A stretch of 64,000 bases of DNA from Alphaproteobacteria bacterium (GTDB taxonomy: Bacteria > Pseudomonadota > Alphaproteobacteria > Reyranellales > Reyranellaceae). The position numbers and the translations under genes are program-made. Location: contig JAHBYP010000003.1 in NCBI GenBank assembly GCA_019635875.1, positions 372,001-436,000 on the forward strand, read 5' to 3'. The notes under the pieces were generated by a model that saw only the letters and a list, made by a program, of their open reading frames with translations, searched no databases and was not told the origin of the DNA. Position 1 is the first letter of the stretch. Each line of letters begins with the position of its first letter. Shown here piece after piece: positions 1 to 64,000 of this stretch.

Positions 1-33
1 GAGTGACTCCGGGCGGCCGGGCCGCGCCGGTTG

Positions 34-62
34 TTGACTCCCCGCTGTCCGCACGCGCTAAT
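34..62 (+). promoter_or_regulatory. Possible sigma70 promoter of the peptide-binding protein gene
   Basis: TTGACT at 34-39 is separated by 17 bases from GCTAAT at 57-62. The binding-protein start codon follows about 58 bases later, with a GGAGG ribosome site at about 110-114. The spacing is ideal, but the match was found by eye only. Confidence 0.4.
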
Positions 63-120
63 CGGCGCAGGCGCCCGCCGGGGTGGGGCGGGCTGATCGC
101 ATGACAGACGGAGGCCTAGG

Positions 121-1701
121 ATGAAACTGGGACGCATCATCGCGGCGACGGCGATTGCCCTGTCGCTGGCGATGCCGCTGGCGCAGGCCAAGACCCTGCG
201 CTGGGCCAGCGTCGGCGACGCGCTGACGCTCGATCCGCACTCGCAGAACGAGGGCCCGACCTCGGCGATGGCGCAGCACATCTACGATCCGCTGATCCAG
301 CGCGACCCGGCGCTGAAGAAGCAGCCCAACCTGGCGCTGTCGTGGAAGCCGCTGGAGGGCGACGCCTGGGAGTTCAAGCTGCGCCCCGGCGTGAAGTTCA
401 GCGACGGCTCGGACTTCACCTCGGCCGACGTGGTCTTCAGCCTGCAGCGCGCCATGGCGCCGACCTCGGACTTCAAGACCTATCTCGCCTCGGTCAAGGA
501 GGTGAAGGCGCCCGACGCGATGACCGTGGTGATCTACACCAAGGGGCCCAACCCGATCCTGCCCGACCAGCTGACCAACATCTACATGATGTCCAAGGCC
601 TGGGCGGAGAAGCACAACGTCGTCAAGCCGACCAGCTACAAGGACAAGGAAGAGACCTACGCGGTGCGCAACGCCATGGGCACCGGCCCGTTCATGGTCA
701 AGCAGCGCGATCCCGACGTGAAGACCGTGCTGGTCAAGAACCCGGGCTACTGGGGCAAGGCGCAGTTCCCCAACTACCCGGACGAGGTCGTCTACACGCC
801 GATCAAGGAGCCGGCGACGCGCGTCGCGGCGCTGATCTCCGGCCAGATCGACTTCCTGCTCGACGCGCCGCTGCAGGACATCGGCCGCATCAAGGCGACC
901 GCCGGGCTCAAGACGCTGGAGACGGCGCAGGTGCGCTCGATCTTCTTCGGCATCGACGTCGGCTCGGCCGAGCTGAAGTACAGCGACGTCAAGGGCAAGA
1001 ACCCGTTCGCCGATGCCAAGGTGCGCGAGGCGATGAGCAAGGCGATCGACATCAACGCGATCAAGGCCAAGGTCATGCGCGGCTTCGCGGCGCCGGCCGG
1101 CATCATCACGCCCTCGGCGGTGCATGGCTGGACCAAGGAGCTCGACCAGCGCGCCGCCTTCGACCTCGCCGGCGCCAAGAAGCTGATGGCCGACGCCGGC
1201 TACGCCAAGGGCTTCAAGGTGACGCTCGACTGCCCCAACGACCGTTACAACAACGACGAGGCGATCTGCCAGGCGGTCGTCGGCATGCTGTCGCAGATCG
1301 GCATCACCGTCGACCTGCAGGCGCGCTCGAAGACCCTGCACTTCCCCAAGCTGCAGAAGAAGGACAGCAGCTTCTACCTGCTGGGCTGGGGCGTGCCGAC
1401 GCTCGACTCGCACTACGTCTTCTCGTTCCTCTACCAGACCAACGACGGCAAGTCGGGCGGCACCTGGAACTTCACAGGCCTGTCGAACAAGGCGCTCGAC
1501 GACCTCGTGGTGGCGATGTCGCAGGAGACCGACCTCGCCAAGCGTGACAAGATGATCGCCGACGCCTGGAAGCTGGCCAAGGGCTCCAACGCCTACCTGC
1601 CGCTGCACCACCAGGTGATCGTCTGGTCGATGAGCGACAAGGTGACGACGCCGATCTTCGCCACCGACTCGCCGAACTTCAAGTACGCCACAATGAAATA
1701 G
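121..1701 (+). CDS. ABC transporter substrate-binding protein, family 5 (peptide/nickel type)
   Basis: This is a periplasmic solute-binding protein of the DppA/OppA/NikA family, 526 residues, the usual length. It starts with a clear Sec signal peptide: two basic residues, a hydrophobic core and an AQA cleavage site at about residue 23. The mature protein opens with the family pattern (TLRWAS, then TLDPHSQNEGP). A GGAGG ribosome site precedes the ATG and a strong terminator follows the stop. It should deliver di-/oligopeptides or a similar ligand to permeases such as those at 4170 and 13329, but no ATPase gene is in the window. The ligand cannot be told from sequence. Confidence 0.93.
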   Translation: MKLGRIIAATAIALSLAMPLAQAKTLRWASVGDALTLDPHSQNEGPTSAMAQHIYDPLIQRDPALKKQPNLALSWKPLEGDAWEFKLRPGVKFSDGSDFTSADVVFSLQRAMAPTSDFKTYLASVKEVKAPDAMTVVIYTKGPNPILPDQLTNIYMMSKAWAEKHNVVKPTSYKDKEETYAVRNAMGTGPFMVKQRDPDVKTVLVKNPGYWGKAQFPNYPDEVVYTPIKEPATRVAALISGQIDFLLDAPLQDIGRIKATAGLKTLETAQVRSIFFGIDVGSAELKYSDVKGKNPFADAKVREAMSKAIDINAIKAKVMRGFAAPAGIITPSAVHGWTKELDQRAAFDLAGAKKLMADAGYAKGFKVTLDCPNDRYNNDEAICQAVVGMLSQIGITVDLQARSKTLHFPKLQKKDSSFYLLGWGVPTLDSHYVFSFLYQTNDGKSGGTWNFTGLSNKALDDLVVAMSQETDLAKRDKMIADAWKLAKGSNAYLPLHHQVIVWSMSDKVTTPIFATDSPNFKYATMK

Positions 1702-1722
1702 TCACGGCGTCCTCGGCTGGAG

Positions 1723-1756
1723 AGCGCCCGCCCCTCTGCGGCGGGCGCTTTTCTTT
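1723..1756 (+). terminator. Rho-independent terminator after the binding-protein gene
   Basis: A perfect 10-bp stem (AGCGCCCGCC at 1723-1732 with GGCGGGCGCT at 1740-1749) has a 7-base loop and is followed by TTTTCTTT. It begins 22 bases after the stop of the upstream gene, so that gene is probably transcribed alone. Confidence 0.85.
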
Positions 1757-2114
1757 GAGAGCGCTGGCGTGCCGCCGGCCAACAAGAAACACGTCCAAGA
1801 CCAGGCTGCGCTGGCTTGATCCTGCTTCGCCGGCGGCAACTCATGGCCGCCCCTCTTGCGGGCAGGGCGATCGCATATGGCCCCCAAGAGGTTGGGGCGC
1901 GCCCCGACCAGGCAGCGTCGTTCAAGCCGTTCGGGCCGCGTCGCTCCAGCGACGCATCCGGAGCGCCGCTGGAGCGGTGCGGCCCGAAGACAGACACCAG
2001 ACCGAATGCGATCGCCTTGGCCGGCGCTTCATACCCGCAGATCCGCTTGGCCGGTGACCACTCATGATGACGCGGGCGCGACGCCAATGGTCCCAATGGC
2101 AATAGTGCGGCCGT
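1757..2114. other. Non-coding stretch
   Basis: No convincing gene is visible in these roughly 360 bases. Open frames on both strands lack ribosome sites and recognisable products. The stretch contains one long imperfect palindrome (1930-1988) and looks like intergenic, REP-type sequence between the terminator and the convergent esterase gene. Confidence 0.5.
1930..1988. repeat. Long palindrome (REP-like hairpin)
   Basis: The outer arms TTCGGGCCGC (1930-1939) and GCGGCCCGAA (1979-1988) enclose the inner arms CGCTCCAGCG (1942-1951) and CGCTGGAGCG (1967-1976). This gives a 20-bp stem interrupted by one 2x2 internal loop. No T-run follows it, so it is more likely a repetitive extragenic element than a terminator. 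Confidence 0.6.
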
Positions 2115-2963
2115 TCACTTCGGCAGCCGGAAGCGCTTGAAGAACTGCCAGCTGGCCTCGGTCAGGTCGATCTGGCTGGTCCTCGGCCAGACATGCTCGA
2201 CGCCGATCATCAGGACGTAGCGCACCTCGCTGCCGTCGCGGCACGGCGCCGACAATTCGATCAGCAGATCCGGCGCCGACGGCAGCCGGCGCGACGCGGG
2301 GCAGCCGTCGAGCGCCCGCCACTTGTCGATGATGGCGCGATGCGAATCGGCGATGAACGTGCCCTTGCCCTCGACCGGCGTCACCGGGTCGCGGTCGCCG
2401 GCGCTGATCAGGATGGGCATGCCGCGCGCCGGCCGCCCGTAGGTCGGCGGCAGGCCGCCGGCGCTGGCCGAGATCGAGGCGATGCGCCCGGCAAGCTCGA
2501 TGCCCAGCCGGTGCGCCATCGAGCCGCCGCTGGAGAAGCCCGCGACATGGACGCGTCGGCGGTCGATGGCGCTCTGCCGCGCGATGTCGTCGATCATCGC
2601 GGCGATGAAGCCAACGTCGTCGCTCATGGTGACGTTGCCCGCGCCGCGATGGCCGCCGTGATTCCAGGTGCGGAAGTTCTCGTTGCTCTCGGGCTGGTCG
2701 GCGCGCAGGGTCGGCGCGTCGGGTCCGGCGACGACGAAGTCGTGGCTCTCGGCCATGTGGTGCCAGCCATAGCGGTGCACGTCGTTGCGGCCATTGGCCG
2801 TCGCGCCATGCAGCATGATCACCAGCGGCGCGCCGGGCTTCACGGTCGACGGCACATGCAGGTAGTAGGTGCGCTCGACCCCGTTGACGACGAGGCGCCG
2901 CATCTCGCCGGCCTCGACCGGCATGGCCGCGAGCAGTCCCAACAGGGCGAGCACGACGCGCAT
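2115..2963 (-). CDS. Secreted PHB-depolymerase/LpqC-type esterase
   Basis: A 282-residue alpha/beta hydrolase related to the LpqC/polyhydroxybutyrate depolymerase/feruloyl esterase group. A short signal peptide (residues 1-18, ending VEA) predicts export. The oxyanion region HGATANGRND, the nucleophile elbow GFSSGG and a late catalytic-acid/His region (VEHVWP) are visible. The start codon shares one base with the stop of the VOC gene upstream (TGATG), so translation is probably coupled. The substrate is unknown; an ester of a polymer or aromatic acid is plausible from the family. Confidence 0.82.
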   Translation of the reverse strand: MRVVLALLGLLAAMPVEAGEMRRLVVNGVERTYYLHVPSTVKPGAPLVIMLHGATANGRNDVHRYGWHHMAESHDFVVAGPDAPTLRADQPESNENFRTWNHGGHRGAGNVTMSDDVGFIAAMIDDIARQSAIDRRRVHVAGFSSGGSMAHRLGIELAGRIASISASAGGLPPTYGRPARGMPILISAGDRDPVTPVEGKGTFIADSHRAIIDKWRALDGCPASRRLPSAPDLLIELSAPCRDGSEVRYVLMIGVEHVWPRTSQIDLTEASWQFFKRFRLPK

Positions 2964-3811
2964 CAGCCGGCCTCGACGAACTCGATGACGTTGCCGCAGG
3001 CCTGCGCCGCAAGCCCCAGCACGGTCGGAACGGTCGTGACCTTGTTGCGGGCGAAGGGCGCGTGCAGCGCCTCGAGCCGGGCGACGGACACGCGGTAGCC
3101 GGTGTAGCGCGCCTTGTCGGCGACCGGCACCGCGACGCCGAAGCGCGCGGCGAAGGACAGCGGATCGTAGATCGCGAGCTCGACGGCGGCCGTCTTGACG
3201 ATCCAGGCGCCGTCGGCGCCCAGCGTCGCGGCCCTGCCGAACAGCCTCTCGTAGTAGCGCGCCGTGGCGTGCGCGTCGGGCGACACCGCGAAGGTCGCGA
3301 GGAGATGGCGCGCGCCGTTGGGATGCGTGCGCCAGTCCGGGCGGAGGTAGAGATCGAGGTTGAAGTAGCGGCAGAGGTTGAAGGGCAGCGGCGCGGCGAT
3401 CGGCAGCATGACGTCGAACTCCGGCCACACCGAGCCCTCGCCCGGAATCGCCCATTCGCGCCTCACATGCACCGGCGGATCGAAGGGATAGCCGTTGGCG
3501 ACGAGCTCGGCCTGCGCCTGGTGGGCGTCCGGCGTCGCCATCACCATCGACTTCACGCCTTCCGCACCACTGAGCGTCGCCGCCATCGGCGGCGGCAGCC
3601 GGCCGCGGTCGGCGGCGCTCATCAGCTCGATGTAGTTGCCGGTGCCCGCCGTCAGTGGCGACAGCAGCGCCAGGCGGTTGGCGATGCCCATGGCGCCGAT
3701 CTCCGAGCGCGGCGTGAGGCGAAAGCCCAGCCGCTCGTAGGCCGCCGAAGCGGTCTCGAGGTCGGCGACATAGGTCAGCAGATGGTCGATCTCGGCGATT
3801 CCGTTCCTCAT
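2963..3811 (-). CDS. VOC-superfamily (glyoxalase-like) protein
   Basis: A 282-residue protein with two betaalphabetabetabeta modules of the vicinal-oxygen-chelate fold. The first opens EIDHLLTYVADLETASAAYERLGF, the usual beginning of a glyoxalase-like domain with its metal-ligand His. The second runs from about residue 165 (HLLATFAV, then ARYYERLFG). The ATG at 3811 is chosen because the fold begins directly there; a longer open frame upstream has no family character. It overlaps the esterase gene by one base. Substrate and metal are unknown. Confidence 0.8.
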   Translation of the reverse strand: MRNGIAEIDHLLTYVADLETASAAYERLGFRLTPRSEIGAMGIANRLALLSPLTAGTGNYIELMSAADRGRLPPPMAATLSGAEGVKSMVMATPDAHQAQAELVANGYPFDPPVHVRREWAIPGEGSVWPEFDVMLPIAAPLPFNLCRYFNLDLYLRPDWRTHPNGARHLLATFAVSPDAHATARYYERLFGRAATLGADGAWIVKTAAVELAIYDPLSFAARFGVAVPVADKARYTGYRVSVARLEALHAPFARNKVTTVPTVLGLAAQACGNVIEFVEAG

Positions 3812-3875
3812 GGGCGGCATCCTGCCCAAATCCGGACACATGGCAACGGCCGGCCGGCTGACGCGTTCTGCCGGC

Positions 3876-3968
3876 ATGAGCGACCGCATCCAGACCGCGC
3901 TGTTCATCGCCCGCACCGCCCCGGTGGCCCGGGCGGCGCTGGTCGCGGCCGTGCTGCCAACACGGTGA
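3876..3968 (+). CDS. Possible 30-residue small ORF
   Basis: An ATG-to-TGA frame encodes a short basic, Ala/Val-rich peptide (begins MSDRIQTALFIART) just ahead of the small lipoprotein gene. It has no strong ribosome site and no recognised family. It is listed because its stop lies only five bases before the next start; it may be no gene at all. Confidence 0.2.
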   Translation: MSDRIQTALFIARTAPVARAALVAAVLPTR

Positions 3969-3973
3969 TCGCC

Positions 3974-4123
3974 ATGCGTACCATCCTCGCCCTGCTGCTG
4001 GGCCTGAGCTTCATCGCCGGCTGCGAGAGCGACCGCCGCGAGCCGACCGACGTCTTCGAGGGCGGCGAGCCGCTGTACATCGCCCAGTGCGCCAAGCGCC
4101 TGCCGGGACAGGCCTGCGAGTAA
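3974..4123 (+). CDS. Small lipoprotein, unknown function
   Basis: A 49-residue precursor. A basic N-terminus and hydrophobic core (MRTILALLLGLSFIAG) lead to a lipobox (IAGC) with the modified Cys at about residue 16. The mature part is only about 34 residues, acidic and Pro/Gly-containing, with two further Cys. Such mini-lipoproteins are common in alphaproteobacteria and rarely characterised. It lies upstream of the permease gene, 46 bases away. Confidence 0.6.
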   Translation: MRTILALLLGLSFIAGCESDRREPTDVFEGGEPLYIAQCAKRLPGQACE

Positions 4124-4169
4124 GCTGGATTTGCTGATCACGGCGTCGTCGGCGTGCTAGAAGCCGCCG

Positions 4170-5195
4170 ATGCTGTCGTTCCTCGTCTACAGGCTCCTGC
4201 AGGCGGCCGCCGTGATGCTGGCGGTGTCGTTCCTCTGCTTCGCGCTGTTCAATTTCGTCGGCGACCCGGTCAACAACATGGTCGGCCAGGAGGCGAGCCC
4301 GGAGGATCGCGCGCAGATGCGCCGCGACCTCGGACTCGAGGATTCCGTCCCGGTGCAGTTCGTGCGCTTCATCGGCAACGCGCTGGAGGGCAATTTCGGC
4401 CGCTCCTATCGGCTGGCGCGCCCGGTCGGACGGCTGATCGTCGAGCGCATGCCGGCCACCCTGGAGCTGGTCGCGGTCTCGGCCGTGCTGGCGCTGGCGG
4501 TCGGCATTCCGCTGGGCGTGCTGACCGCGCTGCGCCGGCACAACTGGGACAGCGGGGTGGTGCTGACCTTCTCGCTGGCCGGCGTCGCCATGCCGACCTT
4601 CGTCATCGGCATCCTGCTGATCTACGTCTTCTCGGTGGAGTGCAAGGGCTGGGCGCCGGCGATCGGCCTGCCCGAGGGCTTCTGCTTCCCCTCCTTCGGC
4701 CGCGGCGAGACGGTCGATCTCGGCGGCTGGAATTCCGGCCTGCTCACCGGCAGCGGCCTGAAGGCGATCGTGCTGCCGGCGATCACGCTGTCGTTGTTCC
4801 AGCTCACCCTGGTGCTGCGCCTGGTGCGCTCGCAGATGCTCGAGGTGCTGCGCACCGACTACATCAAGTTCGCGCGCGCCCGCGGGCTGACCGACCGCGC
4901 CGTGCATTTCGGCCACGCGCTGAAGAACACGCTCCTGCCGGTGATCACCGTGGTCGGCATCCAGATCGGCGGCCTGATCGCCTTCTCGATCATCACCGAG
5001 ACGGTGTTCCAATGGCCTGGCATGGGCCAGCTCTTCGTCCAGTCTGTGCAGTTCGCCGACATCCCGGTGATGTCGGCCTATCTGGTGATGGTGGCGCTGG
5101 TGTTCGTCACCATCAACATCCTCGTCGACCTGCTCTACGCCGTGATCGACCCGCGCCTGCGCGTCGAGCGCAGCCGGGCGGTGGGCGGACATTGA
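4170..5195 (+). CDS. ABC transporter permease, DppB/OppB type
   Basis: A 341-residue inner-membrane permease of the binding-protein-dependent peptide transporter family. It begins with the typical first helix (MLSFLVYRLLQAAAVMLAVS) and the family's periplasmic loop ending with DPVNNM. Several membrane segments follow, with the cytoplasmic coupling loop at about residues 228-265 (DYIKFARARGL, then HALKNTLLPVITV). It should pair with a DppC-type permease; the only candidate is 8 kb downstream at 13329. No ATPase gene is adjacent. Confidence 0.92.
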   Translation: MLSFLVYRLLQAAAVMLAVSFLCFALFNFVGDPVNNMVGQEASPEDRAQMRRDLGLEDSVPVQFVRFIGNALEGNFGRSYRLARPVGRLIVERMPATLELVAVSAVLALAVGIPLGVLTALRRHNWDSGVVLTFSLAGVAMPTFVIGILLIYVFSVECKGWAPAIGLPEGFCFPSFGRGETVDLGGWNSGLLTGSGLKAIVLPAITLSLFQLTLVLRLVRSQMLEVLRTDYIKFARARGLTDRAVHFGHALKNTLLPVITVVGIQIGGLIAFSIITETVFQWPGMGQLFVQSVQFADIPVMSAYLVMVALVFVTINILVDLLYAVIDPRLRVERSRAVGGH

Positions 5196-5260
5196 TGCCG
5201 CGCTCCCTTCCCTCCCGTCGCGCACAGGCGTAGCGTTGCCCAACGAAAGCGGAGGAAACC

Positions 5261-6328
5261 ATGGGCACGTATGTCTTCGCCGGCGCCGCGCCTGTCGTGG
5301 CCGGCTCCAACAGCGCGGCCGCGAGCAGCAGCGGCGGGCTGTTCCGCATGGACATGGCCGACGGCAAATGGACGGCGCTCGGCAAGGGCCTGCCAGACAA
5401 GGTCGAGGCGCGAAGCATCGTCGTGCAGCCCGGCGCTGCCGACACGGTCTATGTCGGCACGCAGGACGGGCCCTATCGCAGCACCGATGGCGGCGAGACC
5501 TGGACGCGGCTGAACCTGCCCGGCGACAACCGGCTCGTCTGGTCGATCCTGATCCATCCCAGGGATCCCGAGACCCTCTATGTCGGCACGCAGGGCACGC
5601 AGGTGTTCCGCAGCCGCGACGGCGGCATGAGCTGGGCGGCGCTCGACGTGCCCGAGCCCAGGGGCATGGTGAAGATGAGCTTCCCCTGCCGCGTGATCCG
5701 GCTTGCCCTCGATCCGGAGGACGCCGACACGCTCTACGCCGCCTTCGAGGTCGGCGGCCTGTCGCGCAGCACGGACGGCGGCGAGACCTGGCAGGGCTGC
5801 AACGACAAGCTGCTGGAGTTCACCAGGCAGGACAGGTTCAAGAGCCGCATCGTCAGCGACACCGAGACCGAGGGCATGATGGACAGCCATGCCCTGGCGA
5901 TCAGCTCGGCCAGGCCGGGCACCGTGTTCCTCGCCAACCGCATGGGCCTGTTCAGGAGCCCCGATCGTGGCGAAAGCTGGGAGGAGATGGGCATCGGCCG
6001 CTTCTCGCCGCTGACCTACGCGCGCGACGTGCGCGTCTCGCCGCACGACCCCGGCACGATGTACGCCGCGCTCTCGGTCGCGGCGATCAGCGACGAGGGC
6101 TCGCTCTATCGCAGCCGCGATCTCGGTGGCAGCTGGCAGCGCTTCGACCACGGCGTGCAGATGAAGAGCACGCTGATGATCATCGCCCAGAGTGCCGCAA
6201 AGGCCGGGCGCGTGTGGTGCGCCACCCGCAAGGGCCAGGTCTTCGGCACCGAGGACGGCGGCGCGTCGTGGCGCGAGCATCCGCTGCCCGAGGGCGGCAC
6301 CGGGGTCTACGCGCTGGCCGTGGGATAG
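5261..6328 (+). CDS. Asp-box (BNR) repeat beta-propeller protein
   Basis: A 355-residue protein built from sialidase-like propeller blades. Six Asp-box motifs are visible, for example YRSTDGGETW, FRSRDGGMSW, SRSTDGGETW, FRSPDRGESW, YRSRDLGGSW and FGTEDGGASW. No signal peptide is evident, and the sialidase catalytic Arg triad cannot be recognised. It resembles the WD40/YVTN/BNR-like proteins often called exo-alpha-sialidase or glycosyl hydrolase without proof. A GGAGG site precedes the ATG. It ends one base from the end of the convergent RTX gene. Confidence 0.8.
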   Translation: MGTYVFAGAAPVVAGSNSAAASSSGGLFRMDMADGKWTALGKGLPDKVEARSIVVQPGAADTVYVGTQDGPYRSTDGGETWTRLNLPGDNRLVWSILIHPRDPETLYVGTQGTQVFRSRDGGMSWAALDVPEPRGMVKMSFPCRVIRLALDPEDADTLYAAFEVGGLSRSTDGGETWQGCNDKLLEFTRQDRFKSRIVSDTETEGMMDSHALAISSARPGTVFLANRMGLFRSPDRGESWEEMGIGRFSPLTYARDVRVSPHDPGTMYAALSVAAISDEGSLYRSRDLGGSWQRFDHGVQMKSTLMIIAQSAAKAGRVWCATRKGQVFGTEDGGASWREHPLPEGGTGVYALAVG

Positions 6329-6329
6329 C

Positions 6330-9300
6330 CTAGACGAAGTCGCTGCCCGTCCAGACGTAGCCGGCCTGCGCGGTGATGGTGTGGCCGTCCGACAGCACGG
6401 CGATGTTGGCGCTCGCACCCAGATGATCGAAGGTCACCCCTGCGAGGTGGACCCTGTCGCCGTCGGCGGGATTGAAGTCGGTGATGATGTCGTTGCCGTC
6501 GCCCGAGGCGTAGGCGAAGACGTCCGCGCCAGCGCCGCCGGTCAAGGTGTCGTCGCCGGCACCGCCCGTCAGGGTATTGGCCGCGTCGTTGCCGATCAGC
6601 ACATTGTCGGCGGCATTGCCGGTCGCGGAGATCGACGAGGAGCCGCTCAGCAGCAGCTCCTCCAGCCCGTCGCCCAGGGTATAGCTCACCGAGCTTTCGA
6701 CGCGGTCATAATCGTTCAGGGCGGTCCATTCCGCGCCGATCACGGTCCACTCGCTGCCGGGCAGCAGCGACGCGGGCGCGGTGACGGCGGTGCGTGTCGC
6801 GCCATCCATCTGCCACAGCTCGGTGCCGCCCTCGCTGGTGCGCCACGCGATGTCCGCCTTGCCGTCGCCGGTGAAGTCGCCGACCGCGCCCACCGACCAG
6901 CCGGTCGGCGCGCCGTGCGACAGCGCGATGGTGGCACCGGATGACCCACCTTTCATCTGCCAGATGCTGGCCGCACCCGTGGCGGAGTTGTGCCAAAGCA
7001 GGTCCGTCCTGCCGTCGCCGGTGAAATCGGCGGCGCCCGCCACCTGCCACTCCGGTCCGAGCTTCAGCGACAACCACGTCGACGTGGTCGCGCTCACGCC
7101 GTCCATGTGCCACAGGCTGCCGTAGCCACCGCTCTTGTGGTGCCAGAGGATGTCGGCCTTGCCGTCACCGGTGAAATCGCCAACGCCGGCGATGGCCCAG
7201 CTGGTATCGACCGTCGACACATTGGCCGCGCCGGTCCTGGCGCCGGCGGCGTCGAGATACCAGACGAGGTTCTCGCCTGTGCCGACATTGCGGAAGAGAT
7301 GGTCGTCGGCGCCGTCGCCGTTGAAATCGGCGCGGCCTTCGAGGATCCAGCCCTGCCCCGGCCGTGTCGTCGCGACCGGCGCTCCAGGACCCGACAAGAC
7401 GTCCCATGACGCCACCTCGCCGGTGACGAGGTTCTGGCCATGGAGCGTGATCGTCGGCGTGCCGGCGGTCTCGATGATGACGTCGCCGGCATGGTCGACG
7501 CGGTACACGTCGTCGCCCGCGCCGCCCACGAGCGTATCGATGCCGCCGCCGCCGTCTAGGGTGTCTCGGCCGTCGCCGCCATAGAGAATGTCGTTGCCCA
7601 GGCCGCCGTGGAGGATGTCGTCGCCGGCATCGCCGTGGAGCGTGTCGACGTCGCCCGGGCTGTCGCCGCCATGGAGCAGATCGTCGCCATCGCCGCCGAA
7701 CAGCGCGTCGGCGCCATCGCGGCCCAGCAGCGTGTCGTCGCCCGCCGCCCCCCACAGGGTGTTGGCCGCGGCATTGCCGGTGAGGACGTTGTCGGCGCCG
7801 TTACCGGTGCCGTCGATCGCCGCCGTGCCGCCAAGCGTCAGATCCTCGACGCCGCTGCCCAGCGTGTAACTCACCGAGCTCTCGACGCGGTCGCGGTCGT
7901 CGAGCGCCGTCCACTCCAAGCCGATCGTCGTCCACTGGCTGTCGGGCAGCATGCTCGCGGGCGTGGTGACAGCGACACGCGAGGCGCCATCCATCTGCCA
8001 CAGGCTGGTGCCGCCGGTGTCGGTGCGCCAGGCGATGTCGGCCTTGCCGTCGCCGGTGAAGTCGCCGACCGCGCCGACCTGCCAGCCCACCGGCGCCGCC
8101 GACAGCTGGGTGATCGCCGTGGCCGTGGCGCCATTCATCTGCCACAGAGTGGTCAGGCCGGCGGTGGGATTGCGCCAGAGGATGTCCACCTTGCCGTCGC
8201 CGGTGAAATCGGCGACGCCGGCGACCTGCCAGTCCAGCCCGAGCTGCTTCGGCAGCCAGGTCGAGGCGGTCGCGCTCACGCCGTCCATCTGCCACAGCGT
8301 GGCGTGGCCGCCGCCCTGGTGACGCCAGAGGATGTCGGCCTTGCCGTCGCCATTGAAGTCGCCGACACCGGCGACGGCCCAGCCGGTATCGACCGTGGCG
8401 ACCGACGCGGAACCGGTCTGCGCGCCGCTGTCGTCGAGATACCAGACGAGGTTCGCGCCCGTGTTCTGGTTGCGCCAGAGGCTGTCGACATGGCCATCGC
8501 GGTTGAAATCCGCGCGGCCGGCCAGCTTCCAGCCCGATCCGTCCGGCGTCGTCATCGCCGCCGGCGCGCCGAGCCCTTCCTCGCCGACGCGCCACGCCGT
8601 CACGGCACCGCTGCCGTTGCGGGCGTACAACGTCAGTACCGGCAAGGGCTGCTCGACGATCAGATCGTCCACATGGTCGACGCGATAGACATCAGCGCCC
8701 CCGCCGCCGGACATGGTGTCGATGCCGACCCCGCCGTCGAGCGTGTCGTCACCAGTGCCGCCATACAGGGTGTCGTTGCCCGCGCCGCCCAGGAGGATGT
8801 CGTTGCCGGCACCGCCATGCAGGATGTCGTTGCCGCCGGCGCCATCGATCACGTCGTTGCCGCCCAGCCCGTCGAAGGAATCATCGGAGCTGCTGAGAAC
8901 ACGCTGATCGGCCAGCTCCGTCGCCGGCTCGACGACGGGCTCGGGCGGCGCGATGAAGGGGTCGGCGCCGGTCACCGCAATGGATGGTCCGGCGATGACG
9001 TTGCCGCTGCCGGCGATGGCCAGCGTGCCGCTGCCCTGCACGTTGGCGAGCCGGGTCGTGTCCGCGCCGCCGCCGTAGTACTCGTTGCTGACTCCGATCA
9101 GCGTCAGCGTGTCGCCCGCCAGGTAGCCGCCGATGGCGACCTGCTGCGGTCCCCAGGTCGAGAAGGTGTTGTCGACGAAGCTGCCCGATCCCTCGACAAT
9201 CGCGCCGGTCCCGAGATTGTTCTCGAAGCCGTTGTTGCGCACCAGGGTGATGCCCGAGCTGGCGTAAAGCCCGGGGCCATCGTTCTCGACGAAATAGGCA

Positions 9301-10880
9301 CCGCGCACGGTCATGTCGCGCGCTCCGTCATCGAGGATCAGGCCGGCGCCACCGTTCTTGCGAAAGCCGCCGCCGATCCACTCGAGATCGCTGGGCATGA
9401 CGCCGGCCGAGGTCCCGGCGAAGCGCGCGCCGCCACCGTCATTGCCGTGCACCCACGAGTCGAACACCGTGCCGCGCACGTTGCCCAGGACATCGAGGCC
9501 GACGCCGCGGACATGCTCGATGTTGACGTGGCGGATGTCGATGTCCACCGAACGGTCGGCGCCATCGGCGACGATCCGGATGCCGGCCGACTCCGTGCCG
9601 TTGCCGATGATCGAGAAGTTCGACAGCGTCAGCGCGCCGACCTGCACGCCTGCCGCGACGACGATCTCGATCACCGGGCCGCCATCGGCAACCTGCGAGA
9701 AGAGCTTGGCGCCGCCCAGATCGATGCCGGTCGCGGCCTGGCTGGAGCTGGTGATGTTGATCACGATCGGCGCGCTGATCATGTAGCTGTTCTGGCTCGA
9801 CAGCTTCACCAGCGTGCCATCGGCAATGGCCGAGCGAAGCGCGCCTTCGACGACGCCGGTGCCGGCGCTGTCGGGCAGCGGCAGCATCGCCACCGGGCTC
9901 GGTGCCTCGAGCGTGGGCAGCGCCACGCCCTGCGTGGCCACGGTCACGTGCGCCAGGTTGCCACCGCCGGCGCCGCTCACCAGGACGTTGGCACCGGTCA
10001 CGACGGTCTCGCCGTCGCTGCACAGGAACAGGCCGCCACTGCCCTGCACGTTGGCCAGCACGGTGGTGTCGGCGCCGCTTCCGGTCCAGGTGCTCTCGTT
10101 GCCGATCAGCGTGGCGTTGCCGGTCAGGTAGCCCTTGATGCCGACACTCTGGGCGCCGGAGCTGGAGAAGTCGTTGTCGTTGAAGCCGCCGAAATTCTGG
10201 AACCAGATGCCGGCGCCCTGGTTGTCGACGAAGTCGCTGGAGCACACCGAGGTGATGCCCCACGCGGCGCTGATGCCGACGCCCTGGTTGCCGGTGAACG
10301 TGGCGCCCTCGACGCTGATGTCGCGCGCGCCGTTGTCGAGCAGGAGGCCGGGACCGCCATTGTCCTCGAAGCCGCCGCCGAGCCAGCGCAGCGCGCTGGT
10401 GGCACCGCCTTCCGGGCTGTGCGCGAAGCGCGCGCCGCCCTCGCCGTTGCCGATCATCCAGGAATTGCAGATCGTGCCCTCGAACACGCTGCCTTCGATG
10501 TCGAGGCCGTAGCCGCCGACGCCCTCGACGGTCACGTCGCGGATCGTCCAGTTGTATAGCCAGCTGTCGTTGCTGGGCACCACGATGCTGATGCCGTCGC
10601 CCTCCAGGCCGTTGCCCTGGATGGTGAAGTTGGACAGCTGGAGATAGCGCAGGTCGACGCCGGGCTCGACTACGAGCTGGATCACCGGCTGGCCGGCCGG
10701 CACCTGCGAGATGAACGTGGCACCGCCGCCATCGAGGCCGAGCGCCCCCTGGACCGTGCTGGTGACATGAATGACGATCGGCTCGGTGATCGTGTAGGTC
10801 GCGGGGGCGATGTGGGCGACATAGCCGCCCGCAATGGCCGCACTCAGGGTGCCGCCAAGATCCAGGGTCGTCGTGCTCAT
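6330..10880 (-). CDS. Giant RTX exoprotein: tandem beta-helices, RTX and FG-GAP modules
   Basis: A 1516-residue protein with internally duplicated architecture. Residues about 1-310 and 340-650 are two homologous right-handed beta-helix domains (pectate-lyase-like). Each contains NFxIxGNG, a WxGGGF segment and a ADTTxLANVQGSG segment. RTX nonapeptides (GGxGxDxLx) occur at about 665-735, 993-1127 and 1388-1467. Two FG-GAP/VCBS-like blocks (DFTGDGKADIxW, LWQMDG) lie at about 757-990 and 1143-1387. The C-terminus is acidic and aromatic, with no N-terminal signal peptide, as for type I secretion substrates. Calcium-dependent folding outside the cell is expected. No ABC/MFP/TolC secretion genes are nearby. 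Role unknown: adhesin or polysaccharide-active enzyme. Confidence 0.88.
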   Translation of the reverse strand: MSTTTLDLGGTLSAAIAGGYVAHIAPATYTITEPIVIHVTSTVQGALGLDGGGATFISQVPAGQPVIQLVVEPGVDLRYLQLSNFTIQGNGLEGDGISIVVPSNDSWLYNWTIRDVTVEGVGGYGLDIEGSVFEGTICNSWMIGNGEGGARFAHSPEGGATSALRWLGGGFEDNGGPGLLLDNGARDISVEGATFTGNQGVGISAAWGITSVCSSDFVDNQGAGIWFQNFGGFNDNDFSSSGAQSVGIKGYLTGNATLIGNESTWTGSGADTTVLANVQGSGGLFLCSDGETVVTGANVLVSGAGGGNLAHVTVATQGVALPTLEAPSPVAMLPLPDSAGTGVVEGALRSAIADGTLVKLSSQNSYMISAPIVINITSSSQAATGIDLGGAKLFSQVADGGPVIEIVVAAGVQVGALTLSNFSIIGNGTESAGIRIVADGADRSVDIDIRHVNIEHVRGVGLDVLGNVRGTVFDSWVHGNDGGGARFAGTSAGVMPSDLEWIGGGFRKNGGAGLILDDGARDMTVRGAYFVENDGPGLYASSGITLVRNNGFENNLGTGAIVEGSGSFVDNTFSTWGPQQVAIGGYLAGDTLTLIGVSNEYYGGGADTTRLANVQGSGTLAIAGSGNVIAGPSIAVTGADPFIAPPEPVVEPATELADQRVLSSSDDSFDGLGGNDVIDGAGGNDILHGGAGNDILLGGAGNDTLYGGTGDDTLDGGVGIDTMSGGGGADVYRVDHVDDLIVEQPLPVLTLYARNGSGAVTAWRVGEEGLGAPAAMTTPDGSGWKLAGRADFNRDGHVDSLWRNQNTGANLVWYLDDSGAQTGSASVATVDTGWAVAGVGDFNGDGKADILWRHQGGGHATLWQMDGVSATASTWLPKQLGLDWQVAGVADFTGDGKVDILWRNPTAGLTTLWQMNGATATAITQLSAAPVGWQVGAVGDFTGDGKADIAWRTDTGGTSLWQMDGASRVAVTTPASMLPDSQWTTIGLEWTALDDRDRVESSVSYTLGSGVEDLTLGGTAAIDGTGNGADNVLTGNAAANTLWGAAGDDTLLGRDGADALFGGDGDDLLHGGDSPGDVDTLHGDAGDDILHGGLGNDILYGGDGRDTLDGGGGIDTLVGGAGDDVYRVDHAGDVIIETAGTPTITLHGQNLVTGEVASWDVLSGPGAPVATTRPGQGWILEGRADFNGDGADDHLFRNVGTGENLVWYLDAAGARTGAANVSTVDTSWAIAGVGDFTGDGKADILWHHKSGGYGSLWHMDGVSATTSTWLSLKLGPEWQVAGAADFTGDGRTDLLWHNSATGAASIWQMKGGSSGATIALSHGAPTGWSVGAVGDFTGDGKADIAWRTSEGGTELWQMDGATRTAVTAPASLLPGSEWTVIGAEWTALNDYDRVESSVSYTLGDGLEELLLSGSSSISATGNAADNVLIGNDAANTLTGGAGDDTLTGGAGADVFAYASGDGNDIITDFNPADGDRVHLAGVTFDHLGASANIAVLSDGHTITAQAGYVWTGSDFV

Positions 10881-11074
10881 TCTACTCGGGGGCCCGTGCC
10901 GGTCTCGACGTGCGCGGTTTCGACGTCACGTCGACGGGGCCGATGTACGGGACCGCACCGGCCCGGTCGACGACAAGCGGCTCCAGAATGGACCATCGCG
11001 CGTCGCGTGCGATTTCCCGTGACATCCACCACCGGCGGACGGAGATTCACCGCCAAGGAAGTTCGGAGGAAACC

Positions 11075-12049
11075 ATGGACGGCACGATCAGGGCCGAGGC
11101 CGCGCCGCACGTGAAGGTGCGCCGGGTCGGCGGCAATATCGGCGCGGAGATCTCCGGCGTGAACCTCGGCAAGCTCAGCGACGCCGAGTTCGCGGTGATC
11201 CACGATGCCCTGGTGCGCCACGAGGTGATCGTCTTCCGCGACCAGGACATCACCATCGACCAGCAGATGGACTTCGGTCGCCGGTTCGGCGATCTCTCGA
11301 TCCACCCCTTCTCGCCCAACCTCGACGACAAGCGCGAAGTCATCGTGCTCGACAATCACAAGGACAACCCGCCGCATCTCACCGACCAGTGGCACGCCGA
11401 CGAGACGTTTCGGGCCGCTCCCCCGTTAGGCACCATCCTGCGCGCCAAGATCTCGCCCGAGACCGGCGGCGACACGCTGTTCTCCAGCATGACGGCGGCC
11501 TATGCCGGCCTGAGCGAGCCGATGAAGCGCTACATCCACGGCATGGAGGCGCTGCACGACTTCAAGCCGTGGCGGCCGCTGTTCACCTCGTCGGAGGCGC
11601 ACCAGAAGAAATTGCGCGAGATCGAGGCCAAATGGCCGCCACAATGGCATCCCGTGGTGCGCGTGCATCCGGTGTCGGGCCGCCGCATCCTCAACGTCCA
11701 GGCCCAGTTCTGCGTCAAGTTGCGCGGCCTGCGCGAGGACGAGAGCGACATGATCCTGAAGTTCCTCTACAGCCGCGCCGCCATCCCTGAGTACCAGATG
11801 CGGGTGAGCTGGCAGCCGCATACCGTGGTGATGTGGGACAACCGCGCGGTGCAGCACTACGCCGTGCACGACTACTACCCCAGTCGCCGCACCATGGAGC
11901 GCGTCACCGTCGCCGGCGATCCCGTCATGGGCGTGAGCGGGCCCTACACGTCGGAGGACAATGTCGGCCCGCTGCCCGACGGCAAGGGCGCGGTGATCGC
12001 GCCGCCCGGCAAGCGCCCGATCCGCGAGTTCGAGCGCGGCACGTATTGA
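11075..12049 (+). CDS. TauD/TfdA-family Fe(II)/2-oxoglutarate dioxygenase
   Basis: A 324-residue non-heme iron dioxygenase. The iron ligands are the HxD motif in DQWHADETF and the distal His in NRAVQHYAVHDY. The 2-oxoglutarate-binding Arg lies in RRTMERVTV. These enzymes oxidise substrates such as taurine, alkyl sulfates or phenoxyacetates with release of succinate and CO2; the substrate cannot be assigned. The start at 11075 is preferred over a longer frame because GGAGGA sits five bases upstream. It is divergent from the RTX gene and followed by an MFS carrier that may serve the same compound. Confidence 0.9.
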   Translation: MDGTIRAEAAPHVKVRRVGGNIGAEISGVNLGKLSDAEFAVIHDALVRHEVIVFRDQDITIDQQMDFGRRFGDLSIHPFSPNLDDKREVIVLDNHKDNPPHLTDQWHADETFRAAPPLGTILRAKISPETGGDTLFSSMTAAYAGLSEPMKRYIHGMEALHDFKPWRPLFTSSEAHQKKLREIEAKWPPQWHPVVRVHPVSGRRILNVQAQFCVKLRGLREDESDMILKFLYSRAAIPEYQMRVSWQPHTVVMWDNRAVQHYAVHDYYPSRRTMERVTVAGDPVMGVSGPYTSEDNVGPLPDGKGAVIAPPGKRPIREFERGTY

Positions 12050-12117
12050 GAGGGGATGGCTGACCTGCCCGAACGGTGGTCGCGGCTGCTGCAACCAGCC
12101 GCTACAACCCGCATCCC

Positions 12118-13332
12118 ATGTCGTCCCCCTCCTCGGTCGTTACCGAATCGTCACCATCAAGCGCGCGCCTGCCCTGGGCGCTGATCGGCGCGGCGTGCCT
12201 GGGCAGCTTCGCCGCCACGGCCAGCGGCACGACGCGCGCGCCGCTGCTCATCGACATGGCGCGCGATCTCGAGGTCAGCATTCCGCTGGTCGCCAACCTG
12301 GTGACCGCGACCTCGATCGCCTGGGGCATCACCTCGTTCCTGTCGGGCGTCGCCTCGGACCGCTGGGGACGGCGGCCGTGCCTGATCGGCGGCACGCTGG
12401 CGCTGTGCGTGGCGATGATCGGCGTGGCGCTGGCCGGGCAGTTCTGGTCGGTGGCGGTGTGGGCGACGCTCGCCGGCGGCTGCTCCGGCGTGTTCATGGG
12501 CGCGGTCTTCGCCGAAGTCTCCAGCCGCGTGCCCGATCAGCAGCGCGGCCGCGCGCTCGGCTGGGTGATGAGCGGCCAGTCGCTGACATTGGTCGTCGGC
12601 GTGCCGGCGGCGGCGTGGCTCGGCGCTGGCATCGGCTGGCGCGGCGTCAATGTCTGCGTCGGTGCGCTGGCCCTGCTGGCCGCGATCAGCCTGTGGTTCA
12701 CCACGACGCGGCCGGCGGCGGGCGCGGCGAAGGCCGGCGGCCGGCCGATCTCGCTCCGGCAGGCGATGACGACGCCCGTAGTGATGCTGCTCACCATGGG
12801 GATCGCCGAGCGCATCTGCTACGGCCTCGTCGTCGTGTACTTCGCCACCTTCCTGCAGCAGACCTACAACCTGCCGCTGGCGGCGGTCGGCGTGCCGCTG
12901 CTGCTCATGGCGATCGGCAATCTTGTGGGCACGGCGCTGGGCGGCCAGCTCGCCGACCGCACGCGCGATCGCCTGGGCCTATTCGGCCACAGCCTGATCG
13001 GCACGGGAATCGCCGGCGTGGCGCTCTTCATCTGGGTGCCGGGACTGGTCGAGACCGTGGCGCTGTCCTTCGCCTATGTCTTCGTCAACGCGCTGGGCCG
13101 GCCGGCCTTCATGGCAGCGCTGGCCGACGTGCCCGACGACGTGCGCGGCACGGTCATGGGGCTGAACGGCACTTGTGCCAGCATCGGCTGGGCGGGCGCC
13201 GCCGGGCTGGGCGGCTGGATGATGGCGAGCCACGGCTTCCACGGCTTCGGCCCGCTGGTCGCGGCGCTGGCGCTGGCCGGCGCGGTGCTGGCCTACCTGC
13301 GCCGTGGCGCGGCGCGGCGCAAGGCGGCATGA
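12118..13332 (+). CDS. MFS transporter
   Basis: A 404-residue major facilitator with about 12 membrane segments. The loop 2-3 signature is present (SDRWGRRPCLIGG), with the central cytoplasmic loop at about residues 195-215 and a second half beginning near TTPVVMLL. The start at 12118 is chosen; a GTG 42 bases upstream would only add a non-conserved tail. The last codons overlap the first of the next permease gene by four bases (ATGA). It is probably a drug/metabolite proton antiporter. Confidence 0.87.
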   Translation: MSSPSSVVTESSPSSARLPWALIGAACLGSFAATASGTTRAPLLIDMARDLEVSIPLVANLVTATSIAWGITSFLSGVASDRWGRRPCLIGGTLALCVAMIGVALAGQFWSVAVWATLAGGCSGVFMGAVFAEVSSRVPDQQRGRALGWVMSGQSLTLVVGVPAAAWLGAGIGWRGVNVCVGALALLAAISLWFTTTRPAAGAAKAGGRPISLRQAMTTPVVMLLTMGIAERICYGLVVVYFATFLQQTYNLPLAAVGVPLLLMAIGNLVGTALGGQLADRTRDRLGLFGHSLIGTGIAGVALFIWVPGLVETVALSFAYVFVNALGRPAFMAALADVPDDVRGTVMGLNGTCASIGWAGAAGLGGWMMASHGFHGFGPLVAALALAGAVLAYLRRGAARRKAA

Positions 13333-14294
13333 TCGGGCGCATGGCAGTCACCGCCTCCGAGCCGCCTCCTTCGAATGCGCCTGCCGGCGCGCTGCACCGC
13401 TTCGTCGACTCCGATCTGTGGCACAGCTTCACGCGTTCCTGGCTGACCATGATCGCCGCGGGCGTGACGCTGATATTCTTCCTCGGCGCCCTGTTCGCCC
13501 CGTGGATCGCGCCGCACGATCCCTTTGATCCCAGGGCGCTGAGCCTGATGAACGCCTTCACGCCGCCGGTCTGGCACGAAGACGGCAAGGCGACCTTCCC
13601 GCTGGGCACCGACAACCAGGGCCGCGACATGCTCTCGGCCATCATGTACGGCTGCCGCGTGTCGCTGATGATCGGCCTGGCGGCGATCTGCCTGTCGGTG
13701 ACGACCGGCGTGCTGCTGGGCCTCGCCGCGGGCTTCAGGGGCGGCTGGCTCGACGCGCTGGTCATGCGCATCGCCGATATCCAGCTCACTGTGCCGGCGA
13801 TCCTCACCGCGCTGACCCTGGACGGCGTGGCGCGCGCCGCCCTGCCCCAGGATGCGCACGACCAGGTGGCGATCTGGGTGCTGGTGCTGTCGATCGGCTT
13901 CGCCTACTGGCCGCAATTCGCCCGCGTCACGCGGGCCACGACCCTGGCCGAGAAGAACAAGGACTACGTTAACGCCGCGCGCATCATCGGCGTCAACCCG
14001 GTCAAGATCGCGCTCGGCCACGTGCTGCCCAACGCGCTGGGCCCGGTGCTGGTGATCGCCACCATCGAGCTGGCGCTGGCGATCATCGCCGAGGCGTCGC
14101 TCTCCTATCTGGGCGTCGGCATGCCGCCGACCCAGCCCTCGCTGGGCACGCTGATCCGCATCGGCAACGCTTTCCTGTTCTCGGGCGAGTGGTGGATCGT
14201 GATGTTCCCCGCCGCTGCCCTGGTGATCCTGTCGCTGGCGGTCAACCTGCTCGGCGACTGGCTGCGCGACGCGCTGAATCCCAAGCTTCGATAG
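13329..14294 (+). CDS. ABC transporter permease, DppC/OppC type
   Basis: A 321-residue inner-membrane permease with the N-terminal OppC-type domain (FAPWIAPHDPFDP, at about residue 55). The periplasmic motif LGTDNQGRDMLSAIMYG and the coupling loop (NAARIIGVNPVKIALGHVLPN, about 215-235) are typical of the family. It can start at 13329 (overlapping the MFS stop) or at 13341; family members vary here. It is the natural partner of the DppB-type permease at 4170, from which it has been separated. Confidence 0.92.
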   Translation: MIGRMAVTASEPPPSNAPAGALHRFVDSDLWHSFTRSWLTMIAAGVTLIFFLGALFAPWIAPHDPFDPRALSLMNAFTPPVWHEDGKATFPLGTDNQGRDMLSAIMYGCRVSLMIGLAAICLSVTTGVLLGLAAGFRGGWLDALVMRIADIQLTVPAILTALTLDGVARAALPQDAHDQVAIWVLVLSIGFAYWPQFARVTRATTLAEKNKDYVNAARIIGVNPVKIALGHVLPNALGPVLVIATIELALAIIAEASLSYLGVGMPPTQPSLGTLIRIGNAFLFSGEWWIVMFPAAALVILSLAVNLLGDWLRDALNPKLR

Positions 14295-14332
14295 CAACCC
14301 TGGGTTGATTTACAGAAAGTCTGATCGCGTTC

Positions 14333-15514
14333 ATGGTACGGATCATGAACGCGCTGTCGCCCGTGCCGCTGCTGCGGCTGATGTTCCAGACGCCGGCCAG
14401 CCTGCCGCGGCTGGAAGGCGAGCGCCTGGCCCGCCTGCGGCTGGCGCGCACGCCGCGTGTCGGGCCGGTCACCTTCCATGAGATGCTGGGCCACTACGGT
14501 TCGGCCGAAGCCGCGCTCGATGCCCTGCCGGAGCTGGCGCGCACGGCGCGGCTCGATGCGCGCGCCGTTTCGGTCGCGCAGGTTCAGCGCGAGGCGGCCG
14601 ACCTGGCCGGGCTGAACGGCCGTTTCATCATCGTCGGCGACGACGATTATCCCGCGCCGCTGGCGCAGATCGCCGACGCGCCGCCGGTGCTGTCGGTGAT
14701 CGGCGATGCTTCCCTGTTGTCGCGGCCCTCGGTGGCAGTGGTCGGCGCGCGCAACGCCTCGGTCAATGGCCGGCGGCTGGCGGCGCAGTTCGCCGCCGAG
14801 CTGGGCCGCGCCGGCCAGGTCATCGCCTCCGGGCTGGCGCGCGGCATCGATGCCGCGGCGCATGAGGCGGCGCTGTCCTCGGGCACGATCGCGGTGCTGG
14901 CCGGCGGGGTCGACATTGTCTACCCGCCGGAGAACGAGGACCTGTACCGCGCCATCGCCGAAGGCGGCGCCATCGTCTCGGAGGCGCCGCTGGGCACGCG
15001 TCCGCAGGCGCGCCACTTCCCGCGCCGCAACCGCATCGTCTCGGGGCTGAGCGCCGGGGTGCTGGTGATCGAGGCTGCGCTGCAGTCCGGCTCACTGATC
15101 ACCGCGCGCCAGGCGGCCGAGCAGGGCCGCGAGGTCTTCGCCGTGCCCGGCTCGCCGCTCGATCCCCGCGCGCGCGGTACCAACCGCCTGATCCGCGACG
15201 GCGCCCACCTGGTCGAAGACTGCGCCGATGTGCTGGCGCATCTCGCGGCCGTACCCGACGCGCCCCGACCGGCGCGTCAGGCCCACGTGGCTGCTGTGAA
15301 GGTACGCCCACAACAGATTGATAAGAAACAAGAAGAGTCCCACAACCCATGGCGTGACCAGGTCATCGCCTGTCTCGGGCCCGCGCCCACCAAGGTTGAC
15401 GAAGTGGTCCGCCGGTGCCATGTGTCGCCGGCCGAAGTGGCTGGCCTGCTGCTCGAGCTGGAGCTCGCAGGGCGCCTCGAGCGGCACCGGGGCAACAGCG
15501 TGTCGCTGATCTAG
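14333..15514 (+). CDS. dprA: DNA-processing protein DprA (Smf)
   Basis: A 393-residue single-stranded-DNA-binding protein that loads RecA during natural transformation or related DNA uptake. The extended Rossmann core carries VVGARNASVNGRRLA, SGLARGIDAAAHEAAL and the conserved FPRRNRIVSGLS segment. An N-terminal helix-hairpin/SAM-like part (about 25-90) and a C-terminal winged-helix domain (about 330-393) complete the full-length form. It sits directly ahead of topA, a widespread dprA-topA order. Confidence 0.95.
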   Translation: MVRIMNALSPVPLLRLMFQTPASLPRLEGERLARLRLARTPRVGPVTFHEMLGHYGSAEAALDALPELARTARLDARAVSVAQVQREAADLAGLNGRFIIVGDDDYPAPLAQIADAPPVLSVIGDASLLSRPSVAVVGARNASVNGRRLAAQFAAELGRAGQVIASGLARGIDAAAHEAALSSGTIAVLAGGVDIVYPPENEDLYRAIAEGGAIVSEAPLGTRPQARHFPRRNRIVSGLSAGVLVIEAALQSGSLITARQAAEQGREVFAVPGSPLDPRARGTNRLIRDGAHLVEDCADVLAHLAAVPDAPRPARQAHVAAVKVRPQQIDKKQEESHNPWRDQVIACLGPAPTKVDEVVRRCHVSPAEVAGLLLELELAGRLERHRGNSVSLI

Positions 15515-15579
15515 TGCGCTGAAATCGCTCCGGAAAACCGGTTCCCAGGAGCCGCGCCGCCCCCTGGCGCGAGGGTTGG

Positions 15580-18243
15580 ATGACCAATAACGTCGTCGTC
15601 GTCGAGTCGCCGGCCAAGGCGAAGACCATCGGCAAATACCTTGGCCCCGGCTACACGGTGCTGGCCAGCTTCGGCCATGTGCGCGACCTGCCGTCAAAAG
15701 ACGGCTCGGTCCGTCCTGACGAGGATTTCGCCATGGACTGGGAAGTCGATTCCCAGTCGCAGAAGCGCGTCAACGACATCGCCCATGCCGTGAAGGGCGC
15801 GAAGACTCTATATCTGGCGACCGACCCCGACCGCGAGGGCGAGGCGATCTCCTGGCACGTGCGCGACATTCTCGCCCACAAGAAGGCGCTCAACGGCGTG
15901 GCCGTGCGACGCGTCGCCTTCAACGCCATCACCAAGCAGGCGGTGCAGGAAGCCATCGCCCACCCCCGCGACATCGACCAGCCGCTGGTCGACGCCTACC
16001 TGGCGCGCCGCGCGCTCGACTACCTGGTGGGCTTCACGCTGTCGCCGGTGCTGTGGCGCAAGCTGCCGGGCAGCCGCTCGGCCGGGCGCGTGCAGTCGGT
16101 CGCGCTCAGGCTGATCTGCGAGCGCGAGGCCGAGATCGAGGCCTTCAGGGCGCGCGAGTACTGGACCGTCGACGCCCTGTTCGAGACGCCGCGCGGCCAG
16201 ACCTTCAAGGCGCGGCTGACGCATCTCAACGGCCAGAAGCTCGACAAGTTCGACATCCCGACCGAGGCCCAGGCGCTCGCCGCCAAGCAGCAGATCGAGC
16301 ATCGTGCCTTCACGGTGGCCGGCGTCGACCGCCGCCAGATCCGGCGCAACCCGCCGCCGCCCTTCATCACCTCGTCGCTGCAGATGGAGGCCTCGCGCAA
16401 GCTGGGCTTCGGCGCCGCGCACACCATGCGCATCGCCCAGCGCCTCTACGAGGGCGTCGACATCGGCGGCGAGACGGTGGGCCTGATCACCTATATGCGC
16501 ACCGACGGTGTCGACCTCGCGCCCGAGGCGCGCGCGCAGACCCGCCGCCTGATCGAGAGTCGCTATGGCAGTGACTACGTGCCGGAGAAGCCGCGCTTCT
16601 ATTCCAGCAAGGTCAAGAACGCGCAGGAAGCGCACGAGGCGATCCGCCCGACCGATCTCTTCCGCACGCCCGACGAGCTGGCGCGCCATCTCGACAAGGA
16701 CCAGCTGCGCCTCTACGAGCTGATCTGGAAGCGCACCGTGGCGTGCCAGATGGAAAGCGCGGTGTTCGACCAGGTCACGGTCGATCTCGAATCAGGCGAC
16801 AGGAACGTGCGCCTGCGCGCCACCGGCTCGGTGCTGAAGTTCGACGGCTTCCTCAAGCTCTACGAGGAAGGCCGCGACGATGAGGACGACGAGAACGGCG
16901 CGCGCCTGCCCGACGTCAACGAGGGCGAGGCGGTCAAGCGCAACGACGTGATCGCCGAGCAGCATTTCACCGAGCCGCCGCCGCGCTATTCCGAGGCCAG
17001 CCTGGTGAAGAAGCTCGAGGAGCTCGGCATCGGCCGGCCCTCGACCTATGCCAGCATCATCGAGGTGCTGCAGGCACGCAACTACGTGAAGATCGACCGC
17101 AAGCGCTTCGTGCCCGAGGACCGCGGCCGCATCGTCACGGCGTTCCTGTCGAGCTATTTCACGCGCTACGTCGAGTATGGCTTCACCGCGCATCTCGAGG
17201 AGCTGCTCGACGACATCTCCGGCGGCAGCGCCGACTGGCGCGCCGTGCTGCGCGAGTTCTGGCGCGAATTCAAGGGCGCGGTCGACGAGACCAAGGAACT
17301 GCGCGTCAAGGACGTGCTCGACCAGCTCGACATGGAGCTGGGCCCGCATTTCTTCCCGGAGCGCGCCGACGGCAAGGACCCGCGCGGCTGCCCGGCGTGC
17401 AACGCCGGCCGGCTCAATCTCAAGCTGGGCAAGTTCGGCGCCTTCATCGGCTGCTCGAACTATCCGGAGTGCCGTTACACGCGCAAGCTGGCGGTGGCCA
17501 ACGACAATGCCGACGAGGGCGCGCTCGAAGGGCCGCGCGTGCTGGGAGAGGATCCGGAGACCGGCAAGCTGGTGACGGTGCGCCAGGGCCCCTACGGCGC
17601 CTACGCCCAGCTCGGCGAACCCGAAGGCAAGGACAAGCCCAAGCGCGCCTCGCTGCCCAAGGGCTACAACGCCGCCGAAGTCACGCTCGAGCAGGCGCTG
17701 GCGATCCTGGCGCTGCCGCGCACGCTGGGGCCACATCCCGACACCGCGCAGCCGATCGTCGCCGGCATCGGCCGTTTCGGCCCCTATGTGCGACACGGCT
17801 CGACCTACAAGTCGATCCCCGGCGACGAGGACGTGCTGAGCATCGGCATGAACCGCGCCGTGGCGCTGCTCGCCGAAGCCAAGGGACCGGGCCGCGGCCG
17901 CGCCGCGGTGACCCCGCTGCGCACGCTCGGCCCGCATCCCGACGACCAGCAACCGGTCGAGGTCTATAGCGGCCGCTACGGCCCCTACGTGAAGCACGGC
18001 AAGGTCAATGCCACACTGTCGAAGGATCTCGCGCCCGAGAGCGTGACCCTGGAGCAGGCGCTGCCGCTGCTCGCCGCGCGCGCCGCCAACGGTAGCGGCA
18101 AGAGGCCGGCGCGCGGTCGTGCCGGCGCGGCGAAGAAGAAGGCCGCCGCAACGGTCGAGACGATCGCCGCCAAGCCGGCGGCCAAGGCCAAGAAGAAGGC
18201 CACGCCGAAATCCCGCAAGGCCCCCACCAAGGACGCTGCGTGA
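15580..18243 (+). CDS. topA: DNA topoisomerase I
   Basis: An 887-residue type IA topoisomerase that relaxes negative supercoils. The TOPRIM domain begins at residue 5 (VVVVESPAKAKTIGKYLG) with the acidic triad in ATDPDREGEA. The catalytic Tyr is residue 305 in ITYMRTDG. Only one tetracysteine zinc finger remains (CPACNAG ... CSNYPEC, about 605-630), followed by degenerate topo-C repeats. The last 50 residues are a Lys/Ala-rich, histone-H1-like tail (AAKKKAAATV, KAKKKATPKS) likely to bind DNA nonspecifically. It is followed by a strong palindrome and rnr. Confidence 0.97.
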   Translation: MTNNVVVVESPAKAKTIGKYLGPGYTVLASFGHVRDLPSKDGSVRPDEDFAMDWEVDSQSQKRVNDIAHAVKGAKTLYLATDPDREGEAISWHVRDILAHKKALNGVAVRRVAFNAITKQAVQEAIAHPRDIDQPLVDAYLARRALDYLVGFTLSPVLWRKLPGSRSAGRVQSVALRLICEREAEIEAFRAREYWTVDALFETPRGQTFKARLTHLNGQKLDKFDIPTEAQALAAKQQIEHRAFTVAGVDRRQIRRNPPPPFITSSLQMEASRKLGFGAAHTMRIAQRLYEGVDIGGETVGLITYMRTDGVDLAPEARAQTRRLIESRYGSDYVPEKPRFYSSKVKNAQEAHEAIRPTDLFRTPDELARHLDKDQLRLYELIWKRTVACQMESAVFDQVTVDLESGDRNVRLRATGSVLKFDGFLKLYEEGRDDEDDENGARLPDVNEGEAVKRNDVIAEQHFTEPPPRYSEASLVKKLEELGIGRPSTYASIIEVLQARNYVKIDRKRFVPEDRGRIVTAFLSSYFTRYVEYGFTAHLEELLDDISGGSADWRAVLREFWREFKGAVDETKELRVKDVLDQLDMELGPHFFPERADGKDPRGCPACNAGRLNLKLGKFGAFIGCSNYPECRYTRKLAVANDNADEGALEGPRVLGEDPETGKLVTVRQGPYGAYAQLGEPEGKDKPKRASLPKGYNAAEVTLEQALAILALPRTLGPHPDTAQPIVAGIGRFGPYVRHGSTYKSIPGDEDVLSIGMNRAVALLAEAKGPGRGRAAVTPLRTLGPHPDDQQPVEVYSGRYGPYVKHGKVNATLSKDLAPESVTLEQALPLLAARAANGSGKRPARGRAGAAKKKAAATVETIAAKPAAKAKKKATPKSRKAPTKDAA

Positions 18244-18245
18244 CC

Positions 18246-18320
18246 TGGGACCGCCGGCGTCCCGCCGGCTCATGCGCTCTCCATCACCGCGAAGATGCCG
18301 GCGGGACGCCGGCGGTCCCA
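18246..18320. repeat. Perfect 24-bp inverted repeat (REP-like) spanning the rnr start
   Basis: The left arm 18246-18269 and right arm 18297-18320 are exact reverse complements over 24 bp, with a 27-base loop. The right arm ends on the A of the rnr start codon. Related copies of the core (GGCGGGACGCCGGCG) lie at 20606-20629 and 39518-39550. There is no T-run, so it is not a classical terminator. Confidence 0.85.
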
Positions 18321-20593
18321 TGAAGAACAAGATTCCTGTCCCCTTGCCGACGCGCGATGACGTGCTGCGCTTCATCCGCGAGAGTCCGGTTCCCGTCGGC
18401 AAGCGCGAGATCGCCAAGGCCTTCAACGTGAAGGGCGCCGACCGCGTGGCGCTCAAGCAGATGCTGCGCGACCTGCGCGCCGACGGCACGGTGTCGCGCG
18501 GCACGCGTCGCGAGCTGATGGCGCCCGACTCGCTGCCCGAATACCTCGTGGTCGAGGTGATCGGCCCCGATGCCGACGGTGACGTGCAGGCGAAGCCGGC
18601 GCGCTGGAATCCCGACGATGGCAAGGCGCCGCCGGAGATCGTGCTGCTGGCGTCAACTGACCACGCCGCGCCCGGCGCCGGCGACCGGTTGCTGGTGTCG
18701 CTGAAGAAGCGCGGCGCCAACCGTTACGAGGCGAAGATCGTGCGCAAGGTCGGCGCCGGTCCGCGACGCATCCTCGGCGTCTTCGAAGCGGCCGGCGGCA
18801 AGCGCGGCCCCGGCGTGGTGCGTCCGACCGATCGCAAGCTGCGCTTCGAGATCGCTATCGACGCCGGCGCGCGCGGTGAGGCCGAGCCCAACGACGTGGT
18901 CTGGGTCGAGCAGCTGGGCGGGCCGCTGGCGCGCCGCGGCCGCGTGGTCGAGCGGGTCGGCTCGCTGTTCGAGCCGCGCACCGTCAGCCTGATCGCCATC
19001 GCCGCCAACGACATCCCGGTCGAGTTCGCCGAAGCAGCCCTCGACCAGGCCGCCGCCTGCGGCCCGGCGCCGATGGGCAACCGCCTCGACCTGCGCGCCG
19101 TGCCCTTCGTCACCATCGACGGCGAGGACGCGCGCGACTTCGACGATGCGGTGTTCGCCGAACCCGACCCCGCCGCCGACAACGAAGGCGGCTGGCGGCT
19201 GATGGTGGCGATCGCCGACGTCGCCTGGTACGTGCGCTCCGACGATCCGCTGGATCGCGACGCCTATCGCCGCGGCAACTCGGTCTATTTCCCCGATCGC
19301 GTCGTGCCGATGCTGCCGGAGGAACTCAGCAACGGCTGGTGCTCGCTGCGCCCGCGCGAGGACCGGCCGGTGATGGTCGCAGAGATGTGGATCGACCGCG
19401 ACGGCCGCATGTTGCGCCACCGTTTCCACCGCGCGATGATCCATTCGGCGGCGCGGCTGACATACAATCGCATGCAGGCGGCGCGCGACGGCCAGCCCGA
19501 CGACGAGCTGCAGCCGCTGATGGACCTGGTCGTGGCGCCGCTCTACGGCGCCTATGCCGCGCTCGATGCGGCCAGGCGCGCGCGCGGCACGCTGGACCTC
19601 GACCTGCCCGAGAAGCGCGCGGTACTCGACGAGAAGGGCCGCATCGTCGAGTTCGGCGTGCGCCAGCGCCTCGACAGCCACAAGCTGATCGAGGAGTTCA
19701 TGATCCTCGCCAACGTCGCCGCGGCAGAGACGCTGGAACAGCGCCACATGCCCTGCATGTACCGCGTGCACGACAAGCCAGACCCGCTGAAGCTCGAGGC
19801 GCTGCGCCAGTTCCTGGGCTCGCTGAACATCGGCCTGCCACCCGGCCTCAATCTGCGGCCCAGGGATTTCGCCCGAGCGCTGGAGAAGGCGTCGGGCTCG
19901 CCCTACGAGCGGCTGGTCAGCGAGACCATCCTGCGCGGCCAGAGCCAGGCGATCTACAGCCCCGACAACATCGGCCATTTCGGCCTGGCGCTGCGCCGCT
20001 ACGCGCATTTCACCTCGCCGATCCGCCGCTACGCCGATTTGCTGGTGCATCGCGGCCTGATCGCCGCGCTGCGCCTGGGCGAGGGTGGTCTGGCCCATGC
20101 CGAAGGCGCGAGCTTCGCCGAGATGGGCGAGCACATCTCCCAGTGCGAGCGCCGCGCCGTGGCCGCCGAGCGCGCGGCGATGGACCGCTACATGGCCGCC
20201 TACATGAGCGAGCGCGTCGGCGCGAGCTTCGAGGCGCGCGTGTCTGGCGTCACCCGCTTCGGCCTGTTCGTCGCCCTCGACGAGAGCGGCGCGCAGGGCC
20301 TGATCCCGATCAAGACACTGGGAGCGGAATATTTCCGGCACGACGAACCCGGCCAGGCGCTGGTCGGCGGACGCAGCGGCACGACCTATCGCCTGGGCGA
20401 CGCGCTGGTGGTCAAGCTGCGCGACTGCGACGTCGCCACCGGCAGCCTGGTGTTCGAGCTGATCGAGAAGACCGGCGGCGCGCCGTCGCTGCGTCCGGCG
20501 CCGCGTAGCGCCGATGCCAGGCGCGCGCCCAGACGTCCCGTCGCCAACCGTCCGGGCAAGCCACCGCAGATCAAGCGCGGGCGCCGCCGCTGA
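18320..20593 (+). CDS. rnr: Ribonuclease R
   Basis: A 757-residue 3'-to-5' exoribonuclease of the RNB family that degrades structured RNA and acts in tmRNA-linked decay (smpB is also in this window). Order: N-terminal winged helix (about 10-75), cold-shock-like domains, RNB catalytic core with the acidic cluster DGEDARDFDDAV (about 270), then a C-terminal S1 domain (about 630-715) and a basic tail ending KRGRRR. The ATG at 18320 is chosen because the conserved N-terminus starts there. No Shine-Dalgarno is visible; the upstream bases are the arm of a perfect palindrome. Confidence 0.96.
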   Translation: MKNKIPVPLPTRDDVLRFIRESPVPVGKREIAKAFNVKGADRVALKQMLRDLRADGTVSRGTRRELMAPDSLPEYLVVEVIGPDADGDVQAKPARWNPDDGKAPPEIVLLASTDHAAPGAGDRLLVSLKKRGANRYEAKIVRKVGAGPRRILGVFEAAGGKRGPGVVRPTDRKLRFEIAIDAGARGEAEPNDVVWVEQLGGPLARRGRVVERVGSLFEPRTVSLIAIAANDIPVEFAEAALDQAAACGPAPMGNRLDLRAVPFVTIDGEDARDFDDAVFAEPDPAADNEGGWRLMVAIADVAWYVRSDDPLDRDAYRRGNSVYFPDRVVPMLPEELSNGWCSLRPREDRPVMVAEMWIDRDGRMLRHRFHRAMIHSAARLTYNRMQAARDGQPDDELQPLMDLVVAPLYGAYAALDAARRARGTLDLDLPEKRAVLDEKGRIVEFGVRQRLDSHKLIEEFMILANVAAAETLEQRHMPCMYRVHDKPDPLKLEALRQFLGSLNIGLPPGLNLRPRDFARALEKASGSPYERLVSETILRGQSQAIYSPDNIGHFGLALRRYAHFTSPIRRYADLLVHRGLIAALRLGEGGLAHAEGASFAEMGEHISQCERRAVAAERAAMDRYMAAYMSERVGASFEARVSGVTRFGLFVALDESGAQGLIPIKTLGAEYFRHDEPGQALVGGRSGTTYRLGDALVVKLRDCDVATGSLVFELIEKTGGAPSLRPAPRSADARRAPRRPVANRPGKPPQIKRGRRR

Positions 20594-20605
20594 TCTCCTG
20601 GCAGC

Positions 20606-20629
20606 GCCGGCGGGATGCCGGCGATCCCA
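20606..20629. repeat. Half-copy of the rnr-upstream palindromic element
   Basis: The 24 bases match the right arm of the palindrome at 18297-18320 at 22 positions. The copy lies 12 bases after the rnr stop, in the short gap before the DUF983 gene. Confidence 0.7.
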
Positions 20630-20705
20630 AGGCCGCGCGGCAAGCCGCCACGCGAGACAACACGTCGCGATGGTTCAGCATGGGCGCAGGCCTATGTTTG
20701 CCGCC

Positions 20706-21107
20706 ATGTCCGGTTCCGAACCCGTCGCACCGCCGATTCCGATCGATGACGGCGAGCGTCGCGATCGACCCGCCGCCATGTGGCGCGGTTGGTGCCGTCG
20801 CTGCCCGCGCTGCGGCGAGCCAACCCTGTTTCGCGCCTATCTCAAGATGGCCTCGACCTGCGCCGGCTGCGGCGAGGATCTCGAGCCCTTTCGCGCCGAC
20901 GACGCGCCGGCCTATTTCACCATCTTCGCCATTGGACACATCATCGTGCCGCTGGTGCTGATGGTCGAACGGAGCTGGACCCCGTCCCTGTGGGTGCATG
21001 CCCTGCTCTGGATCCCGGCCTCGATCCTGCTCACCCTGGTGCTGCTGCCGCGCATCAAGGGAGCCACCATCGGGCTGCTCTGGGCGCTACGGTTCAAGCC
21101 CCGATAG
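20706..21107 (+). CDS. DUF983 membrane protein
   Basis: A 133-residue protein with an N-terminal zinc-ribbon-like region (CRRCPRCGEP, then CAGCGEDL at about residues 30-60) and two membrane helices (about 68-87 and 93-115). This is the DUF983 family, often found next to rnr or cytochrome-oxidase genes in alphaproteobacteria; its function is not established. Earlier in-frame ATGs exist at 20670 and 20694. The start at 20706 gives the N-terminus closest to the family's usual length. Confidence 0.8.
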   Translation: MSGSEPVAPPIPIDDGERRDRPAAMWRGWCRRCPRCGEPTLFRAYLKMASTCAGCGEDLEPFRADDAPAYFTIFAIGHIIVPLVLMVERSWTPSLWVHALLWIPASILLTLVLLPRIKGATIGLLWALRFKPR

Positions 21108-21210
21108 GTGCCGCACGGGCGTCTTGTCATATGGCCCGATCCGCCGCCTGTGCTAGACTGCGGGGGTTGCGTCGCCGCCTTCACCGGCGACCGGCGGCGC
21201 GTGTGGGGAC

Positions 21211-22812
21211 ATGTCGGATATCAGGCCTGAAGCGTTGAACCCTGGCGGCAGGGGCCGGAGAATGTGGCGGACCGCGGCGATCCTGCTCGTCGCAGCCGGC
21301 GTGGCATCCTGCCTGTCCTCCGACGGCCCCTCGACCAGCGCCGCGGCGCCAGGGCGCGACGTTTCTGCCGCACGCGTGATGATGGCGAGCTACCGGGCCA
21401 TCGCCGACCGCTACATCGAGGATCGCGACTTCCGCCTGCTCACGGTCGAATCGGTGCGCGGCGCGGCGTCGCTCGACCCACAGCTGCGCCTCGACGATCT
21501 CGGCGCCACCCTGCGGCTGAGCGCCGGCGATCGCGTGCTGCTCGACCGCGCGGTGCCGGCCTCGGGCGGCGATCCACGCGCCTGGGCGGAGATCGCCGCC
21601 GAGATGGTCGAGCTCTTGACCGAGGCGACGCCGCTGATGAAGGACGCCACGCGCGATCGCGTGGTCAAGGCGGCGCTCGACGCCACCGCCAAGCAACTCG
21701 ACAAGAACTCGCGCTACTCCGATCCGCAGGAGGCGCGCGACAACCGCTTCAACCGCGAGGGGGCCGGCGGCATCGGCGTGACCGTGCAGGCCGAGGACGA
21801 GACCACCGTGGTCACCGCGGTGCAGGACGGTGCGCCGGCAGCCGCGGCCGGCATCAGGCCGGGCGACCGGATCGTCGGAGTCGACAGCGAGCGAGTCGCC
21901 GGCAAGCCGATGCGCGAGATCGTGCGCGCCCTGCGTGGGCGCATCGGCGAGCCCGTCACCGTCGTGGTCTTCCGCCCATCTGCCGGCACGGAGCTCAGCT
22001 TCGCCCTGCGCCGCCAGCTCATCATCCCGACGACGGTGACCCTGGAGCGGCGCGGCGACATCGCGCTGATCAAGCTCACCGGCTTCAACAGCGGCACGAC
22101 GGAAACGCTGCGCGGCACGTTGCAGAAGCTCAGGGCCGAGCCGGCGGGCACGCTCTCCGGCATCATTCTCGACATGCGCGGCAACCCCGGCGGCCTGCTC
22201 GACCAGGCGATCTCGGTCGCCGAGCTGCTGCTCGACAACGGCCTGCTGCTGACCACCGACGGCCGCCATCCCGACAGCCGCCAGACCTTCCGCTCAGGCA
22301 ACGGCGCACTGCTCGAGACCGTGCCCATGGTGGCGATCATGAACGGCCGCTCGGCCTCGGCGGCCGAGATCGTTGGTGCCGCCCTGCAGGATCGCGGCCG
22401 CGCGATCCTTGTCGGCAGCGCTTCCTACGGCAAGGGCACGGTGCAGACCGTGGTGCGCCTGCCCAACGAAGGCGAGCTGACCCTGACCTGGTCGCGCATG
22501 CATGCGCCCTCGGGCTATGCCTGGCACGAGCTGGGCGTGCTGCCGACGGTGTGCACCAGCCGCTTCGGCGGACCGGAGACGCTGTCGGGCGAGCTCGACG
22601 CGCGCGCCCAGGCGGTGCGCTCGACGCTGGTCGAGTGGCACGCGACGCGCAGGCTGCCGCCGGAGCGCATCAGCCGCCTGCGCGCCACCTGCCCGCCGGT
22701 CGACGACATGCCGGGCAAGGATCTCGACCTCGCCGAGCGGTTGCTGCACGACCGTCAGCTATACGCCCGCGCGCTCAACTACGCCGCCGGCGCGATCGCC
22801 GAGCGGCGTTAG
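21211..22812 (+). CDS. S41-family C-terminal processing protease, probable lipoprotein
   Basis: A 533-residue envelope protease (CtpA/Prc-like). A PDZ domain at about 180-270 (GGIGVTVQAEDETTVV, then GIRPGDRIVGVD) precedes the S41 catalytic domain. The nucleophile Ser lies in NGRSASAAEI and the general-base Lys in ASYGKGTVQT. The second in-frame Met (21262, MWRTAAILLVAAGVASC) gives a lipobox VASC, so the true start may be 21262 and the product membrane-anchored. It degrades or trims periplasmic proteins. It follows the DUF983 gene after about 100 bases. Confidence 0.9.
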   Translation: MSDIRPEALNPGGRGRRMWRTAAILLVAAGVASCLSSDGPSTSAAAPGRDVSAARVMMASYRAIADRYIEDRDFRLLTVESVRGAASLDPQLRLDDLGATLRLSAGDRVLLDRAVPASGGDPRAWAEIAAEMVELLTEATPLMKDATRDRVVKAALDATAKQLDKNSRYSDPQEARDNRFNREGAGGIGVTVQAEDETTVVTAVQDGAPAAAAGIRPGDRIVGVDSERVAGKPMREIVRALRGRIGEPVTVVVFRPSAGTELSFALRRQLIIPTTVTLERRGDIALIKLTGFNSGTTETLRGTLQKLRAEPAGTLSGIILDMRGNPGGLLDQAISVAELLLDNGLLLTTDGRHPDSRQTFRSGNGALLETVPMVAIMNGRSASAAEIVGAALQDRGRAILVGSASYGKGTVQTVVRLPNEGELTLTWSRMHAPSGYAWHELGVLPTVCTSRFGGPETLSGELDARAQAVRSTLVEWHATRRLPPERISRLRATCPPVDDMPGKDLDLAERLLHDRQLYARALNYAAGAIAERR

Positions 22813-22821
22813 CTGCAAAGC

Positions 22822-22884
22822 TGTCATCCCGAGCACAGCGAGGGATCCTTAGCCTGAAAGATTCCTCGCTGCGCTCGGAGTGAC
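22822..22884. repeat. Dispersed palindromic element (TCATCCCGAGC type)
   Basis: An imperfect inverted repeat of the form TGTCATCCCGAGC ... GCTCGGAGTGACG lies between convergent genes. A better-preserved copy is at 52325-52391. This motif is a known type of repetitive extragenic palindrome and may double as a bidirectional terminator. Confidence 0.75.
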
Positions 22885-22889
22885 GGACG

Positions 22890-24083
22890 TCACTCCGCCG
22901 CCTGCCGCAGCGATTCCTTCGCCAACTGCTGCTCGACCAGGGTCACCCAGTACGACGCACCCAGCGGCAGGATCTCATCGTTGAAGTCGTAGCCGGGGTT
23001 GTGGACCATGCAGCTGCCTTCTCCGTCGCCGTTGCCGATCCAGATATAGGCGCCGGGCCGGGCCAGCAGCATCCAGGCGAAATCCTCCGAGCCCATCGCC
23101 GGCGTCGGGTTGCGGTTGACGTTGGCCTCGCCGACCAGCGCGGCGGCGGCGCGCGCCGCCTTCTCGGTCTCGACCTCGCTGTTGACCGTGGCCGGATAGC
23201 GCCGCTCGTAGCGCCACCCGGTGACCTCGGCACCCAGGCCCAGCGCGACGTTGCGCGCGATCCTCTCGATTCGCTGCTCGATCATGTCCTGCACCTCCTT
23301 GCGGAAGGTGCGCACCGTGCCGCGCAGCACGCATTCCTGCGGGATCACGTTCCAGGTGTCGCCGGCGTGGATCTGCGTCGTCGACACCACGGCCGTCGCC
23401 ATCGGATCGACGTTGCGCGCCACGATCGACTGCAGCGCCGTCACGATATGCGAGCCGACGACGACTGGGTCGATGCCGTGATGCGGCATGGCGCCGTGCG
23501 CGCCCACGCCCTTCACCACGATCTCGAAGATGTCGTAGGCGGCCATCATCGGGCCGGGGCGGATGGCGAAGCGGCCGGTCGGGATACCGGGGATGTTGTG
23601 CATGCCGTAGACGTCGTCGCAGCGGAACTTGTCGAACAGCCCCTCCTCGACCATGACGCGGCCACCGCCCTCGTTCTCCTCGGCCGGCTGGAAGATGAAG
23701 TGCACCGTGCCGTCGAAATTGCGCGTCTCGGCGAGGTACTTGGCGGCGCCCAGCAGCATGCAGGTATGCCCGTCATGGCCGCAGGCGTGCATCTTGCCGG
23801 GGATGGTCGAGGCGTGGCCGAACTTGTTGGTCTCGTGAACGTCGAGCGCGTCCATGTCGGCGCGCAGGCCGATCGAGCGGCCGGAGGTGCCCGAGCGCAG
23901 GGTGCCGATCACGCCGGTCTTGGCGAGGCCGCGATGCACCTCGATGCCCCAGGATTCGAGCTTTCTGGCCACGACATCGGCGGTGCGGACCTCCTCGAAG
24001 GCGGTCTCGGGGTGGCTGTGGATGTCGTGGCGCCATTCCGTCATCTCGTCGTGGAAATCGGCGATGCGGTTGATGACGGGCAT
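22890..24083 (-). CDS. M20-family amidohydrolase (hippurate hydrolase-like)
   Basis: A 397-residue zinc amidohydrolase of the M20D group (hippuricase, N-acyl-amino-acid or IAA-conjugate hydrolases). Metal ligands and catalytic residues are visible in HACGHDGHTCML (about 100) and FQPAEENEGGG (about 132). A lid/dimerisation domain holds GVGAHGAMPHHGIDP (about 185), and the C-terminal metal His lies in HNPGYDFND. The start at 24083 matches the family N-terminus; the longer frame upstream is antisense to the next gene. It cleaves an N-acyl amino acid; the precise substrate is unknown. Confidence 0.9.
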   Translation of the reverse strand: MPVINRIADFHDEMTEWRHDIHSHPETAFEEVRTADVVARKLESWGIEVHRGLAKTGVIGTLRSGTSGRSIGLRADMDALDVHETNKFGHASTIPGKMHACGHDGHTCMLLGAAKYLAETRNFDGTVHFIFQPAEENEGGGRVMVEEGLFDKFRCDDVYGMHNIPGIPTGRFAIRPGPMMAAYDIFEIVVKGVGAHGAMPHHGIDPVVVGSHIVTALQSIVARNVDPMATAVVSTTQIHAGDTWNVIPQECVLRGTVRTFRKEVQDMIEQRIERIARNVALGLGAEVTGWRYERRYPATVNSEVETEKAARAAAALVGEANVNRNPTPAMGSEDFAWMLLARPGAYIWIGNGDGEGSCMVHNPGYDFNDEILPLGASYWVTLVEQQLAKESLRQAAE

Positions 24084-24189
24084 GGAGCGCTCCGGCGGCT
24101 GCAAGGAAGGTGGCGGGATCGTAGAGCGATACGGACCGGGGTCAAGCGCGGCCGGGCGCGCCTCAGCGATGCTATAGAAAGGGTACGGA

Positions 24190-24217
24190 GGACACGCCCA
24201 TGAGGACACGCCCATGA
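24190..24217 (+). repeat. 14-bp tandem duplication covering ribosome site and start codon
   Basis: GGACACGCCCATGA occurs twice in tandem (24190-24203, 24204-24217). The first copy opens a five-codon frame (MRTRP) whose TGA overlaps the ATG of the thiolase-like gene, making a minimal upstream ORF. Confidence 0.7.
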
Positions 24218-25779
24218 GCAGCGACGATCTCGCCAGGGTCGAGGACAGCACGCCGATCCTGGTCGGCAGCGGCCAGATCACCGACACGACCTCGCGGCCG
24301 ACCAGCGCCCGCTCACCCTCAGCCTTCATGGCTGAAGCCGCCCAGCTGGCCCTCGACGATGCACGCGCGGCCAAGGGCGCGGCGGTGCTGGCCACGATGC
24401 TCGATGCCATCGTCGCGCTGCCGCTCTTCACCGACTACAGCCCGCGCTTCTCCTCGCCCTTCGGCCGCTCGGACAACCCACCGCGCAGCATCGCCAATCG
24501 CATCGGCGCCACCAATGCGCGCGATCTCTATTACGCCCATGTCGGCGGCAACATGCCCCAGTACATGGTCAATAAGTTCGCCGAGCAGATCACCCGCGGC
24601 GAGATCCGCGCGGCGCTGGTCGCTGGCGCCGAGCTGATGCGCACCAACGCCATCGGGCGCAGGGAGAAGCTGACACTGGACTGGAACGAGTCACCCGGCG
24701 GCGAGCCCAGGCGCATCGGCGACGACCGCCTGGGCTACAGCCCGGAGGAAGAGCGCCACGGGCTGAACGCCGCCATCTACTTCTACCCGCTGATCGAGAA
24801 TGCGATCCGTGCCGCCGCCGGCCGCTCGCTGCCCGACCACATGAAGTCGATGGGCCGGCTGTTCGAGGGCTTCGCCCGGGTGGCAAAAGCCAATCCGCTG
24901 GCGACGCGGCGCGAGGGCTACAGCGCCGAGCGGATCGCCACCGTCGATGCCGAGAACCGCTTCATCGCCTTCCCCTATCCGCGCCTGATGAACTCCAACG
25001 CGCTGGTCGACCAGGCGGCGGCGATCGTCATGACCTCGGTCGGCCACGCCCGGGCGCTGGGCATACCGGGCGATCGCTGGGTCTTCCTGCATGGCTGCGC
25101 CGACGGCACCGACACCTGGGTGACCAGCGAGCGCACCGCGCTGCATCGCTCGGCGGCGATCCGCGGTTGTGCCACGCGCTCGCTCGACATGGCCGGCCGC
25201 ACGATCGGGCAGATCGACCTGTTCGACCTCTACAGTTGCTTCCCCTCGGCGGTCGAGATCGGCTGCCGTGAGATCGGGCTCGCCGAGGACGATCCGCGCG
25301 GGCTGACGGTGACCGGTGGCCTGCCGTTCTTCGGCGGCCCCGGCAACAACTACGTCACCCACTCCATCGCCGAGATGACGACGCGCCTGCGCGCCAGGCC
25401 GGGCGCCTTCGGTATGGTCACCGCCAACGGCAACTACGTCACCAAGCACTCAGCCGGCATCTACTCGAGGACGCCGACCGAGGGCACCTGGTCACGCGAG
25501 GATCCCAGGACGTTCCAGGCCGAGCTCGATGCATTGCCCCGAGTCCACGTCGAGACCACGCCCACGGGCACGGCGAAGATCGAGACCTACACCGTGACAT
25601 TCGATCGCGAGACGCCGCAGCGCGGCATCGTCTTCGGCCGCCTTGAGAACGGCGCGCGCTTCGTCGCCAATACGCCCGACGATCAGGCCCTGCTGCAGGA
25701 CATGATCACCAGGGATCAGCTTGGCCGACCGGGCACGCTTTCCAGCGACGGCAAGCGCAACATCTTCACGCCCGGCTGA
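24214..25779 (+). CDS. Thiolase-superfamily protein (acetyl-CoA acetyltransferase-like)
   Basis: A 521-residue member of the SCP2-thiolase/acetyl-CoA acetyltransferase-like group. The N-terminal half reads TPILVGSGQITD ... ALVAGAELMR. The C-terminal half holds QIDLFDLYSCFPSAVE and a thiolase-like GGLPFFGGPGNNYVTHSIAEM segment with the conserved His, then NGNYVTKHSAG. A C-terminal OB-like tail of about 100 residues is present, as in this subgroup. The classical early catalytic Cys is not recognisable, so activity as a true thiolase is uncertain. It may act in acyl-CoA breakdown. Confidence 0.8.
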   Translation: MSSDDLARVEDSTPILVGSGQITDTTSRPTSARSPSAFMAEAAQLALDDARAAKGAAVLATMLDAIVALPLFTDYSPRFSSPFGRSDNPPRSIANRIGATNARDLYYAHVGGNMPQYMVNKFAEQITRGEIRAALVAGAELMRTNAIGRREKLTLDWNESPGGEPRRIGDDRLGYSPEEERHGLNAAIYFYPLIENAIRAAAGRSLPDHMKSMGRLFEGFARVAKANPLATRREGYSAERIATVDAENRFIAFPYPRLMNSNALVDQAAAIVMTSVGHARALGIPGDRWVFLHGCADGTDTWVTSERTALHRSAAIRGCATRSLDMAGRTIGQIDLFDLYSCFPSAVEIGCREIGLAEDDPRGLTVTGGLPFFGGPGNNYVTHSIAEMTTRLRARPGAFGMVTANGNYVTKHSAGIYSRTPTEGTWSREDPRTFQAELDALPRVHVETTPTGTAKIETYTVTFDRETPQRGIVFGRLENGARFVANTPDDQALLQDMITRDQLGRPGTLSSDGKRNIFTPG

Positions 25780-25914
25780 TTGCCAATTGCCGCGGGCGCC
25801 GCCATAGTGCCGGCGCTTTCGAGGAACACGTCCGTGGATCAGCGCTAAACCCCGACCCGTCTACGCCGCCTGCCCAAGACAGGTGCGTCCTGCGCTGTTT
25901 CCCCGGAGTCTCTC

Positions 25915-27255
25915 TTGTCCCATCCCCTGCTGGCGGCGCCCATCGCGCCGAGCCTGCTGCGTCTGGCCGGCCCGACCACCGGCATCATGGCGGTGCAGAT
26001 CCTTGTCGGCATCGCCGAGACCTGGTTCGTCAGCCGCCTGGGTACCGAGGCGCTGGCCGGCTTCGCGCTGGTTTTCCCGTTCATGGCGATGACGCACAAC
26101 CTGGCGAACGGTGGCATGGGCGGCGGCATCGCCGCAGCCATGGCACGCGCGCTGGGTGGCGGACGCCTCGACGATGCGCGGGCGCTGGCCCTGCACGCAT
26201 TGATTCTCGCTCTCGTCTGCGCACTGATCTTCGCCATCTTCGCCTGGACGATCGCGCCGGCCGTGTACCAGCTGATGGGCGGCAGTGGTCCGGCGCTCGA
26301 CCATGCGCTGGCCTTCAGCCAGGTCTGGTTCAGCGGCGCGGTCGTCGTGTGGATCGGTGCCTTCCTGTCGGCGATGCTGCGGGGTGGCGGCGATGCGGTG
26401 ACGCCCGCCCGTTACGGGTTGCTGGGCTCGCTGATCTACATCCCCTTCTCCGGGGCGCTGTCGCTGGGCGTCGGTGACTGGTCCGGTCTCGGCATCGCGG
26501 GGCTCGCAATCGCGTCGTTGCTCACGGCCGTACTGACCACAGTCCCGATGGCGCGTGCGCTCTGGCGTGGGCGGTTGGGCTTCACGCCGGATCTGTCTGG
26601 GCCGCCGCAGGCTCGCCGGTTCCGGGAGATTCTACGCGTCGGGCTGCCGGGCTCGGCGACGACCCTGACGGACAGTCTCGCTGTCATTCTGGTGACCGGA
26701 CTGGTCGGCCGCTTTGGCCCGGCCGCATTGGCGGGCTACGGAATCGGCGCGCGGCTGCAGTACATGGTGGGGCCGCTGGCCTACGGCATCGGCACCGGCC
26801 TCACGACGATGGTGGGCGTCGCCGCCGGTGCCAAGGCGTGGTCACGCGCGGTGCGCGTGGCGTGGTTCGGCGGGCTGGTCGCGTTCGGCGTGGCCGGCGC
26901 GATCGGATGGAGCGCTGCGCTGCTGCCACAGGCGTGGTCGCGCCTGTTCACGGCCGATGTGCCGGTGATCGCGGCCAGCGTCGCGTACATCACCTGGGTG
27001 GCACCGTTCTATGGCTTGTTCGGGCTCGGCCTGGCACTGAACTTCGCCAGCCAGGGCGCGGGACGCATGACGGTGCCGTTCATCGCCGGCATCATGCGCG
27101 TGCTGATCGTGACCGTCGGCAGCTGGCTCGCAGTCGAGAAGCTGAGCTTCGGACTCGAGGGCATCTTCGTCGCGATCGCGCTGGCCACCGCGGCCTATGG
27201 CGGCGCGATCGCCGGAGCCCTGCTGGTCAGGCCGTGGCGGTCGGCCGCCGTGTGA
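25915..27255 (+). CDS. MATE-family multidrug/sodium antiporter
   Basis: A 446-residue inner-membrane exporter with 12 predicted helices in two homologous halves. The N-terminal half has PTTGIMAVQILVGIAETWFVS and the C-terminal half has LPGSATTLTDSLAVI. It exports cationic drugs or metabolites in exchange for sodium or protons. The start is a TTG at 25915, judged from where the conserved N-terminus begins; no ATG is available. Its 3' end overlaps the convergent small membrane protein gene by 29 bases. Confidence 0.88.
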   Translation: MSHPLLAAPIAPSLLRLAGPTTGIMAVQILVGIAETWFVSRLGTEALAGFALVFPFMAMTHNLANGGMGGGIAAAMARALGGGRLDDARALALHALILALVCALIFAIFAWTIAPAVYQLMGGSGPALDHALAFSQVWFSGAVVVWIGAFLSAMLRGGGDAVTPARYGLLGSLIYIPFSGALSLGVGDWSGLGIAGLAIASLLTAVLTTVPMARALWRGRLGFTPDLSGPPQARRFREILRVGLPGSATTLTDSLAVILVTGLVGRFGPAALAGYGIGARLQYMVGPLAYGIGTGLTTMVGVAAGAKAWSRAVRVAWFGGLVAFGVAGAIGWSAALLPQAWSRLFTADVPVIAASVAYITWVAPFYGLFGLGLALNFASQGAGRMTVPFIAGIMRVLIVTVGSWLAVEKLSFGLEGIFVAIALATAAYGGAIAGALLVRPWRSAAV

Positions 27256-27688
27256 CGGCGAAGATCGTGATGCCGCACAGCGCGGCGGCGTTCACCGCCG
27301 CGCTGGCGGCGTGCGAATACTCCCACTGAGCGCGCAGCGCTCTCCAGTTGTCGGGGATCATCGTCCAGTTCGCGGTGGCGCGATTGGTCGGCCAGGTCCA
27401 GACGAAGAAGATCGCGACGCTGAGGGCGAGCAGAATAGCGGCGGCGAACGCGAAGCGGCCATCCTGACGCCGATCGCTTGCAATCAGGCCGGCCGCAACG
27501 TCGGCGCCGACGGCGGCGAACAGCACCGCGCCCAGCCATGCCCAGCCCCGATAGACGCCCTGGGCGACAAAGTACTCATCGCGCGGCATGTCGATCTTGT
27601 TGGCCAGTGAAAACAGATGCGCAGCGGCCGGGGCGAGCGCCAGTGCCGTCAGCACGAGCGCGACGGCGGTGGCAATGCGCAGGACCAT
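27227..27688 (-). CDS. Small four-helix membrane protein (DUF1772-like)
   Basis: A 153-residue integral membrane protein with helices at about 5-27, 47-68, 80-100 and 128-148. A short conserved-looking loop, WTWPTNRATANWTMIPDNW, precedes the fourth helix and resembles DUF1772 proteins. The function is unknown. The gene is convergent with, and overlaps, the MATE gene. Confidence 0.65.
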   Translation of the reverse strand: MVLRIATAVALVLTALALAPAAAHLFSLANKIDMPRDEYFVAQGVYRGWAWLGAVLFAAVGADVAAGLIASDRRQDGRFAFAAAILLALSVAIFFVWTWPTNRATANWTMIPDNWRALRAQWEYSHAASAAVNAAALCGITIFAVTRRPTATA

Positions 27689-27756
27689 GATCGATCCCTT
27701 CGGGAAGCGCGGGGGTCATCCCGGCAACGACACGGGAATGCAGGGGTTCCTGCCTC

Positions 27757-28737
27757 TCAGGACGCGGCCACCTCGAAGATCGTCTTGCCGATGCCCTCGC
27801 CGCTGAGCGCGAAGGCGAGCGCGTCGCGATGCTGGTGGAAGCCGAAAACACGCCCGACCGGAGGATCGAGCCTGCCGTCACCGACCCAGTCGAGCAGCTC
27901 GCCGAGCTCGCGCCCGGCATGCGCCGCTTCGTAAACTGCCGCGAACTGGCGGTAGTCGACGCCGATCAGCGCCGCCCCCTTGAGCAGCGGCAGGTTCACC
28001 GGCAATGCCGGGATGCTGCCCGAGGCAAAGCCGATCACCAGGTGCCGACCACCCCAGCGTAACGAGCGGAAGGCCGGTTGCAGCAGCGGCCCGCTCACCG
28101 GGTCGAAGACAACGTCGATCCCGTCAGGCGCGATCGCCTTCAGCCGCTCGCGCCATCCGTCGGGCTCGCGATCGAGCGTGGCGTCGGCGCCATGACGCTG
28201 AACCGCCGCGCGCTTGACATCGGTGGATGCGACGCCGATCACGCGTGCGCCCAGCACCTTGCCGACCTGCACCGCCGCCAGTCCGGTGCCGCCGGCCGCG
28301 CCGATCACCAGCAGGGTTTCGCCTTGCTTCAGCTGCGCGCGGTCGCGCAACGCGTGCAACGCGGTGACATAGTTGACCCGAAAGCCGGCGGCCTGCGCCA
28401 TGTCCATCCGGTCGGGCAGACCGCGGATGGAAGCGGCCGGCGCCAGCGCAAACTGGGCAAACCCGCCGCTTGCCTGCGCCAGCACGCGGCTGCCCACTGC
28501 GAGGCCATCGACACCGTCACCGACGGCATCGACCCAGCCGGCCACCTCGCCGCCAGGCACATGCGGCAGCGTCGGCTTCACCTGGTAGCGACCCAAAGCC
28601 ACCAGCGCGTCGACGTAGCCCACGCCACACGCCGCCACTTTGATCCGCACCTCGCCGAGTGCTGGAACAGGCATGGGCAGATCGACGGGCCGGTAGCTGT
28701 CGATCGAGCTTAGATCGCTCGTCTGGATCGCCTGCAT
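27757..28737 (-). CDS. NADPH:quinone oxidoreductase-type MDR enzyme
   Basis: A 326-residue zinc-free medium-chain dehydrogenase/reductase. A GroES-like domain (about 1-120, PHVPGGEVAGWV) is followed by a Rossmann domain with the NADPH loop VIGAAGGTGLAAVQVGK at about 145. It reduces quinones or enoyl compounds with NADPH. It begins three bases after the stop of the carboxylase alpha gene on the same strand, so it is probably the last gene of the leucine operon or belongs with the related branched-chain pathway. Confidence 0.88.
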   Translation of the reverse strand: MQAIQTSDLSSIDSYRPVDLPMPVPALGEVRIKVAACGVGYVDALVALGRYQVKPTLPHVPGGEVAGWVDAVGDGVDGLAVGSRVLAQASGGFAQFALAPAASIRGLPDRMDMAQAAGFRVNYVTALHALRDRAQLKQGETLLVIGAAGGTGLAAVQVGKVLGARVIGVASTDVKRAAVQRHGADATLDREPDGWRERLKAIAPDGIDVVFDPVSGPLLQPAFRSLRWGGRHLVIGFASGSIPALPVNLPLLKGAALIGVDYRQFAAVYEAAHAGRELGELLDWVGDGRLDPPVGRVFGFHQHRDALAFALSGEGIGKTIFEVAAS

Positions 28738-28740
28738 GCC

Positions 28741-30762
28741 CTACGACGCCTCGAACTCGATCAGGTCGACGCCTTCGGCGACCTGATCGCCGACATTGTA
28801 GATCACGCGCTTGACCTTGCCGTCGGCCGGCGCGGTCAGCGTGTGCTCCATCTTCATCGCCTCGAGCACCATGAGCGCGTCGCCGCGCGACACCGAGGCG
28901 CCCTCCTTCACCTTCACGTCGATGATCTTGCCCGGCAGCGGCGACTTCACCGAGCCGTCGCCGGCGGCGTCGGAATCGGCCAGCGACACGTCGCGCGGCT
29001 CGACGCGGCGCAGGGTGCGCATGTCGCCATCGACGAAGACGACGTCGTCGACGCCGCCGTCGTTGGCGGTCGCGGTCACGACGCGGCCGATCAGCGTGTC
29101 GCCGCCGATCTCGGCGTGCAGGCGTCCCTCGCCGTCTCGGCTCGCCGTCGCGCGCAGCTCGCCGCCCGGCAGCGCCAGCACGTAGCCGCCCTCGCGCGGA
29201 TAGCGCGCGGTCACGACGATGTCGGTCTCGCCCTCACGCCAGCGCAGATCGTCATGGCCCTCGCCGTTGGGCCGCCAGCCGCGCACGCCGAACCAGGGCG
29301 AATGGCGATCGTTGGAGGCCTGCGCCATGCCGGCCGCGTCGCGCGCGATCTCCTCCAGCCGCGCCAGCGCCGCCAGGGCCAGCGCGCGATCAGAAAGCGA
29401 CGCGGACTTGGGCAGCAGCGCCGCGCGATAACGCTCGATGAAGCCGGTATCGACCTCGCCGGCGGCGAACGCGTGGTGCTGGGCGATACGCGCCAGCAGC
29501 GCGGCGTTGGTGCGCACGCCGACAACCTCGGTCTCGCTCAGCGCCACGCGCAGGCGGCGCAGGGCGGCGTCGCGCGTCTCGCCGTGCACGATGATCTTGG
29601 CGATCATCGGATCGTAGTTCATCGTCACCTCGTCGCCCGGCCGCACGCCGGTGTCGACGCGGAAGCCCTCGCGCTCCCGCGGCAGCGCGAGATGCCTGAG
29701 CCTGCCGACCGAAGGCAGGAAGCCGCGCGCGGGATCCTCGGCGTAGAGGCGGACCTCGAAGCTGTGGCCGTGGATCGCGAGCTGCTCCTGCGTCAGCGGC
29801 AGCCTGGCGCCCGTGGCGACCCGCAGCTGCCATTCGACGAGATCCTGCCCGGTGATCATCTCGGTCACGGGATGCTCGACCTGCAGGCGGGTGTTCATCT
29901 CCATGAAGTAGAACTCGCCGGACTGGTCGACGATGAACTCGACCGTGCCGGCGCCGACATAGCCGATGGCCCGCGCGGCGGCGACGGCAGCTTCGCCCAT
30001 GGCGCGGCGATGCGACGGGTCCATGCCCGGCGCCGGCGCCTCCTCGATCACCTTCTGATGGCGCCGCTGGATCGAGCAGTCGCGCTCGAAGAGATAGACG
30101 CAGTTGCCGCGATCGTCGGCGAAGACCTGGATCTCGATATGGCGCGGCCGCTCGAGGTATCTCTCGAGCAGCACGTGGTCGTCGGCGAAGGCCGCCTTGG
30201 CCTCGCGCTTGGCGCCGGCCAGCGCCTCGGCGAACTGCTCGGCCTTCAGCACCGGACGCATGCCCTTGCCGCCGCCACCGGCCGCCGCCTTGATCAGCAC
30301 CGGGAAGCCGATGCGCTCGGCTTCGCCGGCCAGCAGCTCGGGCGACTGGTCGTCGCCGTGATAGCCCGGCACCAGCGGCACCTTTGCGGTTTCCATCAGC
30401 TTCTTGGCTTCGCTCTTCGAGCCCATGGCGCGGATCGCCGAAGCGGGCGGGCCGATGAAGACGATGCCGGCGGCGGCGCAGGCATCGGCGAAGGCCGCGT
30501 TCTCGCTGAGGAAGCCATAGCCGGGATGGATGCCCTCCGCTCCCGTGCGCTTGGCCGCCTCGATCAGCTTGTCGATCACGAGATAGCTCTCGCGCGCCGG
30601 CGCCGCGCCGATATGCACCGCCTCGTCGGCCAGCGCGACGTGCCGCGCGCCGCGATCGGCGTCGGAGTACACGGCGACCGTCTTCACGCCCATGGCGCGT
30701 GCAGTCTTGATCACCCGGCAGGCGATCTCGCCACGATTGGCGATGAGGATCTTGGAGAACAT
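28741..30762 (-). CDS. liuD: Methylcrotonyl-CoA carboxylase, biotin-containing alpha subunit
   Basis: A 673-residue protein combining biotin carboxylase and biotin carrier. It starts FSKILIANRGEIACRVIKTA. The ATP-grasp loop KAAAGGGGKGMR is at about 160, and the catalytic region MNTRLQVEHPVTE at about 290. The biotinylated Lys is in VLEAMKMEHT near the C-terminus. It carboxylates biotin with ATP and bicarbonate for transfer to 3-methylcrotonyl-CoA in leucine breakdown. Acyl-CoA specificity is inferred from the adjacent beta subunit; propionyl- or acetyl-CoA carboxylase alpha chains look similar. The start codon overlaps the preceding stop (TGATG). Confidence 0.88.
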   Translation of the reverse strand: MFSKILIANRGEIACRVIKTARAMGVKTVAVYSDADRGARHVALADEAVHIGAAPARESYLVIDKLIEAAKRTGAEGIHPGYGFLSENAAFADACAAAGIVFIGPPASAIRAMGSKSEAKKLMETAKVPLVPGYHGDDQSPELLAGEAERIGFPVLIKAAAGGGGKGMRPVLKAEQFAEALAGAKREAKAAFADDHVLLERYLERPRHIEIQVFADDRGNCVYLFERDCSIQRRHQKVIEEAPAPGMDPSHRRAMGEAAVAAARAIGYVGAGTVEFIVDQSGEFYFMEMNTRLQVEHPVTEMITGQDLVEWQLRVATGARLPLTQEQLAIHGHSFEVRLYAEDPARGFLPSVGRLRHLALPREREGFRVDTGVRPGDEVTMNYDPMIAKIIVHGETRDAALRRLRVALSETEVVGVRTNAALLARIAQHHAFAAGEVDTGFIERYRAALLPKSASLSDRALALAALARLEEIARDAAGMAQASNDRHSPWFGVRGWRPNGEGHDDLRWREGETDIVVTARYPREGGYVLALPGGELRATASRDGEGRLHAEIGGDTLIGRVVTATANDGGVDDVVFVDGDMRTLRRVEPRDVSLADSDAAGDGSVKSPLPGKIIDVKVKEGASVSRGDALMVLEAMKMEHTLTAPADGKVKRVIYNVGDQVAEGVDLIEFEAS

Positions 30763-31250
30763 CACTTGAGATCCTTGTGTTCCGGACAATAGCTTCGGGC
30801 AATTCGTGTCGAGAGCGCCGGTATCGAAGTCGTGCTGAGCTCAAGATCGAAGTACACAGTTTCGCCGATCGTCTTCATGCCGAAACTGCATGCATAGCTC
30901 CGCCCACTACAACAATCATCCCGCCCCACCGCAGTTGCTTCCAGCCGAACCTCTTCGACGCCCTGATCAAAGAAGCGTGCCGGCTGGTGCCGCAACTTCG
31001 CGTAGAGTGGATCCGCCTTCGAGCACAGGTCCATGGCTGCCGCAGCGGCTTCGCGAACCTTTATGAAGTGATCTGGTCTGCCGCATAGTCTCGCCCATTC
31101 GGAGCGGATTCCCGTGAACGACATGCCGTATGACATGTCGATTGAGATGCGTTTCCAAACTTCTTCAAGAGTCGGCTGCGCCCAAGCCTGTGTTCCACAG
31201 TTGGCAAGAACAGCGAGGGCCGCGGAAAGGAGCAAGCTTGGACGCATCAT
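30762..31250 (-). CDS. Unknown secreted protein inside the leucine operon
   Basis: A 162-residue protein that I do not recognise. It has an N-terminal signal peptide (MMRPSLLLSAALAVLANC, then AWA before QPTLEEV at about 25). The mature part holds six Cys, including an adjacent pair (GRDDCCSGRSYACSFG), suggesting disulfides in the periplasm. It is coupled at both ends, overlapping the stop of the crotonase-like gene and sharing TGATG with the carboxylase alpha gene. Its location in a cytoplasmic acyl-CoA operon is odd. Confidence 0.7.
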   Translation of the reverse strand: MMRPSLLLSAALAVLANCGTQAWAQPTLEEVWKRISIDMSYGMSFTGIRSEWARLCGRPDHFIKVREAAAAAMDLCSKADPLYAKLRHQPARFFDQGVEEVRLEATAVGRDDCCSGRSYACSFGMKTIGETVYFDLELSTTSIPALSTRIARSYCPEHKDLK

Positions 31251-32032
31251 GTCCGGACCCAGCCCGGCTTGCGCTTGGCGAGGAAGGCCGACATGCCCTC
31301 GTCCGCGTCGGGCGTCAGGCATTGCTCGGCGACGTTGCTGGCGATCATCTCGACCATGTCGGTGTCGTTGGGCGCCGCATCGATCACGGTGATCAGGCGC
31401 TTGATCAGCGACTGTACCGTGGGCGCGCCGAGCTTCAGCTCGCCCGCGAGCTTCAACGTCTCGGCTTCGAGAGTCTCGGGCGTGGCGATGCGATCGACCA
31501 TGCCGATGCGCTGGGCTTCGGCGACGTCGAACATGCCGCCATGCATCAAGAGCTGGCGAGCGCGGCGCGGACCGACCGCCTGGATCAGCACGGGGATCGC
31601 GATACCCGCGAGCAGGCCGTTGCGGGCCGAGGTCAGGCCGAAGCGCGCGCGGTCGGAGGCGACGACGTAGTCGCAGGCCAGCATGACGCCGATGCCGCCG
31701 CCGACCGCGGCGCCCTGCACGGCGGCGATCGAGGGCTTGGGCAGGTCGTAGACCGCCTGCACGACGCGGGTCATCGCCAGCGCGCCCTGCTTGTTCTGCT
31801 CCGGCGTCTGGCCGGGCCATGTCAGCACCCAGTTGAAATCGCCGCCAGCCGAGAAGGACGGGCCGTTGGCGGCGATCACCACGACGCGCACGTTCGCGTC
31901 GCGCGCCACGCCGTCGAGCGTCGAAAGAAAGGTGTCGCAGGTCGGGAGGTCGAAGGAATTGTGTGCGCGCACGCGGTTGAGCGTGACGGTGGCGACCTGG
32001 TCGGCGACGGAGAGGAGAACGGCGTTCGACAT
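31247..32032 (-). CDS. Crotonase-fold protein (methylglutaconyl-CoA hydratase-like), catalytic Glu residues not conserved
   Basis: A 261-residue enoyl-CoA hydratase/isomerase-family protein. The oxyanion-hole segments are present (PSFSAGGDF at about 62, GAAVGGGIGVMLACDY at about 107). By position it should be LiuC, hydrating 3-methylglutaconyl-CoA. However, the residues aligned with the two general acid/base glutamates of classical hydratases appear as Gly (GGGIG) and Ser (FGLTS). The ATG at 32032 is preferred because GGAGGG lies four bases upstream; an ATG at 32044 overlapping the previous stop is possible. Confidence 0.82.
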   Translation of the reverse strand: MSNAVLLSVADQVATVTLNRVRAHNSFDLPTCDTFLSTLDGVARDANVRVVVIAANGPSFSAGGDFNWVLTWPGQTPEQNKQGALAMTRVVQAVYDLPKPSIAAVQGAAVGGGIGVMLACDYVVASDRARFGLTSARNGLLAGIAIPVLIQAVGPRRARQLLMHGGMFDVAEAQRIGMVDRIATPETLEAETLKLAGELKLGAPTVQSLIKRLITVIDAAPNDTDMVEMIASNVAEQCLTPDADEGMSAFLAKRKPGWVRT

Positions 32033-32043
32033 GGCGCCCTCCA

Positions 32044-33651
32044 TCACATCCGGAACACGCCCCACTTGGGTTCCGCGATCGGCGCATTCATCGACGCCGA
32101 CAGGCCAAGCCCCAGCGCCATGCGCGTGTCGACGGGATCGAGGATGCCGTCGTCCCACAGCCTTGCCGAGGCGAAGTACGGGTGCGATTCGTCCTCGAGC
32201 TGCTGGCGGATCGGCGCCTTGAAGGCGGCCTCCTCCTCGGCGCTCCAGGCGCCGCCCCTGGCCTCGATGTTATCGCGCCGCACGGTGGCCAGCACCGAGG
32301 CCGCCTGCTCGCCGCCCATCACCGAGATGCGGCCCGAGGGCCACATCCACAGGAAGCGCGGGCCGTAGGCGCGGCCGCACATGCCGTAATTGCCGGCGCC
32401 ATAGCTACCGCCGACGATCAGAGTGAATTTCGGCACACGCGCCGTGGCCACCGCGGTCACCAGCTTGGCGCCGTCCTTGGCGATGCCGCCGGCCTCATAC
32501 TTCTTGCCGACCATGAAGCCGACGATGTTCTGCAGGAAGAGCAGCGGGATGCCGCGCTGGCCGCACAGCTCGATGAAGTGCGCCGCCTTCAGCGCCGATT
32601 CGTTGAACAGGATGCCGTTGTTGCCAAGGATGCCGACCGGATAGCCCATGATGCGCGCGAAGCCGGTGACGATGGTGGTGCCGTAGAGCGCCTTGAACTC
32701 GTCGAGCTCGCTGCCGTCGACCAGGCGCGCAATCACCTCCCGCACGTCGTAAGGGATGCGGGTGTCGGTCGGGATCACGCCGTAGAGCTCGTCGGCCGGA
32801 TAGAGTGGGTCGCGCGGCTCCTGGAGCAGCGCCGGCGGGCTCTTGCGCCAGTTGAGGTTGGCGACGATGCGCCGGGCGATGCCCAGGGCATGGCTGTCGT
32901 TGAGCGCATAGTGGTCGGCGACGCCGGACTGGCGGGCATGGACGTCGGCGCCGCCCAGCTCCTCGGCGCTGACCACCTCGCCGATCGCGGCCTTCACCAG
33001 CGGCGGGCCGCCGAGGAAGATCGTGCCCTGCTTGCGCACGATCACCGTCTCGTCGCTCATCGCCGGCACGTAGGCGCCGCCGGCGGTGCAGGAGCCCATG
33101 ACCACGGCGATCTGGGGGATGCCGAGCGCGCTCATATTGGCCTGGTTGTAGAAGATCCGGCCGAAATGCGTCTTGTCGGGGAACACCCCGGACTGGTTGG
33201 GCAGGTTCGCCCCGCCGGAATCGACCAGGTAGATGCAGGGCAGACGGTTCTCCAGGGCGATTTCCTGGGCCCTGAGGTGCTTGGTGACGGTCATCGGGTA
33301 GTAGGTGCCGCCCTGCACCGTGGCGTCGTTGCAGACCACGACGCATTCAATGCCCGACACCCGGCCAATGCCGGTGATCACCCCGGCCGAAGGCGCCCGA
33401 TCGTCGTACATGCCGTGGGCGGCCAGCTGGGACAGTTCCAGGAACGGCGCCCCGGGATCCAGCAGGGTGCGGACTCGCTCACGTGGCAGGAGCTTGCCGC
33501 GCTTCACGTGACGGTCGCGGGATTCGGCCCCACCGCCCATCCGCGCGGCATCGACCTTGGCCCGGAGGTCTGCGACCTGGGCCAGCATGGCCTCGCGATT
33601 GGCCTTGTACGACGCTGAACGGACGTCGATTTGCGAGCGCAGGACGGACAT
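32044..33651 (-). CDS. liuB: Methylcrotonyl-CoA carboxylase, carboxyltransferase beta subunit
   Basis: A 535-residue acyl-CoA carboxyltransferase. The segment [20 protein letters not shown], followed by [14 protein letters not shown], is typical of methylcrotonyl- rather than propionyl-CoA carboxylase beta chains. The second carboxyltransferase half contains [21 protein letters not shown]. It transfers CO2 from biotin to 3-methylcrotonyl-CoA in leucine catabolism. It is the first gene of the operon, followed by the crotonase-like, unknown and alpha-subunit genes with overlapping ends. No isovaleryl-CoA dehydrogenase gene is adjacent; one acyl-CoA dehydrogenase lies at 39.6 kb. Confidence 0.92.
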
Positions 33652-33822
33652 CGGAAGGACCCGGCGAATGAAAAACCGGGGCGGAAACTAGCCCGGCGGT
33701 GCGCGGCGACCAAGCAGCCTCTGGGTCGTTCTACTTTCGCGAGTCCGGGGATTCATCACTGGACACGCAGTATTCGTCAAAGCATCGTTTGCGGGGGCTT
33801 TTGCGGCGTTCTAACGACTCAC
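33652..33822 (-). promoter_or_regulatory. Upstream region of the leucine-catabolic operon
   Basis: About 170 bases between the liuB start and the terminator of the preceding gene must contain the operon's promoter, but no clear -35/-10 pair could be chosen by eye. It includes a 14-base sequence (33775-33788, CGTCAAAGCATCGT) that recurs at 35199-35212. Confidence 0.35.
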
Positions 33823-33847
33823 AAAAAAATTCGGTTCAGAATGAACC
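33823..33847 (-). terminator. Terminator after the DUF6065-like gene
   Basis: On the minus strand GGTTCA-TTC-TGAACC is followed by GAATTTTTTT. The 6-bp stem is short but perfect and the T-run is seven bases. It lies 60 bases after the stop at 33907. Confidence 0.65.
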
Positions 33848-33906
33848 TTTCCAAAATCCCCGCGTGTGTGGATATCCTCGAGAGACCTGTGGAGAACCCG
33901 AGTCGT

Positions 33907-34701
33907 TCACTCCTCAGGCTGACCGGTGCCTGATTCTCCGTCGCTTTTTCCGCGTTTTCGGGTGCGCTTGGCATACTCGCCGAGCTTGCGGTTCACCTTG
34001 CTCTGCGGAATCACCACCGTGTCGCGGTAGTCCTGCCAGTCGGCGTCGGTCAGATCGTCGAGGCTGCCGACGGTGTCGAAGGCGCTCAGCAGCTTGTCGG
34101 AGAACAGCCAGCGTGGCAGCGGCTGGGCCTGGAATAGCGGCAATTCGCGCTTCACGAGGATCGGCACGCCGGTGCGGCGCAGCCGGATGTTGACGAAAAG
34201 CGGGCCAAACCAACGGTCTGTCTCGACCACGCCCTCGTAGTTCTCCCAGCCACCAGGCTGCGGCAGGTTGGCCACGGGGCGAATCAGCGTGTTCCAGCCC
34301 GGTGCCGAGCGGCCCACCCAGCCGCTCCAGATGTTGACGATGCCGGGTTCGGGCATCGCGCCCAGGAAGGGCACCGCGTAGCCCTTGCAGTCGGCCGGCG
34401 CCTTCTCATCGAAGTGCTTGGCAAAATTGGGGAAATGCTGGCGCGACAGAGGCTTCCACTCGGGCTGGCCGGCATGGCTCCAGAGCACGTCTGCGCCGTC
34501 CCAGAGCAGGCCGAAATCCATTGGCGGGAAGAAGTACCAGCCGAAGGATGACGCCGTGCGGATCGGTTCGCAGTAACGGAAGGAGCGCGTCGGAATGGTT
34601 CCCCCGGCGGAGGCGTCGGCGCGGATCGGCTTCCGGGCCGTGGGAATGAAGCGATAGAAGGTCATCAGCTTCTCGGGAATCGCCGGCTTGTCGGTCGCCA
34701 T
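33907..34701 (-). CDS. DUF6065-like protein, unknown function
   Basis: A 264-residue cytoplasmic protein without signal or membrane segments. It resembles DUF6065 proteins in its opening (MTFYRFIPTARKPIRADA) and an aromatic early segment (FRYCEPIRTASSFGWYFFPPMD). It also holds NIWSGWVGRSAPGWNTL and PLFVNIRLRRTG, and ends in a charged tail. The family assignment is from memory and moderate. It lies downstream of the repeat-peptide gene on the same strand, separated by a terminator, so it may be translated from read-through transcripts. Role suggestion: partner or modifying factor of the peptide (inference). GTG at 34704 is an alternative start. Confidence 0.6.
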   Translation of the reverse strand: MATDKPAIPEKLMTFYRFIPTARKPIRADASAGGTIPTRSFRYCEPIRTASSFGWYFFPPMDFGLLWDGADVLWSHAGQPEWKPLSRQHFPNFAKHFDEKAPADCKGYAVPFLGAMPEPGIVNIWSGWVGRSAPGWNTLIRPVANLPQPGGWENYEGVVETDRWFGPLFVNIRLRRTGVPILVKRELPLFQAQPLPRWLFSDKLLSAFDTVGSLDDLTDADWQDYRDTVVIPQSKVNRKLGEYAKRTRKRGKSDGESGTGQPEE

Positions 34702-34725
34702 CACCCCACCTCTATGCAGCGCCCC

Positions 34726-34766
34726 AAAAAGAGAAAAGGCGAGTCAGCCCGAAGGCTGCCCTCGCC
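34726..34766 (-). terminator. Intercistronic terminator between peptide and DUF6065-like genes
   Basis: On the minus strand a hairpin (GGCGAG-GG-CAGCC, TTCG loop, GGCTG-A-CTCGCC) is followed by TTTTCTCTTTTT. It lies 93 bases beyond the peptide stop and 25 bases before the next start. A terminator at this place would make the peptide transcript more abundant than that of the downstream gene. Confidence 0.8.
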
Positions 34767-34858
34767 CTAACCCTACCATTCGGTCGTGTGGAGCTTCCAG
34801 CGCCGCACCGCTCCTACCAGTAGCGGTACTTCAGCTGCGCTTCACACTACCAGATGTA

Positions 34859-35068
34859 TCAGATGAAAAGCGGCGACATGCCGCCCATCTCGACCTCGAC
34901 GGTCTCCACGAAGAGCGGCGACATGCCACCCATCTGGACGAAGAGCGGCGACATGCCACCCATCTCGACCTCGACGGCCTCGCCGAACAGGGGCGACATG
35001 CCACCCAGCTCGACTTCCACTTCCTCGATAAACAGCGGCGACATGCCGCCCATCATCACAGCGATCAT
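34859..35068 (-). CDS. Multirepeat peptide: five MGGMSPLF units with VEVE linkers
   Basis: A 69-residue product: MIAVM, then units of 15, 15, 10, 15 and 9 residues of the form MGGMSPLF-x-E-x-VEVE (Leu replaces the first Met in unit 2; unit 3 lacks the acidic linker; unit 5 ends the protein). It has 11 Met, 11 Gly and 10 Glu, and no Lys, Arg, His, Cys, Asp, Asn, Trp or Tyr. The minus strand is favoured by an AGGAG site six bases before the ATG (35075-35079) and by codon differences among the SPLF copies (CCG/CCC, CTC/CTG/CTT, TTC/TTT) that are silent only in this frame. A longer start at 35152 would add a 28-residue, Cys-containing leader. I recognise no family. Confidence 0.75.
   Translation of the reverse strand: MIAVMMGGMSPLFIEEVEVELGGMSPLFGEAVEVEMGGMSPLFVQMGGMSPLFVETVEVEMGGMSPLFI
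34869..35053. repeat. Five direct copies of a 20-bp unit
   Basis: Copies start at 34869, 34914, 34944, 34989 and 35034, with spacings of 45, 30, 45 and 45 bases, all multiples of 15. The unit encodes the MGGMSPLF core of the minus-strand peptide; one linker is shortened by exactly five codons. Confidence 0.9.
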
Positions 35069-35176
35069 CGGACTCTCCTCATCAGTGCTGGTGCCTGAAG
35101 AAGGCTCGTCCACACACCCCCCGGCGCATGGGACCTCTTCGCCCAGACCCATCCTCGTTCAACGTTGTGTTTTCAT

Positions 35177-35215
35177 CGTCAAATCAGGGCGCTAGTTGCG
35201 TCAAAGCATCGTCAA
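35177..35215 (-). promoter_or_regulatory. Candidate SARP operator: three direct TTGACG repeats
   Basis: On the minus strand TTGACG begins at 35215, 35204 and 35182, that is 11 and 22 bp apart, on one face of the helix. The first and last copies extend to TTGACGATG. The sites fall in the gap between the stop of the SARP-type regulator (35220) and the peptide gene. SARP regulators bind such phased direct repeats in front of weak promoters. No consensus -10 is obvious downstream. Confidence 0.55.
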
Positions 35216-35219
35216 TGCG

Positions 35220-37205
35220 TCATTCTTCGGGTATCCCGGCCCTTCGCAGCCCTTCGAGGTAGTGAATCAGGTCTTCCTCACGCTCGAGCGGGTAGTTCTT
35301 GCGATAGGCGGCAATGGTCAACTGGTGCTGCTGCGCCCGCAGCCGCTCGACATAGGGTTTGGCCTCCTCCGGACGGCCCAAATGGCCCAAGGCAACAATC
35401 AGCGGCTGCAGAACGGCGGCGAAATTCGGCCGATCCACCAGGATCGGTTGCGCCGCGGTGACGACGTCCTCGTAGCGCCGGGCAACCGCCAGGGAGATGA
35501 CGTTGACCGTCTCCCAGAAATACACAAAGGGGTCGAACGGGCAGAGGCGGCGATAGCGCTCCAGGCGCTCGAAGGCCTCCTCCGGGCGCCCGCGATAGCT
35601 GCAGAGCAAGGCGGCGAAGGCCCAGCCCCAGCCGAAATTCGGGTTGATCGCCAGGGAGCGGTTGTGCAGCCGCTCGGCCGCCTCATAGTTGCGGTGGACG
35701 AAGACCTCGACATGCCCGGCGAAAGACAACGCCATCGCATCATCGGGGTCGCACTCGACCGCGAGACGGGCGTGACGCTCGGCCCCTTCGATCGCCGCCT
35801 GCTTGTCCTTGGCCCAGCCCTCGCCGATCTCGAAGACGTGCATGAAGGCCATCCAGGCATGCGCGCGGGCATACTCCGGATCGAGCACCAGGGCGCGGCG
35901 CAGGAACTCGCCGGCCATGCGGAACGATTCGCCGTTCGCCTGGTACAGCAGCGGCACGGCGCGCAGCACGTTGTCGTAGGCGTTGCGATTCTCCGGTGGC
36001 CGACGGCGCGCGCGATCGATCTCGGCCTGCAGCAACTTGGGGTCGAGCTGACCGACGATTTCCCGCACGATCTCGTTCTCGAGCTCGAAGACCTCGGCGA
36101 AGGACGCCACGCGCATGTCCGACCAGACCGTACGGCCGTCGTCGCAATCGACCAGGCGCACCGCGATGCGCACGCGCTCGGCGCTGCGCCGCACCGCGCC
36201 CTCGACGGCGTAGCGCACGTTCAGGCGCCGGCCGACATCGCGCGGGTCGGCGTCGATGCCGCGGTACATCCCGGTCGAGCCCGAGGCGATCACCGACAGC
36301 CAGCGGAAGCGCGACAGACCATCGACGATCTCGTCGGCGAGGCCGTCGCCAAGGTAGTCCTGGGTCGGATCGCCGCCGATGTTGCGGAACGGCAGCACGG
36401 CAACCGACAATTGCACGGCGTGCGCGTCGTCCTGCAGCAGATCATCCGCGCCGGACGCCGCCGGTCCACCGCTTTCGCCGGTCAGCCGGTCGCCCTTGAT
36501 GCGCTCATAGAGCGTGACCGTCGCCGGCCCCGGCTTGGCGTCGAGCACGCGCTTGAGCGTTTCGGTGGCGATCTGGAACTGGCGCAGCGCCGAGGACTTG
36601 TCGCCGCGGCGCGCATACGATTCCATCACCGCGCGATGCGCTTCCTCATGCGCGGGATCAATGGTCAGCACCGCCCGGGCGACCGACTCGGCGTCCGACA
36701 CGTCGCCGGCGCCAAGCCGCTCGCGCAGCAGCGAGGCCATGGCGTTGAGCGCCGTATCGCGCCGGAAGGCACGTTCCGAATACAACCAGTCGTCGAATGG
36801 CCCGCCGATCGAACCGATATCGGCCAGCAGGTCGCCGCCATAGAGCGCAATCACCTGGCGGCGATCCTCGGGCGTGCCGACGGCCAGACGCTCGAGCTCG
36901 CGCGCGTCGATCCAGACCTTGTCGAGACGGATATGCAGGGCGTCGCGGTCGACCTGCAGCGCCTCCTCGTCACGGCCACGGAAGGCGGCCCGCAGCTCGG
37001 TCACGCTCTGGCGCAGGCTGCCGCGCGCCTGCTCCTCCTGGCGATCGCTCCACAGCAATCCCGCGAGCTTTTCGCGCGTCGCCGAGCCGCCCGGCGCAAG
37101 CGCCAGGAACGCCACCATGCCGCGCGTCTTGCGCGCACGAGGCGTCACATCGGTACCGTCTGACGCGAGGAGGCGGCAGCCGCCAAGAAGGTTGATCTTC
37201 AGCAT
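35220..37205 (-). CDS. SARP/BTAD transcriptional regulator with TolB-like and TPR domains
   Basis: A 661-residue regulator. Residues about 1-95 form an OmpR-type winged helix (MLKINLLGGCRLLASDG ... RGMVAFLAL ... SLRQSVTELR). About 100-235 form a BTAD helical-repeat domain. About 265-385 resemble the TolB-N/FlgO-like segment of signalling ATPases and cyclases (VAVLPFRNIGGDPTQDYLGD). TPR-like repeats fill 400-640. There is no membrane segment. The family activates secondary-metabolite or stress genes by binding direct repeats. It is encoded immediately upstream of, and on the same strand as, the repeat-peptide gene. ATG at 37205 is chosen; GTG at 37217 is possible. Confidence 0.88.
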   Translation of the reverse strand: MLKINLLGGCRLLASDGTDVTPRARKTRGMVAFLALAPGGSATREKLAGLLWSDRQEEQARGSLRQSVTELRAAFRGRDEEALQVDRDALHIRLDKVWIDARELERLAVGTPEDRRQVIALYGGDLLADIGSIGGPFDDWLYSERAFRRDTALNAMASLLRERLGAGDVSDAESVARAVLTIDPAHEEAHRAVMESYARRGDKSSALRQFQIATETLKRVLDAKPGPATVTLYERIKGDRLTGESGGPAASGADDLLQDDAHAVQLSVAVLPFRNIGGDPTQDYLGDGLADEIVDGLSRFRWLSVIASGSTGMYRGIDADPRDVGRRLNVRYAVEGAVRRSAERVRIAVRLVDCDDGRTVWSDMRVASFAEVFELENEIVREIVGQLDPKLLQAEIDRARRRPPENRNAYDNVLRAVPLLYQANGESFRMAGEFLRRALVLDPEYARAHAWMAFMHVFEIGEGWAKDKQAAIEGAERHARLAVECDPDDAMALSFAGHVEVFVHRNYEAAERLHNRSLAINPNFGWGWAFAALLCSYRGRPEEAFERLERYRRLCPFDPFVYFWETVNVISLAVARRYEDVVTAAQPILVDRPNFAAVLQPLIVALGHLGRPEEAKPYVERLRAQQHQLTIAAYRKNYPLEREEDLIHYLEGLRRAGIPEE

Positions 37206-37562
37206 CCCCGAACACACTGAGGGACAGACGCCAGCCCACCCCTTCTATCCAGCCTAGTTAATATATTATCACGCCTTGCGAAGAATTAACATCAATATAA
37301 CGAACTAACGAGAAATTATCACATGCAGTGACATTTTATCTGTAACGGACTGAAAAATATCAACGAATCATCGTCAATGTCCACTGGGATTCTGCCTCGA
37401 TTCTCACCGGAATCAGCCTTCACACGATGACATTGGGGAGCCGAATTGCACAAACGACTGAGCGAAATATGTATTGTTCACAGCACGCAAGCGCCACAAC
37501 GCACCCGCGCAGACGCGCCGTCCAGCGATGGCACGCCCCGCGTCCGAGCCCGCCCGCTCGCC
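37206..37562. other. AT-rich intergenic region upstream of the SARP-type gene
   Basis: About 350 bases without a supported gene. From about 37255 to 37480 the sequence is strikingly AT-rich (for example TTAATATATTATC) in a GC-rich genome. It contains one CATTGACGATG motif on the minus strand (37369-37379), similar to the TTGACGATG sites before the peptide gene. It probably holds the regulator's promoter; no single -35/-10 pair is convincing. Confidence 0.5.
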
Positions 37563-37994
37563 TCAGGCGGCAGTAATGTATTCGCGCAGCGCGTCGGCCT
37601 CGCGACGCTGCTCCTCGAGCCGCAGCCGCACGACGTCGCCGATCGAGATCATGCCGCACAACCGGCCCTGACGAAGCACCGGCAGGTGGCGGAACCGCCG
37701 CTCGGTCATGATCTCCATGACGAGCTCGATCGAGGCGTCGGGGTCGCATGTGACGACCGTTCCGGTCATTACCTCGGAAACCTTGCGGCTGAGCGCCATC
37801 GCGCCATCGCGCGCCATGGCGTGCAGCACGTCGCGCTCTGACAGGATGCCGACGATCGCTTCACCGGCGTCGAGCACAAGCACGGCGCCGATGCGGCGCG
37901 CCGCCAGCGTGGCGACGGCGGCCGCAAGGCTGTCGTCGGGCGCGACCGAGATCACGCGGTCCCCCTTGTGTGCGAGGATGTCGGACACGAACAT
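37563..37994 (-). CDS. Tandem CBS-domain protein
   Basis: A 143-residue protein consisting of two CBS domains (about 1-65 and 70-130): VSDILAHKGDRVISVAPDDSLAAAV, then VSEVMTGTVVTCDPDASIELVMEIM. Such stand-alone CBS pairs bind adenine nucleotides and regulate partner enzymes; the partner is unknown. The start at 37994 is supported by GGGAGGAA upstream. It ends in a short helix rich in Arg/Glu. Confidence 0.9.
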   Translation of the reverse strand: MFVSDILAHKGDRVISVAPDDSLAAAVATLAARRIGAVLVLDAGEAIVGILSERDVLHAMARDGAMALSRKVSEVMTGTVVTCDPDASIELVMEIMTERRFRHLPVLRQGRLCGMISIGDVVRLRLEEQRREADALREYITAA

Positions 37995-38409
37995 CGCGTT
38001 CCTCCCTTCACCCGAGTTCAGGGTTGGCGCGTACCGTCTCGGCAATGACCCGGGACGCGTCGCGACCCCCGATGGCCAAGAGCCTGCGCCCGCGCATCCA
38101 GACGCGGCGGACGTGGCGTACAGGGGGCGATAGTCGGCCGTTTGGCCGGCCTGCGCAAGCTGTCAGGCGTGCGACTCAGCATGGTGCGCGACCGCCTGAT
38201 CAGTGAACGCGATGAGCGGCTCCAGACCGCGTGCGATCCTCGATTCCGCGATGGAGACGCTCCTTCGAACCATGGCCCAGACCGTCGGCGGCGAGCTGTT
38301 CCCGCGTCGGCTGGACCTGCCCCGCAGACCCGGGCCCCATCGGTCCGACCCGCACAGTGGCGGCGGCGAAGACGATGAAATCGGTACCGGTGGAATGCAG
38401 TCCCGCAGC
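37995..38409. other. Non-coding or decayed stretch
   Basis: No convincing gene. Frames on either strand lack ribosome sites and family motifs. A minus-strand frame ending just before the CBS gene (RRVWMRGRRLLAIGGRD ...) could be a short ORF or a gene remnant, but I cannot identify it. Confidence 0.4.
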
Positions 38410-39459
38410 CTATGGCCGCGACAGGCGCTGCCAGGCGCGCGGGCCGTCGAGGTACTGGCGCATGTGCTCCCAGACGCGGCGGAAATCGGTGTCCCTCTCG
38501 GCGTGCTCGCGCATGACGTCGGCTGAGGTTTCGCGGAACGATTCCAGGGTCGAGGGCGCCCAGAAGCGCAGCGAGATGCCCTGCTTGCGGAAATAGGCCA
38601 GTGCCTTGGCCTGCTCGGCCGGCGCGCGCGCCATGGTGAACAGCACCGTCGACCGGCAGGCCAGCTCGATCTGCGCGCGCTGTTCGCGACCCAGCGCGCC
38701 CCATCTGTCCTTGCGCATGTAGAAGTCGATCAGCGAGGCCGGCTGATGCCAGCCGGGGAAGTAGTAGAGCATGCCGAGCTTCTCGAGGCCCAGCGCGCGG
38801 TCGACCGAGGGCATCGAGAATTCCGCACCGTCGAGCTTGCCCGACTGCAGCTTGTGATAGACCTCGCCCGTCGGCACGCCGACGATATCAGCGCCGAAGC
38901 GCTCCAGCACCTCGGCGGCGAGGCCGGTGAAGCGCAGGCGCAACCCCTTGAGGTCGGCAACGGCGGTGATCTCGTTGCGGAACCAGCCGCCCGCCTCCGG
39001 CCCCATGACACCACACATCATGGCGTGCACGCCAAGCCGCCCGTAGAGCTCGCGGTGCAGCGCCTCGCCGCCGCCGTCGAACATCCAGCCGATATACTCC
39101 TCCGCACTGGGTCCGAAGGGCACCGAAGCGAAGAGATTGAGCGCCGGGACCTTGGCCGCGGCATGGCCGGTCCAGGTGAATGCCGCGTCGAGCTCGCCGT
39201 CGACCACCGCCTCGAGGAGCTTGGCGCTGGGCACGCGACCGCCGGCCTCGACGATCTTGAAGCTCAGCGCGCCGTTGGACGACGCCTTGACCGAGTCGAC
39301 GAAGTGCCGCGCGCCCTCGCCCAGCACCGAGAGCCCCGGGTCGAAGGCGGTCTGCATCCGCATGCGCAACCGCTGCGGCTCGCCCGACGATTGCTGCGCC
39401 GAGGCGGGCTGCGCCGACAGCGAGAGCGAAGCAAGAATGAGGAGCGAGACAAGCCGCAT
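38410..39459 (-). CDS. TRAP transporter substrate-binding protein (DctP-like)
   Basis: A 349-residue periplasmic binding protein. A signal peptide (MRLVSLLILASLSLSAQPASA) is followed by a DctP-type fold: the segment FKIVEAGGRVPSAKLLEAVVDGELDAAF, and LRLRFTGLAAEVLERFGADIVGVPTGEVYHKLQSGKLDGAEFS with the Arg that usually binds the ligand carboxylate. Both membrane subunits (DctQ, DctM) are missing nearby, so it is an orphan component. The ligand is probably a carboxylate. Confidence 0.85.
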   Translation of the reverse strand: MRLVSLLILASLSLSAQPASAQQSSGEPQRLRMRMQTAFDPGLSVLGEGARHFVDSVKASSNGALSFKIVEAGGRVPSAKLLEAVVDGELDAAFTWTGHAAAKVPALNLFASVPFGPSAEEYIGWMFDGGGEALHRELYGRLGVHAMMCGVMGPEAGGWFRNEITAVADLKGLRLRFTGLAAEVLERFGADIVGVPTGEVYHKLQSGKLDGAEFSMPSVDRALGLEKLGMLYYFPGWHQPASLIDFYMRKDRWGALGREQRAQIELACRSTVLFTMARAPAEQAKALAYFRKQGISLRFWAPSTLESFRETSADVMREHAERDTDFRRVWEHMRQYLDGPRAWQRLSRP

Positions 39460-39517
39460 GGGATGAGGCGTGACTATAGCACGCGGCGGCGCGTCACAAG
39501 GACCGCCAAGTCGCAGC

Positions 39518-39550
39518 CCTGGAGCGTCGGCGGAACGCCGGCGCTCCAGG
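39518..39550. repeat. REP-like hairpin between acyl-CoA dehydrogenase and TRAP genes
   Basis: Arms CCTGGAGCG and CGCTCCAGG plus the inner CGGCG/CGCCG pairs give a 15-bp stem with a GAA loop. The core resembles the palindromes at 18246-18320 and 20606-20629. Confidence 0.65.
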
Positions 39551-39556
39551 AGACAC

Positions 39557-40693
39557 TCAGATGGAAGGCAGCGCGCGACCGATCAGCAGCCGCTGGACGT
39601 CGCTGGTACCTTCGTAGATCTGCGCCACACGCACGTCGCGCCAGATCTTCTCGACGATGTAGTCCTGGACGTAGCCGTAGCCGCCATGGACCTGGATCGC
39701 CGCCGAGCACACCGTCTCCGCCATTTCCGAGGCGAAGAGCTTGGCCATTGCGGCTTCGGTAAGGCAGGGCACGCCGGCGTCGCGCAGGGCGGCGGCGTGG
39801 TGCAGCAGCTGGCGCGCCGCGGCGATCTGCGTCGCCATGTCGGCGAGCCGAAACTGCACCGCCTGGTGGTTGACGATGGCAGTGCCGAAGGCGCGTCGCT
39901 CGCCGGCATAGGCGCGTGCCGCCTCGAAGGCGGCGCGCGCCATGCCGACGGATTGCGCGGCGATGCCCAGGCGGCCGGCTTCCAGATTGGCCAGCGCGAT
40001 GCGATAGCCCTCGCCCTCGTCGCCCAGCAGGTTCCCGGCCGGGACCTCGCAGCCTTCGAAGGCGATCTGGCAGGTATCCGACGCGCGCTGCCCCAGCTTC
40101 TTCTCCACCGACGCGACGCGGTAGCCCTTGGTCTTGGTCGGCACGATGAAGCAGGAGATGCCGCGCTTGTTGGCCGCGGCATCGGTGACGGCAAAAACCA
40201 GCGCCATGTCGGCAGTGCGGCCCGAGGTGATGAACTGCTTCACGCCGTCGAGCACGTAATGGTCGCCGCGCCGTATCGCCTTTGTCCGCAGGTTCGAAGC
40301 GTCGGAGCCCGCCTGCGGCTCGGTGAGGCAGAAGGCGCCCAGCATCTCGCCCTTCGCCAGCGGCTTCAGCCAGCGTTCCTTCTGCGCGTCGCTGGCGTAG
40401 CCCATCAGCGCCGCGCAGTCCGGCGAGTTGTTGACGCTCATGACCGTCGAGACGGCGCCGTCGGCGGCGGCGATCTCCTCCAGCGCCAGCACGTAGGACA
40501 CGGTGTCGGCACCGGCGCCGCCCCAGCGCTCCGGCACGGTCATGCCCATGAAGCCCAGGCGGCCCATCTCGCTCAGCACGTCGCGCGGAATGGCGCCCTC
40601 GGCCTCCCATTGCCGCGCGAAGGGTGCGATGCGCTCCTGCGCGAATTGCCGCGCCGTGTCGCGGATCAGGCTCTGGGTCTCGGTAAGAATCAT
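39557..40693 (-). CDS. Acyl-CoA dehydrogenase
   Basis: A 378-residue flavoenzyme that oxidises acyl-CoA to enoyl-CoA and passes electrons to ETF. The motifs are [16 protein letters not shown] (about 125), [28 protein letters not shown] and the catalytic Glu in [17 protein letters not shown]. That Glu position is shared with short-chain and short/branched-chain dehydrogenases. Its start overlaps the smpB stop by four bases (ATGA), an unusual coupling. It could supply the first step for branched-chain substrates, but isovaleryl-CoA specificity is not evident. Confidence 0.9.
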
Positions 40694-41160
40694 CGCGCCC
40701 TCAGGAGCCGCTGCTTCTGACGCTGCCAGTCGCGCTTGGCCGCGGTGGCGCGCTTGTCGTGCTCCTTCTTGCCCTTGGCCAGGCCGAGCTCGACCTTCGC
40801 CAGGCCGCGCGCGTTGAAGTACACCGACAGCGGCACCACCGTGTAACCCTCGCGCTGGATGGCACCGATCAGCCGGCTGATCTGCCGGCGATGCAGCAGC
40901 AGGCGGCGTGGCCGGCGCGGCTCGTGGTTGTTGCGATTGCCTTGCAAGTACTCGGGGATGTAGGCGTTGACCAGGTAGAGGTCGCCCTTCTGCACAGCCG
41001 CATAGGACTCAACGATCTGGCTGCGACCGCCGCGCAGCGACTTGACCTCGGTGCCGGTGAGCTGGATGCCGGCCTCGAGGCGCTCCTCGATGAAGTAGTT
41101 GTGCAGGGCCTTGCGGTTCTGCGCGGCCATGCGGTCTTCGGGACGGGCGGGGCGTGCCAT
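40690..41160 (-). CDS. smpB: SsrA-binding protein
   Basis: A 156-residue tmRNA-binding protein for rescue of stalled ribosomes. The conserved beginning [20 protein letters not shown] and the loop [14 protein letters not shown] are followed by LLLHRRQI. The C-terminal basic tail ([20 protein letters not shown]) completes the full-length form. Start at 41160, where the family N-terminus begins. It is downstream of dapA and translationally coupled to the acyl-CoA dehydrogenase. Confidence 0.97.
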
Positions 41161-41176
41161 GACTTCACATATCTCT

Positions 41177-41306
41177 ACCTTCCCCCGGAGGGGGAAGGTG
41201 GCAGCGCGAAGCGCTGACGGATGGGGGATGCCGAACACGAACGCAGGAGTCCGTCTTCGGCATCCCCCATCCGCCCTTCGGGCACCTTCCCCCTCCGGGG
41301 GAAGGT
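41177..41306. repeat. 130-bp inverted-repeat element between dapA and smpB
   Basis: The outer arms (41177-41200 and 41283-41306) carry CCTTCCCC/CGGAGGGGGAAGG-type palindromes. An inner pair GATGGGGGATGCCGA / TCGGCATCCCCCATC lies at about 41219-41273. This is a dispersed extragenic element rather than a simple terminator; it lies 11 bases from the dapA stop. Confidence 0.75.
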
Positions 41307-41317
41307 AAGGGTGATAT

Positions 41318-42196
41318 CTAGTTCAGCAGGCCGGCGAACACCATGGCGTCACGCACCTGTTTCTTGGTGTTCTCGCCGCATTCCACCAGCGGCAGGCGCA
41401 GCTCGGCCGAGCACTTGCCCAGCAGCTCGGCGCCGTACTTCACCGGCGCCGGGCTGGTCTCGACGAACAGCGCCTTGTGCAGCGGCATCAGCCGCTCGTT
41501 GATCTCGATCGCCTTCTCGATCTCGCGCGCCTTCCAGGCGTCGTGCATCTGCCCGAGCAGGCGCGGCGCCACGTTGGCGGTCACCGAGATACAGCCGTCG
41601 CCGCTCTGCACCAGGAAGCCCAGCGCGCTCGCGTCCTCGCCCGAGAGCTGGCAGAATTCCTTGCCGGTCTTGATGCGGGTGAGCGTCGGGCGCGCCATGT
41701 CGTAGCTGGCGTCCTTGATGCCGACGATGCCCTTGACCTTGGACAGGCGGATCACCGTGTCGACCTGCATGTCGCCGCCGGTGCGCGGTGGCACGTTGTA
41801 GAGGACGATCGGGATGTCGACCGCCTCGGCCACCGTCTTGAAGTGCTGGTACAGCCCCTCCTGGGTCGGCTTGTTGTAGTACGGCACGACCAGCATGGCG
41901 GCCTCGGCGCCGACCTTCTTGGCATGTCGGGTGAGCTCGATCGCCTCGGCCGTGGAGTTCGAGCCGGTGCCGGCGATGACCGGCACGCCGGTGCCCTTGG
42001 CCGTCTGCACGCAGATGTCGATCACCCGCTTGTGCTCGTCGTAGTCGAGCGTCGGCGACTCGCCGGTGGTGCCGCACGGCACCAGGCCGTCCGTGCCCTC
42101 CTCGATCTGCCATTTGACGAAGTTCTCGAAGCCTTTCTCATCGACCTTGCCGCCCTTGAACGGGGTGATGAGCGCGACAAGCGAACCGCTGAACAT
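41318..42196 (-). CDS. dapA: 4-hydroxy-tetrahydrodipicolinate synthase
   Basis: A 292-residue class I aldolase-fold enzyme that condenses pyruvate with aspartate semialdehyde in lysine/diaminopimelate synthesis. Visible motifs: [13 protein letters not shown] at the start, GTTGESPTL (about 45), the proton-relay Tyr in [10 protein letters not shown] (about 135) and the Schiff-base Lys in VGIKDASYD (about 163). Length is normal. Confidence 0.96.
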
Positions 42197-42355
42197 GGGC
42201 TTCCCTCCGGGCTTTTGCCGACCTTAACCCCCGTGCCACATCGCGGCAAGGCAAGGCCGGCAGCGAAGCGATATGATCCCCAAGATTGCCGAGGGGGCCG
42301 TCGACCGCTAGGTTCTGCGGGTATCCCGACCTTCCCCTCCGGCTCGGGCCATTCG

Positions 42356-44530
42356 ATGAATGCACGACTGAACGCGCGTGTGCTGATTGCGGCCAGCCTG
42401 CTGGCTTTGCCGGCGCACGCGCAGAACGATGGCGGCGTCACGGTCTACCGTGGCGCCCCCCAGCGCGACGGCGGCGCAAGCCCGCAGGCACCCGGCGCGG
42501 TGCCGCCTGGCGGACCCCGCGTCATCACCACCCAGCCTGCTGCGGGCGAGCCGCCGCAGGGCGGAGCGATTCCCGGCGGTCCGCTAAAGCCTGCCGGACC
42601 CACGACGACGATGGCGCCGCGCAACGCCGACGCCGTGGCGCAGCTGGTGGGTCAGGCGCGGCCGTTGCCGGCGGAGACCGCCGCCGGCTTCGCCGCGATC
42701 CTCAAAGCGCTCGACGAGACGCGGCTGACCGACGCGCGCGAGCACGCGCGCGCGATGGGCAACGCGCTGATCGTGAAGTACGTCGAATGGGCGATCCTGC
42801 GCCATCCGCGCAGCACCGACGGCTTCGCCGCGGCCGCCGCCTTCCTGCGCGCCAACCCGGACTGGCCCGACGATGCGCCGATCCGCCGCCAGGCCGAGGA
42901 CCGGCTCGACGGCGACACGCCGCCGGCCGAGATCGTGGCGTTCTTCAAGGATTTCCCGCCGCTGACCAGCGCTGGCCACATGCGGCGCATCGAAGCCATC
43001 GAGGCCGCGGCGCCGAAGGAAATCGCCAACGTGGCGCGCGAGAGCTGGCACAACGCCACCTTCCGCCAGCAGGACGAGGCCGCATTCCTGGCCCACTATG
43101 GCGCGCATCTGCGGCCATCGGACCATTTCGCGCGCTTCGACCGGCTGATGCGCGAGGGCCGCGACAAGGTGGCGCGCGAGCTGCTGCCGCGCCTGTCGCC
43201 GCCCGACATGGCGGTCGCCGAGGCCCGCCTGGCGATGGCCACGCGTGCGCCCGAGGTGACGGCCATGCTGCGCGTCGTGCCCGCCGACCGCCAGGTCGAC
43301 CACCGTCTGATGTTCGAGCGCCTGCGCTGGCTGCGCCGGACCAACGATCAGGCCGGCGCGCGGCAATTGCTGCTGACCCTCAATCCCTCGGTGCAGCAGG
43401 ACGAGGATTGGTGGGTCGAGCGCCAATATCATGTGCGCGAGTCGCTGCAGGCCGGCCGCGCCGCGGAGGCCTACAAGCTCGCCGTCGGCCATGGCCTCAA
43501 GCGCGGCGCGGGCTTCGCCGAGGCCGAGTTCCTCGCCGGCTGGATCGCGCTGCGCTGGCTGAAGCGGCCCGACGACGCGCTCAGGCACTTCAAGACGCTC
43601 GACGACGGCGTCTCGACGCCGATCTCCAAGAGCCGGGCCGCTTACTGGCTGGGTCGCGCGCACGAGGCGAAGAAGCGCCCGCTCGAGGCCGCCGGCGCCT
43701 ACGAGCGCGCGGCGCAGCATGGCCAGACCTATTACGGCCAGCTGGCGGCCAAGCGGCTGCCCAATCGCGCCCCCCTGATGCCGAGCGATCCCGAGGCCAC
43801 GCCGGCCGAGCGCGACGGCATCGAGAAGCGCGAGATCGTCACGCTCGCGCGCTGGCTGGCGCAGGTCGGCGAGGACGAGCGCGCGCGTCCCTTCCTGCTG
43901 CGCGTCGGGCGCATCGCCCAGAGCGCCGGCGAGCTGGCGCTGAGCGCGGCCTTCGCCATCGAAGCGGGCCGGCCCGACGTCGCCGTGTCGATCTCGCGCC
44001 GCGCGGTCGAAAGCGGCGTGGCGCTATACGAGGCAGCCTATCCGGTGGTCGATCTGGGCAATGCCGGCTCGATCGAACGCGCGCTGGTGCTGGGCCTGAC
44101 GCGGCAGGAGAGCGGCTTCCAGACCGGCGTGTCGTCCTCGGCCGGGGCGCTGGGACTGATGCAGCTGATGCCTGGCACGGCGCGCGCCATGGCAGCCAAG
44201 ACCAGGCAGCCCTTCGATGTCGCCCGCCTGACCAGCGATCCCGCCTACAACGTGTCGCTCGGCGCGCAGTATCTCGCCGACATGCTGGAGAGATTCGGCG
44301 GCTCCTACGAGCTGGCGCTGTCGGCCTACAACGCCGGACCCAATCGCACGGCGCGCTGGCTCGAGAGCATCGGCGATCCACGCAACGGCGCCATCGACAT
44401 GGTCGACTGGATCGAGCTGATCCCGTTCCGCGAGACGCGCAACTATGTGCAGCGCGTGATGGAGGCGGTGGTGGTCTATCGCGATCGGCTCAACGGTCCC
44501 TTCCGGGCGGTGGCGGCGCCAAGGCGATGA
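42356..44530 (+). CDS. Soluble lytic murein transglycosylase (Slt-type)
   Basis: A 724-residue periplasmic enzyme that cleaves peptidoglycan glycan strands to 1,6-anhydro products. A signal peptide ends at AHAQ (about 22), followed by a Gly/Pro-rich linker (about 23-90) and a long alpha-superhelical U-shaped region (about 90-545). The catalytic SLT domain has the Glu in LTRQESGFQTGVSSSAGALG (about 583) and the later LSAYNAGPNRTARW. The start at 42356 is set by the signal peptide. It is divergent from dapA and overlaps the following dehalogenase gene by four bases. Confidence 0.93.
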   Translation: MNARLNARVLIAASLLALPAHAQNDGGVTVYRGAPQRDGGASPQAPGAVPPGGPRVITTQPAAGEPPQGGAIPGGPLKPAGPTTTMAPRNADAVAQLVGQARPLPAETAAGFAAILKALDETRLTDAREHARAMGNALIVKYVEWAILRHPRSTDGFAAAAAFLRANPDWPDDAPIRRQAEDRLDGDTPPAEIVAFFKDFPPLTSAGHMRRIEAIEAAAPKEIANVARESWHNATFRQQDEAAFLAHYGAHLRPSDHFARFDRLMREGRDKVARELLPRLSPPDMAVAEARLAMATRAPEVTAMLRVVPADRQVDHRLMFERLRWLRRTNDQAGARQLLLTLNPSVQQDEDWWVERQYHVRESLQAGRAAEAYKLAVGHGLKRGAGFAEAEFLAGWIALRWLKRPDDALRHFKTLDDGVSTPISKSRAAYWLGRAHEAKKRPLEAAGAYERAAQHGQTYYGQLAAKRLPNRAPLMPSDPEATPAERDGIEKREIVTLARWLAQVGEDERARPFLLRVGRIAQSAGELALSAAFAIEAGRPDVAVSISRRAVESGVALYEAAYPVVDLGNAGSIERALVLGLTRQESGFQTGVSSSAGALGLMQLMPGTARAMAAKTRQPFDVARLTSDPAYNVSLGAQYLADMLERFGGSYELALSAYNAGPNRTARWLESIGDPRNGAIDMVDWIELIPFRETRNYVQRVMEAVVVYRDRLNGPFRAVAAPRR

Positions 44531-45201
44531 AGAACATCAAGGTCTGCGTCTTCGACGCCTACGGCACGCTGTTCGATTTCAACTCGGCGGTGGCGCGTCA
44601 TCGCGGCGAGATCGGCCCGCAGGCCGATCGCCTGGCGCAGATGTGGCGCGAGAAGCAGATCGGCTACACCTGGGTACGCAGCCTGATGGGAAAGTACGCG
44701 CCGTTCTGGCAGGTCACCGGCGAGGCGCTGTCCCACTGCCTGCAGGCCTGCGACCTGCCGCGCGAGGGCGCCCTGCACGAGAAGCTGCTGCAGGCCTATC
44801 TCGTCCTCGATCCCTTCCCCGAGATACGCTCGACGCTCGATGCGCTGCGCGCCGCCGAGATGCCGCTCGCGATCCTCTCCAACGGCAACCCGGAGATGCT
44901 CGAAGCCGTGGTGCGCAACACGGGTCTCGCCGACTGCTTCAACGCGCTGCTGAGCGTCGATGCCGTGAAGGTGTTCAAGCCCGATCCGCGGGTCTATCGC
45001 CTGGTCACGGAGCATTTCGCCGTCGCCGCCGCGGACGTGTGCTTCCTGTCGTCGAACGGCTGGGACGCTCACGGCGCGGCGAGCTTCGGCTTCCGCACCC
45101 TGTGGGTGAACCGCGCCGGCGCCGCGCCGGAAGGCCTGCCCGGCACTCCGGCCGGCGAATTGCGCTCGCTGGCCGAGCTGCCGACGCTGGTCCTGCCCTA
45201 G
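44527..45201 (+). CDS. Haloacid dehalogenase, type II (HAD superfamily)
   Basis: A 224-residue HAD hydrolase closely resembling L-2-haloacid dehalogenases. Motif I with the nucleophile Asp is VFDAYGTLFD, motif II LSNGNPEMLE, the motif III Lys is in KVFKPDPRVY, and motif IV is SSNGWDAHGA. The SSNxWD form is typical of type II 2-haloacid dehalogenases, which invert L-2-haloalkanoates to D-2-hydroxyacids. It is coupled to the transglycosylase gene by ATGA. Its stop overlaps the convergent DpgC-like gene. Confidence 0.9.
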   Translation: MKNIKVCVFDAYGTLFDFNSAVARHRGEIGPQADRLAQMWREKQIGYTWVRSLMGKYAPFWQVTGEALSHCLQACDLPREGALHEKLLQAYLVLDPFPEIRSTLDALRAAEMPLAILSNGNPEMLEAVVRNTGLADCFNALLSVDAVKVFKPDPRVYRLVTEHFAVAAADVCFLSSNGWDAHGAASFGFRTLWVNRAGAAPEGLPGTPAGELRSLAELPTLVLP

Positions 45202-46580
45202 ACCCTGCGGTTCTGCGCGTTCCAGTGGCGCTCGAGGTTGGCGATCAGCGCCGGGCTGAAATGGCAGAGCGCCTGCTCGCGGGCATAGACGGCGGCGTAG
45301 CGCCGGAAGGTGTCGAGCGGCTCGAGGCCGACGCGGAAGGCAACGCGGTTGCTGCGCGCGCTCACCATGCCGGAGCTGGTGAGCCCCTGCACCGCCTCCT
45401 CGACCGCCACCTCGATGTCCTGCGACGGCGCCAGCCTGTCGATGATCATCCGGCCTTCCGGGCTGTCGCAGTCCAGCCGCTTCTCGTACATGATCGCCTG
45501 GCGCGCGATGCGATCGCCGACGAAGCGCGGCAGGCGCAGATTGGCCATGCCGGGAATGATGCCTTCCTTGCGCGCCGGCAAGGTCATGTAGGAGTCGGCG
45601 CCGGCGATGTTGTAGTCGCAGACCAGCAGCACCTGGCAGCCGCCGCCGATCGCGAAGGTGTCGACCTGGCTGATCCAGACCTTCTCCTTCGTGTCACCGC
45701 TGGCCTCGTCGGGATTGACGTCGGCGCGCGCCAGGCCGCGCATCGCCTTGTTGACCCAGCCGAGATCGCGCCACAGGTACCAGATGTAGTCGATCTTGCC
45801 GTAGTAGAGATGGGTGAGGTTGATGCCGGCATTGAAGATGCGGCGGCCCGCGTACTTGGGATGCTCGACATAGTCGCCGCGCAGCACGCAGACCTGCGTC
45901 TGCGGATCGAGCAGCGCCAGATCAACGGCGATCTCCATCGGCGCCATGGTCGCGGCGTCCTCGGCGTTGAGGTAGCGCGGGTTGCGCAAGGTCACGTACG
46001 AGGCCTGGCCGCGCCGCTCGACGGTGGCGAAGTCGAGATCGGCCCTGCCGTCGCGATCGTAGGCGGCGAATCGCTCCAGAGAGTCCGCGAGCGGCAGCAG
46101 CATGGCGTGGCACAGATGCGTGCCGGTGTCGACGCGCGCCAGCACGGCATTGCACAGGATGCCCTGGTCGATCTCGATGCCGTCCTTGTCGCCCTGCTTG
46201 CCGGCGCGCTCGGCGTCGACCTCCGTCTCGGTCGGACACAGGCCCGGCACCAGCACCGCCGCCTCGTAGATCAGCCGCTCGACACGCACGAACTTGCGCA
46301 TGTGGTCGGTGAGCCGGTTGTAGACTTCCAGGACGTGCGCCGCGGTGAACAGCCGCCGGCTCTCGCGCGCGGCCTCGAGCAAGGCGGCAGCGGCCTGCTG
46401 CTGCGCCGGCGTGCGTTGCGGCTTGAGCGGCAGCATGGCGCGCAGCTCGCGCTCCAGCCGCCAGAACTGGCCGAAATGCGCAACGTCCTCGGCATAGCCG
46501 GCCGCCGCCCCGGGCCGCGCCGCCATCCAGGCCCGCACACGCGTCTCGTCGAGTCCGGCCTCCAGCAAGCTCCGCATCAT
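45198..46580 (-). CDS. DpgC-like crotonase-fold protein (cofactor-free dioxygenase homologue)
   Basis: A 460-residue protein with an N-terminal helical domain of about 180 residues followed by a crotonase fold. It matches my recollection of DpgC, the (3,5-dihydroxyphenyl)acetyl-CoA 1,2-dioxygenase of glycopeptide-antibiotic pathways. Shared features are RNPRYLNAEDAATMAPMEIAVD, a HPKYAGRRIFNAGINLTHLY segment, FAIGGGCQVLLVCDY, and EGIIPGMANLRLPRFVG. No dpgA, dpgB or dpgD is adjacent. It may oxygenate another arylacetyl-CoA without metal or flavin. The start at 46580 follows GGAGGG; it is divergent from a PLP dehydratase gene. Confidence 0.75.
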   Translation of the reverse strand: MMRSLLEAGLDETRVRAWMAARPGAAAGYAEDVAHFGQFWRLERELRAMLPLKPQRTPAQQQAAAALLEAARESRRLFTAAHVLEVYNRLTDHMRKFVRVERLIYEAAVLVPGLCPTETEVDAERAGKQGDKDGIEIDQGILCNAVLARVDTGTHLCHAMLLPLADSLERFAAYDRDGRADLDFATVERRGQASYVTLRNPRYLNAEDAATMAPMEIAVDLALLDPQTQVCVLRGDYVEHPKYAGRRIFNAGINLTHLYYGKIDYIWYLWRDLGWVNKAMRGLARADVNPDEASGDTKEKVWISQVDTFAIGGGCQVLLVCDYNIAGADSYMTLPARKEGIIPGMANLRLPRFVGDRIARQAIMYEKRLDCDSPEGRMIIDRLAPSQDIEVAVEEAVQGLTSSGMVSARSNRVAFRVGLEPLDTFRRYAAVYAREQALCHFSPALIANLERHWNAQNRRV

Positions 46581-46681
46581 GATCCCTCCATGCCCATTGC
46601 CGACGATCACACCGGCCCGGCGTGGCACGGTCAAGCGCCGCGCTGCTATGGTGGTCGCTCCCCTGCTCTTCGAGTTCGACC

Positions 46682-47680
46682 ATGGATCATCCCTCGCCCG
46701 TCTATGCCGATGTCGAAGCCGCCGCGCGCCGCCTCGCCGGCGCCGCGATCCGCACGCCGCTGCTGGAGAACCCCCGCGTCAACGACCGGCTGGGCGGCCG
46801 ACTGCTGATCAAGGCCGAGCCGCTTCAGCGCACCGGCTCGTTCAAGTTCCGCGGCGCCTACAATTTCATCGCCCAGCTGTCGCAGCAGCAGCGCCAGGCC
46901 GGCGTCGTCGCCTGGTCGTCGGGCAATCACGCCCAGGGCGTCGCCGAGGCGGCACGCATCCTGGGCACGCCGGCGACCATCGTGATGCCGAGCGACGCGC
47001 CGGCGATCAAGGTCGCCAACACCAGGGCGAGCGGCGCCACGATCGTCAGCTACGACCGCATCAGGGACGACCGCGAGGCAATCGCGCGCGATCTCGCGAC
47101 GCGCGAGGGCCGCACGCCGATCCCGCCCTACGACCATCCCTGGATCATCGCCGGCCAAGGGACCGCCGGCATCGAGGCGGTCGAGCAGGCGCGTGAGCTC
47201 GGCGTGACGCTCGACGCCATCATCGCGCCATGCAGCGGCGGCGGCCTGTCGAGCGGCGTCGCCACCGCGGTGAAGCATCTCAGCCCGACGAGCGAATGCT
47301 ATGCCGGCGAGCCGGCCGGCTTCGACGATCTCGCCCGCTCGCTCGCCGCCGGCCAGATCAGGCGCAACGACAGGCTCGTGGGCTCGTTCTGCGACGCGCT
47401 GCTGGCGCCGGAGCCGGGCCGGATCACCTTTGCGATCGCCCGGCGCCTGCTGTCGGGCAGCCTTGTGGCCAGCGACGAGGAGGTGTGCGAGGCGATGGAG
47501 CTGGCTTTCCGCGAGTTCAAGCTGGTGGTCGAGCCGGGCGGCGCCGTCGGCTTGGCCGCGGTGCTGACGGGCCGCCTGCCGGTGCGCGGCCGCGCGGTCT
47601 GCGTCGTGTGCTCGGGCGGCAACGTCGACGCCGAGACCTTCCGCGAGGCACTGGCGACGGCGCTCAGGCGCGCGGCGTGA
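46682..47680 (+). CDS. PLP-dependent threonine/serine dehydratase-like enzyme
   Basis: A 332-residue fold-type II PLP enzyme without a C-terminal ACT domain, so the catabolic or hydroxyaspartate type rather than biosynthetic IlvA. The Schiff-base Lys lies in GSFKFRGAYN (about 57), with the substrate loop SSGNHAQGVAEAA (about 80), the phosphate-binding CSGGGLSSG (about 185) and the pyridine-contact CSGGN near the C-terminus. It deaminates L-threonine, L-serine or a 3-hydroxyaspartate to the 2-oxoacid. Its stop overlaps the start of the nucleotide cyclase gene. Confidence 0.88.
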   Translation: MDHPSPVYADVEAAARRLAGAAIRTPLLENPRVNDRLGGRLLIKAEPLQRTGSFKFRGAYNFIAQLSQQQRQAGVVAWSSGNHAQGVAEAARILGTPATIVMPSDAPAIKVANTRASGATIVSYDRIRDDREAIARDLATREGRTPIPPYDHPWIIAGQGTAGIEAVEQARELGVTLDAIIAPCSGGGLSSGVATAVKHLSPTSECYAGEPAGFDDLARSLAAGQIRRNDRLVGSFCDALLAPEPGRITFAIARRLLSGSLVASDEEVCEAMELAFREFKLVVEPGGAVGLAAVLTGRLPVRGRAVCVVCSGGNVDAETFREALATALRRAA

Positions 47681-48735
47681 ACGCGCGCGAGATCCTCGCC
47701 AAGGGCGGTGCCGGCCGGCGCGTCGCCGAGACGCGCATGATCGCCGCGATCTGCGCCAGCGTGGCGGCGGCCAGCTTCATCTTCGGCTATGTGCGCGCCG
47801 CGGAGGGCCACCCGGCCGTGTTCTCCGGCCTCCAGGGCATCGTCAACGCGCTGCTGGCGTCCGTGCCTCTGATCGCCTTCGAGATAAAGGGACGACGCTT
47901 CGGCGCGCTGTCGCGGCTGCGGCGCCTGCCCTTCGGCTGGTTCTTCGCGCTGAAGGTCGCCGTCTATCTCATCGTCATCGTCGTCTCGATCTTCGTCGCC
48001 CGAAAGCTGTTCGCCGGGCTGGTGCCGCAATCGGCCGGCTTCGACGAGAACTTTCGCGAGATCCTGTTCTTCGCCACGCTGATGGCGCTGGGCAGCAACC
48101 TCGTGATCGAGGTCGGCATGCTCGTCGGCTTCGGCACGCTGGGACGCCTGCTCGCCGGACGCTATTTCCAGCCGCGCCGCGAGGAGCTGGTCTTCGCCGT
48201 CATCGACATGACCAGCTCGACCAGCGTCGCCGAGCGCCTGGGCGATCTCGACTTCCACGCGCTGCTCAACGCCTTCTTCGCCGATATCGGCAATGCCGCG
48301 TACGACTACGACGCGGAGATCCATAAATACGTCGGCGACGAGGCCATCCTGTCGTGGCCGGTCTCGCTGGGCCTGAAAGACAGCCGCGCGGCGCTCTGCG
48401 TCTTCGCCGTCGCACGAGCCATCGAGCAACGCGGCGCGTGGTATCGCAGCCGCTTCGGCCTTGTGCCCACATTCCGCGCCGCGCTGCATGTCGGCACCGT
48501 CGCCGCCGGCGAGATCGGCCAGCAGCGGCGTGAGATCGCCTATGTCGGCGACACGCTCAACACCGCCTCCCGTCTGCTCGACGCGGCCCGCGACGCCGGC
48601 CGCGATGTCGTGGTCTCGCAGGCGCTGCTCGATCGACTCACATTGCCCGCCGGATTGCGCAGCGAGCGGCTGACGCCGGCCGACGCGTCGGGCAAGCGCG
48701 AGAAGGTGCCGCTGGCGGCGCTGAGCCTGGCGTAG
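47677..48735 (+). CDS. Membrane-anchored class III adenylate/guanylate cyclase
   Basis: A 352-residue protein with four membrane helices (about 20-42, 47-67, 82-108, 121-148) and a cytosolic cyclase domain (about 165-340). Metal-binding Asp residues lie in FAVIDMTSSTSVAERLGD and HKYVGDEAILSW. The transition-state region is AYVGDTLNTASRLLDAAR. It makes cAMP or cGMP as a second messenger. The start is a GTG sharing bases with the preceding TGA; the usual purine-specifying residues are not clear enough to choose the nucleotide. Confidence 0.86.
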   Translation: MNAREILAKGGAGRRVAETRMIAAICASVAAASFIFGYVRAAEGHPAVFSGLQGIVNALLASVPLIAFEIKGRRFGALSRLRRLPFGWFFALKVAVYLIVIVVSIFVARKLFAGLVPQSAGFDENFREILFFATLMALGSNLVIEVGMLVGFGTLGRLLAGRYFQPRREELVFAVIDMTSSTSVAERLGDLDFHALLNAFFADIGNAAYDYDAEIHKYVGDEAILSWPVSLGLKDSRAALCVFAVARAIEQRGAWYRSRFGLVPTFRAALHVGTVAAGEIGQQRREIAYVGDTLNTASRLLDAARDAGRDVVVSQALLDRLTLPAGLRSERLTPADASGKREKVPLAALSLA

Positions 48736-48738
48736 GTC

Positions 48739-50139
48739 CTACGCTGCCGCCTGCACGTCCATCGGCGGCAGGGTGAGACGGAAGAGCGCGCCGCCCATGG
48801 CGCTGCGCGCGACCTCGACCCTGCCGCCGTGCTGGACCGCGACCTCGTGCACGATCGCCAGCCCCAGGCCGGCGCCGCCGCCGCGATCATGGCCGCGCCA
48901 GAAGCGCTCGAAGATGTGCTGCTGGGTGTCGGCGGTCACGCCCGGCCCGGCGTCGTGCACCTCCAGCCGCACGTTGTCGGCCTCGCCTTCGATGACGACG
49001 TTCACCGACTGGCCGCGCGGCGTGTAGCGCAGCGCGTTCTCGACCAGGTTGCGCGCCGCGGCGGCCAGCATCTCGGCGTTGCCGACCACGCGCACCGGCC
49101 TGTCGGGCGCCTGCAGCGAAAGCTGCTTGCCCGCGGCAACGGCCAGGGGCGCCAGACGCGCCACCACGTCGCTGGCGACCTCCGCGAGATCGACCGGGTC
49201 CTTGGTGATCGGCAGGCGCGAATCGAGCCGTGACACCGCCAGCAGCTGGTCGATGATTCGGCTCATGCGCTCGACATCGGCGCGGATGGCGTCGGCCATG
49301 CCGCGGTCTTCCAGGGCGTCAAGCCGCGCCCGCAGCACCGCCAGCGGCGTGCGCAGCTCATGGGCGGCGTTGGCGGTGAAGCGGCGCTGCTCGGCGAAAC
49401 CCAGTGCCAGGCGATCGAAGGCCTTGTTGACGGCATCGACCAGCGGGCGGATCTCGGCCGGCACGGCGGTCTCCAGCCGCGTCTCGGGCCTTGAGGCGTC
49501 GATCAGGTTGGCCTGGTCGGCGGCGCGCGTCACCGGCCGCAGCGCGCTGCGCACGGTCCACAGCGCAATCGCCATGATGATCACGAAGATCGGTGCGATC
49601 ACCGGCAGCACCTCGGGGAACACCGAGGTGAGAATCCAGTGGCCGATATCGTCGTGTCGGGGCTCGGGGCGCATCACCGCCACCCGCAGCGGGCCGACGC
49701 CCCGCACGTCGCGCGTTACCAGCGCGAGCTGGTAGCGCCTGCCGATCGCCGCGCCTGGCGGCGCGTCGACGACCATGTAGGGCAGGCGCCAGGCGGTCGA
49801 GGGGGCAATCGGCAGCAAAGCGCCCGTGCCGACCGGCGAGTCCTTCACCGTGCGGCCGGTCCGCGGATCCATCACGAAGATCCGCAATCCGTCCACGTCG
49901 TCGAGTTCGCGTATCGTGCGATCGCTGTGCTTGAGCTCGACGGTGCCATCGGCCAACCGACGCGCATCGCGCACGGCGATGGTGGCGATGTCGCCCAGCT
50001 CGTCGTCCGCGAAGACGTCGCGCGCGTCCCACAGCCAATAGACATAGAGCACCGTGAGGCCGACGACCGACAGTCCCGCGAGCAACAGGAAGTTCCTGAG
50101 CAGTCGCTTGCTGATCGAGATCGTCCGCGTCGCGTTCAA
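48739..50139 (-). CDS. Sensor histidine kinase (QseC/TctE-like)
   Basis: A 466-residue membrane kinase. The first helix is at about 12-35, followed by a periplasmic sensor of about 140 residues, the second helix at about 178-200 and a HAMP-like linker. The H-box is NAAHELRTPLAVLRARL with the phosphorylated His at about 259. The ATPase domain has N (ARNLVENALRYTP), G1 (VHDAGPGV) and G2 (GAGLGLAIV) boxes. It phosphorylates the response regulator encoded 25 bases upstream on the same strand. The stimulus is unknown. Confidence 0.93.
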   Translation of the reverse strand: MNATRTISISKRLLRNFLLLAGLSVVGLTVLYVYWLWDARDVFADDELGDIATIAVRDARRLADGTVELKHSDRTIRELDDVDGLRIFVMDPRTGRTVKDSPVGTGALLPIAPSTAWRLPYMVVDAPPGAAIGRRYQLALVTRDVRGVGPLRVAVMRPEPRHDDIGHWILTSVFPEVLPVIAPIFVIIMAIALWTVRSALRPVTRAADQANLIDASRPETRLETAVPAEIRPLVDAVNKAFDRLALGFAEQRRFTANAAHELRTPLAVLRARLDALEDRGMADAIRADVERMSRIIDQLLAVSRLDSRLPITKDPVDLAEVASDVVARLAPLAVAAGKQLSLQAPDRPVRVVGNAEMLAAAARNLVENALRYTPRGQSVNVVIEGEADNVRLEVHDAGPGVTADTQQHIFERFWRGHDRGGGAGLGLAIVHEVAVQHGGRVEVARSAMGGALFRLTLPPMDVQAAA

Positions 50140-50164
50140 GCCTTCTCCTGAGCGGATGGTGCCG

Positions 50165-50854
50165 TCACACCGTCTCGACCGGCTTCTCGGCCGTGAGCAT
50201 GTAGCCCACGCCGCGGATCGTATGGATGGCGACGCTGGCGCCGGCGCCGACCAGGCGCTTGCGCAGGCGCGAGACGCTGGCCTCCATGGCGTTGGAATCG
50301 ACCTCGTCGTCGAAACCGTACAGCCCGTTCTCGATCGAACGGCGGGTGACGACCTGGCCGACGCGGCGCATCAGCAGCTCGAGCAGGGTGAGCTCGCGAC
50401 GCGGCAGGGTGACCGCCGAGCCTTCGACGGCGACGGCGCTGGTCGTAGCGTCGAACTCGAGGTTGCCGGCGCGCAGGCGCATGCCCAAGGCGCCGTTGGG
50501 CCGCCGCATGATGGCGCGCAGCCGGGCCAGCAGCTCGGCCATGGCGTACGGCTTGCCGATGTAGTCGTCGGCGCCGACGTTGAGTCCGGCGACCCGCTCG
50601 TCGAGCGCGTCGCGCGCGGTGGTGACGATCACCGGCGTCGAATCGTTGGCACGGCGCCAGTCGCGCAGCAGGTCCATCCCGTCGCCGTCAGGCAGCGCCA
50701 GGTCGAGCAGTACCACGTCGTAGCGCACGGCGGCGACGGCGGCACGCGCCTCGTCGACCGTGCCGGCGACATCGACGGCGAAGCCTTCGCGCGCCAGGTT
50801 GGAGCGTACGAGATCGGCCAGTTCCGCCTGGTCTTCCACGATAAGGAGGCGCAT
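50165..50854 (-). CDS. OmpR/PhoB-family response regulator
   Basis: A 229-residue regulator. The receiver domain (1-120) has the acidic pair in IVEDQ, the phosphoacceptor Asp in DVVLLDLALPDGDG (about 51) and the Lys in GADDYIGKPYA. A winged-helix DNA-binding domain (about 130-222) ends IHTIRGVGYML. The start at 50854 matches the family N-terminus. It is the first gene of a two-gene operon with the kinase, divergent from an FAD oxidoreductase that may be a target. Confidence 0.95.
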   Translation of the reverse strand: MRLLIVEDQAELADLVRSNLAREGFAVDVAGTVDEARAAVAAVRYDVVLLDLALPDGDGMDLLRDWRRANDSTPVIVTTARDALDERVAGLNVGADDYIGKPYAMAELLARLRAIMRRPNGALGMRLRAGNLEFDATTSAVAVEGSAVTLPRRELTLLELLMRRVGQVVTRRSIENGLYGFDDEVDSNAMEASVSRLRKRLVGAGASVAIHTIRGVGYMLTAEKPVETV

Positions 50855-50936
50855 GGGATGCTCCGTCTGGCGCATCGTAGCGCGGCTCAGGGGTCCGCCC
50901 CGTGGCATGCCCTGCTTCGCGCCCGTGATGGCTGTT

Positions 50937-50989
50937 GTCAGGTTCATCGCCTTGCTACCGCCACTCCCCGACAGGAACCTGACGAACCT
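50937..50989. promoter_or_regulatory. Inverted and direct GAACCT repeats upstream of the FAD oxidoreductase
   Basis: GTCAGGTTC (50937-50945) and GAACCTGAC (50975-50983) form a perfect 9-bp inverted repeat. A second GAACCT follows at 50984-50989, nine bases on, directly against the ATG. The position between a response-regulator operon and a divergent gene suggests an operator for that regulator (inference). Confidence 0.45.
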
Positions 50990-52285
50990 ATGATTTCGAC
51001 GCAACTGTCCGCAAGTTTCTGGTCTGCCTCGGCGGCGCCTGCGCCTGCCACGGGCCGCCTGGAGGGTGACCTAGGGGTCGATGTCGCGGTGGTCGGCGGC
51101 GGCTTCAGCGGGCTGTCGACGGCCCTGCATGTCGTTGAATCTGGCCGAACTTGTGCCATCGTCGAGGCCGGCGAGATCGGCAGCGGCGCCTCCGGCCGCA
51201 ACAACGGCCAGGTGATTCCGACCCTGTCGCGGCCGGATCCCGCGACAATGTTGCAGAAGTATGGCGCCGAGCGCGGCCGCCGGTTTGCCGGCCTGGTGCG
51301 CGACTCCGCGCAATTCACCTTCGACCTGATCCGGCGCCACGGCATCGAATGCGACGCCGAGCAGAGCGGCTGGATGCAGCCCGCTCATTCGCCCGGCCGC
51401 TTCGAGAAGATCAGCCGCAAGCGGTTTCGCGAATGGGGCGAACTGGGCGCGCCGGTGGAGTTGCTCGACAGGGAACGCATCGCCGAGCTGACCGGCAGCG
51501 ACGCCTGGCATGGCGGTTGGCTCAATCCCACAGGCGGCCACATAAATCCGCTCGGCCTGGCGCGCGGCCTGGCAAAGGCGGCGATCGGCAAGGGAGCGCA
51601 GATCTTCACCGACTCGCCGGCGACGTCGATCGAGCGCCTGGCCGACGGCGGCTGGCGCCTGCATACGCCGAAGGGCTCGCTGCGCGCAGAGCGCGTTGTG
51701 CTGGCGACCAATGCCTATACCGACGATCTGTGGCCGGGGCTCAGGCGCGAGATCGTGCCGGTGTTCAGCTTCCAGATGGCGACACGGCCGCTCTCCGACA
51801 ATGTGCGCCGCAGCGTGATTCCCGGCCGCCAGGCGCTCAGCGACACCCATGGCGACCTGCGTTTCTGCCGATACACCAGCGACCATCGCCTGGTGACCGG
51901 CGGCGCGATGTTCTGGCGCGGCGATCTCGATCGGCGCATTCGCGCCCATGTCGGCGCACGCATCGAGCGGCTGTTCCCGCAGATTGGTTCGGTGTCGTTC
52001 GACTACGTCTGGTGCGGCTATCTCGCCATGACGCGCGACTACTTCCCGCGCCTGCACGAGCTCGCACCCGGTCTCGCCACCTGGATCGGCTGCAACGGTC
52101 GCGGCGTGGCGCTGGGCACCATCATGGGCGCCGAGCTGGCGCGCTGGGCGACCGGCGCGGCGCGCATCGAGGAACTCGCCCTGCCGGCGACCGCAGTCGA
52201 GAGGCTGCCGGCACATCCGCTCGCCAGGCTCGCCGGCCGCTTCATGATCCTGCTCTACCGCCACCGCGACGCGCGCGAGATATAG
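50990..52285 (+). CDS. FAD-dependent amine/amino-acid oxidoreductase (DAO family)
   Basis: A 431-residue flavoprotein. The dinucleotide-binding motif DVAVVGGGFSGLSTALHV is at about residue 30, followed by GSGASGRNNGQVIP, which is typical of gamma-glutamylputrescine oxidase-like DAO proteins. The C-terminal FAD motif is WIGCNGRGVALGTIMGAELA. It oxidises a secondary amine or N-substituted amino acid. The start at 50990 is preferred; a longer frame runs through the antisense of the response regulator. Confidence 0.9.
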   Translation: MISTQLSASFWSASAAPAPATGRLEGDLGVDVAVVGGGFSGLSTALHVVESGRTCAIVEAGEIGSGASGRNNGQVIPTLSRPDPATMLQKYGAERGRRFAGLVRDSAQFTFDLIRRHGIECDAEQSGWMQPAHSPGRFEKISRKRFREWGELGAPVELLDRERIAELTGSDAWHGGWLNPTGGHINPLGLARGLAKAAIGKGAQIFTDSPATSIERLADGGWRLHTPKGSLRAERVVLATNAYTDDLWPGLRREIVPVFSFQMATRPLSDNVRRSVIPGRQALSDTHGDLRFCRYTSDHRLVTGGAMFWRGDLDRRIRAHVGARIERLFPQIGSVSFDYVWCGYLAMTRDYFPRLHELAPGLATWIGCNGRGVALGTIMGAELARWATGAARIEELALPATAVERLPAHPLARLAGRFMILLYRHRDAREI

Positions 52286-52324
52286 AGCAGGTCGGACTCC
52301 GGTCATCCTCGGTGCCGTTCACCC

Positions 52325-52391
52325 TGTCATCCCGAGCGCAGCGAGCGATCCAGGGAAGCAGTCTGGATCCCTCGCTGCGCTCGGGATGACA
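52325..52391. repeat. Dispersed palindromic element, well-preserved copy
   Basis: The left arm TGTCATCCCGAGCGCAGCGA and the mirrored right arm TCGCTGCGCTCGGGATGACA are exact reverse complements of 20 bases. They enclose shorter GATCC pairs. This is the same family as 22822-22884 and again lies between convergent genes. Confidence 0.85.
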
Positions 52392-52428
52392 GGAGGATAT
52401 CTTGCCCGAGCAGGCCGCGTTCGCGGCG

Positions 52429-52917
52429 TCAGAGCATCCGCACCATGTAGGTCGCGTCGTCGCCGTAGCTGGCGAGGCCCTTCGCGATGGACGTGATCGC
52501 GAAGCCCTGGCGCGACCAGAATGCCGTGGAGTTGTTCACCGCCGTCAAGGCCAGGCGCGAGAAGCCATGGCGTCGCGCGACACCAGCCAGGATCTCGGCG
52601 GCGGCCTCGCCGTAGCGCAGGCCGCGCGCCTCGGGCAGCAACGCGACGTCGTGGACATAGAGACAGTCGGCGTCGCCGGGCAGCGCGCCCAGCAACGTGT
52701 CGAGCGCCGGCGGGTGTCCCACGACGCCGGGATGGGCGATGGCGTAGCCGACCGGCGCGCCGTCGCCGATCGCGACCAGGCAACCGTCAGGAAAGAGATG
52801 CAGCCGTTCGACCGGCACCTCCTCGCGCTCGGGAAAGCGCGGATGGACGATGGCGCTGATGCGCTCGACATCGGGCAGATCGCCGGCGCGCATCGGCCGC
52901 CACGCCGGCACCGCCAT
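52429..52917 (-). CDS. GNAT-family N-acetyltransferase
   Basis: A 162-residue acetyltransferase: start WRPMRAGDLPDVERISAIVHP, the central strand CLYVHDVALLPEARGLRYGEAAAE with the acetyl-CoA pyrophosphate loop (here RGLRYG rather than the usual QGxGxG/A), then LALTAVNNSTAFWSRQGF at the end. The acceptor is unknown. The start at 52917 lies one base after the stop of the metallohydrolase gene, so it is in that operon. Confidence 0.85.
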   Translation of the reverse strand: MAVPAWRPMRAGDLPDVERISAIVHPRFPEREEVPVERLHLFPDGCLVAIGDGAPVGYAIAHPGVVGHPPALDTLLGALPGDADCLYVHDVALLPEARGLRYGEAAAEILAGVARRHGFSRLALTAVNNSTAFWSRQGFAITSIAKGLASYGDDATYMVRML

Positions 52918-52918
52918 G

Positions 52919-53803
52919 TCAGTTCGGGCGCCGGTTGGCGGACACCAGGCGGTACATGCCCTCGACGTTGAGCATTCCCATCTGCTGGAAGTTGCCCCAA
53001 TCCTTGTACTTGGAGATGTCGACCAGCGCCTTGGTCTCCTCCAGCGTCTTGCCAGCGCGCACCGCGGCCAGGACCTGGTTGCGCAGATCCTCCATGTAGC
53101 CGCGGAAGGCGGTGACGTGCTTCTTGTCGCCCAGCGCGCCATGACCCGGTGCCAGGATGTCGAACTCCAGCGCCTCGACGCGCTTGAGCGACTCGATCCA
53201 CTCCTCGAGATAGGCGTCGGGCCAGTCGCGGAAGCCCACGGCGTTCACCGGGATGAAGTCGACGGCGAAGAGCAGCTTCTCGACCGGCAGGCGCATGACG
53301 ATCGAGTTGTTGGAGTGGTTGCGCCCGACATAGTGCAACTCGAGCTTGGTGCCGCCGAGGTCGATGTCGAGCCGGTCGGTGAAGGTCACGGTCGGCACCG
53401 CGGTGGGGCGCTTCTCGCCGACGATCACGCTGCGCGCATTGGCGTGCGCCACGACCACGGCCGTATCGGCGAAGACCTCGCCGCCGGCGATGTGGTCGGC
53501 GTGATCGTGGCTGTAGACCAGATACTTCACCGGCCGGTTCGGAAAGCGCGTCCTGAGCTCGCCCCTCAGCCACTCCGCCGCGGCCTTGTTGATCGGATCG
53601 GTGACAATGATGCCCTCGGGCGTGACGATGAAGATCGAGTAGTGAAAATTGTTGCGGAAGCGATAAACCTCGCCGGTGATCTTGCTGATCTCCCGCACCG
53701 GGTTGGCGGCGGACGGCAGCGCCTGCCCTGCCGTCTGCGCCTGGACCGAAGACAATGCCCCAACGAGCGTCGCGATCGCGAGCGCCACACCCAAGACCTT
53801 CAT
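52919..53803 (-). CDS. Secreted metallo-beta-lactamase-fold hydrolase
   Basis: A 294-residue periplasmic MBL-fold protein. A signal peptide ends at VQA (about 22). The metal motif HDHADH in YSHDHADHIAGGE is at about 104, a later His in RNHSNNSIVM at about 172, and a final His in APGHGALGDKKH at about 227. It resembles subclass B/SoxH-like or quinoprotein-relay MBL proteins rather than a known beta-lactamase. The substrate is unknown. Confidence 0.86.
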   Translation of the reverse strand: MKVLGVALAIATLVGALSSVQAQTAGQALPSAANPVREISKITGEVYRFRNNFHYSIFIVTPEGIIVTDPINKAAAEWLRGELRTRFPNRPVKYLVYSHDHADHIAGGEVFADTAVVVAHANARSVIVGEKRPTAVPTVTFTDRLDIDLGGTKLELHYVGRNHSNNSIVMRLPVEKLLFAVDFIPVNAVGFRDWPDAYLEEWIESLKRVEALEFDILAPGHGALGDKKHVTAFRGYMEDLRNQVLAAVRAGKTLEETKALVDISKYKDWGNFQQMGMLNVEGMYRLVSANRRPN

Positions 53804-53864
53804 GGCTACCCTCCCCTGCAGGCGACAAGCGCCACACGAACACGCCGGCGGGCGATCCCTTCCA

Positions 53865-55106
53865 TCACGAACTCGCGCGCTCGACCATCGCCTGCAGCAG
53901 GATCTGGCAACCGGCGGCGATGTCCTCCTTGCGCGCGTCCTCGATCTCGTTGTGGCTGATGCCGTCCTTGCACGGCACGAAGATCATGCCGGTGGGCGCG
54001 ACCTTGGCGACGTAGCAGGCGTCGTGTCCGGCGCCGCTGACGATGTCCATGTGTGCCATGCCGGCGCGCTGCGCCGCCGAGCGCACCGCCTCGACGCAAC
54101 GGGCGTCGAAGGGCGTGGGCGGGAAGTACCAGATCTGCTCGATGCCCACCTCGAGGCGGTGCTCGGCGGCGATGCGAGCCGCCGCCGCGCGCATCGCCGC
54201 GTCCATGTCGGCGAGCTGGCCATCGTCCGGATGACGGAAATCCAGCGTCATGAACACACGACCGGGAATCGTGTTGCGCGATTGCGGCTTGCTCTCGATC
54301 ACGCCCACCGTGGCGCGGCCGTCGGGCCGCGCACCGATGCGCCGCGCCTCGGCGATCAGCAGCGCGGCCCCGAGCAGCGCGTCGCGGCGCCCCTCCATCG
54401 GCGTCGTGCCGGCGTGGCTCTCCATGCCGGTCCAGTTGATCTCGTACCAGCGCTGGCCCTGCGCGGCGGTGACCACGCCGATGGTACGGTTCTCGCGCTC
54501 GAGGATCGGGCCCTGTTCGATATGCGCCTCGAAGAACGCACCGACCGGCCGGCCGCCCACCGCCTCCTTGCCATCGTAGCCGATCTTCCCCAGCGCTTCG
54601 CCGAAGGTGACGCCGTCGGGGTCGGTGCGCGACAGCGCGTAGTCGACGCTGAAGACGCCGCCGAACACGCCGGACGCCACCATTGCCGGCGCGAAGCGGC
54701 AGCCCTCCTCGTTGGTCCACACCGCGACCTCGACCGGCGCCTCGGTTTCGTAGGCCGCGTCGTTGAGCGCGCGCACGACTTCCAGCCCGGCGAGCACGCC
54801 GTAGCAACCATCGAACTTGCCGCCCGTTGGTTGGGTGTCGAGATGGCTGCCGGTCATGATCGGCGGCCGGTTCATGTCGCGGCCCGGCCGGCGCGCGAAG
54901 ATGTTGCCGACCTGGTCGACGCGGATCTCGCAGCCGGCCTCGCGGCACCACCGCACGAACAGGTCGCGGCCCTGGCGATCCAGATCGGTCAGCGCGATGC
55001 GGCAGACGCCACCCTTGTCGGTGCCGCCGATCTTCGCCATTTCCATCAGGCTGTCCCACAGCCTGTCGCCGTTGATCCTGAGATTGCCGCTGTCCGTCAC
55101 GCTCAT
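53865..55106 (-). CDS. Zn-dependent N-carbamoyl amino acid / ureido hydrolase (M20, hydantoinase/carbamoylase type)
   Basis: A 413-residue amidohydrolase of the allantoate/beta-ureidopropionate/N-carbamoyl-L-amino-acid hydrolase group. Metal ligands: MTGSHLDTQPTGGKFDG (about 82), WTNEEGCRFAPAM (about 128) and HIEQGPILE (about 190). The bridging-domain substrate region is GMESHAGTTPMEGRRDAL, and the C-terminal ligand is in GISHNEIED. It releases carbamate/ammonia from a ureido substrate. The start at 55106 is supported by GAGGGAG eight bases upstream. Confidence 0.9.
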   Translation of the reverse strand: MSVTDSGNLRINGDRLWDSLMEMAKIGGTDKGGVCRIALTDLDRQGRDLFVRWCREAGCEIRVDQVGNIFARRPGRDMNRPPIMTGSHLDTQPTGGKFDGCYGVLAGLEVVRALNDAAYETEAPVEVAVWTNEEGCRFAPAMVASGVFGGVFSVDYALSRTDPDGVTFGEALGKIGYDGKEAVGGRPVGAFFEAHIEQGPILERENRTIGVVTAAQGQRWYEINWTGMESHAGTTPMEGRRDALLGAALLIAEARRIGARPDGRATVGVIESKPQSRNTIPGRVFMTLDFRHPDDGQLADMDAAMRAAAARIAAEHRLEVGIEQIWYFPPTPFDARCVEAVRSAAQRAGMAHMDIVSGAGHDACYVAKVAPTGMIFVPCKDGISHNEIEDARKEDIAAGCQILLQAMVERASS

Positions 55107-55151
55107 TCGCATTCTCCCTCGCCCGTGGACGGTAATGGAAAGGAGCCCGGT

Positions 55152-55511
55152 ATGCTGAGGAAATTCCGCCTCGAACTCGCACGCACGCCGGAAGCACCCG
55201 ACGGCGACCCGCAGTGTGGCTACGAGTTTGTGGCGCCGGTCGACCCCAAGGGCCATTTCGACGCCGATGTCTGGCGTGCCAACCAGCAGAAGTGCGTCGT
55301 GCGCCGCTTCTGGCGCAACGCCGACGACGAGCATGGCCGTCTCGTCCATACGCGCGGCGGTCGCTGGGTATTCTCCTACGTCGACGACGACGAGGCCGAT
55401 GACGAGCCGATCTTCAAGCTCGGCGCGCATCTGCTGCGCGAGGGCGAGTACGTGTCGATCACCGAGCATGACGGTGTCATGCGGCCGTTCAAGATCGTGT
55501 CGGTGAAGTAG
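55152..55511 (+). CDS. Conserved small hypothetical protein
   Basis: A 119-residue acidic, soluble protein that begins MLRKFRLELARTPEAPDG. It has a run of acidic residues (YVDDDEADDEP) and a C-terminus GEYVSITEHDGVMRPFKIVSV. I recall close homologues as uncharacterised proteins in alphaproteobacteria; no function is known. AAAGGAG lies six bases before the ATG. It is divergent from the amidohydrolase and ends before a hairpin terminator. Confidence 0.75.
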   Translation: MLRKFRLELARTPEAPDGDPQCGYEFVAPVDPKGHFDADVWRANQQKCVVRRFWRNADDEHGRLVHTRGGRWVFSYVDDDEADDEPIFKLGAHLLREGEYVSITEHDGVMRPFKIVSVK

Positions 55512-55534
55512 ACCCGCGTCGTGGGCGAATCGAA

Positions 55535-55561
55535 ACGGCCCGCCGGATCGGCGGGCCGTTC
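55535..55561. terminator. Bidirectional hairpin terminator
   Basis: A perfect 11-bp stem AACGGCCCGCC/GGCGGGCCGTT with a five-base loop lies between the stops of two convergent genes. T-rich sequence is weak on the plus side; on the minus side the stem is followed by TCGATTCG. Confidence 0.6.
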
Positions 55562-55573
55562 GCTTGTGCGCTC

Positions 55574-58123
55574 TCAGCGGCGGCGCTCGTCGCCACCCTT
55601 GTCGTCGCGATCGCGCCCCGGCGGCTGCTTGGCCTGCTCGGGCGGCTTGGCCCTGGGCTGCGGCGGCGCTGCCGGGGGCTTGGCCTGCGGCGGCGGTGGA
55701 GCCGGTGGCCGAGCCTGCTGCGGTGCCGGCGGTGCTGGCGGCCTGGCCTGAGGCTGCGGCGGCGCTGCCGGACGCGGCGGCGCGGCCTGTGGCGCCGGAC
55801 GCGGTGGCTCAGGCGGTTTGGCCTGCCGCGGCGGTGGCGGCGTCTGACGCGGTGGCTCGGCGGCCTTCGGCGGTGCGACCGGGGCCTTCGGCGGTTCCGC
55901 AGCCCTCGGCGGCGTCACCGGCGGCTTGGGCGGCTCGGCAGCCTTCGGGACGGCTGGCTTGGCCGGAGGCGTCGCCACCGGGCGATCGGCCGGCTTGACC
56001 GGAGGCGTCGCCACCGGTCGATCGGCCGGCTTGCCCGGTGGAGTCGCGACCGGCGGTGCTGCCGGCTTTCCGGGTTCGCCCGGCCTGGCCGGCGGCGTCG
56101 CCACCGGACGGTCAGACGGCTTGCCCGGCGGAGTGGCTACAGGCGGCGCTGCCGGCTTTCCGGGTTCGCCCGGCCTGGCCGGCGGCGTTGCCACCGGACG
56201 GTCAGACGGCTTGCCTGGCGGAGTGGCTACAGGCGGCGCTGTCGGCTTTCCGGGTTCGCCCGGCTTGGCTGGCGGCGTCGCGACCGGACGATCGGCCGGC
56301 TTGCCCGGCGGAGCGGCGACAGGTGGCGTACCCGGCTTCGCAGGCTCACCTGGCTTGGTCGGCGGCGCTGCAACAGGCGGCTCGGCCGGCTTCGGCGGTT
56401 CGCCCGGCTTGGCCGGCGGAGTCGCAACAGGCGGCTCGGCCGGCTTGGCAGGAGCACCTGGCTGAGGTGCGGCAGGCGCGGCTTGCGGCGCGCTGCGTTC
56501 AACCTCGCGGCCGTCGCGCGTACGCAGGCTCGGCAGCTGACGCTCGGCCGGTGCCGCCGTAGCGTCCGGTGCCGCAGGCTGGGTTCGCGAGATCCGCGGA
56601 CCCGGCGCTGTGGCGGTCGGGCGATCCTGGCGGGTCGGTCGGCCCAGCACCGGGATGTCAGCCAGCGGTGCACGCTGCACGTCGGCGCCCTGAGGCGGCG
56701 CGGCCGCCGCCGGCGGCTGCCCAGGCCTGGCTGCGGGCGCCGGTGCCTGGCCCGGTGCGGTCGGCGGCGTCACCGTCGCTGTCGTCGCGACGGTCGGCGC
56801 CGCGACGGGCGCGACCTGCAGGCGAGCCAGGCGATCAGGCTCGACGCGGATGGCGGCGCGATCGACGCGATCGCCGCGCAGGAACGCCCGCTGCGGCACC
56901 ACCGTCGAGAAGCGCTGGTTGGCGAAGGTCGGACGTGGTTCGTCACGGAACCGCGGGTCGTCGCGGAAGCGCGGGTCGCGGCGGCGCTCGACATATTCGA
57001 TGCGCCGGTCGATGACCTCGACGTTGTAGACGTTGGTGACGTTGACGTTGCGGATGTACGTGCGGTTCGCCGTGTAGGGCGGCACGTAGACCTCGCGCGG
57101 CCCCAGCGGGAACCAGCCCACCGGTGCGACCCGGGCGCCGATCGCCAACGCCACGCCGGCGGCGGCCACGTCGACGAAGCCGACCACGGCCGGGGCATAG
57201 ACCGGACGCGCCTCGCGACGCGGCGGCACCCAGTACCAGCGACCCCGGTGGTTGACCCAGCGACCGTAGTGCGAGGGCGCGAAGCCCCAGGGCTGGTCAT
57301 CGATCCACGTCCAGCCCCACGGATCGACCCAGCGCCAGCGGCCATGGCGATACGGCGCCCAGCCCACCGGCACTGTGCGCGGAGACCAGACGCGGCCGTA
57401 ATCGCCCACCGTGCTCCACGAACCGTAATAGTCGAGCTCCTCGACGCCGGACATGCCCGCCGGCACGTACTGCACGGACTGGGTCATGACGATTTGGCGA
57501 TCACGCGGCGCCCATTCCGGCGGCATCGGCGGCGGCGCCATGCGCACCGTCTCGAATACCGGCCGGTCCGTGCCGCTCAGCACGCCGATCTCGCCGGCGC
57601 GTACGATCAGCTCGGTGCCATTGGTCGCGATCACGCGCGCGGAGCCGGCGCGCACGCCGACGCGCGTGGCATCGTCGACGGTGCCGGCCTCGATCATGTA
57701 GTCGCCGTCGCCGATCAGCGCCACCGTGGCGCGCGGCGTGAGCACCTCGACCTGCTGGCCTTGCTGCAGGGCCGCGGTCTTCACGTCGATGCGGCCCTGC
57801 GAGATGCGCAGCCGGAACTCCTCGTCGGTGAGCGCCAGCGTCTCGAGTTGCGTGCTGCCCTGCATGCGCAGGCGCGTGGCTCCGACGAACACTTCGGCCC
57901 GGCCGTTCGGCTCGGTCCACAGCGCGTCGCCGGACGTCATGGGGTAATTGATCGCTGCAGGTTGCCAGTTGGTCTCGTTGCGATCATGGAACGAGACCGT
58001 GCCGTTGACATAGGCGACGCGGCCGACGAGCCCCGGCGGATCCGCCGATTGCGCCCAAGCCGACGAGACGGTGACGAGGGCGGCAGCAACCACCACGCCC
58101 AGGCCACGCAGGAACTTGCCCAT
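55574..58123 (-). CDS. FecR-like/DUF6600 exported protein with proline-rich repeat tail
   Basis: An 849-residue envelope protein. A signal peptide ends at AWA (about 25). A FecR-like domain (about 30-200) has GRVAYVNGTVSF, GDALWTEPNGRAEV and RISQGRIDVKT. A Trp/Pro/Tyr-rich region (about 235-330) has YGRVWSPRTVPVGWAPYRHG, as in DUF6600 proteins. A long tail (about 430-849) is Pro/Ala/Lys-rich with 30-residue tandem repeats and a basic end (DRDDKGGDERRR). There is no membrane anchor, and no FecI-type sigma factor is nearby. It is probably surface- or peptidoglycan-associated. GGAGGAA precedes the ATG at 58123. Confidence 0.82.
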   Translation of the reverse strand: MGKFLRGLGVVVAAALVTVSSAWAQSADPPGLVGRVAYVNGTVSFHDRNETNWQPAAINYPMTSGDALWTEPNGRAEVFVGATRLRMQGSTQLETLALTDEEFRLRISQGRIDVKTAALQQGQQVEVLTPRATVALIGDGDYMIEAGTVDDATRVGVRAGSARVIATNGTELIVRAGEIGVLSGTDRPVFETVRMAPPPMPPEWAPRDRQIVMTQSVQYVPAGMSGVEELDYYGSWSTVGDYGRVWSPRTVPVGWAPYRHGRWRWVDPWGWTWIDDQPWGFAPSHYGRWVNHRGRWYWVPPRREARPVYAPAVVGFVDVAAAGVALAIGARVAPVGWFPLGPREVYVPPYTANRTYIRNVNVTNVYNVEVIDRRIEYVERRRDPRFRDDPRFRDEPRPTFANQRFSTVVPQRAFLRGDRVDRAAIRVEPDRLARLQVAPVAAPTVATTATVTPPTAPGQAPAPAARPGQPPAAAAPPQGADVQRAPLADIPVLGRPTRQDRPTATAPGPRISRTQPAAPDATAAPAERQLPSLRTRDGREVERSAPQAAPAAPQPGAPAKPAEPPVATPPAKPGEPPKPAEPPVAAPPTKPGEPAKPGTPPVAAPPGKPADRPVATPPAKPGEPGKPTAPPVATPPGKPSDRPVATPPARPGEPGKPAAPPVATPPGKPSDRPVATPPARPGEPGKPAAPPVATPPGKPADRPVATPPVKPADRPVATPPAKPAVPKAAEPPKPPVTPPRAAEPPKAPVAPPKAAEPPRQTPPPPRQAKPPEPPRPAPQAAPPRPAAPPQPQARPPAPPAPQQARPPAPPPPQAKPPAAPPQPRAKPPEQAKQPPGRDRDDKGGDERRR
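55990..56360. repeat. 90-bp tandem repeats in the proline-rich tail
   Basis: A 90-base unit recurs with an exact 90-base offset (for example positions 56081, 56171 and 56261). It encodes 30 residues of the type PPVATPPGKPSDRPVATP plus PARPGEPGKPA. Copies drift at the edges into shorter PGKPADRPVAT modules, a sign of slippage expansion. Confidence 0.8.
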
Positions 58124-58331
58124 GCGTTTCCTCCGCAAAAAGCCATTACACAAACGTCAGGTCGCACAGGCCGTTGCGTGGCGGGACGGAGGTCTTCTCG
58201 GGGCAAACCGTAACCGGCGGTGACCGACAAGCCCCCTGCACGGCGCATATCGGTCGCGCCGCATGACCGCTTGCGATCCGGCGCCCCAAGCCGTCAGTTT
58301 AGCCGCCGCAAGCAACGACGAAGGACGGTGG

Positions 58332-59519
58332 ATGCTGCCGCTTCAGGGGATTCTGGCTCTCGATTTGACACAGGTCATCGCCGGGCCCACCGCCGGGCAG
58401 ATCCTCGGCGACATGGGCGCCGACGTCATCAACGTCGAGCCGCTGAGCGGCGATCACTTTCGTCCGCAGCTCGGCGGCGCCTGGGTACCGGGCATGAACC
58501 GCAACAAGCGCGGCCTCGCCATCGACCTGAAATCCGCGGGCGGCAAGGACGTGCTGCGCCGGCTGGTGAAGAAGGCCGATGTCTTCATGGAAGCCTTCGT
58601 GCCCGGCGTGATCGCCTCGCTCGGCTTCGGCTACGATGTCGTGCACGCGCTCAACCCGCGCCTCGTCTATCTGTCGATCTCCGGCTACGGCCAGACCGGA
58701 CCCTACAGCGAACGGCCGGGCTACGATCCCTGCATCCAGGCCGAGGTCGGGCTGATGGAGGCGACCGGCGAATTCGACGGCCCGCCGGCGCGCGTCGGCG
58801 CCGCGCCGGTCGACCAGATGACCGGTTCCTACGGCGCGCTCGGCGTCGCCATGGCCCTGCTGCAGCGCCACCGTACCGGTCGCGGCCAGCACATCGACCT
58901 GGCGCTCTACGATGTCGGCGTGCAGATCATGAGCCACTGGCTGACCAATCTCGGCCATACCGGCGAGGATCCGCGGCGCATGGGCGCCTCGCACACGCTG
59001 ATCGTCCCGCTGCGCAACTTCGGCACGCAGTCCGGCCCGATCTATATCGCCTGCACCAACGACTCGTTCTGGAAGCGACTCGTGTCGGCGTTGGATATCG
59101 CCGATATCGGCGCCGATCCGCGTTTCGCCAGCAACTCGCTGCGCGTCGCCAACCGCGCCGTGCTCGAACCGCTGCTGGAAAAGGTCTTCGCCGCGCAGAC
59201 CCGCGAGACATTGCTCGAGAAGCTCGTCGATGCCGGCGTGCCCTGCGCGGCGGTGAAAACGGTCAGCGAGATGGTGCGCGACCCGCATGCGCAGGCACGC
59301 GGCAGCGTGCTGAGCATGCAGTACCCGGGCATCGGCACGGTGATGGCCGCCAACAATCCGCTGCGCCTGTCGGACGCGCCGGTGGCGATCCATCGCCTGG
59401 GACCGCGGCTGGGCGAGCATACGCGCGAGCTGATGCGCGACGTCGGCTACAGTGACGACGAGATCGCCGCGCTCGCCACGGCCAACGCCATCAAGATCGA
59501 CGAGGGAGACACGCCATGA
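58332..59519 (+). CDS. CaiB/BaiF-family CoA-transferase
   Basis: A 395-residue family III CoA-transferase: start LQGILALDLTQVIAGPTAGQILGDMGADVINVE, the CoA-binding segment NRNKRGLAIDLKSAGGKDVLR, and the YLSISGYGQTGPYSERPGYD region followed by the catalytic-Asp area. It moves CoA between carboxylic acids through an aspartyl-CoA intermediate. ATG at 58332 is chosen because the fold starts there; an in-frame ATG at 58263 would add 23 residues. It is coupled by ATGA to the hydrolase downstream. Confidence 0.9.
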   Translation: MLPLQGILALDLTQVIAGPTAGQILGDMGADVINVEPLSGDHFRPQLGGAWVPGMNRNKRGLAIDLKSAGGKDVLRRLVKKADVFMEAFVPGVIASLGFGYDVVHALNPRLVYLSISGYGQTGPYSERPGYDPCIQAEVGLMEATGEFDGPPARVGAAPVDQMTGSYGALGVAMALLQRHRTGRGQHIDLALYDVGVQIMSHWLTNLGHTGEDPRRMGASHTLIVPLRNFGTQSGPIYIACTNDSFWKRLVSALDIADIGADPRFASNSLRVANRAVLEPLLEKVFAAQTRETLLEKLVDAGVPCAAVKTVSEMVRDPHAQARGSVLSMQYPGIGTVMAANNPLRLSDAPVAIHRLGPRLGEHTRELMRDVGYSDDEIAALATANAIKIDEGDTP

Positions 59520-60406
59520 GCAACCGCGGAATCGCCGCCGTGCGGGAGAAGCTCGCCAAGCTGCCGCGCTCGAGCGAGCAGACCATCGAGGAGGTGCGCA
59601 CGATCTACGACAAGGCCACGCGCGCCTTCCCGCTGCCGTCCGATATCGCGCGCGAGGATGTCAGCCTGGGCGGCGTGCCCGCCGAGCGCCTGACGCCGCA
59701 ACCGGCGCGCAAGGACCAGGCGTTGATCTACCTGCATGGCGGCGGTTACGGCACCGGCTCGCCGCGCTCGCACCGCCATCTCGCGGGCGACATCGCCCGG
59801 CGCGCCGGCGTCGTGGCCCTGGTGCCCGAGTACCGGCTGGCGCCGGAGAACCCCTTCCCGGCCGCCGTCGACGATGCGCTCGCGGTCTATCGCGAGACCC
59901 TCACGCAGTTCGCGGCGCCGCGCATCGCCATCGCCGGCGACTCCGCCGGCGGCGGGCTGACCATCGCGATGCTGCTGGCGGCGCGCGACGCCGGCCTGCC
60001 GATGCCGGCGGCGGCGATCTGCATCTCGCCGTGGACCGACATGACGGCGAGCAGCGCGAGCTACGCCGAGCGCGCCGCGGTCGATCCGCTGGTCACGATG
60101 GACGGTCTGGTGCGCTGGCGGCAGTGCTACATCGGCGACGGCGATCGCCGCGCCCCGCTCGCCTCGCCGGCGCATGCCGACCTCAAGGGCCTGCCGCCGT
60201 TGCTGATCCAGGTCGGCGGCGACGAGATCCTGCTCGACGATTCGCGCCTGCTCGCCGACAAGGCGCGCGCCGCCGGCATCGACACCGTGCTCGAGGTCTG
60301 GCCACAGATGATCCATGTCTGGCACTGGTATTTCCCGATGCTCGACGAGGGCGAGCGCGCCAACGCCGCCATCGCCCAGTTCATGCGCGATCGCCTGGCC
60401 GCCTGA
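59516..60406 (+). CDS. Alpha/beta hydrolase of the hormone-sensitive-lipase type
   Basis: A 296-residue carboxylesterase with the HSL signature HGGGYGTGSPRSH (about 75) and the nucleophile elbow GDSAGGG (about 142). Asp lies in QVGGDEILLDDS, and the catalytic His in MIHVWHWYFP near the end. It hydrolyses short-chain or CoA-like esters. It overlaps both neighbours (CoA-transferase upstream, binding-protein-like downstream), suggesting one degradative operon. Confidence 0.9.
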   Translation: MSNRGIAAVREKLAKLPRSSEQTIEEVRTIYDKATRAFPLPSDIAREDVSLGGVPAERLTPQPARKDQALIYLHGGGYGTGSPRSHRHLAGDIARRAGVVALVPEYRLAPENPFPAAVDDALAVYRETLTQFAAPRIAIAGDSAGGGLTIAMLLAARDAGLPMPAAAICISPWTDMTASSASYAERAAVDPLVTMDGLVRWRQCYIGDGDRRAPLASPAHADLKGLPPLLIQVGGDEILLDDSRLLADKARAAGIDTVLEVWPQMIHVWHWYFPMLDEGERANAAIAQFMRDRLAA

Positions 60407-61395
60407 TGGCGCTGCCGGTCACGCTCGCCTGCTGGAACTACGATCGCACGCGCGCGCTGGCCGACGGCCGCGTGCGGCCCGACGGCATCGAACTGAACTA
60501 CCTCAGCCTGCCGGTGGAGGAGACGTTCTTCCGCATGCTGCGGCACCGCGAATTCGACGCCTGCGAGATGTCGCTGTCGTCCTATGCCGTGTCGCTGATG
60601 GGCGAGGAGCCGCCGTTCATCGCCATCCCGGTCTTCCCCTCGCGCATGTTCCGCCACTCCGGCATCTATATCTCCACCAAAACAGGTATTCGCGAGCCCA
60701 GGGACCTGATCGGCAAGCGGGTCGGCAACCCGGAATACCAGCTCACGGCGCAGGTCTGGATCCGCGGCCTGCTGGCCGACGAATACGGCGTCGACCATCG
60801 CAGCGTGCGCTACTTCACCGGCGGCGCCGAGACTCCGGGGCGCGAGGAGAAGCTCAAGCTCGACCTGCCGCCCGACATCCGCATCCAGCCGATCGGCCCG
60901 ACCCAGACGCTCTCGCAGATGCTGGCCGACGGCGAGATCGACGCGATGTACGCGCCGCGCGCACCTTCGACCCTGCGCACGCGGCCCGACGACGTGCAGC
61001 GGCTGTTCCCCGACTACATCACGGCGGAGCGCGCCTACTGGCGCAAGACGAAGCTGTTTCCGATCATGCACACGGTGGTGATCCGCCGCGAGCTCTACGA
61101 GGCCAATCGCTGGATGGCGACCTCGCTGCACAAGGCCTTCGTCGAGGCGCAGCGCCTGGTCTACGAGGATCTCCAGGAGATCGCCGCGCTCAAGACCATG
61201 CTGCCCTTCCAGGCGGCCTGGGCCGAGGAGACGCGGCGCGAGATGGGCGAAGACTGGTGGCCCTACGGCTTTGCGCCCAACCGCGCCGCGCTCGACACCT
61301 TCCTGCGCTATCACCATGAGCAGGGATTGTCGTCCCGCCGCATGCGGCCCGAGGAGCTGTTCACGCCGGAGACGCTGGAGGCGTTCCGGATCTAG
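60406..61395 (+). CDS. 4,5-dihydroxyphthalate decarboxylase-like / substrate-binding-fold protein
   Basis: A 329-residue protein of the group annotated as 4,5-dihydroxyphthalate decarboxylase or ABC binding protein: start LPVTLACWNYDRTRALADGRV, then PVEETFFRMLRHREFDACEMSLSSY and FPSRMFRHSGIYI. It lacks a signal peptide, which favours a cytoplasmic enzyme with a periplasmic-binding-protein fold. It begins at the last base of the hydrolase stop (TGATG). With a CoA-transferase and an esterase it fits catabolism of an aromatic or dicarboxylic acid (inference). Confidence 0.8.
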   Translation: MALPVTLACWNYDRTRALADGRVRPDGIELNYLSLPVEETFFRMLRHREFDACEMSLSSYAVSLMGEEPPFIAIPVFPSRMFRHSGIYISTKTGIREPRDLIGKRVGNPEYQLTAQVWIRGLLADEYGVDHRSVRYFTGGAETPGREEKLKLDLPPDIRIQPIGPTQTLSQMLADGEIDAMYAPRAPSTLRTRPDDVQRLFPDYITAERAYWRKTKLFPIMHTVVIRRELYEANRWMATSLHKAFVEAQRLVYEDLQEIAALKTMLPFQAAWAEETRREMGEDWWPYGFAPNRAALDTFLRYHHEQGLSSRRMRPEELFTPETLEAFRI

Positions 61396-62219
61396 TCGCC
61401 GCCGTGGCCGGCGATGACGATCACGGTGAGGGATTCGGGCAGGTTCGCCTTCACGAGGTCGAGCGTGCGGCTGGTCGGTCGCACGAGTTCGTAGCTGCCC
61501 TGGCCGAGATAACCGAGGAAGCGGTCAAGCGCGCTCGGCCCCCAGTAGTGCATGGGCAGCACGATGCGCGGCTGGATCTGCTTGACGACGTCGGCCATGT
61601 AGGGCTGGCCCATGGTGTAGCCACCGTCGATCGGCACCATCAGCACGTCGATGCGGCCGAGGTCCTCGAGATGCTCGGGCGTCAGGCGATGGTGCAGATG
61701 GCCGAGATGGCCCACGCACAGATCGCCGACGCGGAAGACGAAGATCGAGTTGCCGCTTAAGCGCGTGCCGCCGTCGCCCCATTCACGCACGTTGGTCGGC
61801 ACGTTGAAGACCTGCAGATCCTTCATCGTCACGTTGTGGCGCGCCTCGACCTGGCCCTGGGCCCAACCGCGCAGCACATGGGTGACGCCGGATTCGACCT
61901 CGTCGGTGAAGTGCGTGGAATGCGCATTGTTCATCGTCACGATGTCGGGGCGCTTTCCGAATCCGTTGTAGCCGTTGTAGTCGGTGATGGCGCGCACGCC
62001 CTGCGGCGTCTCGATCAGGAAGCTGGAATGGCCGACGAAGGTCACGCGCATGGCGCTGACCACCTTCTCCTGCGCCACGTTGAAGTTCGCCCGATATACG
62101 CCGGGCATCCGTTCGACCAGGTTCTTGTTGCAGCGTGCCTCGGCGGGCAGTGCGCCCAGGGCAGCGAACGCGAGTCCCGCGAGCGCGAGCAACGAACGGG
62201 AAAAGCTGGTCTTGGGCAT
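61392..62219 (-). CDS. Exported MBL-fold (UlaG-like) protein with altered metal motif
   Basis: A 275-residue protein with a signal peptide (cleavage after AEA, about residue 28) and a UlaG/YtnP-like metallo-beta-lactamase fold: VTFVGHSSFLIETPQG, RIDVLMVPIDGGYTM and a late PRIVLPMHYWG. The expected HxHxDH appears as NNAHSTHFTD, and the usual Gly-Asp pair in the next motif appears as GHLGHLHH. Metal binding is therefore probably changed. It is convergent with, and overlaps by four bases, the preceding gene. Confidence 0.8.
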   Translation of the reverse strand: MPKTSFSRSLLALAGLAFAALGALPAEARCNKNLVERMPGVYRANFNVAQEKVVSAMRVTFVGHSSFLIETPQGVRAITDYNGYNGFGKRPDIVTMNNAHSTHFTDEVESGVTHVLRGWAQGQVEARHNVTMKDLQVFNVPTNVREWGDGGTRLSGNSIFVFRVGDLCVGHLGHLHHRLTPEHLEDLGRIDVLMVPIDGGYTMGQPYMADVVKQIQPRIVLPMHYWGPSALDRFLGYLGQGSYELVRPTSRTLDLVKANLPESLTVIVIAGHGGD

Positions 62220-62274
62220 GGCGCCTCTCCTGGCATCGGCGACCGGTGGGCGATGCAAGGATAGCACCACCGGG

Positions 62275-62655
62275 TCAGGCGTGCGGCATACGGCCCCCGC
62301 CCGGCGACCAGTTCTCCCAGGCGACATCCTGGAACACGATCATCACATGCTCGGGATCGAGGCCGCCGCTGGCGAGGCCGGCGATGGCGTCGGCGACGAT
62401 CTTCTTCTTCACCTTCACGCTGCGGCCGACGCCCAGCAGGATCTCGACCAGCACGAAATCCTCGCCCCGTGGCGAAGCCAAATCGGGGAAGGTCGGGTCG
62501 AATCGGAAGTCGTCCGCGTCGAGCTCGAGCACGCGGTGGAAACGGTCCCGCGGGTTGGCGCCAGAGCCGACCAGGGCCGAGTGAACGGCATCGAGAACCA
62601 TGGCCTTGAAGGCGGCCGTCTTCGGCTTGCGAACGGTGATAGTGACAATGGGCAT
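62275..62655 (-). CDS. Tautomerase-like (4-oxalocrotonate tautomerase/MIF fold) protein
   Basis: A 126-residue protein starting MPIVTITVRKPKTAAFKAM, with Pro as the second residue as needed for the catalytic N-terminal proline. The segment VLVEILLGVGRSVKVKKKIVADAIAGLA, ending HVMIVFQDVAWENWSPGGG, matches tautomerase-family proteins. It isomerises keto-enol substrates; the actual substrate is unknown. It is divergent from imuA. Confidence 0.82.
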   Translation of the reverse strand: MPIVTITVRKPKTAAFKAMVLDAVHSALVGSGANPRDRFHRVLELDADDFRFDPTFPDLASPRGEDFVLVEILLGVGRSVKVKKKIVADAIAGLASGGLDPEHVMIVFQDVAWENWSPGGGRMPHA

Positions 62656-62759
62656 CTTGGGGAGAACGCTTCGGTTTTCGACAGGGCGGCCCGGTAAATA
62701 ACCCAACTAAATCCTAGCTGTAGAGGATTTCTTCCGCCGTACCCACAAGGGGCTGTGGA

Positions 62760-62799
62760 TTGACTCTGAGGGTCGGAGAGACTAGAACAAACAGAGAAC
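62760..62799 (+). promoter_or_regulatory. SOS-regulated promoter of imuA with LexA box
   Basis: TTGACT (62760-62765), 17 bases, then TAGAAC (62783-62788) form a sigma70-like promoter. GAAC-N7-GAAC (62785-62799) is the reverse complement of the alphaproteobacterial LexA box GTTC-N7-GTTC. It overlaps the -10, 34 bases before the imuA start. Confidence 0.85.
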
Positions 62800-62833
62800 A
62801 ATCGCTCCGCCAGCATAGCCTTTCGAGGGGATC

Positions 62834-63703
62834 GTGACGGTCATTTTCCCCAGCGCCTTCGCTCCCACCAGTGTCAGCCGGACGGACGCGCCGGTGCTGG
62901 TGCTGGACCGCGCCGAGCCCGGTCGCGAGGACGAGCTGCGCCGGCTGCGCGAGACGGTGCGCCGGCTGGAGCGCGGCAGCGGCGCCTCCTCGGCGCTCTC
63001 GGTGCCGCTCGACGTGCCGGAGATCGACGCCGTGCTGCCCGATGGCGGGCTGGCCTGCGGCGCGCTGCACGAGATCGTGCCCGGCGATGCCGCGCATGAC
63101 GGCGCCGCGCTGGGCTTCACCGCCGCCGCCTTGGGCCGTTTCGCCCAGGCGCGACACGGCCAGATCCTGTGGATCCATCGCAATGCCGGCGGGCTGACCG
63201 CACCGCCTTACGCCCCCGCCCTCGCCGCCTTCGTCGATCCGGCCAGCGTGATCCTGGCCTCCCCGCGGCGCGTCGAGGACGCGCTGTGGGCCATGGAGGA
63301 AGGCCTGCGCTGCGGCGCGCTCGCCGCCGTCGTCGGCGAGATCGACAAGGTCGAGCTGGCCGCGACGCGCCGCCTGCAGCTTGCCGCCGAGAAGAGCGGC
63401 GTGCCGGCGCTCTTGCTGCGCGTCGCCGACAGGAAGGCCGGCGCGATCTCGGCCGCCGTGACACGCTGGCGCGTCGCCTCGGCGCCGTCGCGCTCGCGCC
63501 TCGATGCCGATGGCCAGCCGCTCGACGATATCGGCGGCCTGCGCTGGCGCCTCGATCTGTTGCGCAATCGCTTCGGCGATCCGGCGCGCACCGAAATCCC
63601 CTCGTGGCTGGTGGAGTGGACCAATGAAAAGGGTCATCTCGCTGTGGTTCCCGAAACTGTCGGCCGACCGCATGGCGCGCCGGCACAAAGACTGGCTGGC
63701 TAA
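62834..63703 (+). CDS. imuA: ImuA, RecA-like SOS mutagenesis protein
   Basis: A 289-residue protein related to the inactive RecA-like ImuA (SulA-like) of alphaproteobacterial mutagenesis cassettes: LRRLRETVRRLERG (about 38), then GGLACGALHEIVPGDAAHDGAAL and RHGQILWIHR. It supports translesion synthesis with ImuB and DnaE2. The start is a GTG with GAGGGG three bases upstream. The 3' end overlaps imuB by 80 bases. An SOS box lies over its promoter. Confidence 0.92.
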   Translation: MTVIFPSAFAPTSVSRTDAPVLVLDRAEPGREDELRRLRETVRRLERGSGASSALSVPLDVPEIDAVLPDGGLACGALHEIVPGDAAHDGAALGFTAAALGRFAQARHGQILWIHRNAGGLTAPPYAPALAAFVDPASVILASPRRVEDALWAMEEGLRCGALAAVVGEIDKVELAATRRLQLAAEKSGVPALLLRVADRKAGAISAAVTRWRVASAPSRSRLDADGQPLDDIGGLRWRLDLLRNRFGDPARTEIPSWLVEWTNEKGHLAVVPETVGRPHGAPAQRLAG

Positions 63704-64000
63704 GACCGCCGCCCTGATCGGCTTCCATCAGGGCGGCCCGCGCATCGTCGCGGTCAACGAGCACGCGCGCTCGGCCGGCATCCGCGCCGGCCAGCGCCTG
63801 GCCGATGCGCGCACCTTGGTGCCCGACCTCACCACCGCGCATGCCGAGCCCGCTGCCGACCTGAAGCTGCTCGAGACGCTCGCCGGCTGGTGCGAGCGCT
63901 ACACGCCCTGGGTGGCGATCGACCCGCTGGGTGGCGCGCTGGTCGATTCCGGCTTCGCGATGGACGAGGCGGCGCAGATCGTCGATCGCATGGCCACCGC
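63624..64000 (+). CDS. imuB: ImuB, inactive Y-family polymerase (5' part)
   Basis: The first 125 codons of the DinB-like ImuB adaptor, cut by the window end: MKRVISLWFPKLSADRMARR, then PRIVAVNEHARSAGIRAGQRLADARTLVPDL, which matches the palm/fingers of Y-family enzymes. Active polymerases begin with a metal-binding Asp in this first strand; here the segment is LWFPKL, with no Asp, as expected for ImuB. It links DnaE2 to the beta clamp. The reading frame begins inside imuA. Confidence 0.92.
   Translation, partial: MKRVISLWFPKLSADRMARRHKDWLAKTAALIGFHQGGPRIVAVNEHARSAGIRAGQRLADARTLVPDLTTAHAEPAADLKLLETLAGWCERYTPWVAIDPLGGALVDSGFAMDEAAQIVDRMAT

Follow-up and report, generated by a model that had tools for sequence, protein, structure and literature searches.

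Relation to described systems

The locus analysed here lies in a 64,000-nucleotide stretch of DNA (the window, in its entirety) from a Reyranellaceae-type alphaproteobacterium, and it pairs a motif-repeat peptide with a DUF6065-like protein. Canonical DUF6065 proteins belong to the same Pfam family (PF19541) as the latter and have invariant residues in common with it, but the peptide-associated proteins form one clade apart from them (support 100/100), and the canonical forms have no adjoining motif peptide and are in some cases fused to SapC, Cupin_8/JmjC or PqqD. The dUTPases share the predicted fold of the DUF6065-like protein (Foldseek E 2.9e-5; VIA-align Z 12.1 on 3ecy), although this protein has C-terminal helices and a motif-peptide partner, and lacks motif V and significant sequence similarity to dUTPases. 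There is also a resemblance to multi-core RiPP precursors and their dedicated maturases, in that a short gene containing a repeated conserved unit directly precedes a larger partner gene, and an attenuator-like hairpin is found in one lineage of the present module. Unlike those systems, the module has no leader and no conserved protease or exporter, no known maturase family was found in it, and any modification is putative.

Phage dUTPase is reported to be recognised by Stl, the repressor of S. aureus islands, and offers another case of a dUTPase-fold protein with a dedicated protein partner. Stl, however, binds DNA and is encoded on a different element, whereas the partner here is a motif-repeat peptide from the adjacent gene. 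In the PMC literature, coverage of which is incomplete, no paper was found on DUF6065, PF19541 or IPR045709, or on a dUTPase in RiPP biosynthesis. Nor was any account found of a system in which a dUTPase fold is joined by such a motif peptide. For DUF6065, a family without an assigned function, the module supplies a fold prediction together with a partner and a substrate that can be tested.

Organization of the locus

The three genes of the cassette are on the minus strand in the order regulator, repeat peptide and DUF6065-like protein, and the features of the locus are as follows.

37294..37383, minus strand: AT-rich stretch 5' of the regulator, containing promoter-like hexamers (weak; consensus match only)
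35220..37205, minus strand: BTAD/TPR (SARP-type) regulator, 661 aa, a local partner outside the conserved core
35075..35081, minus strand: Shine-Dalgarno stretch TGAGGAG 5' of the peptide start, conserved in relatives
34859..35068, minus strand: repeat peptide, 69 aa, with five GGMSPLF units
34731..34773, minus strand: strong hairpin (-24.8 kcal/mol) with a trailing T run, in the gap between the peptide and DUF6065-like genes
33907..34701, minus strand: DUF6065-like protein, 264 aa, with a predicted dUTPase-like fold
33833..33847, minus strand: terminator-like hairpin and T run 3' of the DUF6065-like gene (such sites are no more numerous than in shuffles)

A first-pass annotation of the window had described a three-gene cassette, and the three genes do have the order and place claimed, an order that is kept in eight further genomes. 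As to the bounds that it gave, the AT-rich upstream stretch is present, with three promoter-like sites in 33650-37600 against 0.7 expected (consensus match only), and a terminator-like hairpin follows the DUF6065-like gene, though three such sites were counted against 2.5 expected from shuffles. Both flanks look unrelated to the cassette, as had been said: the upstream neighbours are CBS-domain and DctP proteins, and the downstream neighbours are carboxylase and enoyl-CoA hydratase-like ORFs, named from reading their translations.

The regulator matches the BTAD model (PF03704) with 63.3 bits (cut-off 22.1) and contains TPRs, whereas its winged-helix match (Trans_reg_C, OmpR-type) has 16.4 bits and falls below the cut-off of 26.2. 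Regulator matches were detected in 11 of the 33 compared stretches, namely nine Reyranellaceae loci with the same gene order as the window and two loci with divergent regulators (L035 and L118). The remaining 22, which include short stretches, have none, and the regulator is therefore not counted as part of the core. Gene clustering in the same 33 stretches, in which some linked groups are opposite-strand reading frames, identified only the peptide and DUF6065-like families, besides the regulator, as common across lineages. The conserved core is the peptide and the DUF6065-like protein, and the regulator is local; it is proposed that the Reyranellaceae added it to a two-gene module.

The repeat peptide and its motif

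The start of the peptide is best placed at the ATG at 35068, 3' of the conserved Shine-Dalgarno sequence, which gives a product of 69 aa. TGAGGAG is kept in five relatives (L012, L014, L016, L018 and L034) and appears as CGAGGAG in L017. An in-frame ATG at 35152 was considered as an alternative start and is not needed. The peptide has no match in Pfam, NCBIfam or PHROGs. Its dN/dS is 0.10 and 0.13 against two relatives and 0.35 against a third, on few substitutions, and these low values, together with the recurrence of the three genes in the same order elsewhere, argue that it is more than a chance ORF; it is possibly a new peptide natural product.

The units of the window peptide are separated by three acidic VEVE-type spacers and one VQM spacer. 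Across the clade, the motif is V-x-[LIMV]-[GA]-x(2-5)-P, present in one to eleven copies between hypervariable spacers. In family f43 (33 motif copies in nine peptides), the residues G, N, M, P and F are each preserved in 33/33 copies, with D at -7 in 32 and R at -2 in 31, and most spacer columns are at 2-3 bits of entropy. Because single-copy versions are present on viral contigs, a repeat fold is not required. It is very improbable, for this reason among others, that the peptide is a beta-solenoid or fibre for which the DUF6065-like protein is the assembly partner: alternating VEVE and KVKL stretches with a turn-like GxxxP after them would suit such a structure, but one- and two-copy peptides exist and the spacers vary strongly in sequence. 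The metal-handling module that had been offered earlier is more remote still, since the Met of the window's unit version, which speaks for it, is missing from ANKSPAF, GTRTPVF, GGGIAP and GGGWRLP, and no conserved Cys or His was found in the peptides compared across versions.

Distribution of the peptide and its partner

A motif peptide lies directly upstream of the DUF6065-like gene in 33 of the 34 loci that have upstream sequence; at L082 (G635), no recognisable peptide was found. The carriers include Reyranellaceae, a second alphaproteobacterial family, the order of Nereida, a Rhizobium plasmid and phage-like contigs. A regular expression for two or more motifs matched at 21/33 clade loci and at 0/33 on the opposite strand, whereas at canonical DUF6065 loci it matched at 0/46, with 2/46 on the opposite strands. 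Co-occurrence with repeat peptides, the neighbourhood check attached to the first-pass annotation, is thus found for the close DUF6065 relatives and not for canonical DUF6065, and a general link between DUF6065 and repeat peptides is rejected. When one f43 peptide, a query blind to other motif versions, was searched class-wide, 5/385 genomes matched; three of these are f43 genomes that also have a DUF6065-like gene, and the remaining pair are marginal matches (E 0.004 and 0.008). No match to the window protein or to a canonical DUF6065 was found in the phage records.

The DUF6065-like protein

The window protein matches PF19541 with 30.1 bits (cut-off 26.6), the best stretch covering just profile positions 85-165 of 236, and is 18-23% identical to canonical DUF6065. 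All 25 clade members tested match PF19541 (E<=0.01), and no other Pfam match, PqqD included, was found in them. A search of the window's own genome with PF19541 gave no matches at E<=0.001; in a genome scan the Pfam model lacks the sensitivity to detect this clade, and our own alignments were used instead. Over 72 aligned DUF6065 proteins, C44, A50, G54 and N145 are invariant, and E160, T161, D162, W164, N171, P188 and W222 are nearly so; no His is invariant. The fusions of canonical DUF6065 to Cupin_8/JmjC, PqqD and SapC would fit work on peptides.

An earlier structure prediction from 11 sequences was poor (pLDDT 48.0) and was set aside. The AlphaFold model of the window protein has a pLDDT of 87, and it aligns to 3ecy over 119 residues at 3.0 A, with the scores given above; among the 50 Foldseek matches listed, all are dUTPases. 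The protein is thus predicted to have a dUTPase-like fold. A PDB sequence-profile search up to E 1 found no dUTPase, and its only matches, to LolA (best E 0.017), were taken as chance.

Such a fold might suggest that the protein acts as an enzyme of the dUTPase/dCTP deaminase type, with the peptide regulating it or replacing its missing C-terminal glycine-rich arm. The structural matches would suit this role, as would A50-x3-G54, G157-V-V-E160-T-D162 and P188-x4-Q193, which we read (it is not aligner output) as dUTPase motifs I, III and IV, and the hhalign register agrees for the counterparts of motifs III and IV. However, the hhalign comparison to dUTPases falls short of significance (probability 0.14%, E 0.41), Tyr stands in place of the motif I Asp, and the genome encodes a separate dUTPase of its own (99.7 bits). 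Furthermore, nothing like RGAGGFGSTG, the consensus of motif V (the glycine-rich arm), is found in the translation of the window protein, and a nucleotide enzyme appears unlikely.

Intergenic hairpins

The hairpin at 34773-34731, between the peptide and DUF6065-like genes, was missed in the first-pass annotation and was not reported by a simple terminator scan. Strong hairpins are present in this gap at all 10 Reyranellaceae loci. In a shuffle control, the hairpin before the T-rich tail was equalled by 0-2 of 40 shuffles in the other eight Reyranellaceae gaps; the search took even lengths only, which places the odd-length hairpins of the window, L035 and L119 outside it, and the whole-gap energies of these three have z values of -3.69, -7.93 and -0.42, respectively. 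No hairpin was found in most of the tightly spaced pairs (9-69 nt) or in the gaps of L118, L123, L124 and L126, and that of L122 has a weak one. The window hairpin is likely to be an attenuator giving more peptide than partner.

A proposed binding and maturation module

The explanation that we tentatively prefer, while regarding it as far from assured, is a two-gene module of a motif-repeat peptide and a dUTPase-fold DUF6065-like protein, with the regulator added in Reyranellaceae. The protein would bind directly to every V-x-[LIMV]-G-x(2-5)-P unit, perhaps at or close to the cleft that holds the nucleotide in dUTPases. Most likely the bound unit would then be chemically modified, and the DUF6065-like protein would be the maturase of a RiPP-like precursor peptide that has several cores and no leader. 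Every unit would be functionally complete, so that copy number would set yield or valency only, and in Reyranellaceae the peptide would be made in excess because the hairpin separates the two genes. Adjacency and gene order, conservation of the motif, restriction to one clade, the predicted fold and opposite charges (see below) speak for this proposal. Several observations count against it: L082 has no recognisable peptide, the family has no invariant His, and a conserved motif with variable spacers is the reverse of many RiPPs. To our knowledge, the dUTPase fold is not a peptide-modifying fold. The partly HMM-scanned neighbours of the module yielded no conserved protease, no RRE and no known maturase; an MFS transporter gene adjoins it at the loci of Nereida and Rhizobium alone, and no protease or exporter is common across lineages.

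If the motif is modified, enzymes that modify peptides would have a further origin in the dUTPase fold, and a proven RiPP would represent a new RiPP class; the smallest modules, with one motif and two genes, such as the pair at L127, suit work in E. coli. More doubtful is the broader view that a dUTPase-fold system modifies this motif, in 1-11 copies of a leaderless peptide, on chromosomes, plasmids and phage-like elements alike, and that the whole DUF6065 family, including the JmjC, PqqD and SapC fusions, consists of peptide-handling dUTPase-fold proteins.

Opposite charges of peptide and partner

The main rival to the maturase reading is a binding-only scaffold, in which a multivalent repeat peptide would cross-link, titrate or switch a (perhaps trimeric) dUTPase-fold protein without any peptide chemistry. 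Across the clade, the charges of peptide and partner are opposite (Spearman -0.84, n=30 pairs; by independent contrasts, r -0.695, permutation p 5e-5), in a test conceived after acidic and basic spacers had been noticed. This suggests direct binding between the two, and such complementarity suits a scaffold, as do the copy number of one to eleven and the reported binding of the protein partner Stl by phage trimeric dUTPases, complexes of which are among the PDB matches. However, single-copy peptides are unable to cross-link, and a stoichiometric scaffold needs no attenuator for peptide excess, and we therefore consider binding alone rather unlikely. It would nevertheless amount to a new natural short-motif recognition, with a charge code sign-switched between related genera. 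Where the charges of peptide and partner switch, that of the neighbouring regulator keeps its sign.

Gene content of the cassette

The first-pass annotation had placed three genes in the cassette, and the positions of all three agree with that placement:

37205-35220, minus strand: regulator with a BTAD domain and TPRs
35068 (ATG, best start), minus strand: repeat peptide, with a conserved Shine-Dalgarno stretch in front
34701-33907, minus strand: DUF6065-like gene (PF19541, 30.1 bits against a cut-off of 26.6, a narrow pass)

The ATG at 35068 is preferred because the Shine-Dalgarno stretch is conserved both here and in relatives, and because similarity begins there. The GGMSPLF unit occurs five times in the peptide, with three acidic VEVE-type spacers and one VQM filling the four gaps. 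Its dN/dS is 0.10 and 0.13 against two close relatives and 0.35 against a third (11 to 22 substitutions each), and it therefore behaves as a conserved gene.

Distribution of the peptide and its partner

Counts given here cover the genomes and records examined, many of the genomes being drafts. In the Reyranellaceae, the DUF6065-like gene (the partner) was detected in 9 of 75 genomes, at 10 loci, and the repeat peptide precedes it at all 10. At nine of these the regulator precedes the peptide on the same strand; the tenth, L035, is a second copy in genome G011 and has two divergent BTAD regulators. A sample of the class yielded profile matches in 28 of 385 genomes, five of them strong, and three of the five belong to a second family, f43, in which the gene occurs in 9 of 25 genomes and the motif peptide at 9/9 loci. 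The order containing Nereida has matches in 9 of 292 genomes; five of its six loci from the peptide-associated clade have the peptide, and at the other, L082, no recognisable peptide was found upstream on inspection. Nereida itself was added by a scan of genome contigs. Of 72,556 plasmid records, 5 match; two are clade-like, both from Rhizobium, and in the one inspected a peptide with three motif copies is followed in turn by the DUF6065-like gene and a split MFS gene. Among 11 IMG/VR viral loci, the peptide is present at 8/8 with upstream sequence, once truncated by the contig end; the other three begin at a contig edge and hence lie outside the evaluable set. The motif peptide is thus found at 33 of 34 evaluable loci (10 + 9 + 5 + 1 + 8 = 33).

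A controlled count used a single regular expression for the motif, V-x-[LIMV]-[GA]-x(2-5)-P, within 900 bases upstream, with opposite strands and canonical DUF6065 loci as controls; L121, truncated by a contig end, was left out. At least two copies occur at 21/33 clade loci and on 0/33 opposite strands, compared with 0/46 and 2/46 for canonical DUF6065. For at least one copy, the figures are 29/33 and 6/33 for the clade and 12/46 and 13/46 for canonical loci, the expression being blind to L118 and L127, whose units are too long for it, and to L080, which has another version; peptides are visible by eye at all three. L082 also lacks a match.

Versions of the motif by genome or locus
GGMSPLF, GGLSPLF: window genus and genome G004
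GMMAPAF, GMLAPAF: genomes G006, G009, G011, G013
GGMQPTF, unit of 29 residues: L035
GNMSPAF: family f43
ANKSPAF: Nereida, Rhizobium
GTRTPVF: L079
GGGLAPAAL: L087
GGGFNPPRVV: L080
GGGIAPIVL: L081
GGGWRLP, GGALRLP: viral contigs
GGMAPAL: L121

V-x-[LIMV] precedes the motif glycine in most versions. In f43, the unit D-x3-[VL]-R-[LI]-G-N-M-S-P-A-F-[KR]-[VI] is almost invariant over 33 copies, and the spacers are variable. The lowest copy number is one, on viral contigs, and the highest is eleven, at L018; since a single copy suffices, selection seems to act on the motif unit rather than on a repeat fold. At the viral locus L122 (964-1652), two consecutive motif-type ORFs lie upstream of the DUF6065-like gene; the second is degenerate, perhaps a decaying duplicate of the peptide gene.

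The DUF6065-like partner

When 33 clade proteins and 37 canonical ones are placed in one tree, a branch with 100/100 support sets the peptide-associated proteins apart from the rest. The second module of G011, L035 (C2 110000-120000), groups with the viral contigs, apart from its own family, and shares divergent BTAD regulators with the viral locus L118; on these grounds, horizontal transfer is likely. At L118 the module adjoins phage head genes (terminase large subunit, portal, major head proteins), relatives of which are found on most of the IMG/VR contigs L118-L128.

The AlphaFold model of the partner (70-row alignment) has a pLDDT of 87.1 and a pTM of 0.80, with lower certainty at residues 31-50 and in the C-terminal tail. 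In a Foldseek search of the PDB, dUTPases make up all of the best 50 matches (top E 2.9e-5), and a VIA-align comparison with 3ecy gives Z 12.1 over 119 residues at 3.0 A. Among viral predicted structures, dUTPases also match and are outscored by uncharacterised phage proteins; the matching phage family is PHROG 7084, of unknown function. Compared by profile with 22 alphaproteobacterial dUTPases, the partner shows no significant match, so the case for common descent is a structural one, based on the predicted fold. An ordinary dUTPase is encoded elsewhere in the window's genome. Cys44 is invariant across the whole-family alignment, and E160, T161, D162 and W164 are almost so.

Opposite charges and the intergenic hairpin

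In the window genus and G004 the peptides are acidic (net -10 to -17) and the partner slightly basic (+4, +5), whereas in genus g4, also Reyranellaceae, the peptides are basic (+11 to +26) and the partner acidic (-4 to -7); the adjoining regulator keeps its sign (-11 to -13 versus -7 to -9). Across 30 pairs (L013, which resembles L012 closely in sequence, was left out, as were L074 and the viral loci cut by a contig edge), the Spearman correlation is -0.84, or -0.62 for the first 220 partner residues with the basic tail removed, for a hypothesis formed post hoc, once the spacers had been inspected. With independent contrasts on the partner tree, r is -0.695 (permutation p 5e-5) and -0.575 (p 3.5e-4). 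These opposite charges are the best evidence in this analysis for the proposed direct binding.

At 10/10 Reyranellaceae loci, the peptide and partner genes are separated by a strong hairpin that ends in a T-rich tail. In a shuffle control restricted to even stem-loop lengths, 8 of the 10 gaps have a hairpin equalled by 0-2 of 40 shuffles; the window and L035 hairpins are odd-length and so fall outside it, and for these two the gap taken whole folds better than its shuffled versions (z -3.69 for the window, -7.93 for L035). Most of the other lineages have a gap of 9-69 bases that lacks a hairpin. We read the hairpin as an attenuator maintaining an excess of peptide over partner. Such an excess is common for precursor peptides; a literature search gave no supporting paper.

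Possible function

The conserved pair, the single clade, the predicted fold and the opposite charges are the established part. Tentatively, we prefer to regard the module as a RiPP-like precursor and its maturase. The partner would bind each motif unit directly, the step in which we have most confidence; the bound unit would then be modified, with less confidence, and, least securely, a small product would be released. Modification is favoured by the tandem arrangement of the units, by the attenuator and by the gene company of canonical DUF6065. Counting against it, no conserved protease or exporter was found among the neighbours of the loci examined (called by simple scripts and compared by BLAST, part also by HMM scan), and we know of no peptide chemistry for a dUTPase-like fold. 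The main rival is a partner that binds the peptide without modifying it, which we consider somewhat less likely than the maturase.

At L033 (5665-6897) and L075 (7738-8879), an MFS transporter lies directly 3' of the DUF6065-like gene in Nereida; its Rhizobium counterpart is annotated as two separate genes. A transporter upstream of the module at L119, L123 and L124 is YeiH-like by reading of the sequence.

Canonical DUF6065 proteins are fused to Cupin_8/JmjC at three loci, to PqqD at one and to SapC at one (L041, L062, L063, L065 and L110 together), fusions which suggest that the whole family may handle peptides. A TonB receptor is found near the canonical gene or fusion at L132. At L129 (G844 C6 394000-412000), a DUF6065-PqqD gene lies near a second PqqD protein, a nucleotidyltransferase (NTP_transf_5) and an ABC transporter, in what looks like an uncharacterised peptide pathway.

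Follow-up and report, generated by a model that had tools for sequence, protein, structure and literature searches.

A multi-repeat peptide gene paired with a DUF6065-family gene in Reyranellaceae and other alphaproteobacterial lineages

Analysis of the window (the whole stretch of 64,000 nucleotides of DNA from a bacterium of the Reyranellaceae) revealed a minus-strand gene encoding a small peptide of tandem GGMSPLF cores which, judging from its pattern of silent changes, is genuinely protein-coding, translated and selected for its core, and which lies directly upstream of a gene encoding a DUF6065-family protein. The two products probably act together, in a manner so far undescribed. The reading proposed, with an about even chance of being right, is that the peptide strings together short linear motifs as a multivalent ligand of the DUF6065 protein, for which a dUTPase fold is predicted, and is made in excess over it. 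The features concerned are as follows.

33907..34701, minus strand: DUF6065-family protein, 264 aa (Pfam, 30.1 bits), of the peptide-paired clade, with a predicted dUTPase fold
34727..34767, minus strand: terminator-like hairpin (-20.4 kcal/mol) with T tract, between the peptide and DUF6065 genes
34859..35068, minus strand: multi-repeat peptide gene, 69 aa, five GGMSPLF cores, start MIAVMM..., with homologues
35075..35080, minus strand: Shine-Dalgarno sequence GAGGAG
35220..37217, minus strand: BTAD/TPR (SARP-type) regulator, adjoining the pair

The repeat peptide and its homologues

The minus-strand open reading frame 35152-34859 is present in the window, and the five-core peptide of 69 residues given in the preliminary description was recovered from it; read from the ATG at 35068 its sequence is MIAVMMGGMSPLF...MGGMSPLFI, with cores spaced 15, 15, 10 and 15 residues apart and one residue C-terminal to the fifth core. 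In 40 Markov-shuffled windows the 7-mer count per open reading frame never exceeded 2, versus 5 in the window peptide. The AGGAG site noted earlier is part of GAGGAG, which begins 12 nt 5' of ATG 35068 and is identical in four relatives (G001-G004), of which G001 belongs to the same genus as the window genome. A start at 35152, which would add a 28-residue leader containing VPCAGGC, is unsupported because in relatives the longer frame is broken by 1-nt indels just ahead of ATG 35068; by this comparison ATG 35068 is the conserved start.

Regarding coding selection, all differences between the core copies of the window peptide are synonymous (pS 0.40, pN 0), as had been remarked of the repeats before, while four of the five other frames show replacement changes only at these cores and the antisense frame sharing third positions with the peptide frame gave a value of 0.26. 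A comparison of silent and replacement changes in 14 peptides gave core pN/pS values of 0-0.17 with pS of 0.24-1.1, whereas ratios in the other frames were mostly above 1 or reflected replacement changes only; the antisense frame with coinciding third codon positions had intermediate ratios (0.13-1.0), as expected from the overlap. From the low pN/pS in its frame it follows that the peptide is translated and that selection acts on the sequence of its core, and the silent-change pattern rules out plus-strand coding or a repeat maintained at the DNA level.

Homologous repeats near DUF6065 genes and, in Reyranellaceae, SARP-type genes were indeed found in related genomes, comprising 19 further peptides of the GGMSPLF kind: nine come from Reyranellaceae and as many from another alphaproteobacterial family (f43), and one is encoded on a Rhizobium plasmid. 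The homologues of G001-G004 have GG[ML]SP[LV]F cores, those of genus g4 have GM[ML][AS]PxF cores joined by strongly basic linkers (KSKVKL and similar), a second locus in G011 (G011:C2) encodes nine GGMQPTF cores in 29-residue units, the f43 peptides have GNMSPxF cores with linkers mixed in charge, and the Rhizobium plasmid peptide has three ANKSP[AM]F cores. The consensus of 103 cores in 20 peptides is V-x-[LMIV]-[GA]-[GNM]-[MLK]-[SAQ]-P-x-F, the ninth position being also given as [ALTV]. The pattern behind the count of 103 demands P and F; with an anchor independent of these two residues, both were present in 92 of 92 true units; the nine remaining matches of this anchor lay in the linkers of G011:C2.

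Thus a conserved short motif is embedded in unconstrained linkers, with 2-11 core copies per peptide and linkers of 3-22 residues whose net charge ranges from -17 to +24 (acidic, basic or mixed). The acidic spacers first taken as a defining trait do not hold for the family, given the basic linkers of g4 and the mixed ones of f43. The last core ends at most three residues from the C-terminus in 19 of 20 peptides; the first begins at residue 5-7 in nine of the ten Reyranellaceae peptides, G011:C2 being the exception, and 19-39 residues precede it in the f43, Rhizobium and G011:C2 peptides. No credible match of the peptide family to Pfam and NCBIfam models was obtained; weak matches of the relatives' repeats (HIF-1, PBSX_XtrA, flagellin and others) were discarded as short or repeat-driven. 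The literature search returned no mention of DUF6065, nothing on the core sequences, and nothing direct on links with RiPPs, dUTPase motifs or SapC/cupin proteins.

Most units of the window copy hold two Met residues, from which Cu(I) binding by paired Met had been suggested. However, the core Met position is occupied by Met in only 77 of 103 cores and by Leu in 23 (with replacement in G003, G004 and G009) and Lys in three (Rhizobium), and it is DUF6065 alone that is conserved beside the peptide in all lineages. With Leu or Lys occurring in place of the core Met, Cu(I) binding is unlikely, and a Met-rich Cu(I)-binding peptide is given next to no weight as an explanation of the family.

Two other open reading frames with repeats occur on the minus strand of the window: a long one at 55574-58153 whose tandem repeats are rich in Pro and Ala (PVATPPA; 90-bp units), and one of 1516 aa at 6330-10880 in which GDGKADI recurs (FG-GAP-like) and which holds tandem units of 27 bp at 8702-8857.

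Gene pairing and the intergenic hairpin

At 20 of 20 loci, distributed over three bacterial families, the peptide gene directly precedes a DUF6065 gene of the same strand, no more than 1.2 kb away, and of 26 genomes of one order nine have both the peptide and a member of the DUF6065 clade and 17 have neither. In the tree the paired DUF6065 proteins group in a single clade (support 97/98), although long branches adjoin it; the window protein scores above the PF19541 gathering cut-off (30.1 versus 26.6 bits). Canonical DUF6065 proteins (PF19541) belong to the same Pfam family and share ETD and other core residues with the paired proteins, but fall outside their clade: none of 49 DUF6065 genes outside it (46 loci, mostly with about 1.5 kb of flank inspected) has a repeat peptide beside it. 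Some of these proteins are fused to other domains, namely Cupin_8/JmjC-type domains in three genomes (L073, L079, L082), which suggests a role of DUF6065 tied to protein oxygenation, and SapC in one (L061).

The strict co-occurrence with DUF6065 is at odds with the idea that the peptide is an independent beta-rich repeat protein with a structural or self-assembling role and has no more than an operon in common with DUF6065. Every unit has alternating hydrophobic/charged strands, as such a protein would, but the core spacing varies both within one peptide (15 and 10) and between lineages (10-29), which is unsuited to a regular solenoid, and this explanation is considered rather improbable.

Regarding the other neighbours, the BTAD/TPR regulator is conserved beside the pair in Reyranellaceae only and is absent there in f43 and Rhizobium, so that DUF6065 is the sole neighbour common to all lineages and the minimal unit is therefore the peptide plus DUF6065. 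In G011:C2 (L044:9520-15916) three tandem open reading frames related to the BTAD regulator are divergent from the GGMQPTF peptide gene. A modification enzyme, protease or exporter conserved across the peptide loci was not found; pieces of an MFS transporter lie downstream in the Rhizobium locus. A phage origin was rejected, as the window DUF6065 has no relatives in phages and viral contigs hold no f43-type peptide, and so were a plasmid origin (plasmid matches limited to Rhizobium and Sinorhizobium) and a defence origin (no match in PADLOC). In viral contigs L090, L092 and L099, DUF6065 genes adjoin DNA polymerase B genes, on both sides in L090 and L092.

The hairpin at 34727..34767 was not listed by a general consensus scan. 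Similar strong hairpins with T-rich stretches separate the peptide and DUF6065 genes at the other Reyranellaceae loci, differing in sequence and position between g1 and g4; that of G011:C2 has no T tract, and in L045 the best hairpin found by script is weak, with a longer one visible by eye. At those f43 and Rhizobium loci that were checked, the gap between the two genes is only about 20 nt and contains no hairpin. Because a terminator-like hairpin separates the genes in Reyranellaceae, partial termination there is suggested, with the peptide probably in excess over DUF6065.

Multicore RiPP precursors, such as those of microviridins/graspetides or cyanobactins, carry tandem short near-identical cores and have a conserved partner gene adjacent. 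The likeness to them drawn in the preliminary description stands for the small size, the repeated cores (103 in 20 peptides, 2-11 per peptide) and the single conserved gene alongside, but not for the rest: most Reyranellaceae peptides are leaderless (no N-terminal leader in nine, with the first core at residue 5-7 except in G011:C2, and an upstream frame that is not conserved), and no known RiPP enzyme, protease or transporter is part of the cassette or common to all lineages. The peptides might instead form a new leaderless multicore RiPP class, in which the MSPxF cores are each modified by DUF6065, possibly together with an enzyme encoded elsewhere, and proteases release many short copies. 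The hairpin would fit a precursor made in excess, the Cupin_8/JmjC-type oxygenase fusions outside the clade hint at protein hydroxylation, and the genomic pairing suits an enzyme-substrate relation equally well. Yet only the cores are conserved, the linkers are unconstrained and have no conserved cleavage sequence, the core Ser can be Ala or Gln, Cys, Thr and Lys are not conserved at any position, and the dUTPase fold is not known for peptide modification; a RiPP class is on balance unlikely, though the strongest of the competing explanations.

Predicted fold of the DUF6065 protein

The fold was predicted with AlphaFold2 from 55 aligned sequences for the G011:C2 relative, which is 42% identical to the window protein, and most of the DUF6065 domain had pLDDT over 90; a 10-row alignment gave a poor model (pLDDT 51). 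The best PDB matches of the G011:C2 model in Foldseek were dUTPases (E 9.4e-5), and VIA-align gave Z 10.6 with an rmsd of 4.1 over 122 residues. DUF6065 is thus predicted to have the fold of the trimeric dUTPases (PF00692), but the catalytic motifs PRSG, IDxxYRG and GGFGSTG were absent from all 48 DUF6065 sequences. Because the profile comparison with dUTPases was not significant, revealing no sequence homology, the link is one of fold alone, and with the motifs missing as well dUTPase function cannot be transferred to DUF6065. The window genome encodes a separate dUTPase of its own. Comparison of solved structures with the DUF6065 profile by sequence yielded no convincing match.

Motif V of dUTPases lies near their C-terminus. 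The repeat could supply in trans this missing lid or arm, its Gly/Phe core closing the active site of a nucleotide-processing enzyme of dUTPase fold. Motif V-type sequence occurs in none of the 48 DUF6065 proteins despite the fold, Gly and Phe are present in the core, whose last copy has a position near the C-terminus similar to that of motif V, and there is the DNA polymerase B neighbourhood in viral contigs. The core is, however, unlike RGxxGFGSTG, DUF6065 is without any known activity, and DUF6065 proteins outside the clade also lack motif V yet have no such peptide, so that this specific role is thought very doubtful.

A multivalent ligand model

A multivalent motif ligand fits best because the family combines conservation of the motif with freely varying linkers and copy number, a probable surplus of peptide and a single obligate partner. 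In this model each unit of about 10 residues (V-x-hydrophobic-G-x-M-S-P-x-F), laid out as a short beta-strand-like stretch, a glycine and a Pro/Phe plug, would be a binding site for the DUF6065 protein encoded downstream, and flexible linkers of unconstrained sequence would string 2-11 such sites together. Produced in excess over its partner, the peptide might serve DUF6065 oligomers (dUTPases being a family of trimers) as a scaffold or as a condensate-former, or act as a regulator or inhibitor occupying their pocket. To the coding selection on the cores, the strict gene pairing, the predicted fold and the intergenic hairpin, which are observed here, the model would add physical binding, an oligomeric DUF6065, an excess of peptide and a functional consequence, which we infer. 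The broader idea that a genetically linked string of near-identical motifs controls activity or assembly of a clade with dUTPase fold, for instance by a lid in trans or by condensates, is tentative and somewhat less probable than ligand binding as such.

The Rubisco-binding proteins EPYC1 and CsoS2 are multivalent linear-motif scaffolds with which the peptide shares a repeated short conserved motif, variable linkers and a globular partner, binding being presumed in the present case; unlike them, it is much smaller, belongs to a two-gene cassette and has a DUF6065 protein as its partner. Through the pairing, DUF6065 as a functionally uncharacterised domain acquires a specific partner that can be tested, and the natural variants (GG, GN or GM in the core, 2-11 copies, opposite linker charges) ease structure-function tests. 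A ligand role would make this a bacterial multivalent-motif system of a new kind, built on a dUTPase fold, and modification of the peptide would make it a new RiPP class.

Regarding a possible contact site, sequences of the paired clade contain an additional conserved segment, [FY]P..[FY]...F...P....GY..PF, located between the W-D-G and I-W-S-G stretches and absent from other DUF6065 proteins, which is a candidate docking site for the peptide. In an AlphaFold read-through model of the natural sequence (TGA as Trp), comprising two units plus DUF6065, the peptide was unstructured and not placed (pLDDT under 50), which weighs only lightly against binding because the peptide entered as a single sequence. 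Part of the segment, G-[YF]-x-x-P-F (GYSPPF, GYAPPF or GYAVPF in the product of 33907-34701 and its relatives), loosely resembles the MSPxF core, possibly as a pseudo-ligand or by chance.
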